Positions 1 to 46,946 of a stretch of 46,946 nt of DNA are shown here, piece by piece. The DNA lies in assembly GCA_022340265.1 (NCBI GenBank), contig JAJDOH010000154.1, positions 1-46,946 on the forward strand, in the 5' to 3' direction. The stretch comes from Deltaproteobacteria bacterium. Its GTDB lineage: Bacteria; Desulfobacterota; DSM-4660; Desulfatiglandales; Desulfatiglandaceae. Below the pieces are notes generated by a model. The model did not search any database and was not told the origin of the DNA. It saw only the letters and a program-made list of their open reading frames with translations. A program made the position numbers and the translations under genes. Numbering within the stretch: position 1 is the first letter of the stretch; each line of letters opens with the position of its first letter.

Positions 1-46
1 CCGCTCTCTGGTCTCCATTCTCCGTTCTCTGTCATCCGACCCCCGG

Positions 47-646
47 CTACTGCGTGGCCCATGAACCGTCCTCCTTCTGTATCTTTTCACCGGGAAGCGC
101 TTTTTCACGGTTCAGTTTGGCAAATACCTTTTGGATCTGCGGCAGATCTTTTTCGGTGAAGTTGGCGTTGGTTTCCACCACCCGCATCATGACCACTTCC
201 CGTGACTGGTTCACCTGTTTCACCACCGAGAGAAATTCACTCTTTGGATACCGGGCCGCAAAAGCCTGCAGATCATCGGGCGCCTTTTCCCGATTCATGG
301 GAAATGGCGTCAGCAAACCCAGATTGTTTTCACCCACCCAACCCAGCCGTTTAAAAGCATCCACATCGTCCTCATGAAACGCCAGGGTCTCCATGGCCGT
401 GACGGCATTTTGGTATTCACGGCTTTTTCGCGGCGGCGTTTTGATATTTCCGGTAGGATCAACACCCCTCACCGAAGCGACCAGCAGAACGTCGTCCGAA
501 AGGGCGTTGTAGGAGCCGAGGACCTGGTTTTCAAGGGCCGTTCGCTCACTGACCACATTGACATTCACTTTGGCCAGGGTACAGCCGGTGAAGATCGAGA
601 GCATCGCCACCGGAAATACAAGTTTTAAGAATGGGAATGTTTTCAT
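47..646 (-). CDS. DUF1318 (YdbL-family) lipoprotein
   Basis: This is a 199-residue predicted lipoprotein. A short hydrophobic signal (residues 5-21) ends in a lipobox-like IFTGC with Cys22. The last 60 residues resemble the DUF1318/YdbL family: a VNQSRE stretch, a helical segment, then a PGE...DGSW ending. In E. coli, YdbL works with the AsmA-like protein YdbH and the lipoprotein YnbE in transport of phospholipid between inner and outer membrane; a similar role here is inference. The start codon overlaps the stop of the upstream AsmA-like gene as ATGA, and a strong ribosome binding site (GGAGGAGGG) lies within the end of that gene, so the two are very probably translated together. The middle region (residues about 30-135) contains the stretch LLVASVRGVDPTG and is not explained by YdbL itself. 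Confidence 0.85.
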   Translation of the reverse strand: MKTFPFLKLVFPVAMLSIFTGCTLAKVNVNVVSERTALENQVLGSYNALSDDVLLVASVRGVDPTGNIKTPPRKSREYQNAVTAMETLAFHEDDVDAFKRLGWVGENNLGLLTPFPMNREKAPDDLQAFAARYPKSEFLSVVKQVNQSREVVMMRVVETNANFTEKDLPQIQKVFAKLNREKALPGEKIQKEDGSWATQ

Positions 647-3600
647 TTTCCCTCCTCCAAAAAATCGATGGCGCCGTTTTTTTTCACCAAAAGGGTGTTC
701 GCGGAAAGGATCTTCAGGCCTTTTAGAAGCGGGAGCAGACGACCGGCCAGGGTTTGAATCTGCTCTTGAATGGGAAGAGACGTCATGTTCAGGCGATTGA
801 CGGCCGGCAGACGAATCGTGGTTCCCCCCACCGCAACCTCTCCCTTTAAAGAGAGGCTGCCATTCTTGATAACCACCTCAATCCAGCGAGGTGTCCCTTT
901 TTTGAGCAGGGCCCGCTGACGAACAATGCCTTCATTGTTTTCGTGGGGGTCCATGGCATAGAGGAACCGCTCCAGGGTTTGAGATCCGATATGGGTCAAT
1001 CGAAATACCGCGTCCAGGTTGCCCATGATGGTTCCGGCACTGGCCGTTATGGGAGCCTCAAGGGACATCCGTCCGGAAATCTGAGTCTCCGCATCGGTCC
1101 CTTGTTGTTCCCCCATATTTCCGGTATTCCCCCTTTGAAGCAGCCGTTTCGTGTCCAGGCCGGAAAAAGCCCCCTCCAGTTGAAGGCGGTAACGGTTCCG
1201 GTTTTCAAGGACGCGCAGTGCTCCCAGGAGCGTCCCTCCCATGACATCCACCTGGAAATAGTCCAATGAAGGGAGGGATTGACTGAATCGCATCTGTAGT
1301 TGAGCGTTTTTGAGCAGTATTGGAAACGGCCCCTTTTCCAATCGGGCCTCCGCAAAAGAGAGCGTTGGTGTCTTGGACAAACGGCCTCGAAGATCTTCCA
1401 TCAGCCTTTGAGACAGGGGATTCGTCGCAAAGGATTTCGAGGGCGGCGAGGGTTCGGGCTGAAGCACCGATAATGAAAGTGCCGTTACGGGTTTTTCGGC
1501 CTTGGTTTTCAGTGAACCGAATAAGAGGGCATAACTTTTTTCCAATTGAAGATGGGTTTTCAGGTTGCTGATGGCGAGTTTGGAGGGAAGCGCCACATCA
1601 ATCCCTTCACTTTCAAGGTTTGCTTCGATGGAAACTGATTTTCCACCTCGCAATGCCACGTCCAAGTGCCCGTTCAAAGGACCTTCAAGGGTCGCTCCCT
1701 TGGCAAATGGGGCCAGGTGGGGCCCCGCGTTGATGGCAATACCTGCTTTGATTCTCGCCTCCAGTATTTTCAAAAGGGTTGTAAGATTAGGCTTTCTTTT
1801 CTTTCTTAACAGTTGATTCAGTTTATTCAGGGAAAGCTCAAGGCTCTGCTCCACGGCCAGCGGCGTCAGTTGAAGGTTTTCCCGTAATTCCAGAGAATTC
1901 AGATTGCGGCTCAGCGCGTCAAAGGAGAGATCGGCACCCAGTGGCGTTTTCAGTTTTCCCATGGATGGCAGATCCAGGATTTGCGCCATTTTTATGCCAC
2001 CTGCAACGGACACGGATTTAAACCCGTCGGCGGTATGGATACTGAAAGGCTTGACGGAATGGATCCCGTGAACCGAGACCGTTTCACCGGAATCAAGGGG
2101 CATGGTCATGGCCAAATCCATAAACCGTGTCTTGATGTCCAGTTCTTTCAGAAAATCCACGTGCTGCAGCCGTTTTTCAAGGGAAAGGACCTTATCGGTG
2201 ATTGCGGCCATTTCAATATGGGTGGGCCGACGGCCCTGAAGCTGCCAGCGAGTCTCCATGCGACCCGAAAACCGACCTTCGGGAATGAATCCGGGAGGAG
2301 CCAGGCCCGATACCGTTGCAAGGTCCACATCCATTAGACCTTCGCATCGAAATGACGTCCTGCCTGAATCGAAAGCCGCCCCTTGCATCTCTAATTTCAG
2401 GCCATCTCCGGATTGCAAATCCGCCTCAAAATGCGCCACGCTCAGATTGAAGGGTTTTAGTTGAGTGATGCGCCCATCCTTTAAACGACCTTTTAAAGTC
2501 ACGCCTTCTTTCAATGGATGAGGCAGTAATGACTTAAGTTTCAAAGGGGCAGCGGAGAGATCGGCCTCCGCAAAGTTAATCCTGGCTTCCGGTGCCGAAG
2601 GCAGGTCAATCCCCGCTTTGAAGCGGTGGGATAAATGATCCGTACCGTCATTTTGAGGCGCGAGCCGGATTCCTTTAAAAAAACCCGACTCCTCAAAGGT
2701 GATGCGACCGGCCATGCCCCAAAGTGCCTCCTCCGAAGGCGCCAGATCTTGGATGGCCACACTGAGAGATGATATTTGGCTTTGATCCAGTGAAAGGGGT
2801 TGCTTCCCCGCAATCTGGACATGCTCCGCGTTCAGGCTCAGGCGCATTTCAAGGGCTTCGGGAAACCGTTTCTTGAGCCGGACCACCGCACGGGGAATGA
2901 CAAGGGTCAGTTTTTCAGCTTTCACTGGGTCCTTTAAACGCTGAAGATGACATTCCGGCAAATTCAGGATCATATCCTGAATGGAAAGATTTGTCGATCC
3001 GTCCGGAAGCGTGCCGCTTAATTGAACTTTATGGATCTTAAAATCAGGCCCTTGGACACCTCTTAACCCTTTCCACGAAATACCTTTGGGGATAAAATCT
3101 TTGGCCAGATGCTTTATTTCATTCAGATCGAAGGAGACCCTGTCGAGAGCCAGCTCGACATTTAAACGGCTTTGTTCTTCCATTCTAAAGCGGCCCCCAT
3201 AGGATAAACCGCTTTTTTCCATGAGGTGGATTTCACCATGCTCCACATTCACCGTTTTGCCGGACAGTTCGGCGCTCCCTTTCTGAGCAAGTGTCAGGGA
3301 AAAGGGCCCAACCTGCTTTTTTTTGAGCGGCCCTCCCTTGGCCAGAACGCTTTTGCAAATGAGGTTCATATGGAATGCAATCATTTTGTCTGTTTTAAGT
3401 TTTGCGTTTGTTTGAAGCAGGATCTCGCCTGAGACTTCCGGAAGGGTCTCAGGCATAAACGGTTGAGCGGAATCGAGAAGAGAAGCGAGATCTATTTTCA
3501 CTTCTCCTTTGAGCCCTTTTTGTGCCATGGTGCCATCAAGCGCCATATGGAGTCCGGGCAATACACCGTTTACACGAACATCCGCCCCTTGCGGATCGAG

Positions 3601-4320
3601 GGCGCCGCCTTCATTCGTCAGGTGATTCACATGGACGGCCAGCGCAATGGGAGGCATCGCTTTTCCGTCCATGGACGGTTTCGAGTTGAATTTGAGATCA
3701 ATGGGGCTTGATCGAAGAGAAGGCATTTTCAGGGTGAGGGCACCCTCCCGAATCGCAAGCGAACGATTTTCCATCCGGTCTTCTACCCGCACCTGGACAT
3801 GGGTCAGGTTGATTTGAGCCGCCAGGTCTCCGGGCAGAACAAGGGGGAAAACAGGTGCTTTTGCTTTTGTTTCACTGCGGGCAGCCTCGGAAGGCGCTGG
3901 TGAGGGTTTCAGCTGCGCGAGCCATGCCTCCAGATTGGTATGGCCATCCTTTTTGCGCACCAAATTCGCCTTGAGCCCATCTGCTTCCAGTTGGATCAAA
4001 AGGCGTCTGGGCTTTAATTCAAAATCAACATAAAGGAGGAGGTCATCAACAAACAGGAGCGGTGCCTTGCCGTACTTCGGGTCATCAGCCGCTTCAAGCC
4101 CCTTGATCCTGATACCGTTCTTCCAGGTCCAGTGAAGTTCCTGAACGGTAACGGCTTGATGAAGAAAGCCGGAAGCTTGTGTTTCAAGCTGGTGGCGAAA
4201 CCATTCAGTGGAGACCATTTTTGGCATGAAGAACACGCCGGCCGCCAACAGAACCAGTATTACCAGCAGCAGACCTGATACCCACAAGACCCATTTAAGG
4301 ATTCGACGAAAGAAGTGCAT
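643..4320 (-). CDS. AsmA/YdbH-like intermembrane lipid-transport protein
   Basis: This 1225-residue protein has one N-terminal transmembrane segment (about residues 8-30) followed by a very long periplasmic region rich in alternating beta-strand-like stretches. The N-terminal part has the AsmA pattern: membrane anchor, VTVQELHWTWKNGIRIKGLEA, then a strand pattern with DDLLLYVDFELKPRR. AsmA-like proteins (AsmA, TamB, YhdP, YdbH) form lipid-conducting beta-groove bridges between the membranes. The downstream DUF1318 lipoprotein, overlapping by four bases, points to the YdbH subgroup, though YdbH itself is shorter and I cannot assign the subgroup by alignment. The ATG is preceded only by a weak AGGT. 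The divergent neighbour begins about 200 bases away, leaving room for promoters in both directions. Confidence 0.85.
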   Translation of the reverse strand: MHFFRRILKWVLWVSGLLLVILVLLAAGVFFMPKMVSTEWFRHQLETQASGFLHQAVTVQELHWTWKNGIRIKGLEAADDPKYGKAPLLFVDDLLLYVDFELKPRRLLIQLEADGLKANLVRKKDGHTNLEAWLAQLKPSPAPSEAARSETKAKAPVFPLVLPGDLAAQINLTHVQVRVEDRMENRSLAIREGALTLKMPSLRSSPIDLKFNSKPSMDGKAMPPIALAVHVNHLTNEGGALDPQGADVRVNGVLPGLHMALDGTMAQKGLKGEVKIDLASLLDSAQPFMPETLPEVSGEILLQTNAKLKTDKMIAFHMNLICKSVLAKGGPLKKKQVGPFSLTLAQKGSAELSGKTVNVEHGEIHLMEKSGLSYGGRFRMEEQSRLNVELALDRVSFDLNEIKHLAKDFIPKGISWKGLRGVQGPDFKIHKVQLSGTLPDGSTNLSIQDMILNLPECHLQRLKDPVKAEKLTLVIPRAVVRLKKRFPEALEMRLSLNAEHVQIAGKQPLSLDQSQISSLSVAIQDLAPSEEALWGMAGRITFEESGFFKGIRLAPQNDGTDHLSHRFKAGIDLPSAPEARINFAEADLSAAPLKLKSLLPHPLKEGVTLKGRLKDGRITQLKPFNLSVAHFEADLQSGDGLKLEMQGAAFDSGRTSFRCEGLMDVDLATVSGLAPPGFIPEGRFSGRMETRWQLQGRRPTHIEMAAITDKVLSLEKRLQHVDFLKELDIKTRFMDLAMTMPLDSGETVSVHGIHSVKPFSIHTADGFKSVSVAGGIKMAQILDLPSMGKLKTPLGADLSFDALSRNLNSLELRENLQLTPLAVEQSLELSLNKLNQLLRKKRKPNLTTLLKILEARIKAGIAINAGPHLAPFAKGATLEGPLNGHLDVALRGGKSVSIEANLESEGIDVALPSKLAISNLKTHLQLEKSYALLFGSLKTKAEKPVTALSLSVLQPEPSPPSKSFATNPLSQRLMEDLRGRLSKTPTLSFAEARLEKGPFPILLKNAQLQMRFSQSLPSLDYFQVDVMGGTLLGALRVLENRNRYRLQLEGAFSGLDTKRLLQRGNTGNMGEQQGTDAETQISGRMSLEAPITASAGTIMGNLDAVFRLTHIGSQTLERFLYAMDPHENNEGIVRQRALLKKGTPRWIEVVIKNGSLSLKGEVAVGGTTIRLPAVNRLNMTSLPIQEQIQTLAGRLLPLLKGLKILSANTLLVKKNGAIDFLEEGK

Positions 4321-4519
4321 TATTACCTGATTGGATTCGGTTTTACGCCGTTTTTTTAAGCATATTGTAACACAGCGCCCCGAAACCTCACAAGGTCTAC
4401 CCGAAAACCTGAGGGCAATTCCCTTGAATCACGCCCATTTTGCATGCTATATGTTTTTGAGGTCTAAACTAATCACTGATTTGAATGAATTCAAAGTCAG
4501 ACTCATACGGGGTGTTCAG

Positions 4520-5488
4520 ATGAAAGAGATTCCATTTCATGAAATTGAAGGCCTGCGGGTGGGTCATGCCCAGAACCTTGCCGGACCCACCGGTGTCACC
4601 GTTATCATCAGCAAGGCAGGTGCCGCCGTGGGCGTGGACGTACGGGGCGGCGCACCGGGAACCCGCGAAACGGATCTGCTGAATCCGGTCAATCTGGTAC
4701 AGGAAGCCCACGCGGTTTTTCTGGCCGGGGGAAGCGCTTTCGGATTGGATGCGGGGGCGGGCATCATGCAGTACCTGGAGGAAAAGGGGGTCGGTTTTGA
4801 TGTACAGGTGACCCGGGTACCCGTCGTGTGCGGCGCCGTCCTTTTCGACCTGGCGTTGGGTGATCACCGGATAAGACCGGACAAGGAAATGGGATATCAG
4901 GCGTGTCTCAATGCTGAATCAGGAAGTTCAGCCCAAGGAAATGTGGGGGCTGGTACCGGGGCTAGTGTGGGAAAAATTCATGGCATGGACCGCGCCATGA
5001 AGAGCGGCCTGGGAACCTATGCCATGACCTGGAAAAACCTGAAAGTGGGCGCCTTAGTGGCCGTGAACTGCCTTGGCCAGGTGATCGACCCCCATACGGG
5101 CGAAAGGTTGGCAGGCCCTTTATCAGCAGACAAAAAGACCGTTCAAGATACGGAAGCGATTATGCTGAACGCTTTTGCCGACAAACAAAATCTCTTCAGC
5201 GGCAATACCACCATCGGAGTGGTCGCCACCAATGCGCAATTTACCAAGACCGAAGCCACAAAGCTGGCATCAATGGCCCACAACGGCTATGCACGGACCA
5301 TTCGACCTGCTCACACCATGTATGACGGCGACACCATCTTTGCCATGAGCACCGGAGATATGGAGGCGGATTTGAGCGTGGTCGGTTTTCTGGCGGCAAA
5401 CGCCATGGAAAAAGCCGTTGTCGCCGCGGTCAAAAATGCGGGCACTTTGTGTGGACTTCCCTCTTATCAGGACCGCTGTCAGTGGTAA
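4520..5488 (+). CDS. P1-family (S58, DmpA/NylC-like) N-terminal nucleophile hydrolase
   Basis: The 322-residue product belongs to the P1 family of self-processing peptidases, which includes L-aminopeptidase/D-esterase DmpA and the nylon-oligomer hydrolase NylC. Visible family marks are EGLRVGHAQ near the start, GVDVRGGAPGTRETDLL (38-54), LAGGSAFGLDA (69-78) and NTTIGVVATNAQ (229-240). NylC is cleaved between Asn and Thr at the equivalent place, so self-cleavage between Asn229 and Thr230, with Thr230 as nucleophile, is predicted. The reading frame is open upstream to 4331, but the family begins at the sequence MKEIPFHEIEGL, which fixes the start at this ATG; the ribosome binding site is weak. 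No signal peptide is visible, so the enzyme is probably cytoplasmic. Substrate unknown. Confidence 0.88.
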   Translation: MKEIPFHEIEGLRVGHAQNLAGPTGVTVIISKAGAAVGVDVRGGAPGTRETDLLNPVNLVQEAHAVFLAGGSAFGLDAGAGIMQYLEEKGVGFDVQVTRVPVVCGAVLFDLALGDHRIRPDKEMGYQACLNAESGSSAQGNVGAGTGASVGKIHGMDRAMKSGLGTYAMTWKNLKVGALVAVNCLGQVIDPHTGERLAGPLSADKKTVQDTEAIMLNAFADKQNLFSGNTTIGVVATNAQFTKTEATKLASMAHNGYARTIRPAHTMYDGDTIFAMSTGDMEADLSVVGFLAANAMEKAVVAAVKNAGTLCGLPSYQDRCQW

Positions 5489-5494
5489 GATCTT

Positions 5495-6802
5495 TTATTT
5501 CAGATAGGAAAGGGCTTCCGGAAGTGGTGCATCCCTGCCCTTTTCCGTTTCGCCATAATTGTACTCGGCCAGAATTTTGAGATCGTCCAAGGTGCGTTTG
5601 TCCCCACGAAACCGGACGTGATCCAGTCCTTTTGTGACCACATATCCGCCGGCACTCAACAGTTCAAGGATGCTCCCCGCATCAAAAGACTGGTCGTCCA
5701 CCAGCATCTTAACATGTGCCCCGTATTGTTGAACCACCTTGGCCACAAGGGTTGAGGGTCGGGCATGGAAACCAAGGTTTCGAGGAACGGGAAGGTCATA
5801 AGTGACTTCTTCCAGTATGGAATTTAACACGGCATCGGCATATTCTCTTGCGGCGTGAAAACACTTCACCTGGTAGTAAATGGTGAAAAAGAGTGCATCC
5901 TCCAACAGCCTTTGAACAGGCACCAATTTTTTCAGCTTTTTCACAACGGGGGAAGGCAGCATGAGGTGTCTTTCAAAATAGTGGGCCAGAATGGTTCCTA
6001 TCTTGGAAAGGTTCAGCAGTACCGAAAAGCTCTCACGCATTTTCTCAAGTTCCGTGAACTCCCTTTCAATACTGTGGTTCACCACGTAGGAATCGTACCA
6101 GCTTACCAGGTTATGAAGCCGCGTACCCAGTCTCCTCAGTTTTCCTTCGTTAATATGGCTGGGAATTTGAGATACGAGACCCTGGGGCTTTGATTGAATG
6201 ACCCTTTCAAGAAATTCGGCTTTTTGTCCAAACGCCACGCACCGATGAAGAATCCTTTGGGCGGTGATGGCACTCTCCGTATCCGCCGACTCTTCAATGG
6301 TATGGGGAAGAATCACCTCCTTTTCATGTTTTACACCATACATGGAAAGGGGCTTTTCTTCAGGAATCGACATGCCCAGCCGCTGGGCTTCGTGCTGCAA
6401 TTCCACAAAAATATTGATGATGACGTCATTCAGAAAAAAGGAAACCGATTCAGCCCGTTGAATGAAATCATCTTTTTCGTCAATCACATCCGAATCCCCT
6501 TTGAAATCCTTCTTCAATTCTTCAAGGAGAAAAGAGGCTTTGCCGAAATTCTTGGCACTGGCAGTGAGTTCCCTGAAATAGACCCAGTTCAGATTGTGCC
6601 GCGCCCGATACCGGTCCAGCAGATGTTCCGCATCGGAAGCATACTTAATCACATTGGCCAGAAAACCCATGTGCAGGTGTTTTGCGTTTTCTTTTTCCGC
6701 CAACGCACCTGCGTGGTGGGACAGAGAAAGAAGCGGCTGGGCGAAGGGTTCCAGAATGCCCGTAAATTCATTTTCACTGACGATTTTCTGTTCTGTTGTC
6801 AT
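5495..6802 (-). CDS. Large helical protein with C-terminal HPr-like domain
   Basis: This 435-residue protein ends in an HPr-fold domain (about residues 333-418) fused to a long helical N-terminal region (1-330) that I do not recognise. The HPr domain carries GFHARPS with His346 where the PTS phosphoacceptor His15 lies, and DAGSILELL with Ser377 where the regulatory Ser46 lies, so both phosphorylation sites appear intact. No enzyme I, EIIA or HPr kinase gene is in the window. The N-terminal half is rich in charged amphipathic helices and contains no transmembrane segment. Its 3' end faces the P1 hydrolase gene six bases away. A regulatory phosphorelay or a sensor of nitrogen/carbon state is possible, but the function is unknown. 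Confidence 0.8.
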   Translation of the reverse strand: MTTEQKIVSENEFTGILEPFAQPLLSLSHHAGALAEKENAKHLHMGFLANVIKYASDAEHLLDRYRARHNLNWVYFRELTASAKNFGKASFLLEELKKDFKGDSDVIDEKDDFIQRAESVSFFLNDVIINIFVELQHEAQRLGMSIPEEKPLSMYGVKHEKEVILPHTIEESADTESAITAQRILHRCVAFGQKAEFLERVIQSKPQGLVSQIPSHINEGKLRRLGTRLHNLVSWYDSYVVNHSIEREFTELEKMRESFSVLLNLSKIGTILAHYFERHLMLPSPVVKKLKKLVPVQRLLEDALFFTIYYQVKCFHAAREYADAVLNSILEEVTYDLPVPRNLGFHARPSTLVAKVVQQYGAHVKMLVDDQSFDAGSILELLSAGGYVVTKGLDHVRFRGDKRTLDDLKILAEYNYGETEKGRDAPLPEALSYLK

Positions 6803-7152
6803 CTATTAATAATCTGAACGCTCAAAATTACATGGAACAAGGGATTATTCCAAATTAAGGAAGCAATTGCCAATTTCCTGGTTAAACCCCGGGAAATTTT
6901 CCCCTCAGGCATATCCGAAGTAAAGTATCAGTGATATGATTTCTTGACAAGCACAAAGAACAGCGGGTTCTAAAGTGGCGGCAGATCACGTTCCTTGCCC
7001 GAAAAAAATTCGATCAGCTTAACCGCGAAAAAAATATCCGGAGCAGTCTTTGTGTACCGCCGTTTCAAAGTGTTCTCAGATTTTCTTTTGCCTTCAAAAA
7101 AGGCTGTGATATAGTTCGAGATCAAATCAAGAAATCGGACTTTTGGGAAAAT
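6803..7152. other. Intergenic region between divergent genes
   Basis: No gene is supported in this 350-base gap. It contains a perfect six-base-arm palindrome, GGGAAA-t-TTTCCC (6890-6902), and a TTGACA hexamer at 6944-6949 without a convincing -10 box at the right spacing. Both flanking genes read outward, so their promoters should lie here. Confidence 0.4.
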
Positions 7153-8004
7153 ATGAAAAACCTCAAAATGATCGTTATGTGTGGTCTGTTTTTGTCTCTG
7201 ACAGCCGGCGAAATTTCCGCATACGTTATGCCTTTGGAGCAGATTTTGGCACGGGTCAGAAAAAGGTTTGCGGCGCAATACAGCCTGATCATCGAACAGG
7301 CCACCCATGTGATCCAATCCCGGGATCCCCTTATTGAAGAGGTTTTCGGGGAAAAAGTGTGGCTCAAAAACCCGCGATATGAACGCACCATGGAAATGAA
7401 TACACTTGCCATTCAGAATGCCAAAATGGGCGGGTCAAAAATTATTCCTGCTAATGCAACTGAAAATCAAGCATCGGAAGATCAGCCCGATCAGGCTTTT
7501 CGGCAGCCGAATCAAGATGCTTCGTACAGATGGCTCCTGATGGACAATCCGAAAGGCGGGATATCCGCGTATCTGTCCCAGTTGGGAATCCAGATATGGG
7601 ATTTGGGGTATGACCGATGTGACGGCGTTGTGGCCTACCGTGTGGGCAATCGGGACCCCCAAAGTCCGAGACTTCTGGTGGACAAGGAACGGTTTTTCCC
7701 GCTGCTTCTCTCCTACATGCTTCCGGGGGACCCGCAGGGAAGACTGGTAACGGTCCGTTTCAAGGATTATCGAAAAAGCGATGCCGGGTGGTACCCTTAT
7801 GAAATCGAGTATGAACTGGAAGGCGCGCCCCTGGAAGTTTACGATATTTTGAATCTGACGGCGAACGCGCCCATAGAGACATCCTTTTTTGAAATGAAAG
7901 TTGAACCGCCCCCGACCCCGGTCAGACCTTCCCCAAACCAGGGACAACCGGATGACGACCACCTGAGGGAAATTATGCGAAAACTGGAAAAAAAGTACCA
8001 GTAG
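7153..8004 (+). CDS. Exported protein of unknown function
   Basis: A 283-residue protein with a signal peptide (hydrophobic residues 5-18, likely cleavage after EISA at about residue 23). The mature part begins MPLEQILARVRKRFAAQYSL, followed by VWLKNPRYERTME and, near the end, VRFKDYRKSDAGWYPYEIEY and ILNLTANAPIETSFFEMK. This succession of an N-terminal helix and repeated strands, with a final strand describing a dependence on slope and units, is reminiscent of the LolA/LolB-like fold of periplasmic lipoprotein carriers; this is a weak structural guess, not a recognised family match. The last 25 residues are proline- and charge-rich. The HNH nuclease gene starts 20 bases downstream, so the two are probably co-transcribed. 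Confidence 0.75.
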   Translation: MKNLKMIVMCGLFLSLTAGEISAYVMPLEQILARVRKRFAAQYSLIIEQATHVIQSRDPLIEEVFGEKVWLKNPRYERTMEMNTLAIQNAKMGGSKIIPANATENQASEDQPDQAFRQPNQDASYRWLLMDNPKGGISAYLSQLGIQIWDLGYDRCDGVVAYRVGNRDPQSPRLLVDKERFFPLLLSYMLPGDPQGRLVTVRFKDYRKSDAGWYPYEIEYELEGAPLEVYDILNLTANAPIETSFFEMKVEPPPTPVRPSPNQGQPDDDHLREIMRKLEKKYQ

Positions 8005-8024
8005 CGCTTGAAAGGTCTTCTCCC

Positions 8025-8327
8025 ATGCCATTTTATTCAGACGGGGTCGATGAAAAGGAAATCAGCCGTGAAAAGGAAAAGGCCCGGCGTTTGAGGCGCA
8101 CCAACTGGTGGTATATCCGTCTTCAAAAGGGTGAATGCTACTATTGCGGGCGAAGGGTGGGTCGTGAAAACCTTACCATGGACCATGTGGTGCCACTCAT
8201 TCGAGGCGGGAAAAGCAGCAAAGGAAACGTGGTTGCCGCCTGCAAGGAATGCAACAACAACAAAAAATATCTGCTTCCGCTGGAATGGGAAGCATATCTG
8301 AAAGACCTGGCCGAAAGACCCCTCTAA
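8025..8327 (+). CDS. Small HNH endonuclease family protein
   Basis: The 100-residue protein has the complete HNH signature: a CYYCGRR zinc knuckle (Cys39, Cys42), then TMDHVVPLIRGG with the central histidine pair region, S..N at the third element, and CKECN (a second Cys pair) followed by NKK. This arrangement is the stand-alone HNH type related to McrA-like and Cas9-type HNH modules. An AAGGT ribosome binding site precedes the ATG by about nine bases. No methyltransferase, restriction subunit, intron or phage gene is nearby, so there is no evidence for restriction or homing; a role in DNA repair or nucleic-acid turnover is possible. Confidence 0.88.
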   Translation: MPFYSDGVDEKEISREKEKARRLRRTNWWYIRLQKGECYYCGRRVGRENLTMDHVVPLIRGGKSSKGNVVAACKECNNNKKYLLPLEWEAYLKDLAERPL

Positions 8328-8335
8328 ATCTTTTT

Positions 8336-9136
8336 TCATGGCGCAACACGATCCACCGCTACCACCGGAAGAGATTGCGTCCCATCAATATTCAGCAGCC
8401 GATCGGCCCGGCCCGAATTGACGGCAATTTCCAAATGGTCGGTGCTGCCGAACAGTGCCAGCAACTTCCCCTTTGGCCCATCGGCGTAAGTGTTCACAAC
8501 CCCTTCTATGGTTTCTTTGCCTACCCGAATGAGCATTTGGCGGTTCCCCAGGAAGCGCGCCAGTTCCTCACGATGAATGTTGGTGATGACATTGCCGAAA
8601 TAATCGACCCTGACGGCCCGTCCCAAAAGGGTGTCTCCTTTCAGGGTCGGTGTCTCATGGGGCAGCCTGATGGGGTTTGTAAAGCGTTCACCCATGGCCA
8701 AAGGATCAATGCCGAGAGAAAGGTGCCCTGCCACCGGTGCAAAAATGTCGCGCCCGTGAAAGGTGCGGGAGATGCGCGGCAGAAAATAATTTTGATTGGT
8801 TAAGTGAACCATCAAGACCTGCGGGTCGGACTGGATGATGGGCCAGAAAAGGCCGTTGTCCGGTCCCACGAAAAAATGATTTCGGCTTTTGACCAGGATC
8901 GGTCTTCGATCCGTTCCCACACCGGGATCCACCACCGCCACATGAATGGTGGATGGCGGAAAAAAGGAAAAGGATTCCTGCAAGACGCAAGCGGCCCCGT
9001 TGATATCGCCAGGCTTAATCCGGTGGGTCAAATCAACAATCGAGACCGCCCGATTCAAGCCCAGTATGACGCCTTTCATGATCCCCACATAAGGATCTTT
9101 AAGGCCAAAGTCTGTTAGAAGTGTTATGATTCCCAT
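8336..9136 (-). CDS. S-adenosylmethionine hydrolase (SAM hydroxide adenosyltransferase, DUF62)
   Basis: This 266-residue protein belongs to the family of fluorinase/chlorinase relatives that, in most microbes, hydrolyse S-adenosylmethionine to adenosine and methionine. The start MGIITLLTDFGLKDPYVGIMKG, VAVVDPGVGTDRRP and VGPDNGLF are characteristic. The catalytic triad of the hydrolases (Asp, Arg, His) is present as Asp70, Arg77 and His127 in TFHGRD. The halogen-binding loop of true halogenases is not evident, so hydrolysis is favoured. Length agrees with the family. The 3' end faces that of the HNH gene eight bases away; it starts 99 bases from the divergent AsmA-like gene. No clear ribosome binding site is seen. 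Confidence 0.92.
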   Translation of the reverse strand: MGIITLLTDFGLKDPYVGIMKGVILGLNRAVSIVDLTHRIKPGDINGAACVLQESFSFFPPSTIHVAVVDPGVGTDRRPILVKSRNHFFVGPDNGLFWPIIQSDPQVLMVHLTNQNYFLPRISRTFHGRDIFAPVAGHLSLGIDPLAMGERFTNPIRLPHETPTLKGDTLLGRAVRVDYFGNVITNIHREELARFLGNRQMLIRVGKETIEGVVNTYADGPKGKLLALFGSTDHLEIAVNSGRADRLLNIDGTQSLPVVAVDRVAP

Positions 9137-9235
9137 GTATTAAAATCGCTACCGGATATCCGCAAATTTATTTATGATATTTTTGTTATTTATAGTACGG
9201 TAAACAAAGGTCTCCCCACCAGTATAAAATATAAA

Positions 9236-12200
9236 ATGAGAGCCAGAAAGACCTTATTTATACTACTTGGTATTTTCTTTTCAGCCATGATCCTGTTGGT
9301 TGGTGCAGCTTTTTATGTCTACACCCACCCACCTTTGGTAAAAGCAGTCATTAAAAAAGCTGTGTCGAGTGCCACCGGCGCCTCCTTTTCCGTTCAACAT
9401 CTCAGCTACTCGCTGAATCCCATCAAAATACATGCCGAAGGCATTGTTATGGAGCCTTTAGATGAAACAAATGAATTTTCCGCTGAAATTCAAGATGTTT
9501 CAGTGGACTGTATTCTGGAAGGTTCATTCGGTCGAAAGACCCTGGTCGTTAACGCCTTAAAAGTCAAAGGGTTTAAGGGCCGAATGGAGGAAAAGCAGGG
9601 GGCTGTTTCAAAGGGTTCAAAGAGTAGCGGGACCTCTCTTTTAAGCTCCTTTGCCAGGTTTTTCGTCTCCTTTTTCCTCTTCAGGGATGTGAGGCTGGCA
9701 GATGCCGAAATTGAAGAAGGATTTGTGACGGTTACCCTGGGCGGCCGGAAAATTGTGGTTTCAGGGCTGTCAGGCCACCTCAATGCCGACCATCTGCTGG
9801 CGTTTCAAGGCCGCATTTTGGTTGAATCGCCGAAGGAACAGGCAACGTTTTTGTTACCTGATTTTCACGCCAACACCACCAGCACCGTATCCTTTTCGGA
9901 TCCCCACATCAAATTCACGCTGGCTTTCTCAAATGGCGTACTCAGCAGTCCCCAGGCAGAAATCAAGAATGTTCACGGAAAAGCATCGATTAACTATGAC
10001 CGCCGGGGACAGGTGATCGGGCTTGGCGGGCTTGATCTTACTTTTGAAAAGGCACGGCTGAAAAACCTTTCTCAAACGGAAACAACCCCACTGGACATCC
10101 GTTTAAGGACAGAGGGACGTATTGATTTAAAAAATCAAAGGGTCCATTTCACTGACATGTCCCTCGGCATCAACAATCTCCTGCAGCTGAACGCAAGGTT
10201 GGATGCAGGTTTCAAAAATCCATTCTTTTTCCATGTCAATATCGGTGAAGGGCGGACTTCTCCAAGTGAATTATTGGACTTGCTCCCCGAAGGTGCCCGG
10301 AAAAATCTCGAAGGACTCAGTGTTTCGGGACCCTTTAATTTCTCGGGAATATTTGAAGGGAAGATGAAGCAGGATTTGTGGGTCTTTGATTGCAATGTGA
10401 CGGGGGAAACGAAAAACATGCCCGTTTCATTCCGCGCAAAAAACATTCACATGAACGGTTTGGTGACGGCTCAGGTTGCGATTCAAGGGTTTCTTCCCGG
10501 TTTGAGCATGTCGGGAAAGTTTAAGGGAAATCAAGTGTCTTTTGAAAAAAAGGGCCTTTCAGGTCAGCGGGCTGAAGGCACTTTGGATTTTTCCGGGACG
10601 TACCCCGATTTTGACATCACAGATCTTTCCTTTCTCGTTCCTGAAATGAACTTTTTGATGGAAAAAAAGAATTTCCCCATTTCAAACATGAAAATTGATG
10701 CCAGGCGAGGGCACATCAACGTGATGGACCGGTCCATGAATTTTCCGGAAATCAGGCTAAACGCCTCTCTTTTAAAGAACATTCAGGCGTCGTTTCACAT
10801 GTCCGAGAGCCAACTGAAACTTCGGGCACAGGGGACTGACACCGGATTGATTGGTGTGGTTTCCCACTTAAGACTGCTCCCAGGCCACTGGACTTTTAAG
10901 GGGACGGATACAGTGGCTTTGACCACAGTGGTGGATAAAAATGGCACAACTTCTTTTTCCGCTGAGCTTGGCCTTAAAAACCTCGGTTTTCAAAACCCCC
11001 AGGAAACAGCAGTTGGCGAAAACATAACGCTCAACGCCCGGTTTTCAGGCGACATGGAAGCATCTGATCCCACGGTAAACGTGAAAGCCGAGATAGCAGC
11101 CGATTCGGGAGAATTGCTGATGGACCGGTTCTATTTTGATCTTGGCGTGAATGCATTTAGAGCGCAATACAACGGAAGCTACCGTGGACTCGAAAAACGT
11201 CTCATGCTGAAGCAACTCTCTTTCGGGATGAAAAATATTTTGACGGCCCATGTGATGGGAAAACTCTTTCAAACAGAAAATGAATATGAGGGCGACTTAT
11301 TCCTCAGGATTCCGGAATCTCCACTGAATCCACCATTTCAAAAATTGATTCGAGAGCCTTTTCAGTTGGAAAAACCGGCGCTTGCCAAAGTCGCCGTAGA
11401 TGGCATGGTTAACGTGGACATGCATCTTAGAGGCACAATGTCCCGCTGGATTTCCACGGGGACGTGCATATGGAAAAACGGAACGCTATCGTACGAAAAT
11501 CCAGGCATTACTTTGGACGGCATCCAGTTATCCCTTCCAATCTCCTTAACCAACGGTGCGGGTGAGAAGGGCGCCGAAACGCTTAAAGGTGGCTTGTCGG
11601 TCCGCTCCATACGACTTCCCTTTTTACCGGAACAGGCTTTGAACGTCCCGCTTCAAGCCGCGGCAAATCGTCTGTTCATGCCGGCAGCCATCACTTTGGC
11701 GGTGCCGGGCGGGCAGGTTCGCGTCGGCCCCTCCGAAATCACCAGGCTGACGGAACCTTCACCGGCGATTCACACGGCTGTTCAATTTGAAAATCTTCAA
11801 CTGGCACCAATTCTATCCGGAATTTGGCCGCAGCCCATATCGGGGAGCGCCCACGGCGACCTGAACCCTATTCTCATCAGGGGGGGACAGTTGCAAAGTG
11901 CAGGGGAAATAAAGGCAAGCATCTTTAAAGGTGCAATCAGCCTATCGGAACTGGGTGCGAGAGGTCTGTTTTCAGCGCTTCCGGTTTACCGCCTGAATGC
12001 CGGCTGGGATCATCTGAACCTGGCGCAGATGACCCAAGGGACCTCTTTTGGAAAAATAGATGGCATTTTAAACGGTTATGCAAAGAACATTGAGGTTTCC
12101 AACGGTCAGCTCCAGCGATTCGATCTGCTTCTGGATACCATCAAAACAGATGATATCCCTCAAAAAATCAGTGTAAAGGCTGTAGACAACATTGCGCGTC

Positions 12201-12484
12201 TTGGCGGAGGACAAAGCCCCTTTGTGGGATTGGCCGGAATTTTCGTTTCCCTGTTCAAGGAATTTCCCTACCAAAAAATCGGTGTTCATGCCACCCTGGA
12301 AAATGATGTTTTCAGAATTAACGGCACCATACATGAAGACGGCAGGGAATACCTTGTCAAAAGAGGTTTTTTTTCAGGGGTGGATGTGGTAAATCAAAAC
12401 AAAGGTAATCAGGTTGGGTTTAAGGATATGCTGAAAAGAATCAAACGGATCACCAGTTCCAAAGGCAGTCCCATTATTCGATGA
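9236..12484 (+). CDS. YdbH/AsmA-like intermembrane lipid-transport protein
   Basis: The 1082-residue protein has an N-terminal transmembrane segment (residues 6-29) and a long periplasmic region of repeated strand motifs. The N-terminal VKAVIKKAVSSATGASFSV followed by LSYSLNPIKIHAEGIVM is the AsmA-type beginning. The C-terminal part (about 870-1082: LNPILIRGGQLQSAGEIKA, GKIDGILNGYAKN, KISVKAVDNIARLGGG, YLVKRGFFSGVDVVNQN) looks more like YdbH than the first copy does. It is followed after 23 bases by a DUF1318 lipoprotein gene, matching the ydbH-ynbE-ydbL order in enterobacteria. It should be anchored in the inner membrane and reach the outer membrane through its lipoprotein partner; this is inference. 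No ribosome binding site is obvious before the ATG in the AT-rich leader. Confidence 0.87.
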   Translation: MRARKTLFILLGIFFSAMILLVGAAFYVYTHPPLVKAVIKKAVSSATGASFSVQHLSYSLNPIKIHAEGIVMEPLDETNEFSAEIQDVSVDCILEGSFGRKTLVVNALKVKGFKGRMEEKQGAVSKGSKSSGTSLLSSFARFFVSFFLFRDVRLADAEIEEGFVTVTLGGRKIVVSGLSGHLNADHLLAFQGRILVESPKEQATFLLPDFHANTTSTVSFSDPHIKFTLAFSNGVLSSPQAEIKNVHGKASINYDRRGQVIGLGGLDLTFEKARLKNLSQTETTPLDIRLRTEGRIDLKNQRVHFTDMSLGINNLLQLNARLDAGFKNPFFFHVNIGEGRTSPSELLDLLPEGARKNLEGLSVSGPFNFSGIFEGKMKQDLWVFDCNVTGETKNMPVSFRAKNIHMNGLVTAQVAIQGFLPGLSMSGKFKGNQVSFEKKGLSGQRAEGTLDFSGTYPDFDITDLSFLVPEMNFLMEKKNFPISNMKIDARRGHINVMDRSMNFPEIRLNASLLKNIQASFHMSESQLKLRAQGTDTGLIGVVSHLRLLPGHWTFKGTDTVALTTVVDKNGTTSFSAELGLKNLGFQNPQETAVGENITLNARFSGDMEASDPTVNVKAEIAADSGELLMDRFYFDLGVNAFRAQYNGSYRGLEKRLMLKQLSFGMKNILTAHVMGKLFQTENEYEGDLFLRIPESPLNPPFQKLIREPFQLEKPALAKVAVDGMVNVDMHLRGTMSRWISTGTCIWKNGTLSYENPGITLDGIQLSLPISLTNGAGEKGAETLKGGLSVRSIRLPFLPEQALNVPLQAAANRLFMPAAITLAVPGGQVRVGPSEITRLTEPSPAIHTAVQFENLQLAPILSGIWPQPISGSAHGDLNPILIRGGQLQSAGEIKASIFKGAISLSELGARGLFSALPVYRLNAGWDHLNLAQMTQGTSFGKIDGILNGYAKNIEVSNGQLQRFDLLLDTIKTDDIPQKISVKAVDNIARLGGGQSPFVGLAGIFVSLFKEFPYQKIGVHATLENDVFRINGTIHEDGREYLVKRGFFSGVDVVNQNKGNQVGFKDMLKRIKRITSSKGSPIIR

Positions 12485-12507
12485 AATGCTTGGAGGGAGG
12501 TTTTACC

Positions 12508-13053
12508 ATGAAAATCATTAGAAGACCTGTGTGGATGACGTTGATGCTTTTTTCACTGCTGATTTTTGCCTGTGTCACCATCAACATCTATTTCCCCGCT
12601 GAAAAAGTAGAAGCCGTGGCCGGGGAAATCGTGGATGACATCAGAGGGCAGAAACCGGGGAACGAAACTCCCCTTAAAGATGAAAAAAGCAACCTTATTA
12701 ACAGAACTTTCTTCGCTTTTTTTGCACCGGTCGCTGTGGCGGAGGAACCGTTAACCGTATCCAATTCCGGCATTCGCATGCTGAAACAGCAGATGAAAGC
12801 CCGTTATGCCCAAATGAAACCATACTATCAAAAAGGGATTCTCAAGGAAGACAACAACGGGTACGTCTCACTGGCCCAGACATCCGGTCTTAGCCTCAAA
12901 GAAAAGAGAGACCTGACAAGCCTGGTGGCGGCGGAAAACAATGACCGCGGAAAACTCTACGCGGAAATCGCCAAAGCCATGAAAATCGACCCCAGCCAGG
13001 TGAACCGAATCGCGGAAATTTTCGCCAAGGAGTGGCAGAAACCGGTTCGCTGA
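12508..13053 (+). CDS. DUF1318 lipoprotein, YnbE/YdbL-like fusion
   Basis: The 181-residue product has a signal segment (residues 8-22) and the lipobox LIFAC. The residues after the Cys, VTINIYFPAEKVEAVAGEIV, are where the outer-membrane lipoprotein YnbE would begin (YnbE also has an ITIN stretch). After a linker and a second hydrophobic patch (FFAFFAPVAVAEE), the C-terminal 100 residues resemble YdbL/DUF1318: helical KQQMKARYAQMKPYYQKG, LVAAENNDRGKLYAEIAKAM and a DPSQV helix. The usual PGE...GxW ending seen in the first copy is absent; the chain stops at KPVR. The start was chosen because GGAGGGAGG ends seven bases before this ATG; an in-frame ATG at 12481 overlaps the previous stop but would place that binding site inside the gene. 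Confidence 0.82.
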   Translation: MKIIRRPVWMTLMLFSLLIFACVTINIYFPAEKVEAVAGEIVDDIRGQKPGNETPLKDEKSNLINRTFFAFFAPVAVAEEPLTVSNSGIRMLKQQMKARYAQMKPYYQKGILKEDNNGYVSLAQTSGLSLKEKRDLTSLVAAENNDRGKLYAEIAKAMKIDPSQVNRIAEIFAKEWQKPVR

Positions 13054-13055
13054 TG

Positions 13056-14309
13056 TTATGATGTTGCAGGCTTTTTGAGAAACAACGAAAATACCATGCC
13101 GGCCAGTGATATGCCGCCCGCCACCAGAAAAGGGACGGTGAAGGAACCGGTGACGTCGGCAATGTAGCCTCCCAGCACCGGTCCCAATGCCTGGCCGATA
13201 CCGAAAAAAAGCGTGATAAACCCCAGACCCGCCGGTGCCAGTCGCGGCCCCACATAGTCGCCGGCCGCCGCCGCCATGATGGTGGGTATGCTCCAGGCGG
13301 TAAAACCGAAGAGCACGGCGGACAGGTAAAAACCGAATTTGACCTTGACCAGCGCATAAATAATATAGGAGAGCCCCAGCACCAGATAGGCCAAAGCAGA
13401 CCCTCGGCTTCTGCCCAGCCGGTCGGATACGCTTCCCCAGATGACACCGCAAAATACGCTCAATCCTCCTACCGTGGCCCACAATGTTCCGGCCCATGAC
13501 TGGGACAGGCCGATCTCCTTGACCAGATAGGCGGCGAAAAAGACCATATAGATGATATAGGAAAGGCCGTAAAAAAAGTAGATGAGGCCCAGGTACCAGA
13601 CGGAAGGCATTCGGTAAATCCGGGTCCAGTCAAGGGGGGAGACTTTGTTTCCGGTGCCTGATACGTCCGCCGTGGCGGTTTCCTTTTCAACACCGATGGG
13701 AAGCAGGTTCTTTTCCTCGGGACGGCTACGAACAAAAAGAAAAACCACCCCCGAAATCACCAGCACGGCCCCCCCCAGGATGACCCAAGACACACGCCAC
13801 CCCTCCGGTCCGAAAGCTTTGAGAATGGGGGGGACCACCAGCCCGCTCACGAGGGTCCCGGCACCGATACCCGCCGAAACGATGCCCGTCGCAAATCCCC
13901 GTCTTTTTACGGAAAACCAGGCAGATCCCAGCGCCATGGCCGGTACGTAGGCAGCGCCGTTGCCAAGACCCGTCATCAGGCGCATGGTGAAGGCAAAACC
14001 AAAACTTTCAGCGATTCCGGTCAACACCATGGTGATGCCCATGAGGATCAGTGCCAGAGTGATGACGATACGGGTGCCGAAGCGGGCCGCCAGGAATCCG
14101 CCGATGATGGCCATGGTCAGATAGCCGATGAAATTACCGGTACCCAGGAGTCCCAGCTGCGTGTAGTCAAACTGAAGCCCGTCTTTCATGGCCGGCAGGA
14201 TAATGGTGTAAGCCATGCGGCCGAAACCATGGGCAGCAATGGTGGTTAAGAGCCCCATGAAAATGACCACCCATCCGTAGTGGAATTTTTGTTGCTCCAT
14301 AGCGTTCAT
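13056..14309 (-). CDS. Major facilitator superfamily transporter
   Basis: A 417-residue protein with about twelve hydrophobic segments. The loop between helices 2 and 3 carries GFLAARFGTR, and the equivalent loop in the second half has GSVSDRLGRSRG, the two MFS signature loops. The beginning, GFGRMAYTIILPAMKDGL, resembles YbfB/YjiJ and oxalate/formate-type antiporters; the substrate cannot be told. Two starts are possible: the annotated ATG, only one to two bases after GGGAGGG, and the ATG at 14300 with about ten bases of spacing, which may be the true one. Its 3' end faces the DUF1318 lipoprotein gene at two bases. A promoter with an embedded palindrome lies upstream. Confidence 0.9.
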   Translation of the reverse strand: MNAMEQQKFHYGWVVIFMGLLTTIAAHGFGRMAYTIILPAMKDGLQFDYTQLGLLGTGNFIGYLTMAIIGGFLAARFGTRIVITLALILMGITMVLTGIAESFGFAFTMRLMTGLGNGAAYVPAMALGSAWFSVKRRGFATGIVSAGIGAGTLVSGLVVPPILKAFGPEGWRVSWVILGGAVLVISGVVFLFVRSRPEEKNLLPIGVEKETATADVSGTGNKVSPLDWTRIYRMPSVWYLGLIYFFYGLSYIIYMVFFAAYLVKEIGLSQSWAGTLWATVGGLSVFCGVIWGSVSDRLGRSRGSALAYLVLGLSYIIYALVKVKFGFYLSAVLFGFTAWSIPTIMAAAAGDYVGPRLAPAGLGFITLFFGIGQALGPVLGGYIADVTGSFTVPFLVAGGISLAGMVFSLFLKKPATS

Positions 14310-14365
14310 TCCCTCCCTGGTGCTCTATGTCAACAAGGCGCATTCTTTTTGAGATAGAAATGCCG

Positions 14366-14402
14366 ATGATGTAATTCATCATTATTGCCTCTCTTTTGTC
14401 AA
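14366..14402 (-). promoter_or_regulatory. Promoter with palindromic operator for the MFS gene
   Basis: On the minus strand a perfect TTGACA (14402-14397) is followed 17 bases later by ATGAAT, a weak -10. A palindrome ATGATG-N5-CATCAT (14366-14382) covers the -10 position, a placement typical of a repressor site. The regulator is not in the window. Confidence 0.45.
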
Positions 14403-14547
14403 ATAATTTTCTTGTTGAGCGTTTTGTTTAAGCCGAAGGATTAAAAAGTTTACGATTCTCCCATAAGGAAAAACCATGGGCAGGAAGGAATGAAGCGGCA
14501 ATCTTGAAGGTTACGGTGGAATCCCATGAATGCGGTAGGAAAAACGA

Positions 14548-14596
14548 GGATTGGATGGGAGTCGGAAAAAGATTTTTTCCGGCTCCCATAAAATCC
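14548..14596 (-). terminator. Intrinsic terminator of the rhodanese-MauE operon
   Basis: A long hairpin: ATGGGAG/CTCCCAT and CGGAAAAA/TTTTTTCCG pair with one mismatch, extended outward by GGATT/AATCC. On the minus strand it is followed by a run of five T (TCGTTTTTCC), and it lies just downstream of the rhodanese stop codon. Confidence 0.8.
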
Positions 14597-14608
14597 AGAA
14601 AACCAAAT

Positions 14609-15142
14609 CTATTTCGCACTTTCCTCGGGATATCCGGCCCCTTTCCAGGCAAAAATGCCGCCGGGATAACGGTAAACGTTCTTGTATCCGAGTTTTTTGG
14701 CCCAGGCGGCGCCGTTGTGGCTTCGGGTACATTTTACAAAGCCGCAATAGATCACAATGACTTTATCTTTATCCGGTCCCAGGATCGCAATGTAATCTTC
14801 CTGGCTCTTGCCGGCCGTTTCCTTGCTGTCCCAGGTTTTCATGTCCGGAATGGGAAACAAAAACTGCACTGCACCCGGTACGTGAGCTTTCTTGTAACTG
14901 GCTTCATATGGCATGGTGTCAACAATCACCATCTCTTTTCCACCATCAATCCATCCCTTCAGCTCTTCCGTAGTGACCACGTCATAGCCCCCGCGTTGAA
15001 CTTCACGCACCAGTTTTACGGCCACCTTCTCCTTATCCACTTCCTGTTCGAATTTGTTCTTCCCCGCAAAGGCGGCCGAACCGGTTCCAACGACAAAAGC
15101 ACATAGAGCCAACATCATGAGCAACAGTTTCATCAATTTCAT
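14609..15142 (-). CDS. Exported rhodanese-like sulfurtransferase
   Basis: A 177-residue protein with a signal peptide (hydrophobic residues 4-20, cleavage near AFA at 26) and one rhodanese domain (about 50-172). VIVDTMP (Asp75), AHVPGAVQF, IYCGFVKCTRSHNGA and YPGGIFAWKGAGYP are the usual rhodanese blocks. The active-site loop CGFVKCTRS has the catalytic Cys133 plus a second Cys138, so a disulfide or persulfide relay is possible. It should act in the periplasm, transferring sulfane sulfur or handling thiols. The start overlaps the stop of the MauE-like gene as ATGA, indicating coupling to that membrane protein, and a strong terminator follows. Confidence 0.9.
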   Translation of the reverse strand: MKLMKLLLMMLALCAFVVGTGSAAFAGKNKFEQEVDKEKVAVKLVREVQRGGYDVVTTEELKGWIDGGKEMVIVDTMPYEASYKKAHVPGAVQFLFPIPDMKTWDSKETAGKSQEDYIAILGPDKDKVIVIYCGFVKCTRSHNGAAWAKKLGYKNVYRYPGGIFAWKGAGYPEESAK

Positions 15143-15723
15143 CTCTCATCTCTCCCTGTAAATAGAATTTTCAAAAGAATAAAAAAACCGACCGGCTTTG
15201 CCGATCGAACAAACCGCCATAAGTAAAGATACAGTATCGCTGCAGCCATTATCGTATCCCGATATAGGGCCGTCCGAAGACCGTGAAAGGCTTCAGCTTC
15301 CGGGTCTTCGGGGCCGAAACAACCGCAATCCACATCGAGTCCCAGATGGATTCCATAGCCCAAAATGGCCATGAACAACGCCAGCAAAACAGCCGTCCCG
15401 GCCAGACTGCCTTGAATATCCAGCAGCAGCCCCATCGCCAGAACCACTTCCAGCGCCGGTAGGCCGATGCTTGCGAGCGTCACCCAGTTGCCCGGAATAA
15501 GACCGTAGGCATCAATAATGATCGCAAAGGACACAGGGGAGATCAGCTTGGAAACGCCGGACCATAAAAATACTGCCGCAAGCATGATCCGGATGGCACG
15601 ATAAGGCCAGATGGAGAAAAGCCTGTGCATGCCCTGTTTCTCCGCTTTTGAAAACCTGTCACACCCCGGATGGGTGCATTGAAGCTGATCCAGCCCTTTC
15701 ATCCTTTTCCCCGAAACGAGCAT
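15139..15723 (-). CDS. MauE/DoxX-like membrane protein
   Basis: A 194-residue frame whose last 160 residues contain four transmembrane helices with the MauE/DoxX pattern: AVFLWSGVSKLISP, LPALEVVLAMGLLL, and a CGCFGP motif in DVDCGCFGPED. MauE-like proteins with a CGCFG motif are thought to move reducing power or thiols across the membrane to exported disulfide proteins. Coupling to an exported rhodanese with two cysteines in its active loop fits this. Start uncertain: the longest frame adds 31 soluble residues with two further Cys (CTHPGC); the Met at 15630, with GGAG ten bases upstream, would give a more typical MauE N-terminus. Confidence 0.82.
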   Translation of the reverse strand: MLVSGKRMKGLDQLQCTHPGCDRFSKAEKQGMHRLFSIWPYRAIRIMLAAVFLWSGVSKLISPVSFAIIIDAYGLIPGNWVTLASIGLPALEVVLAMGLLLDIQGSLAGTAVLLALFMAILGYGIHLGLDVDCGCFGPEDPEAEAFHGLRTALYRDTIMAAAILYLYLWRFVRSAKPVGFFILLKILFTGRDER

Positions 15724-15842
15724 TTTGAGAGCCGTTATAGGGAAGGAATAAGTGAATAGTCAAACTGGAAATTACGATAAGAAATGGGAAATTTTTCGGC
15801 ATTTCCAATTAGGAAGAGGCCTGGAAAGAAATGCCCTAAAAA

Positions 15843-16397
15843 TCAGAAATGCTTTTCAAAAAAACCTAAATAAACGGACTCATACCCTTCGGGCGGATAA
15901 TCCCATTCTTTTCCATAAACATTGATCCGTTTGGTTTCGCCTTTCGCATCATAAACTTTTCCTCCTTCCAGCACCCATGCCAAAAGTCCGCCCCGCAGGT
16001 TATAGATTTCAATACCTTTTTCAGCCATTTCCCGGGCGAATATGCCGCTGCGATAGCTGATGGTACAATAGGCCACAATCCGTTTATCCCCATATTTCCG
16101 GGGATCTTTGAGAAATTCCGCCTGGCTGATGGCACCGGGGAGCATGGAAACTGCCATTTCTGAGGGTTTCCGGGTATCCACGAAGACGATCTTTCCATTT
16201 GCCATTTCTTTCATGGCTTTTTTGGGCGATATCTCCCTGACTCCGGGAAAATCCCTTTTATAGTCATCGTACATTTTGTAGACGACTTCCTTTTTTTGTT
16301 GATCGGTGAGCGATGCGTCGCTAGGTACGGCCTCCGAAACCAATCCAACCCAAAAAACCATCGCCACCAGGACCATGAATCCATATACTTTGTTCAT
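15843..16397 (-). CDS. Exported rhodanese-like protein
   Basis: A 184-residue protein with an N-terminal hydrophobic signal (4-22) and a rhodanese domain (about 55-145): IVFVDTRKPSE (Asp74), LPGAISQAEF, AYCTISYRSG with catalytic Cys111, and LRGGLLAWVLEGG. The loop CTISYRSG is of the single-cysteine type, unlike the CGFVKC loop of the neighbouring rhodanese. The N-terminal extension before the domain is basic and helical (TDQQKKEVVYKMYDDYKRDF); the C-terminal 40 residues after the domain are unassigned. Its ATG directly abuts the stop codon of the glycosyltransferase fusion, so it is in the same operon. A 119-base gap separates it from the MauE gene; a seven-base-pair hairpin (15798-15835) lies there without a T run. 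Confidence 0.87.
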   Translation of the reverse strand: MNKVYGFMVLVAMVFWVGLVSEAVPSDASLTDQQKKEVVYKMYDDYKRDFPGVREISPKKAMKEMANGKIVFVDTRKPSEMAVSMLPGAISQAEFLKDPRKYGDKRIVAYCTISYRSGIFAREMAEKGIEIYNLRGGLLAWVLEGGKVYDAKGETKRINVYGKEWDYPPEGYESVYLGFFEKHF

Positions 16398-18533
16398 TTA
16401 TTTTGACTCCTTATCAGTGGCCTCTTTTTTCCCATAGTAGCTTCGATACATGGCTTTGGTATCCGGGGTTCCGCCTGGGCGTTTTAGAAGATAAGACCCC
16501 ACACCGGTGATGACGGTAAATGCATTTCCAAAACCCCGAGTTTTCCAACGCCTGGGAGAAACCAGTGCATTTCCAAAAAGATACACCTGGGGTCCCAATT
16601 TACTCAGTCGGATGCCGAATTCCACATCCTCCATGAGAGGAATACACGGAAACAGCAGTTTGTCAGCAACGGATTTTCGTCTGAAAAACTGCACCTGATC
16701 CCCGAAACTGATGCCTAAGAAAGTCACACGCAAATCGTTTAGAAAATTGATCAGTCCAAGTTTCGGATCACGGCTTGCAAACAGACCGCCCAAAGCACCG
16801 CCGCAAAGACGCGGCTGTCTTTCAAGAACATCGCACATTCTGGTAAAGCCGGGCGCTTTTACCAGCGTATCCGCGTGAACCACCGCCACCAGATCACCCC
16901 TCGCTGCCTGAATACCTTTGCAGATCTGACCGCCCCTGCCACCGCCCTTTTTTAACGACCGCGCGTCTTCAAGAACCCGAGCGCCTGCTTCAAGAGCTCT
17001 TTTCCGGGTTCGATCCGAAGACCCACCGTCAATGACAATGGCTTCAGTGACGGCGTTGTCTTTCAACGCTTCCCCAACACAGGAAGCGACGTGTTCTTCT
17101 TCGTTCTGCGCTGGAATAACAACCGAAACCGTGCGAGGCGGATCGGTTTCCATTCCCGACCCGGCCTGTTTTACAAAAAACACCCCCTGCAGTATCAAGA
17201 GTCCATAAAACGGCACCCACTCGCACAGATATGCCCACAAAGGGAGTCGCCAGACACCCGTATGATGATAGAGGCCGTAGGTTACAAAATAAATGCCAAT
17301 GGTCAGACACAGAAGCATCCACGGCCTTGAAGGGTGCAGGACCAGAAAGGGAATTACCCAGCTGATGTACCAGAAATGGACCGTGGGCGCCAACAACAGG
17401 ATGCATGCCAGGATATAGAAACACCCTGAGACAGGATCATTACGGTAGCGGCTGTTTCTTTCCGGATGAAAATAAAAGAGGCCCCATATGAGCAACACCG
17501 CCAAAAAGACCTTACAGATCATTGTGGCCGGTTCAATCTCTCCCAATAAAACCCGGAGCAGCGCGTGTATCGAGCCGTTGAACGCAAAACTTTCACCGAA
17601 TTGCAGGATGCCCTGAAACATGCCATGAAGATTTTCAGTTGCAAAGGCCAGCGAAAACAATCCATAGGGAAGGAGGATCGCAACCAGTGCGATCCAGACA
17701 TGCCGGAAATTCTCACGGTTTATAAGAAATAAAACAGCCGGTAAGGACACGTACTTCACCTGGACGGAAAGCCCTGCCAGAAGAAACATCCACCCCCATT
17801 TTTTTCGGTCAAAAAAACAGATGGCGCCGGCCAGCAGAAAGCACTGAATCACATCAAAATGACCTTCAGCAGCAAATGCCCATAGGATGACCGGGTTAAA
17901 CGCGTACAGCGCCAGCCAGCGGAAATCGAGACGGCGGTGTGCCAGCAGAAAAGCCAGAAACGCCATGGTTCCCAGATCCAGCATCATCAGTGTACCCTTG
18001 ATGGCCAGCGGATGGTACCACAACTTTCCCAACAGGGAAAAAAGAGCGACCATCAGAGGGGGATAGGCGGCCGTCATATGGGGATGATTGATGTTTTCAT
18101 GAAAGGGATCCTGTTTTGCCACTGAATCTAAAAGCCGGTCATCGGGCGCATGATGGTATGGGCTGATCCCCCGGGCCAGGACGCGCCCTTCCCAAAGATA
18201 GCGGTTCATGTCATTGGAGGGCGCGTTGCCCAGCAGCATCAGGCGACAAATCAGGGCCACGGCGAATATGAAAAACAGTTTCTGCTTTCTAGAGAAAAAC
18301 CTTGGGAGCGTCAGGTGTATGGACATGCAGAAAAACCATTGAAAGGCAAACAGCAATATAAAATATCCGGCTGGAAGCGGCGCCATGGCCCTTCCCTGAA
18401 TCCATAAAGAACGTTCCATGGGCACCAGCCAAGCGTTTACGGCACAGGACAAAAGCAACAGGAGCGACAAAAAGCCGACGGGAGCGACACGCAAAAGAGA
18501 AGAAAGCATTGGCTGTTCATCAAGGTGCTTCAT
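16398..18533 (-). CDS. GT-C membrane glycosyltransferase fused to a GT2 glycosyltransferase
   Basis: A 711-residue two-part enzyme. Residues 1-455 form a polytopic membrane protein of the GT-C (GT87-like, polyprenyl-phosphate-dependent) kind, with the typical early loop NDMNRYLWEGRVLARGISPY and later NPVILWAFAAEGHFDV. Residues about 467-690 form a family-2 glycosyltransferase resembling TIGR04283: SVVIPAQNEEEHV, IDGGSSDRT, a Gly-rich GGGRGGQ loop, VVHADTLV as the DXD-like site and MEDVEFGIRL. A natural fusion suggests that the two steps act on the same lipid-linked sugar. The start overlaps the stop of the upstream Csl-like transferase as ATGA. Product glycan unknown. Confidence 0.88.
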   Translation of the reverse strand: MKHLDEQPMLSSLLRVAPVGFLSLLLLLSCAVNAWLVPMERSLWIQGRAMAPLPAGYFILLFAFQWFFCMSIHLTLPRFFSRKQKLFFIFAVALICRLMLLGNAPSNDMNRYLWEGRVLARGISPYHHAPDDRLLDSVAKQDPFHENINHPHMTAAYPPLMVALFSLLGKLWYHPLAIKGTLMMLDLGTMAFLAFLLAHRRLDFRWLALYAFNPVILWAFAAEGHFDVIQCFLLAGAICFFDRKKWGWMFLLAGLSVQVKYVSLPAVLFLINRENFRHVWIALVAILLPYGLFSLAFATENLHGMFQGILQFGESFAFNGSIHALLRVLLGEIEPATMICKVFLAVLLIWGLFYFHPERNSRYRNDPVSGCFYILACILLLAPTVHFWYISWVIPFLVLHPSRPWMLLCLTIGIYFVTYGLYHHTGVWRLPLWAYLCEWVPFYGLLILQGVFFVKQAGSGMETDPPRTVSVVIPAQNEEEHVASCVGEALKDNAVTEAIVIDGGSSDRTRKRALEAGARVLEDARSLKKGGGRGGQICKGIQAARGDLVAVVHADTLVKAPGFTRMCDVLERQPRLCGGALGGLFASRDPKLGLINFLNDLRVTFLGISFGDQVQFFRRKSVADKLLFPCIPLMEDVEFGIRLSKLGPQVYLFGNALVSPRRWKTRGFGNAFTVITGVGSYLLKRPGGTPDTKAMYRSYYGKKEATDKESK

Positions 18534-20014
18534 CTTGAGACGCCCGAGGCATGTGCCAGCGTCAGCAGACCGACGAATAGAAACCCGGCGGCATAGGCTG
18601 CCAGAAACGGCCCCACCAGATATTTTCCGGCCGCCAGATAATAACCAAGGGAACCCGCACAGTAAATACCCAGGATGATCTCCAGAAACCCGGACCAGGG
18701 AAGTCTGATGCGATACGGCATGAATTCTCTGTCCCCTTTTTTGGGCGTTCTGACGAACGGGCTTTCATGACCCATCAGGGCTTCCAGAACCGCACGGGTG
18801 TTACTTATGGCAATGCCGATGCCCACCGCCACGAGAAATGGGAGATAAACTACGCGCCCCAGCCAGTCTTTTTCATAGGAAGCCCGCTGACTGATCAGGT
18901 ACAGGGTGCTCGGGGCTGCCATGGCCATTGCCAGCAAAAGAGCAAGTGCCCAAAATGCCGGCGGATTAAGAAACAATTTCAGCATCAAGAGGACCGGAAG
19001 CGCCAGAACGGCCATCATCACCATCAATGGATGTACCAGATAATGGGTCAGATGAAAAAAGGCTTCCACCTTTTTGAAGACGGATATGTTGGACGCAAGG
19101 ATTCCGGGAAGGAGTTTCAGCGCCGTTTGGATCGAGCCTTTTGCCCATCTGAACTGCTGGCTTTTGAACGCCCCCACATCCTCCGGAATTTCAGCCGGAA
19201 CAACCACATCCGGCACATACAGGGTGTGCCATCCACGAAACTGAACCCGATAGGAAAGGTCCATGTCTTCCGTCAGGGTATCCCACTGCCATCCGCCGCT
19301 TTCCTCGATGGCTTCTTTTCGCCAGACGCCCGCCGTCCCGTTAAAATTCATGAACAATCCGCTCCAGTTCCGTGCCGATTGTTCGATCATGAAATGCCCG
19401 TCGATGCCGATGGACTGAACGCGGGTAAGCAGGGACCTTTCTTGGTTCAAATGTCCCCACCGGGCTTGCAGCAGCCCCAGGCGCTCATCCTCCAGAAAAA
19501 AGGGGACAATTCTTTGCAGATAATCCTTTGGAGGTACAAAATCGGCATCAAATATGGCGATCAATGCCCCCCGGGCGGACTTCAGACCTTCTGCTAGCGC
19601 ACCTGCCTTAAACCCTTCTCTGCTTTTTCTGCGAATAACCCGAATATCATAACCTTCTTTTCGAAGTTCATGGGCCGTTTGGTCAATCAAACCACTGGTT
19701 TCATCCGTCGAATCATCCAGCACCTGTACTTCGTGCCTCCCTTTGGGATACGCCATGGAGGCCACCGCCCGCATGACCCGTGGCGCCACATTGTATTCAT
19801 TGTAAATCGGAATCTGGGTGGTGACTTTTGGCCAGAAAACGGCGTGTTTTAAAGAGGAATATCTTTTTAAAATGCAGTTTCGCCTGATTTCCGCACGTTG
19901 CTTTCCTTTCTGAAAAAGAAACACCATCAGATAGCAGTTCAATCCGTAAACCATTAGAATGAGCGCCGTCAAAAAATAAAATCCGATGACGAGGTATGAA
20001 ATGAAAGTTCCCAC
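18530..20014 (-). CDS. Processive family-2 glycosyltransferase (cellulose-synthase-like)
   Basis: A 494-residue membrane enzyme with two N-terminal helices (about 5-35), a cytoplasmic GT2 domain and four or five C-terminal helices. It has the full D,D,D,QxxRW set of processive beta-glycosyltransferases: LDDSTDE (Asp100/101), FDADF (156-158), TEDMDL (Asp250) and QQFRW (286-290). The layout and length are close to glucomannan-synthase-like CslA proteins and bacterial relatives. It is first in a minus-strand operon with the GT-C/GT2 fusion, implying an exported or lipid-linked polysaccharide. The 3' neighbours are exported rhodaneses, an odd pairing. Confidence 0.92.
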   Translation of the reverse strand: MGTFISYLVIGFYFLTALILMVYGLNCYLMVFLFQKGKQRAEIRRNCILKRYSSLKHAVFWPKVTTQIPIYNEYNVAPRVMRAVASMAYPKGRHEVQVLDDSTDETSGLIDQTAHELRKEGYDIRVIRRKSREGFKAGALAEGLKSARGALIAIFDADFVPPKDYLQRIVPFFLEDERLGLLQARWGHLNQERSLLTRVQSIGIDGHFMIEQSARNWSGLFMNFNGTAGVWRKEAIEESGGWQWDTLTEDMDLSYRVQFRGWHTLYVPDVVVPAEIPEDVGAFKSQQFRWAKGSIQTALKLLPGILASNISVFKKVEAFFHLTHYLVHPLMVMMAVLALPVLLMLKLFLNPPAFWALALLLAMAMAAPSTLYLISQRASYEKDWLGRVVYLPFLVAVGIGIAISNTRAVLEALMGHESPFVRTPKKGDREFMPYRIRLPWSGFLEIILGIYCAGSLGYYLAAGKYLVGPFLAAYAAGFLFVGLLTLAHASGVSR

Positions 20015-20216
20015 AATGCATCCTTAAAAAATACCGGCAGGGCGGCACCATAAAGCGGAATTAACGATCGTATTTTTCCTTTCAATCGGATAATACAATA
20101 ATATCAAGTGGATGATTATTATATTCCACCCACATGAATTATCAAGGGAAACCGGAATCCCGTATTGAAAAAGAGACGGGTTGTTCCCTTCTTATCCCCA
20201 TTATCCCACAATCTGA

Positions 20217-20269
20217 ATTATCCACATTTTGGTCATAAATGTTGACTTCAAATGAAACTCATGGATAAT
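20217..20269 (+). promoter_or_regulatory. Promoter inside an inverted repeat, upstream of the GNAT gene
   Basis: TTGACT (20242-20247) and GATAAT (20264-20269) at 16 bases form a good sigma-70-type promoter. It is bracketed by an inverted repeat, ATTATCCA (20217-20224) and TGGATAAT (20262-20269). The left arm includes a perfect DnaA-box consensus TTATCCACA (20218-20226), with two TTATCCC motifs just before it (20192 and 20201). The rest of the gap between 20015 and 20360 is AT-rich and holds nothing else recognised. Confidence 0.55.
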
Positions 20270-20360
20270 CGAATCATAAAGCGTCTCTAAGCGGGCAGCA
20301 GAGTTCTACTTTCCCTGTTGCGTTTCAACAAGAAGGCAATTGCCAAAAAAGGAGGCCCCC

Positions 20361-20813
20361 ATGAAAGAGAGTACCGTCAAAATCAGGCTCATGAAGGCTG
20401 AAGATTATGATGCCGTGGTCAGGATCGACGAGAAAGTCCTCAAAACTTCCCGGCCGGAATATTATAATATGAAATTTGAAAAGCTGTTTCAAACCAAAGA
20501 CTACCTGCCCGTCTCACTGGTGGCCGAGGATGAAAACGGGACGGTGGTGGGGTTCGCCATGGGTGAAACCTACATGGGAGAATACGGCATTTTCGAGGGA
20601 GCGGCAACCCTGGACACCATCGGAGTTGATCCCCATTACCAGCAAAAAGGCATCGGTGAGCAGCTAATTAATGAGTTTCTCGAGCATTTGAAGAGCCTTG
20701 GTGTGGAGAAAATCAGCACTCTCGTGGCCTGGAATAACTCCGACCTGATCCATTTTTTCAGTGCAAACCAATTCGCCCCTTCAAAAACCATTTATTTGGA
20801 AAGAAGGGTTTGA
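20361..20813 (+). CDS. GNAT-family N-acetyltransferase
   Basis: A 150-residue acetyltransferase. The N-terminal VKIRLMKAEDYDAVVRIDEKVL is the usual first strand and helix; TLDTIGVDPHYQQKGIGEQLINEFLEHLKSLG contains motif A with the acetyl-CoA-binding Q-x-x-G-x-G pattern (QQKGIG). NNSDLIHFFSANQFAPSKTIYLER is the usual motif B end. Substrate unknown. The ATG is set by GGAGG five bases upstream; the frame continues upstream to a TTG without such a site. It is a single gene with its own promoter; the 3' end faces the hydrolase gene 30 bases away. Confidence 0.9.
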   Translation: MKESTVKIRLMKAEDYDAVVRIDEKVLKTSRPEYYNMKFEKLFQTKDYLPVSLVAEDENGTVVGFAMGETYMGEYGIFEGAATLDTIGVDPHYQQKGIGEQLINEFLEHLKSLGVEKISTLVAWNNSDLIHFFSANQFAPSKTIYLERRV

Positions 20814-20843
20814 AGGGGTCTTTTTCGGTTTGCTTCCCCTCAT

Positions 20844-21560
20844 TTATCTGAGGGCTTTTATCAGGGCTTCGGCAAGTACCTCGGGATGGGTGAAGAGTGT
20901 TTCATGGCCGCCATCCAATTCTACGACATCATGCTCTCCCAGCCCTTGCGCCATACCCAGGTAGGCCCCCGGCGGCAGAGACGTGTCATCCTTGCAGAAC
21001 ACGACCGTCTTCGGAATGGCCAGCGCATCAAACTCACCCGTGCTTACAGGCGTTGTAAATAAAGCCACGGGCTGGGGAACCAACCGGGTGATCAATGCAT
21101 CCTGGACTTCCGGCACAGCATCCGCCATCAGTTCGTTTCGAACAAAATCTTCGAGTACCGGGACACAGTTTTCAGGACTCGCCTCGGCAGCAGCGGTCAT
21201 GCCTTCAGCCACCTCGGGCGGCACCAGATCGAACTGTGCCTTTCCGTCGGGAAGAATAAAGGCGTTGTGAAAAATCAACTGGGATATTTTTTCTGAAACC
21301 TTGGGTGCCGCCGCCTGCATCATAAAACCGGCGCTGGAATGGCCCACCAGAACCACCGGCATGGGTTGTCGCTCCAATACGCGGACGATACCGTTCACAT
21401 AGTCCTCAAATCGGATACCGGATCGCTCGTCTTTCGGCCCATGCCCCGGCATGGTGGGTGCCTCCGCCGTATGCCCGGCTTTTTCCAACGCTTTGATCAC
21501 CCCATCCCAGCACCAGCCGCCATGCCAGGCCCCATGCAACAATACAAAATGTTTCGCCAT
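20844..21560 (-). CDS. Alpha/beta hydrolase (methylesterase/EstC-like)
   Basis: A 238-residue alpha/beta hydrolase of the compact methylesterase/hydroxynitrile-lyase-like type. FVLLHGAWHGGWCWDGVIKALEKAGH at the start forms the oxyanion-loop HG; VLVGHSSAGFM holds the nucleophile Ser in GHSSAG; the CKDD stretch probably holds the acid and ELDGGHETLF the catalytic His. No signal peptide, so it should be cytoplasmic. The start was chosen at this ATG because GGAAGGAG lies about eight bases upstream and the hydrolase fold begins at once; the open frame extends 43 residues further into the upstream gene's end. It follows the M16 peptidase gene after 28 bases and may share its transcript. Confidence 0.9.
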   Translation of the reverse strand: MAKHFVLLHGAWHGGWCWDGVIKALEKAGHTAEAPTMPGHGPKDERSGIRFEDYVNGIVRVLERQPMPVVLVGHSSAGFMMQAAAPKVSEKISQLIFHNAFILPDGKAQFDLVPPEVAEGMTAAAEASPENCVPVLEDFVRNELMADAVPEVQDALITRLVPQPVALFTTPVSTGEFDALAIPKTVVFCKDDTSLPPGAYLGMAQGLGEHDVVELDGGHETLFTHPEVLAEALIKALR

Positions 21561-21588
21561 TTTTTCTTCTCCTTCCTTTCCTGAAAAA

Positions 21589-24522
21589 TCAGAGAACCTT
21601 AACCTGCTTGAGCCAACCCGGCCGCTCCTTTTCCGCCGCCTCGATGGCGGTGGAAGAACCCAGGACCTTGACCACGCCTTCTCTCGCAACAGCCTTCAGA
21701 ATCCGGCCCATGGACTTGAAATTTGACGGTGAAGTCCCCAGCAATTCTTCCCGCATTTGCTGCCGCAGGGCTTCCGTATCCATCGTCAGATGACGAATCA
21801 TGGACACATATCCTTTGGCATCCGGCAGCATATGGCTGTCCAGATCTCCAATGGCGCCAATAATGCTTTTGGTCAATTCCTCTTCCGAAAGGGTTTCCTT
21901 CTCGAGAAATTGTGCGGACCGGTCAAATATATCCAGCGTTCGCATCAGGTTCGGATCCCGGTACGATACAAAGGTCAACACCCCCGAAATACGATCCAGC
22001 AGACAGAAGGCGCCATAGGCGCCCCCCTGAACACGAATGCGATCCCACAGCCAGGCGTTGCGAATATACCGTGTAATGGCCAGGGCCGAACCATGAAATT
22101 CATATCCCAAGGCCTTAAGGTCCGCTCCTTTGCCCACATAGTTCACCTGAGATGGGATCGTCATCCCTTCAGAGAGCGGTTTGCTGCGGTCCGGCCAATC
22201 CGTCTTCACGGTATCGAGCCGGGTATCCGGTGCTTCAGGCAGAGAAACGAGCAACCGGCGCAAGAGTGGTTCAAACCGGCTCCATCCGGAGGCATCTATG
22301 GTGATATTGGCCAGCGTGCAGTTTCGGTTCACCAGGATTCGGTGCATTTCCTCCAAAACCGCAAGAACCCGCGGCCAGTCTTCTTCAACGTCCCGGGCCA
22401 ATTGCCGGACAAAAAAGAGGTAGCTGACACCTCCCATTTGTTCGGACGCCCAATGGGACCTGGAGAAATGGGATTTCAGCCGTTGATTCACCACCTGATG
22501 ACCTGTGGGTATCAGTTTCTGCTCGACACGGGCCTTTTCTTCCAGAACCATTTGCCTGAAACGGTCACGGTCATTCAATTTGACCGTAAGCAACACATCT
22601 TCAAAAATTTCCGCCAGCGCATCGGCCTGGTGGATCATGGCTTTTCCCCTGAGAAAAAGCCAGGCGGCACTTTCATCCGTTCCCTGCACATCCGATGTGA
22701 AAGGTGCGGGACGAATACCCCCCGTTTTTTGGCTGATGCGCTGCGACAGCGATACAAAATCCTCTTTTTCCGTCCCCATTTCAACAAAAGCCCGACCCAG
22801 AAGCGGAACATAGGGCACATATTCAGACGGCAAAGCTTGAAGGTTAAACCCCAGATCCACATAAATAATACCGTTTGTAAACAGATCGTGGAAAAGCATC
22901 GGCATACCCTTCTCGTCCATTTGAACCATGGGGATCGGCTTGTTCTGCTTCTCCAGGTCTTTCAACTTCAGCATGGGAATGGTGGCAAGGGCTTCGGGGG
23001 GATCCGGTTTTTCCTGCAGACGTTTCAATTCCAAGGTGTTTTCCCGGACCGCATCCAGTGTTTTTTCATCCATGCCGGCTTTGGTTTCAAGAAGCGTGCT
23101 TTTTTCTGCATCCGCTTCTCTTTTTCTCAGGTTCGCATCCGGTTCCAGCACCAGCGTGGTTCGGTGGGGATTTGAAAGAAATGCCGTCTCAATAAGTCCT
23201 TCAAAATACCCGGGGTCAGATGCAATTTGCTTTTTCAGCCGTTCCAGAGGACCCTCAAAAGCCAGGAGGCTCAGTGGATCTCCATCATAAAGCCAGGTGG
23301 TGAGAGACCGCAGCATCATGGAAAGACCCCTGGGAAAGTTGCCGGAGTTATTCTCCCGCAGACGAAATTCAATGGTGTTGAGGGCCGCCTCCACTGTACG
23401 GGGATCAATACCCGAACGGCTGAGCGATTCAAGGGTTTCCAGGATCAGACTTTCGATTTTATGCGCATCATTTGTTTTGATCCCTTTGAGGCCGGTAGAA
23501 AAGCTCATCTGCCGAAGTTCGGTTTCCAGCCCGCCGCCGGTGATATCTTCTCCCAGTCCCGAGTCGATCAGAGCCTTTCTTAAAGGAGATGCGGGCATTC
23601 CCAGCAGGATATACTCCAGAGCGCGCAAAGAAAAATTGGCATCCACGCGGGTTGTCTCCTCCAGCAGCCAGTTCACGGTGATCATACCTTTGGCTTCCGG
23701 CTCATCCGTTTCACTCCCCATGTATGGGCGAACCATTTTCTTAGGCTTATCAAAGGGCGATTGCAGCTTCACACTTGAATCCACCGAAACAGCTTCAAAA
23801 TCCTTCAGAACGGACGCCAGGCGGATCAGGCGTTCTTCAGGATCATCATCTCCATAAAAAAAGATCCGTGCATTGGACGGGTGATAATACCGCTTGTGAA
23901 AAGCATGGAACTGCTCATAGGTGAGATGGGGAATCTCCTTGGGATCTCCTCCGGAGTCGAGGCCATAGGCATTGTCCGGAAACAGAGATTGAAGGGAATA
24001 CTCTGAGAGCACATTATCCGGTGAAGAGTAAGCCCCTTTCATTTCGTTAAAAACGACCCCTCTATAAACCATTTCCGCTTCTTTCTCCGCCAGTTCGAAA
24101 TGCCACCCTTCCTGCTGAAAGATGGCGGGCGTGATTCTGGGATAGAATACCGCATCCAGATAGACATCCATGAGGTTGTAAAAATCCTGAAGATTCTGGC
24201 TGGCCACCGGATAACAGGTCTTGTCCGGATAGGTAAAGGCGTTGAGAAAAGTCTGGAGCGACCCTTTTAAAAGCTCCACAAAGGGTTCCTTAACCGGGTA
24301 TTTTCTGGATCCGCAGAGAACGGAATGCTCCAAGATATGGGCCACTCCGGTGGAATCAAAGGGGGGGGTACGAAAGGTAATGCCGAAGACCTTGTTTTCG
24401 TCATCAGCCATCATGGACAGAATCTCGGCTCCGGTCTTCTTGTGGCGGTACAGGTGAGCCTCGGTTTTCAGCTCGGCTATGGCCTGTTTTTTGATCAATT
24501 CAAATGCGTTCTGTGCTTTCAT
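21589..24522 (-). CDS. M16C metallopeptidase (presequence protease/PreP-like)
   Basis: A 977-residue zinc peptidase of the M16C family, related to mitochondrial and chloroplast PreP, which degrade peptides and transit sequences. The inverted zinc motif HILEH (62-66) lies in FDSTGVAHILEHSVLCGSRKYPVKEPF, with VVFNEMKGAYSSPDN carrying the third zinc ligand Glu some 80 residues later. The second half contains the M16C-associated domain. Length matches the family. No signal peptide, so cytoplasmic peptide turnover is likely. The start is set by GGAGGAG three bases upstream of this ATG; the frame is open 30 residues further, overlapping a possible small gene. Confidence 0.93.
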   Translation of the reverse strand: MKAQNAFELIKKQAIAELKTEAHLYRHKKTGAEILSMMADDENKVFGITFRTPPFDSTGVAHILEHSVLCGSRKYPVKEPFVELLKGSLQTFLNAFTYPDKTCYPVASQNLQDFYNLMDVYLDAVFYPRITPAIFQQEGWHFELAEKEAEMVYRGVVFNEMKGAYSSPDNVLSEYSLQSLFPDNAYGLDSGGDPKEIPHLTYEQFHAFHKRYYHPSNARIFFYGDDDPEERLIRLASVLKDFEAVSVDSSVKLQSPFDKPKKMVRPYMGSETDEPEAKGMITVNWLLEETTRVDANFSLRALEYILLGMPASPLRKALIDSGLGEDITGGGLETELRQMSFSTGLKGIKTNDAHKIESLILETLESLSRSGIDPRTVEAALNTIEFRLRENNSGNFPRGLSMMLRSLTTWLYDGDPLSLLAFEGPLERLKKQIASDPGYFEGLIETAFLSNPHRTTLVLEPDANLRKREADAEKSTLLETKAGMDEKTLDAVRENTLELKRLQEKPDPPEALATIPMLKLKDLEKQNKPIPMVQMDEKGMPMLFHDLFTNGIIYVDLGFNLQALPSEYVPYVPLLGRAFVEMGTEKEDFVSLSQRISQKTGGIRPAPFTSDVQGTDESAAWLFLRGKAMIHQADALAEIFEDVLLTVKLNDRDRFRQMVLEEKARVEQKLIPTGHQVVNQRLKSHFSRSHWASEQMGGVSYLFFVRQLARDVEEDWPRVLAVLEEMHRILVNRNCTLANITIDASGWSRFEPLLRRLLVSLPEAPDTRLDTVKTDWPDRSKPLSEGMTIPSQVNYVGKGADLKALGYEFHGSALAITRYIRNAWLWDRIRVQGGAYGAFCLLDRISGVLTFVSYRDPNLMRTLDIFDRSAQFLEKETLSEEELTKSIIGAIGDLDSHMLPDAKGYVSMIRHLTMDTEALRQQMREELLGTSPSNFKSMGRILKAVAREGVVKVLGSSTAIEAAEKERPGWLKQVKVL

Positions 24523-24739
24523 GAGCTCCTCCAGGCGACGCAGTAGGTTTTCCGCGAGGTTCCTTTTTGTATCGGATGACCTGGTATGCCATAAAAGCCA
24601 GGAAAATGACAAGCCCTATATAATTCAGCCGACCGTCCACCCAGATCAGCAGGACGGCTGATTGGAACAATCGTCTTACACGAGGCCAATTAAACGGGGT
24701 GAGGCACTTTTGTCGTACCCATATTCGTTTCCATGGCAT
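24500..24739 (-). CDS. Possible small single-pass membrane protein
   Basis: A 79-residue frame between xseA and the M16 peptidase. Its ATG shares one base with the xseA stop (TGATG), a common coupling arrangement, and its end overlaps the start of the next gene by about 23 bases. The chain has a basic N-terminus, a hydrophobic segment LNYIGLVIFLAFMAYQVIRY and a basic tail, giving a plausible membrane topology. I recognise no family. It is not XseB, which is soluble and helical. It could be a chance frame. Confidence 0.35.
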   Translation of the reverse strand: MPWKRIWVRQKCLTPFNWPRVRRLFQSAVLLIWVDGRLNYIGLVIFLAFMAYQVIRYKKEPRGKPTASPGGAHESTERI

Positions 24740-26163
24740 CAATATTCAGTAGAAAACTTTGAATCATTTTCAGCCCTTTCAACCCGGCAGATCAGCCGCC
24801 CTTCACCCAGAAGAACCATCACCTGATCCCCCGGGTGTATTGCGGAGGCTTTTTTCAGGATCCGTTTATCCGGTAGATCGAAAGTGATGCTGTACCCCCG
24901 ATTCAAGATAGCCGTCGGATTCAGGTCCCGCAACCCCTTTTTGAGCAGATCAAGACGCATCCCCAGCCCTCGAAGTTCATTTTGCATGGCGCGAACCAGG
25001 GACGTCCTTTGAAATGCAAGATGTTGCCTGTGGGATGCGACCCTGTTCTGGGGAGAATGGGTCAACAACGCATTGGACTTCTCGTTCACGGCCATGCGGT
25101 GCCGGTGAAGGACAAAGTGCATCAAACGGCTCAGTCGCTGTTGCAACTCATCCAGATGGAGCCACGCATCGGCCAGCCGTTTTCTCGGGTCTTTGAGGCG
25201 GTCTCTCAGGTTTTTCAGCGTCTCCCTGTAATAGCTTTGTTGATGCCCCATCACTGCCACCATTCGAGATCGCAGATCAATCAAGCGGCTTTTGAGAGCC
25301 TCCTTTTCCGCTACCAGCAGCTCGGCGGCAGCCGATGGGGTCGGCGCCCTGAAATCGGATGCCAGATCGCAGATGGTCACATCGATCTCATGCCCCACAG
25401 CCGAAACCACCGGTATGCGGGACTGTCTGATGGCCAGGGCCAGTGCTTCTTCATTAAAAGCCTGTAAATCTTCCAGAGAACCGCCCCCCCGGGTCAGAAC
25501 GATCACATCCACATTGAGATCGCGATTAACCGCTTCAAGGGCTGTGATAATTTCATCACAGGCCTGCTCCCCCTGCACCCGTACGGGAAGGATGCTGATT
25601 TCCAGATTGGCAAACCGGCGTTGAATGACGTTCAGAAAATCCCTTACAGCAGCACCCGTGGGCGATGTAATCAGGGCGATCCGCCTGGGAAGAAAAGGGA
25701 GGGATTTCTTGATTTCCGGATCAAAAACACCCTGTTTGGCCAGTTTATTTTTAATTTGATCAAAGGCCAGGGCCAAAGCCCCGATTCCGAGAGGCTCCAG
25801 ATAATCCAGAATCACCTGGTATTCCCCCCGGGGAGCATAAACACCCACTCGCCCCTGGACGATTACTTTCATCCCGTTTTCCGGAACGAATTTCAAATAT
25901 CTTGCCTGAAGGCGAAACATGACGGCACGGATCTGGGCGCTCTCGTCTTTGAGCACCATGTAATAATGCCCGGATCTCGGTGCGGTGAAATTGGAGATCT
26001 CCCCTTCAACCCAAACAAAATCAAGGGTCCCCTCAAGGAGGTCCCTGATTTCTTCGGTGAGTTCCTGTACGCTGTAAACTTTTGGTCCCGGAATTTCTTG
26101 TGAGAAACCCAAAAAAAACCCCCTTGCCCAATGATCTCGACTGATGGTTTGGAAAACACGCAT
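24739..26163 (-). CDS. xseA: Exodeoxyribonuclease VII large subunit
   Basis: A 474-residue XseA. The N-terminal OB-fold is clear: KVYSVQELTEEIRDLLEG, WVEGEISNFTAPRSGHYYMVLKD, AVMFR and VIVQGRVGVYAPRGEYQ. The catalytic core follows with LPRRIALITSPTGAAVRDFLNVIQRR, VLTRGGGSLEDLQAFNEE and SAVGHEIDVTICDLASDFRAPTPSAAAELL. With the small subunit XseB it degrades single-stranded DNA in recombination and repair. xseB, often adjacent, is not here. The ATG chosen is the first in frame but lacks a ribosome binding site; a TTG at about 26112, preceded by AAGGGGG and a run of T, would give a more family-like N-terminus. Confidence 0.93.
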   Translation of the reverse strand: MRVFQTISRDHWARGFFLGFSQEIPGPKVYSVQELTEEIRDLLEGTLDFVWVEGEISNFTAPRSGHYYMVLKDESAQIRAVMFRLQARYLKFVPENGMKVIVQGRVGVYAPRGEYQVILDYLEPLGIGALALAFDQIKNKLAKQGVFDPEIKKSLPFLPRRIALITSPTGAAVRDFLNVIQRRFANLEISILPVRVQGEQACDEIITALEAVNRDLNVDVIVLTRGGGSLEDLQAFNEEALALAIRQSRIPVVSAVGHEIDVTICDLASDFRAPTPSAAAELLVAEKEALKSRLIDLRSRMVAVMGHQQSYYRETLKNLRDRLKDPRKRLADAWLHLDELQQRLSRLMHFVLHRHRMAVNEKSNALLTHSPQNRVASHRQHLAFQRTSLVRAMQNELRGLGMRLDLLKKGLRDLNPTAILNRGYSITFDLPDKRILKKASAIHPGDQVMVLLGEGRLICRVERAENDSKFSTEY

Positions 26164-26221
26164 TCGACACTTACAATCAGGATACCATGGCAAAGGAGAC
26201 AAAAACAACTTTCAAAAAAAT

Positions 26222-26249
26222 CTTGCGATTTAAAAAATAATGATATAAT
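26222..26249 (+). promoter_or_regulatory. Possible promoter for the CBS-domain gene
   Basis: A perfect TATAAT (26244-26249) with a poor -35 (CTTGCG, 16 bases upstream) in an AT-rich divergent region between xseA and the CBS gene. The start codon is about 130 bases further on. Confidence 0.35.
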
Positions 26250-26380
26250 TGAAGAAATTTATGCTTATGCTGATAAGGCAAACCATGACGCTTGCTGATT
26301 GGATTTTGAGAGGAGTTGGCTTTAGAAAATAATCCAGGGCTTTATTACATTGTTTCAGCGAATTCAGGAGGAAAACAGAG

Positions 26381-26968
26381 ATGACCGAGTTTAAAAAAAT
26401 AGAAGACATTATGGCACCCATTGAGGATTACGACAGAGTCAATATCGATGCCCAGCTTTGTGATGCCATGAGCATTCTGAAAGGAAACTACGAAAAATTG
26501 AAAAGTGGGGACAAAGGAAATTACCATAAAACCCTGTTGGTTGTGGATGCCGAAAACAATATTGTGGGAAAACTGTCCATGTATGATCTGATCCGCGGGC
26601 TGGTCCCCGAACCGGTCAAAAAGCCCGAAATGTCCAGGGCCTATAGTGCCATGCGTTCCGGTCGGGTGAGGGAGGTGTCCGCAGAGGTGGGAGATGTTCA
26701 GGAACACTTCAATTGGCTGCACGCTACCTTTTCCGACCTCATCAAGCAGGAAGCCCATAAAAAAGTCCGGGACATCATGAGCCCCATTGAAAAATCGAGT
26801 CTGAAAGCGGATGACAAATTGACCCACGGGATTTACACCCTGTTCAAAGACAATGTACGACAGCAGTTCGTTCAAGACGAAGAAAAAATCGTCGGAGTGG
26901 TGAACCTCAATGTGATCTTTACGGAACTCCTCGAGGTGGCAGGCCCGGAATGCCACATCAACTGGTAG
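26381..26968 (+). CDS. Two-CBS-domain protein
   Basis: A 195-residue soluble protein of two CBS motifs. The first (about 5-72) has IEDIMAPIEDYDRVNIDAQLCDAM and LLVVDAENNIVGKLSMYDLIRGL; the second (about 125-187) has VRDIMSPIEKSSLKADDKLTHGIYTLF and IVGVVNLNVIFTELL. Such Bateman modules bind adenine nucleotides or related ligands and sense energy state; with no attached enzyme domain it may act on a partner protein. AGGAGG nine bases upstream supports the start. It precedes the beta-oxidation operon, but a hairpin and a separate promoter lie between them. Confidence 0.9.
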   Translation: MTEFKKIEDIMAPIEDYDRVNIDAQLCDAMSILKGNYEKLKSGDKGNYHKTLLVVDAENNIVGKLSMYDLIRGLVPEPVKKPEMSRAYSAMRSGRVREVSAEVGDVQEHFNWLHATFSDLIKQEAHKKVRDIMSPIEKSSLKADDKLTHGIYTLFKDNVRQQFVQDEEKIVGVVNLNVIFTELLEVAGPECHINW

Positions 26969-26996
26969 CATTTTCCAAGATCTCACATAAAACCGC

Positions 26997-27048
26997 CAGG
27001 CCCGCAAAGGTATAAAATTTGTTTCTCGGTCCTTTGCGGCTTGGCCTG
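26997..27048 (+). terminator. Hairpin after the CBS-domain gene
   Basis: CAGGCCCGCAAAGG pairs with CCTTTGCGGCTTGGCCTG, a long stem with a small bulge, 28 bases after the stop codon. No T run follows, so termination would be weak or factor-aided; it could equally be a processing or stability element. Confidence 0.45.
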
Positions 27049-27129
27049 ACAAAAGGCATGTCCTGCCTCAGATGCATCCCGGCGCTACGCTGACCGAATC
27101 CTTTTTGTTCCTAATTTAACAAAAAAAGC

Positions 27130-27158
27130 TTGACTTCAAATCCCAGTCATATTAGCTT
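27130..27158 (+). promoter_or_regulatory. Promoter of the beta-oxidation operon
   Basis: TTGACT (27130-27135) followed after 17 bases by TAGCTT (27153-27158), a weak -10. The predicted start of transcription falls at about 27165, the first base of the palindrome described next. The 12-mer TTGACTTCAAAT at this -35 is identical to that at the GNAT promoter. Confidence 0.45.
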
Positions 27159-27164
27159 TTCAAA

Positions 27165-27186
27165 AATGAATGAGAATTCATTCATT
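27165..27186 (+). promoter_or_regulatory. FadR-type (TetR family) operator
   Basis: A palindrome with nine-base arms around GAAT; its core reads TGAATGA-GAAT-TCATTCA. This fits the operator of the TetR-family fatty-acid regulator FadR (YsiA) of Bacillus subtilis, TGAATGA-N4-TCATTCA. It lies just downstream of the -10 box and about 80 bases before the first beta-oxidation gene, a position suited to repression relieved by long-chain acyl-CoA. Confidence 0.65.
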
Positions 27187-27263
27187 ATTTCTCGAGGCGG
27201 CTTTTTGCGGTCAATCCCGTTTGAAGCGCAATTTTCACGTACGTACACGCTAAGGAGGTGTCT

Positions 27264-29696
27264 ATGGACAAAAAAATGAATAGGGCCGGCGTCATTGGGG
27301 CGGGCGTTATGGGAGCCACCATCGCCGCCCAGCTTGCCAATGTGGGCATCGAAACGGTTTTGCTCGACATTGTTCCCCCGGAGTTCACGGAGGACGACAA
27401 AAAAAAGGGCCTCACACCGGACAGCAAGAAGTTCAGAAACAAATTCGGCAATAACGGATTGAACATTGCTTTAAAGTCTAAACCGGCATCCTTTTACATT
27501 CCCAAAAACGCCAAACTGATCACCATCGGCAACATGGAAGACGATCTCGCCCTGTTGAAGGACGTGGACTGGATAATCGAGGTGGTGGTGGAACGGCTGG
27601 ATATCAAGCAAAAGGTCTTTGAAAAGATTGAGACCGTGTTAACACCCGGCACCATCGTTACCTCAAATACCTCGGGCATCCCGGCCAAAGACATGTGTGA
27701 AGGCCGTTCAGAAAATTTTCAAAAGTATTTCGCCATTACCCATTTCTTCAATCCTCCGCGCTATATCAAGCTTCTGGAAATCGTACCTGGACCCGACACC
27801 CTTCCCGAGGTGGTGGAAACGCTGGCCGAAGTCTGCAAGAGGAAAGTGGGCAAGGGGATCGTCTATGCCAAAGATACCCCCAATTTTGTGGCCAACCGGA
27901 TCGGCACCTTCAGCATGTTTTCCGTCATCAACGCCATGATGGAGCTGGGGCTTTCGATAGAAGCGGTCGACAAACTGACGGGTCCCGTCGTTGGCTTCGC
28001 TAAAAGCGCCACCTTCAGAACCGGAGATCTGGTCGGGCTGGACACACTTTTGCACGTGGCCGACAATGTGTATGACGGTTCCCCTAACGATGAAAAGCGA
28101 AATATTTTTCAAGCGCCTGAATTCATTAACAAGATGCTCGAAAAAGGCCTTCTGGGTGAAAAAACCAAACAGGGCTTTTACAAGAAGAGCAAGGATGCCG
28201 ACGGGAAGCGTGTAATTTTGACCCTTGATTATAATACGCTGGAACATACCCCCCAGGAAAAGGTGAAATTCAGCTCCTTGGAGGCGGCCCAAAATGCCTC
28301 CGGCACAGGCAATAAAATCAAAGCCCTTTATTACGCCGAAGATCCGGCAGGAACATTTACCTTCAAGACGCTCAGCGAAACCCTTATCTATGCTGCCAAC
28401 CGCATTCCTGAAATTGCCGACGATATCGTCAACGTGGACAATGCGCTGAAATGGGGATTCGCCAGAAAACTGGGGCCCTTCGAGGCTTGGGACGCCATCG
28501 GCGTAGCGAAATCCGTGGCCAAGATGAAAGAAACCGGTTACGAGATCCCCGCCTGGGTCGCCGAGATGCTCGATAGCGGCAAAGAGACCTTTTATAAAAA
28601 GGAGGCCGGGAACCTCTATTTTTACGATATCAGCAGCAAAGACTATCAGGAAGTTCCGGTAAAACCCGGCATCATTCTCCTGCCGTCACTGAAGGCGCAG
28701 GAAAGACTGGTTACGGAAAACACCGGCGCTTCCCTCATCGATCTGGGTGACGGCGTTGCCTGTCTTGAATTCCACACGAAAATGAACGCCATGGGCGACG
28801 ATATCGTCAGCATGGTCATGAAGTCCGTGGATATTGTGAGCAACGACTTTGACGGCCTGGTCATCGCCAACCACGGCACCAACTTTTCCGCGGGCGCCAA
28901 TCTGCCGCTGATCCTCTTTACGGCCCAGGAAGAGGAATGGGATGACCTGGATTGGATGATCAAAGTGTTTCAGGATTCATTCATGAAATTGAAATACCTT
29001 GACAAACCGGTGGTCGCGGCCCCGGCGGGCCTGGCTTTGGGCGGCGGATGTGAAATCTGTCTCGCTTCCGACCGGGTGCGCTTTGCCGCGGAGACCTACA
29101 TGGGCCTCGTGGAAGCGGGTGTGGGACTGGTTCCCGCCGGTGGTGGTACCAAGGAGATGTTTATTCGAAACACGGACCACCTCTTTGAAGTGAAAAGGGG
29201 TGGTCTCTACCCCAAACAGATTGAAATGATGCCTTATATCGCGCGGGCTTTTGAAACCATTGCCATGGCCAAGGTCGCCACTTCCGGCCCGGAAGCCGTT
29301 CAAATCGGATACCTGAAAGACACGGACAAGATGACCGTCAATCGCGATTACCAGATCCAGGACGCCAAAAATACCGTGTTGGCCCTGAACCTGGAGGGAT
29401 ACACCCCACCCAGGCCCAGGGATGATCTGCGAGTGCCCGGAGAAAACACGTTTGCCATGATCAAACTCGGTCTCTGGACCATGCACGAACAGAACTACAT
29501 TACGGACCATGACGTAACGGTCTCCACCAAGATCGGATATATCCTTTGCGGTGGCGCCGTTCAGGAAAATACCGTGGTTACGGAACAGTACCTTCTTGAT
29601 TTGGAACGGGAGGCCTTTTTAAGCCTTCTGGGCGATCCCAAGACACAGGCCCGGATACAGCACATGCTGACCACCGGCAAACCGCTCAGAAATTAA
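27264..29696 (+). CDS. 3-hydroxyacyl-CoA dehydrogenase/enoyl-CoA hydratase fusion
   Basis: The 810-residue enzyme carries out the hydration and NAD-dependent oxidation steps of fatty-acid beta-oxidation. Domain order is dehydrogenase first, hydratase last, as in B. subtilis FadN (YusL) and opposite to E. coli FadB. GAGVMG (12-17) is the NAD site, ITHFFNPPRYIKLLEIVPG holds the catalytic His of the dehydrogenase, and the hydratase domain (about 480-680) has GTNFSAGANL, APAGLALGGGCEI and YMGLVEAGVGLVPAGGGT with the two catalytic Glu. AAGGAGGT five bases before the ATG sets the start; an in-frame GTG six bases earlier lies within that site. First gene of the operon. Confidence 0.93.
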   Translation: MDKKMNRAGVIGAGVMGATIAAQLANVGIETVLLDIVPPEFTEDDKKKGLTPDSKKFRNKFGNNGLNIALKSKPASFYIPKNAKLITIGNMEDDLALLKDVDWIIEVVVERLDIKQKVFEKIETVLTPGTIVTSNTSGIPAKDMCEGRSENFQKYFAITHFFNPPRYIKLLEIVPGPDTLPEVVETLAEVCKRKVGKGIVYAKDTPNFVANRIGTFSMFSVINAMMELGLSIEAVDKLTGPVVGFAKSATFRTGDLVGLDTLLHVADNVYDGSPNDEKRNIFQAPEFINKMLEKGLLGEKTKQGFYKKSKDADGKRVILTLDYNTLEHTPQEKVKFSSLEAAQNASGTGNKIKALYYAEDPAGTFTFKTLSETLIYAANRIPEIADDIVNVDNALKWGFARKLGPFEAWDAIGVAKSVAKMKETGYEIPAWVAEMLDSGKETFYKKEAGNLYFYDISSKDYQEVPVKPGIILLPSLKAQERLVTENTGASLIDLGDGVACLEFHTKMNAMGDDIVSMVMKSVDIVSNDFDGLVIANHGTNFSAGANLPLILFTAQEEEWDDLDWMIKVFQDSFMKLKYLDKPVVAAPAGLALGGGCEICLASDRVRFAAETYMGLVEAGVGLVPAGGGTKEMFIRNTDHLFEVKRGGLYPKQIEMMPYIARAFETIAMAKVATSGPEAVQIGYLKDTDKMTVNRDYQIQDAKNTVLALNLEGYTPPRPRDDLRVPGENTFAMIKLGLWTMHEQNYITDHDVTVSTKIGYILCGGAVQENTVVTEQYLLDLEREAFLSLLGDPKTQARIQHMLTTGKPLRN

Positions 29697-29765
29697 ATAC
29701 TGCCATAGAGATTCTGTCAATGACGTTAAGCAGCCGATAACTGATGAATGACAGGGGAGGAAAAC

Positions 29766-30953
29766 ATGATGAAAGAAGCCGTAATAGTCGCCGCTTGCAG
29801 GACGGCAGCCGGAAAGGCTCCTAAAGGAATGTTGAAACATACCCGTCCGGAAGAGATGGGATGCGCCGTTTTGGGAGACTTAATGAGACGGGCGGGTGAC
29901 CTTGACCCGGCGGTCATTGATGACGTGGTGATCGGGTGCACATTTCCCGAGGCGGTACAGGGACTGAACCTTGGAAGAGTACTGGTGATGAGCATGGGAT
30001 GGCCGGACCGCATTCCCGGCATGACCGTCAACCGATTCTGTTCTTCCGGACTTCAGTCCATCGCCATCGCCGCTGAAAAAATCATGTGCGGGTTTTCGGA
30101 AGTGGTCGTGGCCGGCGGTGTTGAGAGCATGAGCCAGATCCCCATGGGAGGTAGCATGATGTATCCCAACCCGGCCCTTGTGGACATGCGGCCTGGCGCT
30201 TTCACCGGCATGGGATTGACCGCTGAAAATGTGGCGGAGCGATTCAATATCGGCCGGGACGAGCAGGATGAATTTGGCGCCAAGAGCCAGCAAAAGGCTG
30301 AAAAAGCCGTTAAAGAGGGGCGTTTTAAAAGTCAGATCGTGCCACTGAAAGTGAAAAAGCAAAAACAACTGCCCAACGGCAGATTTGAGTTTGAAAAGGT
30401 GATCTTTGACCAGGACGAAGGGGTTCGCCCCGGAACCACGAAAGAAGGCATCAGCAAGATTCCACCGGCTTTTAAACCGAACGGCAGCGTTACCGCCGGC
30501 AATTCTTCGCAAACCAGTGATGCCGCGGCGGCCGTTTTGCTCATGAGCAAAGAGAAAGCCAAAGAGCTGGGGCTCAAACCCATGGCCACCTTCCGATTCC
30601 ATACGGTGGAAGGATGCGAGCCCGAAATCATGGGCGTCGGTCCGGCGGTGGCCATCCCCAAGGTTCTCAAACTGGCGGGGATGAGCCTGGACCAGATAGA
30701 CCTCATTGAATTAAACGAAGCCTTTGCAGCCCAGGCCATTTACTGCATCAATGAGCTGGGAATCAATGAAGAAATCACCAATGTCAACGGCGGGGCAATT
30801 GCCCTGGGGCATCCTTTGGGATGCACGGGAAGCAAACTGACCACCCAGTTGATCTATGAAATGCAGGAGCGGAAAGCCCGATGGGGACTGGTATCCATGT
30901 GCATCGGTTTCGGAATGGGTGCCGCTGGCCTCTTTGAAGTTGAAGATTACTAA
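29766..30953 (+). CDS. Acetyl-CoA C-acyltransferase (thiolase)
   Basis: A 395-residue thiolase that cleaves 3-ketoacyl-CoA in the last step of beta-oxidation. All signatures are present: [13 protein letters not shown] with the acyl-carrying Cys92, [40 protein letters not shown] with the catalytic His, and [13 protein letters not shown] with the second catalytic Cys. GGGGAGG five bases before the ATG decides the start; a preceding in-frame ATG would lie upstream of that site. It follows the multifunctional enzyme after 69 bases and forms with it a FadN-FadA-like complex or pair. Confidence 0.94.
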
Positions 30954-30996
30954 CAGAATGACCAACGATCACATATTTGGTGAAAGGAGCAAAACC

Positions 30997-32781
30997 ATGG
31001 CGGAAAAAAAAGTTTTTGTGGGCGGAGACTTCCTTATTTCGAATGCGACCCCCGAAGAAGTATTTACGCCTGAAGATTTCACGGATGAACATCGCATGAT
31101 CATGGATATGGCCAAGGATTTCGTACAAAAAGAAGTCAACCCCCATATCGATCAACTGGAAGAAAAAGATGAGGCGCTCACCCTTTCCCTGCTGGCGAAA
31201 GCCGGCGAACTGGGGCTATTGGGAACCGATATTCCGGAAGAATACGGCGGCATGGGACTGGATAAAGTGAGCACCACCATCGTTACGGAAGCCCTGGGGG
31301 TTGCCGGTTCTTTTGCCGTGGTCTACGGAGCCGATACGGGCATCGGGACGCTGCCGATTGTCTATTTCGGAAACGAGGAGCAGAAGCAGAAATACCTGCC
31401 CAAACTGGCCGGCGGTGAATGGTGCGGCGCCTACTGCCTGACGGAACCGGGTGCCGGATCGGACGCACTGAATGCCAAAACCAAGGCGGTCCTCTCCGAA
31501 GACGGAAAATATTATATCATCAACGGTGAAAAGATGTTCATCACCAACGCCGGTTGGGCCAGCAGCTTTATTGTCTACGCCAAGGTGAATGGGGAAGATT
31601 TTACCGGTTTTATCGTTGAAAAGTCTTTCAAAGGCGTCTCCACCGGCAAAGAGGAGAAGAAAATGGGGGCCCATGGGTCCTCCACGCGACCCGTCATCTT
31701 CGAAGACGCGGAAGTTCCCGTGGAAAACGTTTTGTTTGAAATCGGAAAAGGGCATAAAATCGCCTTTAACATTTTAAATATCGGCCGGTGGAAACTGGGA
31801 GCAGCAACGGTTGGCGGCTGTAAAGGCTGCGTCACGGAAGCGGTCAAGTACGCCAACGGCCGTATTCAGTTCAAAGTGCCCATCAGCAGTTTCGGCCTGA
31901 TTAAAACCAAACTGGCCGACATGGCGGTCAAAGGGTACATGAGCGAAAGCATCATGTACCGGCTGGCGGGAATGTTTGACAACAAACTGGGAACCCTGGA
32001 TGCCGAGGCTAAAAAGAGCGGTGAAGAAAATGCCAAGGCCATTGAAGAGTATGCGGCGGAATGCTCCATCGCCAAGGTGTACGGCTCAGAAACCCTTGAT
32101 TTCTGTGTCGATGAATATGTGCAGATTCTGGGTGGTTACGGATTTTGCGCGGAATACCCGGCGGAGCGGTATTACCGGGATTCCCGTATCAACCGCATCT
32201 GGGAAGGGACCAACGAGATCAACCGTATGCTGATCCCGGGAACGCTCATGCAGCGCGCCATGAAAGGACGGCTGAATCTGCTGCAGGCGGCGCAGGCCAT
32301 TCCGGGAGAGCTCATGAGCTATTCGCCCCTTTCCGTGCAATTGCCGGATACGCCCCTGGCACTTCAGGAACACATGATCAAAATGATGAAGAAGCTTGCT
32401 CTGATGGTGGCCGGCGGCGCCGGCATGAAGTTTCAGCAGAAACTGGCCAAAGAGCAGGAAGTGCTGGGCAAACTGGCGGATATCATCATTGAGATATTCG
32501 CCATGGAAAGCGGCCTTTTAAGAACGCTCAAGATGATTGACAAAAACGGCGAGGAGAAAACAAAGTACCAGATCGACGCCGTCAAGGTTTACATGGACGA
32601 AGCGATCCCCAAAATTGAAGGCTGGGCCAAACAGATCATTGCCTATGTGGAAGAAGGCGACATGCTTCGCACCCAGCTGGCAGGTGTCAAGAAACTGGCC
32701 CGTTATCAACCCATAGACGCCGTGACTTTGAAGCGGGAGATTGCAGACCGCATCATCGACCTGGAAGCCTATCCTTTCTAA
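30997..32781 (+). CDS. Acyl-CoA dehydrogenase, long form
   Basis: The 594-residue flavoenzyme catalyses the first, FAD-dependent step of beta-oxidation. The acyl-CoA dehydrogenase blocks are WCGAYCLTEPGAGSDALNAKT, KMFITNAGWASSFIVYAKV and GYGFCAEYPAERYYRDSRINRIWEGTNEI, in which Glu403 of WEGT is the expected base. A C-terminal extension of about 170 residues, as in VLCAD and FadE-like long forms, contains the segment duplicated in the decayed copy at 38450-38732. The start is set by AAAGGAGC eight bases upstream; the frame is open for 47 more residues inside the thiolase gene. Last gene of the operon; a terminator follows after 27 bases. Confidence 0.94.
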   Translation: MAEKKVFVGGDFLISNATPEEVFTPEDFTDEHRMIMDMAKDFVQKEVNPHIDQLEEKDEALTLSLLAKAGELGLLGTDIPEEYGGMGLDKVSTTIVTEALGVAGSFAVVYGADTGIGTLPIVYFGNEEQKQKYLPKLAGGEWCGAYCLTEPGAGSDALNAKTKAVLSEDGKYYIINGEKMFITNAGWASSFIVYAKVNGEDFTGFIVEKSFKGVSTGKEEKKMGAHGSSTRPVIFEDAEVPVENVLFEIGKGHKIAFNILNIGRWKLGAATVGGCKGCVTEAVKYANGRIQFKVPISSFGLIKTKLADMAVKGYMSESIMYRLAGMFDNKLGTLDAEAKKSGEENAKAIEEYAAECSIAKVYGSETLDFCVDEYVQILGGYGFCAEYPAERYYRDSRINRIWEGTNEINRMLIPGTLMQRAMKGRLNLLQAAQAIPGELMSYSPLSVQLPDTPLALQEHMIKMMKKLALMVAGGAGMKFQQKLAKEQEVLGKLADIIIEIFAMESGLLRTLKMIDKNGEEKTKYQIDAVKVYMDEAIPKIEGWAKQIIAYVEEGDMLRTQLAGVKKLARYQPIDAVTLKREIADRIIDLEAYPF

Positions 32782-32808
32782 CACCCCAACTCACATCGCA
32801 ATATTCGC

Positions 32809-32842
32809 AAAGAGGACCCGCTCCCGCGGCTCCTCTTTTTTT
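32809..32842 (+). terminator. Intrinsic terminator of the beta-oxidation operon
   Basis: AAAGAGGA pairs with TCCTCTTT around a GC-rich loop, followed by an uninterrupted T run. Confidence 0.85.
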
Positions 32843-33145
32843 ATGCCAGGGTTTTAATATGATAACCAAGACACTCCTGGTTTGAAAAAGCCCTCCAGGA
32901 ATAGCAGAACAACCACGGCGGCAAGAAGCCCAACGCCATAAAATCGGGTTATAAATTAACTTTAAGGAATCATTTAGATTCCCATACCTTTGGATGAATC
33001 GCTTCACGGTTGACAATCACCCCGGGGCTTGCTATTTGGTTTTGTGGTTTTAGGCGAATTCTTATCTTCATTATCCCAAAATCCTTATCAGCAAAAACTG
33101 ATGGCGTATATGTGTAGACACCCAAAAAACCCAGAGGCTTAACTT
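32843..33145 (+). promoter_or_regulatory. Intergenic region with probable promoter of the REC-PAS gene
   Basis: A perfect TTGACA (33010-33015) is followed after 17 bases by TATTTG (33033-33038). The remainder of the roughly 300 bases between the operon terminator and the next gene holds no supported gene; a short CCTGG...CCAGG inverted repeat lies at its left end. Confidence 0.4.
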
Positions 33146-34732
33146 ATGGCAAGGATTTTGATCGCAGACGACGATCTCGTTACAAGAATGGAACTTTGTG
33201 AAATGCTTGATTCGGCAGGGCATGATCTTGTAGGGGAGGCGGAAACCGGCCAACAGGCCATAGAGATGGCACAGGATTTCCATCCCGACCTCATTGTAAT
33301 GGACATTGTCATGCCTGGCGGCATGGATGGCATTACCGCAGCGGAGAAAATAAAGAAAGCGTCAGATACGGCGATCGTTTTTATCAGTGGCTATGGAGAT
33401 CCGGAGTATATTGAAAGGGCAAAAAGATTAGAACCCTTCGGTTATGTGATGAAGCCCTTTGATGAAAGGGAAGTGAAAGCATTTATAGAAATCGCTCTTC
33501 ACAAAAGGGCGATGGAGTTAAAACTCAGACATGCGAACAAGCTTTTGAAGAAAAGCGAGGAGAAATATCGGCTATTATTTGAGATGTCAAACGAAGGGAT
33601 CTGCCTTCATGAAATGATCTATGACCCAACCGGGAATGCCGTTGATTACAAAATTTTAGATGTCAATTCCGCCTATGAAAATATTACCGGAATGGCAAAA
33701 AGAGAGGTTGTTGGCAGGAAAGCATCTGAAGTCTATGGTATTGGTATTCCCCCTTTTTTAGAAACCTATGCAGCGGTTGCAGAATCAGGAAAACCAACCA
33801 ACTTTGAAGAATACTGGCCGCCCATGGAGAAGTTTTTCCGGATATCTGCATTTTCGCCTGAAAAAGGAAAGTTTGCGACGGTTTTTACGGATCTGACGGA
33901 TCGTAAGGTGATGGAAAGGGCTCTGCGCGAAACTGAAAAAAAGTTTTTCACAGTTTTTCATGCCAGTCCCGTGTGCATTACCTTTACGACTCTCGAGGAC
34001 GGTCGTATCGTCGAAATGAACGATGCGTGTTCTCAAGTTATGGGTTATGAACGCAGTGAAGCACTTGGAAAAACAACGCTCGAAATCGGTCCGTGGCCTG
34101 AACCTGAGAAAAGAACCAAGTATATTGATCAGATCAAAGAAAAGGGCGGCTTTAATAACAAGGAAATCAAGTTTAAGAAAAAAAACAAGGAGACTTTTTT
34201 GGGGCTGTGGTCCGTAAGAAGAATCGAGATGGGTAGTGAGGAATATCTTGTCAACGTACTGGTAGATATCACAGAGCGTAAACATGCGGAAGAGGAACTC
34301 TTGGAGAGTCAAAAACGTTTCAAAGACTTTGCTGAAATGCTTCCGGAGGTGGTTTTTGAAACCGATAAAAATTTGAAACTGACATTCGTTAACAAGAAGA
34401 CTTATGAGATTACTGGATATGCGGAACAGGATTTTATAAACGGGCTTAGCGGTTTTGATATGCTTGCACCCGGAGAGAGAAAAAGGGCAAAAGAGAATCT
34501 TACAAAACGACTTCAGGGAGAAAGAATCAAAACGGTCGAATATGTCGGTTTAAGAAAGGACGGCTCCACATATCCGATGCTTCTGAATACCAGCCCCATA
34601 AAAAAAGGAGATACGGTCATTGGTTTCAGAGGCGTCATCATGGACATTACCGATATCAAAAAAACAGAAGAACACCTCAAGCAGGCTCAGCAAATGGAAG
34701 CAAGGGGTGTTGGCAATATTCTGGAACGGTAG
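33146..34732 (+). CDS. Receiver-PAS-PAS-PAS protein, probably a truncated sensor kinase
   Basis: A 528-residue signalling protein. Residues 1-118 form a receiver domain (ILIADDD, phosphoacceptor Asp53 in LIVMDIVMPGG, KPFDE). Three PAS domains follow at about 139-255, 265-385 and 390-510; the second and third end in VLVDITERK and VIMDITDIK, the PAC-type ends. The chain stops a few residues later at LKQAQQMEARGVGNILER. In hybrid kinases this position reads LKQAQxMEAIGTLAGGIAHDFNNIL, so the phospho-His segment appears deleted and the ATPase domain is missing. The remaining protein could still sense ligands or be a phosphate sink. It converges with the multicopper oxidase gene 14 bases away. Confidence 0.88.
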   Translation: MARILIADDDLVTRMELCEMLDSAGHDLVGEAETGQQAIEMAQDFHPDLIVMDIVMPGGMDGITAAEKIKKASDTAIVFISGYGDPEYIERAKRLEPFGYVMKPFDEREVKAFIEIALHKRAMELKLRHANKLLKKSEEKYRLLFEMSNEGICLHEMIYDPTGNAVDYKILDVNSAYENITGMAKREVVGRKASEVYGIGIPPFLETYAAVAESGKPTNFEEYWPPMEKFFRISAFSPEKGKFATVFTDLTDRKVMERALRETEKKFFTVFHASPVCITFTTLEDGRIVEMNDACSQVMGYERSEALGKTTLEIGPWPEPEKRTKYIDQIKEKGGFNNKEIKFKKKNKETFLGLWSVRRIEMGSEEYLVNVLVDITERKHAEEELLESQKRFKDFAEMLPEVVFETDKNLKLTFVNKKTYEITGYAEQDFINGLSGFDMLAPGERKRAKENLTKRLQGERIKTVEYVGLRKDGSTYPMLLNTSPIKKGDTVIGFRGVIMDITDIKKTEEHLKQAQQMEARGVGNILER

Positions 34733-34746
34733 CAATCGAAAATATC

Positions 34747-36303
34747 TCATTTTGACGCCACATAATAATTTCGCATCATTCCCATATCCTCGTGTTCCAG
34801 ATTATGGCAATGATACAAGAACAATCCCGGATAATCGGCAAAATCAACCAGTATTTTAATGCCCTCACCGGGCATCAGCAAAACCGTGTCCTTCAATCCT
34901 TCATCCACATAGCCGTCATGATGAACGCCGCTTCTTTCAATAACGTGAAACTGTTTTCCGTGCAGGTGAATGGGGTGCGCCATGTTCATCATGTTCATCA
35001 TTCCGCCGTTCGTATTATGGAATTCCCAAATCTCTTTTGAACCCAATCGGACAATCTCGTCGTCGGCCACTGCGTCCATTTGAAATACCCGGCCATTGAT
35101 CGACCATTGCATATGTCGCATGGTCAGAAAGAATTGCTTGGGATTGAAATGGTTGACAGCTTCATCCTGCCGGGGAGGGCTGATCTTAGAGAGTTGCGCC
35201 GGTAAGGTTTGTCTCCCAGCCTCCTGTTTCACAACCTTGATTTTGAAGATGGAAAATGCAGCGCCGTTTGGAAGCGCTTGATGCTGGCCCCTTGGGCCGC
35301 CGAATCTATCACCGGCGTCAAAAGGAAGACTTGCCAGGAAGGTCTCAAAACCGACCGCATCATCACTGAAATCGACCCAGATCTCCAATCGTTCAGCAGG
35401 ACCCAAAAAAGCATATCGGCGTTGGATCGGTTTTTCCAGCAACCCGCCGTCTGTCCCGATGATGGTGAGCGGACGACCGTCTTCCCATGCGAGTTTATAA
35501 ATTCGCGAATTGGAGCCGTTCAGCAACCGCAGGCGATAGCAACGTGTCGATACGGGCAGTGTGAAATAGGGCATGCCGTTCACCATGATCAAATCACCCA
35601 AAAACCCACTCATCCGCTCCATCATGTGTCCTGACATATAGACCAGCTGATTGTTCATATCAAAGGTTCGGTCCTGAATTACCATGGGAACATCATATTC
35701 GCCTTCAGGCAGGCCCAGTGCCTGCTCCTCATCGTCGGATACCAGGAAAAGGCCTGCCAGGCCTCCATAAACCTGAGGGCCGGTTCTACCGTGGGGGTGG
35801 GGATGATACCAATAGGTGCCGGCTCTGTTGTTAACTTCGAATTCGTAGAGGTAGGATTGTCCCTGTGGAATGACATAACGCGGGTGTCCGTCCATGACCG
35901 CGGGAACATGAAGGCCATGCCAATGCACTATCGATTCTTGAGGGATTAAGTTGGTAAACCGGATTCGGATTTTTTCTCCGCGATGAACGTTTATGATCGG
36001 GCCCAGGTAGCTTCCTGGTATTTCCACGATACGGGAACTGTCGCCTTTCTGTATCGTTGCATGATACCGCCACACGGCGGTCCGGGCGCCCGGAAAGATG
36101 GCAATTTTGTCCGGCCGGGCCGAAAGGGAAATATCAAGGTCCGGGACAAATTGCGTATCTGGATCTTGAGCGGATGCGAAACGACCCATACCAGGGAAAA
36201 AATTTCCCGTTAACAGCCCCAGCACTCCAAAACCGGCCAGTTTCAGAAACTGTCGTCTGGCGTTCCCACGTTCAGCGCTTGTGTCCGGCGTTTGATTTGC
36301 CAT
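34747..36303 (-). CDS. Tat-exported multicopper oxidase
   Basis: A 518-residue three-domain multicopper oxidase. A twin-arginine signal (RRQFLKLAGFGVLGLL, residues 16-31, then a cleavage site near ASAQ) sends it folded to the periplasm. Copper motifs are HWHG (127-130), HPHPHG (167-172), HPIHLHG and HCHNLEHEDMGMM, where Cys499 and the flanking His ligate the type 1 and type 3 coppers and Met509 is the probable axial ligand. The C-terminal Met-rich GGMMNMMNMAHP suggests Cu(I) handling, so copper or other metal detoxification, as for CueO/CopA-like oxidases, is likely. The upstream SHOCT-domain gene, 20 bases away, is broken. Confidence 0.93.
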   Translation of the reverse strand: MANQTPDTSAERGNARRQFLKLAGFGVLGLLTGNFFPGMGRFASAQDPDTQFVPDLDISLSARPDKIAIFPGARTAVWRYHATIQKGDSSRIVEIPGSYLGPIINVHRGEKIRIRFTNLIPQESIVHWHGLHVPAVMDGHPRYVIPQGQSYLYEFEVNNRAGTYWYHPHPHGRTGPQVYGGLAGLFLVSDDEEQALGLPEGEYDVPMVIQDRTFDMNNQLVYMSGHMMERMSGFLGDLIMVNGMPYFTLPVSTRCYRLRLLNGSNSRIYKLAWEDGRPLTIIGTDGGLLEKPIQRRYAFLGPAERLEIWVDFSDDAVGFETFLASLPFDAGDRFGGPRGQHQALPNGAAFSIFKIKVVKQEAGRQTLPAQLSKISPPRQDEAVNHFNPKQFFLTMRHMQWSINGRVFQMDAVADDEIVRLGSKEIWEFHNTNGGMMNMMNMAHPIHLHGKQFHVIERSGVHHDGYVDEGLKDTVLLMPGEGIKILVDFADYPGLFLYHCHNLEHEDMGMMRNYYVASK

Positions 36304-36322
36304 TTTGGATCTCCCTTTTGAT

Positions 36323-36659
36323 TTATTGGAGAATCTCGCTCTTCATGGACTCAAATGTATCGCGAGTGATTTCCCCTTTGGCATACCGCACTTTCAAAAT
36401 ATCCGTTGCTTGTGAAACGCTGCCGGTACCGGGTTCGTTTCCTTTACCAGTATTTTGAAACAGCCATCGAATCAGAAAAATGATTCCGGCAACGATTAAT
36501 ACCCAAAAATAACAGCATAAATATGCCTCCAAACCATCCCATTCCCCAGTTGCCCATCATCCATCGGCCCATGTGCCAATTCCCGTAATTGCCGGGTTTC
36601 GCAAATGCCGGGCTAATGAAAATGGTGCTTAAACCCAGAGAAATTGTGAGAAACCACAT
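36323..36659 (-). pseudogene. SHOCT-domain membrane protein gene with a one-base frameshift
   Basis: Two overlapping frames together make one family member. The first part has a signal segment (MWFLTISLGLSTIFISPAFA), a Gly/Met/Trp-rich stretch with MGRWMMGNWGMGWFGG and then MLLF. The second part starts in another frame: WVLIVAGIIFLIRWLFQ, a linker, and the SHOCT motif ATDILKVRYAKGEITRDTFESMKSEI. Removing one base from a run of five A on the plus strand (36505-36509) joins MLLF to WVLIV into the usual architecture. The break may be a real mutation, a sequencing error, or slippage. Such small proteins accompany copper oxidases and heavy-metal genes. The start is the first ATG in frame; a TTG lies 15 bases earlier. 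Confidence 0.7.
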
Positions 36660-36674
36660 GGAAATTTTGATCAA

Positions 36675-37038
36675 TTATTCATTGTTCGGAAGTTGGAAGC
36701 CAATTACGTTTAATGACTGAACAAAGCAAGCTTGATGCCAACACACTGTAAGCGACCTCCCAAAGTTATGGCATGCATTTTCTGTGACTCATTATTTCAT
36801 CCTTAACGTCTCCTAATAGATTGGAAGTGAGCAGGGCATAGCGCCGGTCATGGGGGTTCTGAATTTTGCAACCGAATCCTTAATTGAAGGATCAACTTTA
36901 AAATTCACGGCAATCAATAAAATTTGATCTTCGATGATATGTGGCAGGATAATCCATTGAAAATCTCTAAAGCAGATGGATCGTTTCGAACCAGATGGAA
37001 GGGTGGGACGGGTACAAAATACCCGACGCATAAGATAT
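36675..37038. other. Intergenic region upstream of the copper genes
   Basis: No gene recognised in about 360 bases. A small perfect hairpin, CGGGTA-N5-TACCCG (37009-37025), lies 13 bases past the stop of the MFS gene and may help end its transcript, although no T run follows. A 72-residue minus-strand frame ending at 36813 has no recognised similarity. Confidence 0.4.
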
Positions 37039-38265
37039 TTACCGATTTCCAGAAGCCATGCGTGTTGCTTCCGGCATACGTCGAAGTTTCAGCATGCTCC
37101 AGATGCCGAAGGCCGGTCCCGGTGCAAGAACGACAAAGGCCCATTCCCAGCCGATCATCTCAACCATTGGCGGTATGATGCGGATTGAAATCAAGGTCAG
37201 GAGGAATCCAAACGTGGTTTGAACCGTGAGCGCCGTGCCCACATAGCGCGAGTCCGTAAGTTCGCTCACAGCCGCGCTGAACTGAGCACTGTCGGATACC
37301 ACGGTGATCCCCCACAGAAGGCAGAGAATCGTCAAAAGCCCCGGGCTGGAGAAGAAGAGGCCGGCGCACATGGTGCACGCACCCGAAATAATCAGGCTGG
37401 CCACCGTCACTTTTGACCGGCCGAAGCGATCGGCCAGAAGGCCGCCCGCCAGGCTGCCGAAAGCCCCCACCGCGATCACTGCAAACCCGGCCAGCCGCGC
37501 TGACAGGGGACTCCAACCTGCAGCGCCATAACTGGAAAGCAGAAAAATAGGAATCCATGTCCACATCCCGTAGAGTTCCCACATGTGTCCCAGATAACCA
37601 AAGTTTGCAAGCCGCGTGGGCCGGTCGCTCAGCACCCTCCCCGCAAAACGCCAGTTGAACGGGGCCACACCTGCCAGAAAAGGGCCTTCACGCACCCCGA
37701 TGGCCACCACAAGCACCCCGGCAGCCGCCAGAGCGGATGTGGAAAGGAGCGCCGTTCGCCAGGGAGGCATACCGTCACCACTGAGAAACGGTAGCGCATT
37801 GATCAAATGAGGAATGGATTTTCCCAGAACGATCCCCGCGACCAGCAAACCGATACCCAGGCCGCGATCCCTTTTGCACCATGTGGCAGCCAGCTTCATA
37901 CCCGGCGGATAGGTGCCGGCCAGCCCCATGCCGGTACCGAAGCGTAAAGAGAAAACAAGCGCCGGGGAATAGTCAAAAAGTGCCAGGCCCCCATTGCACG
38001 CCGCCGCCCAAAAAGCACAAATGGCAATCAGACGGCTTGCGACAATGCGGTCGGCCAGGTTTAAGAGGGCAATAATGATGGCCCCAAAGACAAATCCGAT
38101 CTGAACGCTCATGGTCATCCAGGATTGCGCCCCTCCGCCGAGCCCCCATTCTTCCGTCAGTTGGGGCAGTACGGCAGAGGCGGAAAACCACAGGCCAAAG
38201 ATAAAAACTTCCGCTAATACCAGGAGGATAAGATTGCGCCATTTTGCCAGGGTTGAGATTGTCAT
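37039..38265 (-). CDS. Major facilitator superfamily transporter
   Basis: A 408-residue polytopic protein with about twelve helices. AEVFIFGLWFSASAVLPQL begins helix 1 and its loop, and the second-half signature loop reads GGLLADRFGRSKV. The central cytoplasmic loop follows the sixth helix. The sequence beginning LWFSASAVLPQLTEEWGL resembles CynX/NarK-like and YfcJ-like subgroups; the substrate is not evident. No ribosome binding site is visible before the ATG. It stands alone on the minus strand between broken genes on both sides. Confidence 0.9.
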   Translation of the reverse strand: MTISTLAKWRNLILLVLAEVFIFGLWFSASAVLPQLTEEWGLGGGAQSWMTMSVQIGFVFGAIIIALLNLADRIVASRLIAICAFWAAACNGGLALFDYSPALVFSLRFGTGMGLAGTYPPGMKLAATWCKRDRGLGIGLLVAGIVLGKSIPHLINALPFLSGDGMPPWRTALLSTSALAAAGVLVVAIGVREGPFLAGVAPFNWRFAGRVLSDRPTRLANFGYLGHMWELYGMWTWIPIFLLSSYGAAGWSPLSARLAGFAVIAVGAFGSLAGGLLADRFGRSKVTVASLIISGACTMCAGLFFSSPGLLTILCLLWGITVVSDSAQFSAAVSELTDSRYVGTALTVQTTFGFLLTLISIRIIPPMVEMIGWEWAFVVLAPGPAFGIWSMLKLRRMPEATRMASGNR

Positions 38266-38449
38266 TTGGTAGATACGCTTGAAATGAATGAACGCATTAA
38301 TATTTCTCTAAAACTTGGTGAAGAGTGGCGTCACGGAAGATTCCTTGTGGAAAACGCGCCACGATCCTGCCCAAAAATGTATTCTCTCTCATGTGGAAGC
38401 GTCAAGGGCTTTTGCTAATTTTCAAACAAGGAAACGCATAAATTATTCG
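38266..38449. other. Short intergenic region next to a gene remnant
   Basis: The 184 bases between the MFS start and the decayed dehydrogenase copy contain no clear gene. A very imperfect GAATG-N4-CATT palindrome at about 38285 only distantly recalls the FadR-type site. Confidence 0.35.
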
Positions 38450-38732
38450 CACTTTTCCCTACAATTATCCGATACCCCCTTGCACTTCGGGAACACATGA
38501 TTAGAATGGCCCAGAAGATCTCCTTGGTGGTGGCCAGCCCTACAGCCGTGAATTGCCGTGCGAGCCGGCCGACATCATTATTAAGATATTCACTATGGAA
38601 AGCGGTCTTTTAAGAACGCTTAAGATGATTGACAAGGACCGATAAGAAAAGGCGGAGTATCGGGTAACCGCCGTGCATTTGAGGCGGAATGGCGCAGACC
38701 GGATTATCGATCTGGCGGTGCATCTTTTCTAA
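38450..38732 (+). pseudogene. Decayed 3' end of an acyl-CoA dehydrogenase gene
   Basis: This stretch aligns by eye with the end of the acyl-CoA dehydrogenase gene (32329-32781). Translation gives FSLQLSDTPL, matching LSVQLPDTPL of the intact gene, then a one-base deletion shifts the frame (CCTTGCAC against CCTGGCAC). Further on, 38571-38635 matches 32479-32543 at about 58 of 65 positions, all seven differences being transitions. An in-frame TAA follows at 38642, and long parts of the intact gene are missing in between. The copy ends in CTTTTCTAA, as the intact gene ends in CCTTTCTAA. Most changes in the matched block are synonymous, so the paralogue probably diverged as a working gene before it decayed. 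The 5' part is not present. Confidence 0.8.
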
Positions 38733-38759
38733 AACTTCAGACCGTAATGGAATACCTTA

Positions 38760-38793
38760 AAAGAGGGTTTGCGGGAGCAGATCCTCTTTTTTT
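38760..38793 (+). terminator. Terminator of the decayed dehydrogenase gene
   Basis: AAAGAGG pairs with CCTCTTT around a GGGAGCAG-containing loop and is followed by a T run. It matches the terminator after the intact acyl-CoA dehydrogenase in arm sequence and spacing, yet ends only 14 bases before the EF-G start codon. Confidence 0.75.
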
Positions 38794-38807
38794 GACGGAA
38801 ATTCAGC

Positions 38808-40901
38808 ATGAAAAATGAGATTAACAAATTAAGAAATATCGGCATCAGCGCCCATATTGATTCGGGTAAAACCACCCTGACCGAAAGGATCCTGTTTTAC
38901 ACTAACCGAATCTTCGCCATACATGAAGTCAAAGGAAAAGACGGCGTGGGCGCTACCATGGACTCCATGGAACTGGAAAAGGAGCGGGGCATCACCATTG
39001 CATCCGCCGCGACCCACTGTGAATGGAAAGGGCACAAAATCAATATCATCGATACGCCCGGTCACGTGGATTTTACCATTGAAGTGGAGCGGGCCTTAAG
39101 GGTCATGGATGGTGCCATCCTCATCCTGTGCGCCGTGGGCGGGGTCCAGTCCCAGTCCATCACCGTGGACCGGCAGATGAAGCGTTACGAAGTCCCTCGC
39201 ATCGCCTTTATCAACAAATGCGACCGATCCGGCGCAAACCCCAATAAGGTGGTGGGTCAGCTACGCGACAAACTGAATCAGAACGCTGTTTTGATGCAGA
39301 TCCCCATTGGCCTGGAATCCGATTTCAAAGGTGTGGTGGACCTGGTATCCATGAAGGCCCTTTACTTCGAAGGCGAAAACGGTGAGAAAATAAAGGAAGA
39401 TCCTATTCCGGATCATCTCATGGAGGAAGCGCTGGCCCGTAGAGAGGAATTGCTGGATGCCGCCTCAATGTTTTCAGACGACCTGATGGAAGCCATATTC
39501 GAAGAGACGGCCACCGAAGAACTGATTTGGGACGCCGTGAGGACCGCAACCATTTCACGATCGCTGACACCCGTATTTCTTGGAAGCGCTTATAAAAATA
39601 TCGGTGTACAAACCGCACTGGATGGTGTCACCCGGTGTCTCCCCAGCCCCATGGAAATAAGCAATAAGGCTCTCGATCTCAATCAGGATGAAAAAGAGGT
39701 GACCCTTGAAACCGATCCTGAAAAACCGCTGGTTGCCATTGCCTTCAAACTGGAGGTCACCCCCTACGGTCAGTTGACATATCTCAGGATCTATCAGGGT
39801 GCCATCAAAAAGGGGGATGATCTCCTGATTACCCGTACGGGCAACAAAATCAAGGTGGGCCGCCTGGTCCGAATGCATGCCGACCAGATGGAGGACCTCA
39901 CCTCGGCTCAAGCCGGGGATATTATTGCCTTGTTCGGCATCAACTGTTCCTCCGGAGATACCTTTACAGATGGTAAATTGAACCTGAGCATGAGTTCCAT
40001 GTTTGTTCCGGAACCGGTCATATCACTGACCATCACACCTGAAGACAACAAAAGCCAGAACAACATGAGCAAGGCGCTGAGCCGCTTCACCCGGGAAGAT
40101 CCCACCTTTCGGTCCTACGTGGACCCCGAATCTGGTGAGACAATTATCTCCGGCATGGGAGAGCTTCACCTGGAAGTCTATGTGGAAAGAATGAAACGCG
40201 AGTTTAAGGCCACCGTGGTGACGGGCATACCTCAGGTGGCATACCGGGAAGCCGTTACACAACATGCGCCTTTTGATTATACCCACAAGAAACAGACCGG
40301 CGGTTCGGGTCAGTTCGGACGGGTGGCCGGTTTCATGGAACCCTCCGAAGAGGGTGAATATGAATTTGTGAACGAAATCAAAGGAGGCGCCATCCCAACC
40401 GAATATGTCCCTGCCGTGGACAAGGGATTTCAGGCCTGCCTGAACAAGGGAAAATTGATCGGGTTTCCGGTGCTGGGGATGAAAATTACCGTCAATGACG
40501 GCAAGAGCCACAGCGTGGATTCCTCTGAGATGGCCTTTGCGCAAGCCGCCATGGGCGCTTTCAGGCAGGCCTACATGAAAGCGAAGCCGGTGATCCTGGA
40601 ACCGATCATGAAAGTGTCCGTGGAGGGCCCATCCGAGTTTCAGGGCAATGTTATGGGCTCCATCAATCAGCGGCGCGGGATTATTATCAGTAACACGGAA
40701 GACGGCGCCGAGTCCACCATCGAAGCGGAAGTTCCCCTGGCTGAAATGTTCGGATATGCCACAACCTTGCGATCCCTGACACAGGGAAAGGCTGAATTCA
40801 CAATGGAATTCTCCAAATACGCCAGGCTTCCGGAATCCCTTTCAGAGGAACTGATATCAAACGCAAAGAAACATGATAATAAAGGAGGTGGGAAATCGTG
40901 A
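38808..40901 (+). CDS. fusA: Elongation factor G, spd/mitochondrial EFG1-like type
   Basis: A 697-residue translocase of full EF-G length. G motifs: [15 protein letters not shown] (P-loop 16-23), [11 protein letters not shown] (switch II region), DTPGHVDF (82-89) and NKCDR (136-140). Domains II-V follow, including the domain IV tip and GFATT-like [22 protein letters not shown]. Ser in HIDSGKTT and the starting sequence [24 protein letters not shown] resemble mitochondrial EFG1 and the spdEFG1 group reported from spirochaetes, planctomycetes and delta-proteobacteria, rather than ordinary bacterial EF-G with HIDAGKTT. Whether it drives translocation or only recycling is not decided by the sequence. 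Its leader is a terminator, with a weak GGA as ribosome binding site; it is coupled to the next gene. Confidence 0.93.
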
Positions 40902-41593
40902 AGGATTTCATTTCCGTCAGCCCGCTCAAAATTCTAGAACAATCATCACGTAAAGGTCTGGGTCCGGGAAACCTGGGGGTTTTGATTGCACGCGCAGGCG
41001 TGGGCAAAACCGCCTGCCTGATTCATGTGGCGCTGGACAGAATTTTCCGAGGGGAAAAGCTGATCCACGTCTCCCTTGAGGAAGGTCCTGAAAAAGTCAC
41101 CGCCTATTACAATGTCATCTATTTTGACCTGCTGAAAGCACTCAACCTGTCTGATAGCGATGAGTATCGCATGCGCATTGATCGGAATCGCATGATCCTG
41201 GCCTATCTGAACCAGAGTTTCGATCTGGATCGATTGGAAAGCAACTTGAAAAATTTGGCCGATAGGCTCGATTTCAGACCCAATACGCTCATTATTGACG
41301 GCCTTGATTTCGAAAAAGCGGGTCGGGATATGCTGGAGGGCCTCATCAAGATGGGTCGGACTTTCGGAACAGAGATATGGCTGTCCGCCCTCTCGCATCG
41401 GCATATCACCGAAACCAATGAACGGGGCATTCCCCACCCATGTGCAGCCGTTGACGATTTGTTAAGCATCATCATCCAGCTGGACCCCGATCCATCGGGG
41501 ATTTTTCTGCGACTCTTAAAAGATCATGACAAATCAGGCGATCCCGACATCAGCGTCAAACTGGACCCCAATACGTTTCTGGCGCTGGATTAA
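40898..41593 (+). CDS. RecA/KaiC-like P-loop ATPase coupled to EF-G
   Basis: A 231-residue protein with Walker A ARAGVGKT (31-38, first Gly replaced by Ala), Walker B TLIIDGLD (130-137) and [14 protein letters not shown] in between, the layout of RecA/KaiC/DnaB-like ATPases. Length and single domain mean it is not a full KaiC or RadA. The GTG start overlaps the EF-G stop as GTGA and is preceded by AAAGGAGGTG seven bases upstream inside the EF-G gene, so translation is very likely coupled. A link to translation factor function is inference; no known family name fits. Confidence 0.85.
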
Positions 41594-41635
41594 AATAAAC
41601 AGGCAGGTTCGGACCGGTGTGGCCCACATAACAAA

Positions 41636-41782
41636 ATGAAAGTCAACTGTCAGGAACATCGAAAAAGCATGGCGCTGCTCGGTTTGAAACAGCGGTTGAA
41701 GGACACACCCATCGAGACAAAAGAGCGTAAAGAGATCGAAAAGCAGATTGCCATTCTTGAAAAGGAACTGGAACTGGATTGA
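41636..41782 (+). CDS. 48-residue charged helical protein
   Basis: A short frame between the ATPase and dtd, with CQEH near the start followed by one continuous charged helix rich in Lys and Glu (LKQRLKDTPIETKERKEI, EKQIAILEKELELD), likely a coiled coil. Amino-acid composition is that of a real soluble protein, unlike the frames on the other strand. No clear ribosome binding site is seen. It is probably read with the preceding genes; function unknown. Confidence 0.55.
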   Translation: MKVNCQEHRKSMALLGLKQRLKDTPIETKERKEIEKQIAILEKELELD

Positions 41783-41786
41783 GCTT

Positions 41787-42236
41787 CTAAAAGGTTTTAG
41801 CGCTGTCAACCATCAGGGTTACGGGCCCGTCATTGATCAAATGAACGTCCATCATTTCCTGAAACATTCCTGTTGCGACCATCAATCCTTTTTGTTTCAG
41901 CAACGACACAAAATATTCGTACAATGTTTTCGCGGCGTCCGGAGGAGCGGCCTTGGCAAATGAGGGCCTGCGTCCTTTTCTGCAGTCGCCCCAGAGGGTG
42001 AACTGAGACACCACCAATACGGCGCCGCCTGTGTCCACAACTGAAAGGTTCATAAAACCCTTTTCATCTGAAAAGATCCTTAAATTGGAAATCTTGCCGG
42101 CCAGGTATTCACAATCTTTTGCAGTATCATCCTGCCCCACACCCAGCAAGACCAGCAATCCGGGACCGATTCGTCCGACCACGCGTTTCTTGACTTCCAC
42201 CCTGGACTCTTTTACCCTCTGCACCACGGCTCTCAT
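41787..42236 (-). CDS. dtd: D-aminoacyl-tRNA deacylase
   Basis: A 149-residue DTD that removes D-amino acids mischarged on t[18 protein letters not shown] at the start, VSQFTLWGD (76-84; the SQFTL motif) and [11 protein letters not shown] (135-145; the Gly-cisPro motif) are exact family marks. The length is standard. It converges with the 48-residue gene, four bases apart, and is probably monocistronic. Confidence 0.95.
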
Positions 42237-42308
42237 GAATTAAATATTCTCCTTACATGGTAAATGATTATTCGTTCCGACACGCTAAGATTAGGTTGAC
42301 ATCGCTAA

Positions 42309-43670
42309 ATGAAACCATCAATCATCCTCATCAACCCCTGGATTTACGATTTTGCCGCGTACGATCTCTGGAGCAAACCGCTGGGGCTTCTGACGCTGGC
42401 GGCAGACCTCAGGCAAAGGGGGGTTCATGTCCATCTCATTGATTGCATGGATGTGGACCACCCGGCCATGGTCAAGAGATCGACCTTAAAGCCCCCCAAA
42501 AGACGGCAGTTCGGCACCGGTAAATTCTGGCGCCAAATCATCAAAAAACCCGAAGCCCTGAAAGAAACCCATCGGCCATACAGCCGCTACGGACTTCTGC
42601 CGGAGGTTTTTGATGATGCCGTAAAACAGGTTCAAAACCCTTCGGCCATTCTGGTGACATCACTGATGACCTACTGGTATCCCGGCGTTTTTGAGGTGAT
42701 CCGGCGTGCCCGAAAAATTCATCCCCGGGTTCCGATCATTCTGGGCGGCGTGTACGCCAGGCTTTGTGAAGACCACGCCACAGGATTTTCCGGCGCGGAT
42801 CGGGTGGTTTCAGGACAGGGTATCCCCGCCATATATGAAACCTTTCGGAACTACGGCATTTCCGTTCCCAATGAAACGCCGAATTTCGCAATCCCTTCTT
42901 ATCCGGCCTTTGACCTGTTAAACAAAATTCATTACGTCTGCCTGATGACCTCCACCGGCTGTCCCTACCGTTGTCATTATTGTGCCAGTCACTTCCTTTT
43001 TCCTGAGTTTGTTCAAAGGGACCCGGCGGAAATTCTGGCGGAAATCCTTTACTGGCGCAATAAATGGGGTATTCGTGATTTTGCTTTTTATGACGATGCG
43101 TTGCTGGTATCATCCTGCAAACATACGGCGGTACTTCTTGAGCGTATTGCAGGCCTCAATCTTAATATCAGATTTCATACGCCCAATGCCATTCATGTAA
43201 AGGAAATCACAAAATCCATTGCCCGGCTTCTTCACCAAACCGGATTTCAAACCATTCGTTTGGGTCTTGAGACTTCCGATAACCACAAACGCTGGCATCT
43301 GGACAAAAAGATAAGCCGAGGGGACTTTGCCCATGCCATGGATCACCTTCGAAACGCCGGTTTTTGTCCCAATCAGATCGGTGTTTACATCATGGTAGGA
43401 TTACCGGAGCAGTCACCCGATGCCGTCGCCGAAACCATTCATCATGCAGATCGTTGCGGAGGCGTTCCCTACCTTTCAGAATATTCACCCATTCCCCATA
43501 CCCGGCTCTGGGAAAATGCCGTGGCCACTTCAGCCTATGACCTCATAGGGGAACCGCTGTTTCACAACAATTCCCTGCTCCCCTGCTGGGACGGATCACA
43601 GAAGAATGAAATTCCCAGGTTGAAACGAATGGTTTCACAAATTCGCGACAAATATCGTGGGAAGCCTTAA
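42309..43670 (+). CDS. B12-binding radical SAM protein
   Basis: A 453-residue protein with an N-terminal Rossmann-type cobalamin-binding domain (about 1-190: NPWIYDFAAYDLWSKPLGLLTLAADLRQRG, ILGGVYARLC) and a radical SAM core. Cys218, Cys222 and Cys225 in CPYRCHYC hold the iron-sulfur cluster. Motifs IRLGLETSDNHKR and VGLPEQSPDA follow the barrel pattern. The pattern is that of the MiaB/HpnP/BchE-like group of large B12-binding radical SAM enzymes; the substrate is not evident. The leader carries a weak TTAGG. Its 3' end overlaps that of the next gene by four bases, in convergent orientation. Confidence 0.92.
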   Translation: MKPSIILINPWIYDFAAYDLWSKPLGLLTLAADLRQRGVHVHLIDCMDVDHPAMVKRSTLKPPKRRQFGTGKFWRQIIKKPEALKETHRPYSRYGLLPEVFDDAVKQVQNPSAILVTSLMTYWYPGVFEVIRRARKIHPRVPIILGGVYARLCEDHATGFSGADRVVSGQGIPAIYETFRNYGISVPNETPNFAIPSYPAFDLLNKIHYVCLMTSTGCPYRCHYCASHFLFPEFVQRDPAEILAEILYWRNKWGIRDFAFYDDALLVSSCKHTAVLLERIAGLNLNIRFHTPNAIHVKEITKSIARLLHQTGFQTIRLGLETSDNHKRWHLDKKISRGDFAHAMDHLRNAGFCPNQIGVYIMVGLPEQSPDAVAETIHHADRCGGVPYLSEYSPIPHTRLWENAVATSAYDLIGEPLFHNNSLLPCWDGSQKNEIPRLKRMVSQIRDKYRGKP

Positions 43671-44023
43671 AGCAGCCCCTTCTCTTTCAAAATCGTCATG
43701 GAGCGATGGCCGATACTTGTCACCTGGCTCAGTGCCTGGGTAAGATGGACAACTGCTTCAGGCGCCACACCGGAGTCGATCATCACCACAGCTCTGCTGA
43801 TGCATTTTTCAATCTCATCCCACAATTCGTCTCCCGTAAGGTTTCTTGCCAGTTGGATTTCCTGTCGCATCATTTCGATATTCATTCTGATCACTTTCTG
43901 CGCCCCTTCTTTTTCGGGAAAAGGCATCCCGGCAAGAAATTCCAGGGACTGAGACGCGCAGATAAGACTTGTCTTTACCTTTTCGCTCTGGGAAAAGGCC
44001 ATAATTGCCTGACTTGCTTTCAT
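43667..44023 (-). CDS. Small helical protein of unknown function
   Basis: A 118-residue all-helical protein. Segments such as GAQKVIRMNIEMMRQEIQLA and AVVHLTQALSQVTSIGHRSM look like a helical bundle. No domain is recognised and no signal or transmembrane segment is present. AAGGAGA nine bases upstream of the ATG supports translation. Its 3' end overlaps the radical SAM gene by four bases on the other strand. Confidence 0.75.
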   Translation of the reverse strand: MKASQAIMAFSQSEKVKTSLICASQSLEFLAGMPFPEKEGAQKVIRMNIEMMRQEIQLARNLTGDELWDEIEKCISRAVVMIDSGVAPEAVVHLTQALSQVTSIGHRSMTILKEKGLL

Positions 44024-44155
44024 AAATAAATTTCTCCTTACATATATGCAAATATTTCCATCGCTATTTGGTCGATAAGGGTGTTTCCTTTTGTACGGAA
44101 TTGGGTGGAATTTTTCACACCTTTCATTGTAAACCCTGAAAAGTCAATAATTTTG

Positions 44156-44185
44156 TTGACATGTTTAAAAAGCTATGAGAATAAT
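44156..44185 (+). promoter_or_regulatory. Promoter of pyrR
   Basis: A perfect TTGACA (44156-44161) and AATAAT (44180-44185, five of six) are 18 bases apart. Transcription would begin about 20 bases before the pyrR start, too short a leader for an attenuator. Confidence 0.65.
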
Positions 44186-44211
44186 TACAGTTTTTCTATA
44201 TAGGGTCTGTT

Positions 44212-44760
44212 ATGAAACTAAAGATAATCCTCAATAAGGAAGAGATTGTTCAGCATATTCAGAAAATTGCGGAACAAATTGTCAAACGACATGGATCCCA
44301 CAAGGAAATTCGTTTGATCGGCATTCGAACCGGTGGCGCCTTTCTGGCGGCACGGCTTCAAAAAGCGCTCATTGAATCGGGTGTACCAACGCCGCTACTC
44401 GGTATTCTGGACATTACCCTCTATCGGGACGATTGGACCAAAATCGGCTCCACCCCCATCGTCGGAAAAACTGATCTCCCCTTTTCCGTTGACGATAAGC
44501 TTTTGATCCTGGTGGATGATGTACTCTATACCGGAAGAACCGTTCGTGCCGCCCTGGACGCCCTGATGGATTACGGCAGACCCAAGAAAATTGAACTGGC
44601 CATTCTGGCAGACCGGGGTGCGGAAAACCGGGAACTTCCCATTGCACCGGACTACAAGGGTGGAACCTGGAATACCAGTCCTGAAGAAACAATCAATGTG
44701 TATCTTGAGGAAGGAGGATTTGAGGATTATGTGGCCATCGAAGCGAAAAAGGCTGCCTGA
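44212..44760 (+). CDS. pyrR: Bifunctional pyrimidine regulator PyrR/uracil phosphoribosyltransferase
   Basis: A 182-residue PyrR. The PRPP-binding loop LLILVDDVLYTGRT (97-110) and the dimer-face sequence LLGILDITLYRDD (62-74), with IGIRTGGAFLA earlier, are exact. PyrR binds pyr mRNA and attenuates transcription in Gram-positive bacteria, and converts uracil to UMP. Here no pyrimidine biosynthesis genes follow, and no anti-terminator stem is seen in the leader, so the enzyme activity may be the main role; this is inference. The neighbours downstream are unrelated. Confidence 0.94.
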   Translation: MKLKIILNKEEIVQHIQKIAEQIVKRHGSHKEIRLIGIRTGGAFLAARLQKALIESGVPTPLLGILDITLYRDDWTKIGSTPIVGKTDLPFSVDDKLLILVDDVLYTGRTVRAALDALMDYGRPKKIELAILADRGAENRELPIAPDYKGGTWNTSPEETINVYLEEGGFEDYVAIEAKKAA

Positions 44761-44794
44761 ATAACCCCTTCGTCACGTTGTGCACTGTCAGAAA

Positions 44795-45991
44795 ATGAAA
44801 CAGAAAAAAAAGGAAAGAAGAAATAGAACATCCCTTCATCCTCTCAGCAAAGATCAGGAAACGCTGATCTCATCCCTTCTGGGCCAGATCGAAAAGGCAT
44901 CACCACAAGAACTTCTCACTGAAATCCATGACCCTTTCTGTGCAAAGGTGTTTATTGACAGATTACCGCTTCGTGACGAAAGGGTCATTCCGCTTCTGCA
45001 GACTATCAATGACGCCTTCAATGACAAAGACGTCAAAAAGGCGGTTAAACGGGCGCTTTTTCGCTTGAAAAGCAAAGGAATTTCAACGGATGATTTTTCT
45101 TCTGAAGACGATGCTGAAAGAGTTTACAAACCGATAAAAAAGGAAGAATCACGCTGCTATTTAGGTCCCATTGATGCCATGGGCAACAGGGCCGTCATCA
45201 TTCACTTTTTTGAAAGTGGAAAGGGCGTTGACGTGGGGATGGGAATGGTTTCCGACCAGGAGGGGATTCAACAGTTTGTTTTCGATCAGATGAGTCGAAA
45301 AAGCGCCCGTGAATTGAAAGCCGAACTGGAAGGGATGGCGGGACCGTTTACCGAAGTTCCCCTTTCCCACGGCGCCATGGTTCTTGAGGATGCCTTTACG
45401 TTGAAAAACACGACCCGTGCGGATGAGCGGGCGGAATACTTGAGACTGAGACCGTGGCTGCTTCAAAACACTTCCGTTAAAGACTATTCGGTCAATTTCG
45501 ACGATATCACCACATCGGACAGGGAAATCACCAAAACAGAACTTGAAAAATTGTTTGAACACAATTTGATGGTGTCATGGTTGGCGCCTTTTGAGGTTCT
45601 CAAGCCTTTCATGATGGAAATGGAGAGCGTTCACCAAAGTCCCATTGTCCTGTCGGACCCACAAAAACTACACCGAATCGAGGAAATAAAGGAAAAATGC
45701 ATCAATACGCTTTTTGATGCTGCCGGAAGGAAGCGTTTCAAGAAGAGGCTGCTCGAAATGGCTTTCTTCTTTCTAACATCGGACGAGCGGGATTATGCGC
45801 AACTCTCTCTTTACGCGGCGGCGAATATTCAAGAAAGAGCATCGCAATTTTCTCAGCAGCCGGTTCTAGGCTTCTTTGTCGATAGAAGCACTGCATTCTA
45901 TTTCGAACTGGGAAATGAAACAGGCACGGAAGAGACTGTAATAGAAGATTTCGAAATTCCCGAAACACCATCGGGGATCATATTGCCTTAA
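44795..45991 (+). CDS. Conserved-looking protein of unknown function
   Basis: A 398-residue soluble protein with no domain I recognise. The N-terminal 30 residues are Lys/Arg-rich. The first 100 residues (ISSLLGQIEKASPQELLTEI, RVIPLLQTINDAF) look like short HEAT-like helical repeats; the middle (about 125-190) has a strand-rich block, CYLGPIDAMGNRAVIIHFFES, then long helices. No signal or transmembrane segment. Neither this ATG nor a GTG at 44780 has a good ribosome binding site; the ATG was preferred. Its 34-base spacing from pyrR suggests co-transcription. Confidence 0.78.
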   Translation: MKQKKKERRNRTSLHPLSKDQETLISSLLGQIEKASPQELLTEIHDPFCAKVFIDRLPLRDERVIPLLQTINDAFNDKDVKKAVKRALFRLKSKGISTDDFSSEDDAERVYKPIKKEESRCYLGPIDAMGNRAVIIHFFESGKGVDVGMGMVSDQEGIQQFVFDQMSRKSARELKAELEGMAGPFTEVPLSHGAMVLEDAFTLKNTTRADERAEYLRLRPWLLQNTSVKDYSVNFDDITTSDREITKTELEKLFEHNLMVSWLAPFEVLKPFMMEMESVHQSPIVLSDPQKLHRIEEIKEKCINTLFDAAGRKRFKKRLLEMAFFFLTSDERDYAQLSLYAAANIQERASQFSQQPVLGFFVDRSTAFYFELGNETGTEETVIEDFEIPETPSGIILP

Positions 45992-46049
45992 TTGACAGGA
46001 CTGAAGCAATCAATTTTATCAGAAGAAAACATAAACAGGAGGTCTTCCC

Positions 46050-46457
46050 ATGCCCGTCACAGTTTCGGTAGAAACGACCGCACGGACTGAGATGGTGGAT
46101 ATCACCCATCTGGTGCGGCAGGAAGTCGAAAACGCAGGCATCAGAGACGGATTTTGCGTGGTGTATGTTCCTCACACCACAAGCGGTGTCACCATCAATG
46201 AAGGGGCGGATCCTTCGGTCTGTTCCGACATCCTGCAAAAGCTGAAACAACTGGTACCGCCCAACGACGGCTATCGGCACATGGAAGGTAATTCTGACAG
46301 CCACATCAAGGCATCCCTTATGGGCAGTTCCGTGACCGTCTTGATCGAAGGGGGGCGTCTGGTTCTGGGCACCTGGCAGAAAATTTTTTACTGTGAATTT
46401 GACGGCCCCAGAACGCGCAAGTTTTTCGTAAAGACGTTGACCGGCCAAAAACCTTAA
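46050..46457 (+). CDS. YjbQ/UPF0047 family protein
   Basis: A 135-residue protein of the TIGR00149 family. VVYVPHTTSGVTINEGADPSV and YRHMEGNSDSHIKASLMGSSV, followed by GGRLVLGTWQKIFYCEFDGPRTRKFFV, cover the three conserved blocks, including the metal-binding His. Members can show weak thiamine-phosphate synthase activity; the true role is unsettled. AGGAGG seven bases upstream decides the start. It converges with phoU, the two ends overlapping by four bases. Confidence 0.93.
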   Translation: MPVTVSVETTARTEMVDITHLVRQEVENAGIRDGFCVVYVPHTTSGVTINEGADPSVCSDILQKLKQLVPPNDGYRHMEGNSDSHIKASLMGSSVTVLIEGGRLVLGTWQKIFYCEFDGPRTRKFFVKTLTGQKP

Positions 46458-46946
46458 AATTCCGATGATTGATCAGAAAACTTCAGATCCTCTTTTCGAT
46501 GTCTGAAAATCTTCCCTTCAATCATGTAGATCACTTCTTCGGCAATGTTGGTGGCGTGATCCGCAATACGCTCCAGGTGGCGGCCGATCAACATGAGGCT
46601 GAGCAGATATGCCACGCGGTCCGGTTGTTCTTTGATGGCCGCTTTGACTTTGTCATAGATCGTGCGATTCATGCGGTCCACTTCATCATCATCAAGGCAG
46701 ACTTTGTGGGCCAGATCCACATCCTGGTTCACCAGGGCATCAAGGCTGTTCTTGAGCATGGCCTCCGCTTTTTCCGCCATAGCCGTAAAATCGAACGGAA
46801 ATGAAAGGGGCAGCCGTTTTGACATGTTCTCCACCCGCTCGGCGATGTTCACGGCTTCATCGCCCACCCGTTCCAGGTCATTGTTGATTTTGATGACAAT
46901 ATTGATAAACCGCAAGTCCACCGCAACCGGTTGATGGAGTGCAATA
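46454..46946 (-). CDS. phoU: PhoU phosphate-signalling protein (5' end beyond the window)
   Basis: A PhoU-like protein cut by the right edge. The frame is open to the last base, and the residues before the first possible GTG read IALHQPVAVDLRFI, the usual HQPVAxDLR motif of PhoU, so the GTG at 46921 is not the start. About 60 residues of the N-terminal half are missing. NNDLERVGDEAVNIAERVENM and its repeat LIGRHLERIADHATNIAEEVIYMIEGK are the metal-cluster motifs of the two three-helix bundles. PhoU restrains PhoR signalling and phosphate uptake; pst/pho genes should lie just outside. Confidence 0.93.
   Translation of the reverse strand, partial: IALHQPVAVDLRFINIVIKINNDLERVGDEAVNIAERVENMSKRLPLSFPFDFTAMAEKAEAMLKNSLDALVNQDVDLAHKVCLDDDEVDRMNRTIYDKVKAAIKEQPDRVAYLLSLMLIGRHLERIADHATNIAEEVIYMIEGKIFRHRKEDLKFSDQSSEF

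Follow-up and report, generated by a model that had tools for sequence, protein, structure and literature searches.

A predicted Bacillus-type FadR operator at the fadBAE promoter of a Desulfobacterota genome, and its candidate regulon

A palindrome located upstream of the beta-oxidation genes in the window (the whole 46,946-nucleotide stretch of DNA analysed here, from contig JAJDOH010000154.1 of assembly GCA_022340265.1) is very probably the operator of a FadR of the Bacillus type (TetR/YsiA) that is encoded elsewhere in the genome. The sequence TGAATGAGAATTCATTCA matches TGAATGA-N4-TCATTCA with no mismatches, and its perfect arms extend to AATGAATGA-GAAT-TCATTCATT (Table 1). It lies just downstream of a TTGACT promoter and 79 bases 5' of the fadB ATG. 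A first-pass annotation had reported TGAATGA-GAAT-TCATTCA at this site, following a promoter and ahead of a complete beta-oxidation operon. The box was confirmed as an exact match, and the TTGACT element and the fadBAE genes were likewise present, while 'complete' proved slightly generous, as neither an acyl-CoA synthetase nor an ETF gene is found within the operon. The likely start codons of fadB and fadE are ATG codons; the listed ORFs open at GTG 27258 and at 30856, respectively. A gene for a multicopper oxidase lies near this operon, at window positions 34747-36303; the lineage is presumed to be anaerobic.

Table 1. Features of the fadBAE promoter and operon, in window coordinates.
Feature	Coordinates	Strand	Evidence
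Putative -35 hexamer TTGACT	27130..27135	+	sequence; TTGAC 5' of the operator in 27/27 non-redundant fadB promoters
Putative weak -10 hexamer TAGCTT	27153..27158	+	predicted from sequence; 17-base spacer; start ~27165
FadR-type operator TGAATGA-GAAT-TCATTCA	27167..27184 (perfect arms 27165-27186)	.	sequence, footprint in relatives
Ribosome binding site AAGGAGGT	27252..27259	+	sequence
fadB-type 3-hydroxyacyl-CoA dehydrogenase / enoyl-CoA hydratase (3HCDH + ECH)	27264..29696 (likely ATG 27264)	+	ORF list, family models
fadA acetyl-CoA acyltransferase (thiolase)	29748..30953	+	ORF list, family models
fadE acyl-CoA dehydrogenase	30997..32781 (likely ATG 30997)	+	NF058590, 893 bits, cut-off 600

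The putative fadB promoter TTGACT/TAGCTT is supported by conservation. As the pair was not called in a strict sigma-70 consensus scan, its -10 hexamer is entered in Table 1 as a prediction. Given the start implied by the spacing of the two hexamers, the box would span about +1 to +22. In a pattern search, the exact box was found once in the whole 4.95 Mb genome, against 0.018 copies expected from base composition. When up to two mismatches were allowed, it matched 17 places, compared with 4 for the reversed control pattern; the extra places were set aside as background, being mostly within ORFs, with the exception of one at C210:650 that is described below.

The box is conserved at fadB promoters. 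Use of FadB as a query in a scan of genomes returned 35 loci, the nearest of which were from a Desulfobacteraceae MAG and strain NaphS2 (90-91% identity). Among the 21 close loci (at least 72% identity), a box with 0-2 mismatches is present 5' of fadB in 16, a contig end cuts inside the box in one, and no box was seen nearby in four (L065, L067, L068 and L069). In two loci (L055 and L059), the box is positioned ~280-330 bases upstream of fadB. An exact box is still found at distant fadB loci in Desulfobacterota, including Desulfatitalea, where protein identity falls to 43%. The 14 arm bases carry an average of 1.84 bits per base over 27 non-redundant fadB promoters, compared with 0.62 for the spacer, 0.23 for the upstream flank and 0.11 for the downstream flank; an A preceding and a T following the box are also favoured. 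The fadBAE promoters of family f21 include two exact boxes that are 57-66 bases apart (L208, L209, L210, L254, L255 and L256), which suggests cooperative or two-promoter control in that family.

The genome includes 21 matches to TetR_N, representing about 20 TetR genes. None is on the contig of the window, in agreement with the first-pass annotation, which had found no TetR gene in the window and had proposed that a FadR-like TetR repressor controls fatty-acid oxidation in this lineage. A candidate is encoded at G000:C60:1-609 (hereafter C60), and its identity, together with the distribution of the box described below, supports that proposal. The C60 product consists of TetR_N (PF00440, 55.1 bits) and TetR_C_4 'YsiA-like' (PF08359, 88.7 bits) domains, both above the cut-off, and its nearest homologues of solved structure, matched over the full length at 3e-40 to 1e-38, are FadR of B. 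halodurans and B. subtilis (5gp9, 5gpa, 1vi0 and 3whb), with the next unrelated TetR structure at 3e-13. Against the NCBIfam equivalog model for Bacillus FadR (NF053878), C60 gave a full-length match of 193.8 bits, where the cut-off is 200, and the other TetR proteins of the genome that were tested scored 42-66 bits. C60 was the top match among the TetR proteins of this genome to Paenibacillus FadR (128 bits, followed by 71; the query carried one V-to-M change). The recognition helix reads VADGTIYIYF in C60 and VADGTIYLYF in FadR from B. subtilis and Paenibacillus; the pattern VADGT[IV]Y[LI]YF was present in every FadR aligned but absent from the four TetR paralogues of this genome included in the alignment. 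The gene immediately after C60 is etfB. The C60 contig opens with CATTCATTAACGG, within the right half of the box belonging to fadR itself, and in relatives a complete box is found 5' of fadR, usually past a TTGACA promoter, with etfB and etfA following. The other TetR genes of the genome have no nearby box with fewer than three mismatches. C60 is therefore assigned, from sequence, as a FadR orthologue of the Bacillus type, a TetR protein and not a GntR-family FadR of the E. coli type.

Two other features of TetR genes were recorded in these genomes. The fadR orthologue of one genome (L103, G010:C29) includes one in-frame TGA, which may reflect an error, a pseudogene or recoding. A further TetR gene in the source genome (L033 448-1713, G000:C306) encodes a tandem TetR of 421 residues, in which one frame holds two TetR_N domains, and similar proteins of 395-459 residues are encoded by relatives.

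The first-pass annotation had proposed a scan for the motif at the genome level, and its occurrence proved to be non-random. In the 41 nearest genomes, 47 exact boxes were found, compared with 2 matches for a control pattern read backwards, and 45 of the 47 could be placed by their neighbouring genes. Most precede fadB (19) or fadR (17), and the remainder lie at AMP-forming acyl-CoA synthetase genes (3), at a second operon of etfBA and an acyl-CoA dehydrogenase gene (3), and, once each, at an acyl-CoA dehydrogenase gene, at an FeS oxidoreductase gene and at a transporter operon facing fadR. One of the other two boxes is inside an ORF. The box overlaps the start region of fadR in several genomes, and the distance from box to gene is variable. 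In L168, L169 and L170, an operon for a branched-chain-type ABC transporter that includes a gene for an AMP-binding acyl-CoA ligase faces fadR across the box; transporter and ligase may be co-regulated for uptake and activation of an acid. In the source genome, the one-mismatch site at C210:650 (TGAATGAACGCTCATTTA) has an acyl-CoA synthetase-like gene on one side and an acyl-CoA dehydrogenase gene on the other, and this site is kept in two genomes of the same genus.

Across 297 Desulfobacterota genomes, the exact box was found in 74 and the control pattern in 2, while a FadR homologue, defined by an E-value of 1e-25 or lower, was identified in 133. Both were present in 69 genomes, FadR only in 64, the box only in 5 and neither in 159 (Fisher p 5e-24, uncorrected for phylogeny). 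Two of the five genomes with the box only (G136 and G236) have a FadR-like TetR gene at the site. The box is within 100 bp upstream of fadR in 27 of the 29 mapped genomes that carry both on one contig. The annotation had also given TGAATGA-N4-TCATTCA as the FadR (YsiA) box of B. subtilis, and the same box, TGAATGAATAGTCATTCA, was read directly 5' of fadR in a B. subtilis record, which is labelled as a plasmid and has a frame-broken fadR ORF. In Paenibacillus, TGAATGAGGATTCATTCA precedes fadR-etfBA and faces a cluster encoding an FeS protein, FadB and FadA. The conservation of regulator, operator and a small regulon between Bacillota and Desulfobacterota points to one of two origins: ancient inheritance, or a transfer in which the regulator moved along with its site.

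In several other families of Desulfobacterota, exact boxes are also located at TTGAC promoters of operons for energy conservation. These include that of a dsrA operon (four genomes of family f44; dsrA 603 bits, cut-off 393), the aprBA(-qmo) promoter beside sat (three genomes of f7; aprA 931 bits, cut-off 642), those of hdrCBA-like genes (f7 and f37), TmcD-TmcC promoters (three genomes of f44), and the promoters of F-type ATP synthase (f25 and f19), membrane pyrophosphatase (f25) and RnfABC (f19). Loci with boxes at aprBA-qmo, dsr, TmcDC or F-ATPase genes are L215, L219 and L261 (f7) and L239, L292, L294 and L295 (f44), with further such loci at L242, L291 and L296 (f44), L284, L287 and L289 (f25), and L298 and L302 (f19). 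One example of each operon had its gene identity checked against family models; the others were identified by blastp to that example or by reading of the N-terminus. The sat gene was rejected as a target in f7, where the TTGAC promoter points to aprBA on the other side. In the families with such boxes, an exact box is also kept at fadR, and the recognition helix of FadR is unchanged. The FadR regulon may have widened to the respiratory chain and energy conservation in these families, a reading that is about as likely as not; otherwise, a second regulator would read the same box. No boxes at energy-conservation operons were seen in the family of the window itself.

The boxes at these operons bear on the alternative that the palindrome at fadB is a true operator but is read mainly by another regulator, either a further TetR protein or a factor of a different type. 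A genome with about 20 TetR genes offers other readers, and the boxes 5' of energy-metabolism genes that have no connection with fatty acids might point to a second one. However, among the paralogues aligned only C60 carries the recognition helix of Bacillus FadR, the box is found 5' of fadR itself in almost every relative, and box and FadR occur together, with the same box at fadR in B. subtilis. Another principal reader is therefore improbable.

More unlikely still is a role of the palindrome in RNA, as a hairpin at the 5' terminus of the fadB transcript that acts in stability or attenuation. Perfect arms at about +1 to +22 could indeed pair in the transcript, but it is the letters of the arms, beyond mere pairing, that are fixed across diverged promoters, as expected of a protein-binding site rather than of an RNA stem. 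The variable distance to the gene, the overlap with the fadR start in several genomes and the identical letters in Bacillus and Paenibacillus also count against a hairpin. The least probable explanation is a chance palindrome. Palindromes with up to three mismatches are common, with 6 in the window where 3.4 are expected, but an exact copy of this box is expected far less than once per genome and is conserved at most of the close fadB loci; chance was rejected on the basis of this footprint. An operator for the Bacillus-type FadR encoded at C60 is by far the most probable explanation.

In the mechanism we propose, a FadR dimer produced from the fadR-etfB-etfA operon would bind TGAATGA-N4-TCATTCA over the start of fadBAE and block the promoter, and would likewise repress the promoter of fadR-etfBA. 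In the source genus, FadR probably also acts between the acyl-CoA synthetase-like gene and the acyl-CoA dehydrogenase gene. Bacillus FadR is released from DNA by long-chain acyl-CoA. Given this behaviour and the homologous ligand domain, FadR here would similarly leave the DNA when long-chain acyl-CoA accumulates, and beta-oxidation and the electron carrier ETF would therefore be switched on together. Binding, repression and acyl-CoA as the ligand are predictions.

The system of the window belongs, by sequence, with the FadR (YsiA) system of the TetR family known in B. subtilis (Matsuoka et al. 2007, J Biol Chem, as cited in PMC6449355), and is expected to work alike. The two have in common the box, a near-identical recognition helix, the YsiA-like ligand domain, links to etfBA and fad operons, and apparent autoregulation. 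They differ in that fadR here directly precedes etfBA with no enoyl-CoA hydratase gene, that fadB and the genes after it are transcribed separately from fadR, that the host is a relative of sulfate reducers, and that some Desulfobacterota families have the box before respiratory genes. In Desulfococcus multivorans, a TetR-type regulator designated FadR2 adjoins etfA5B5 and fadF and was seen in myristate-grown cells, with fadAB elsewhere on the chromosome (PMC5109826); the passages of that paper found on FadR2 give neither an operator nor a regulon for it. FadR2 is probably the same regulator as the FadR described here, so the protein has already been noted in the phylum, and what is added here is its operator and regulon. 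The FadR of Thermus thermophilus is also a TetR regulator of fatty-acid degradation, with the consensus TTRNACYNRGTNYAA (PMC5597230), which the box in the window does not match. In other Proteobacteria, the corresponding regulators are the GntR protein FadR of E. coli, PsrA, and FadP, which is reported to be unique to Betaproteobacteria (PMC5343134). These share the physiological role of the FadR found here, and E. coli FadR belongs to a different protein family.

If the FadR regulon has widened as suggested in the other families, acyl-CoA would induce fat oxidation together with sulfate respiration or energy conservation, and the control of dsr, apr and ATP-synthase genes would depend directly on how much acyl-CoA is available. 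A search of the literature found no paper that states a link between FadR and sulfate-reduction genes. To our knowledge, little has been described of how uncultured sulfate reducers and their relatives regulate fatty-acid oxidation, and this analysis supplies a candidate regulator, an operator and a small, testable regulon for fatty-acid oxidation in these bacteria.
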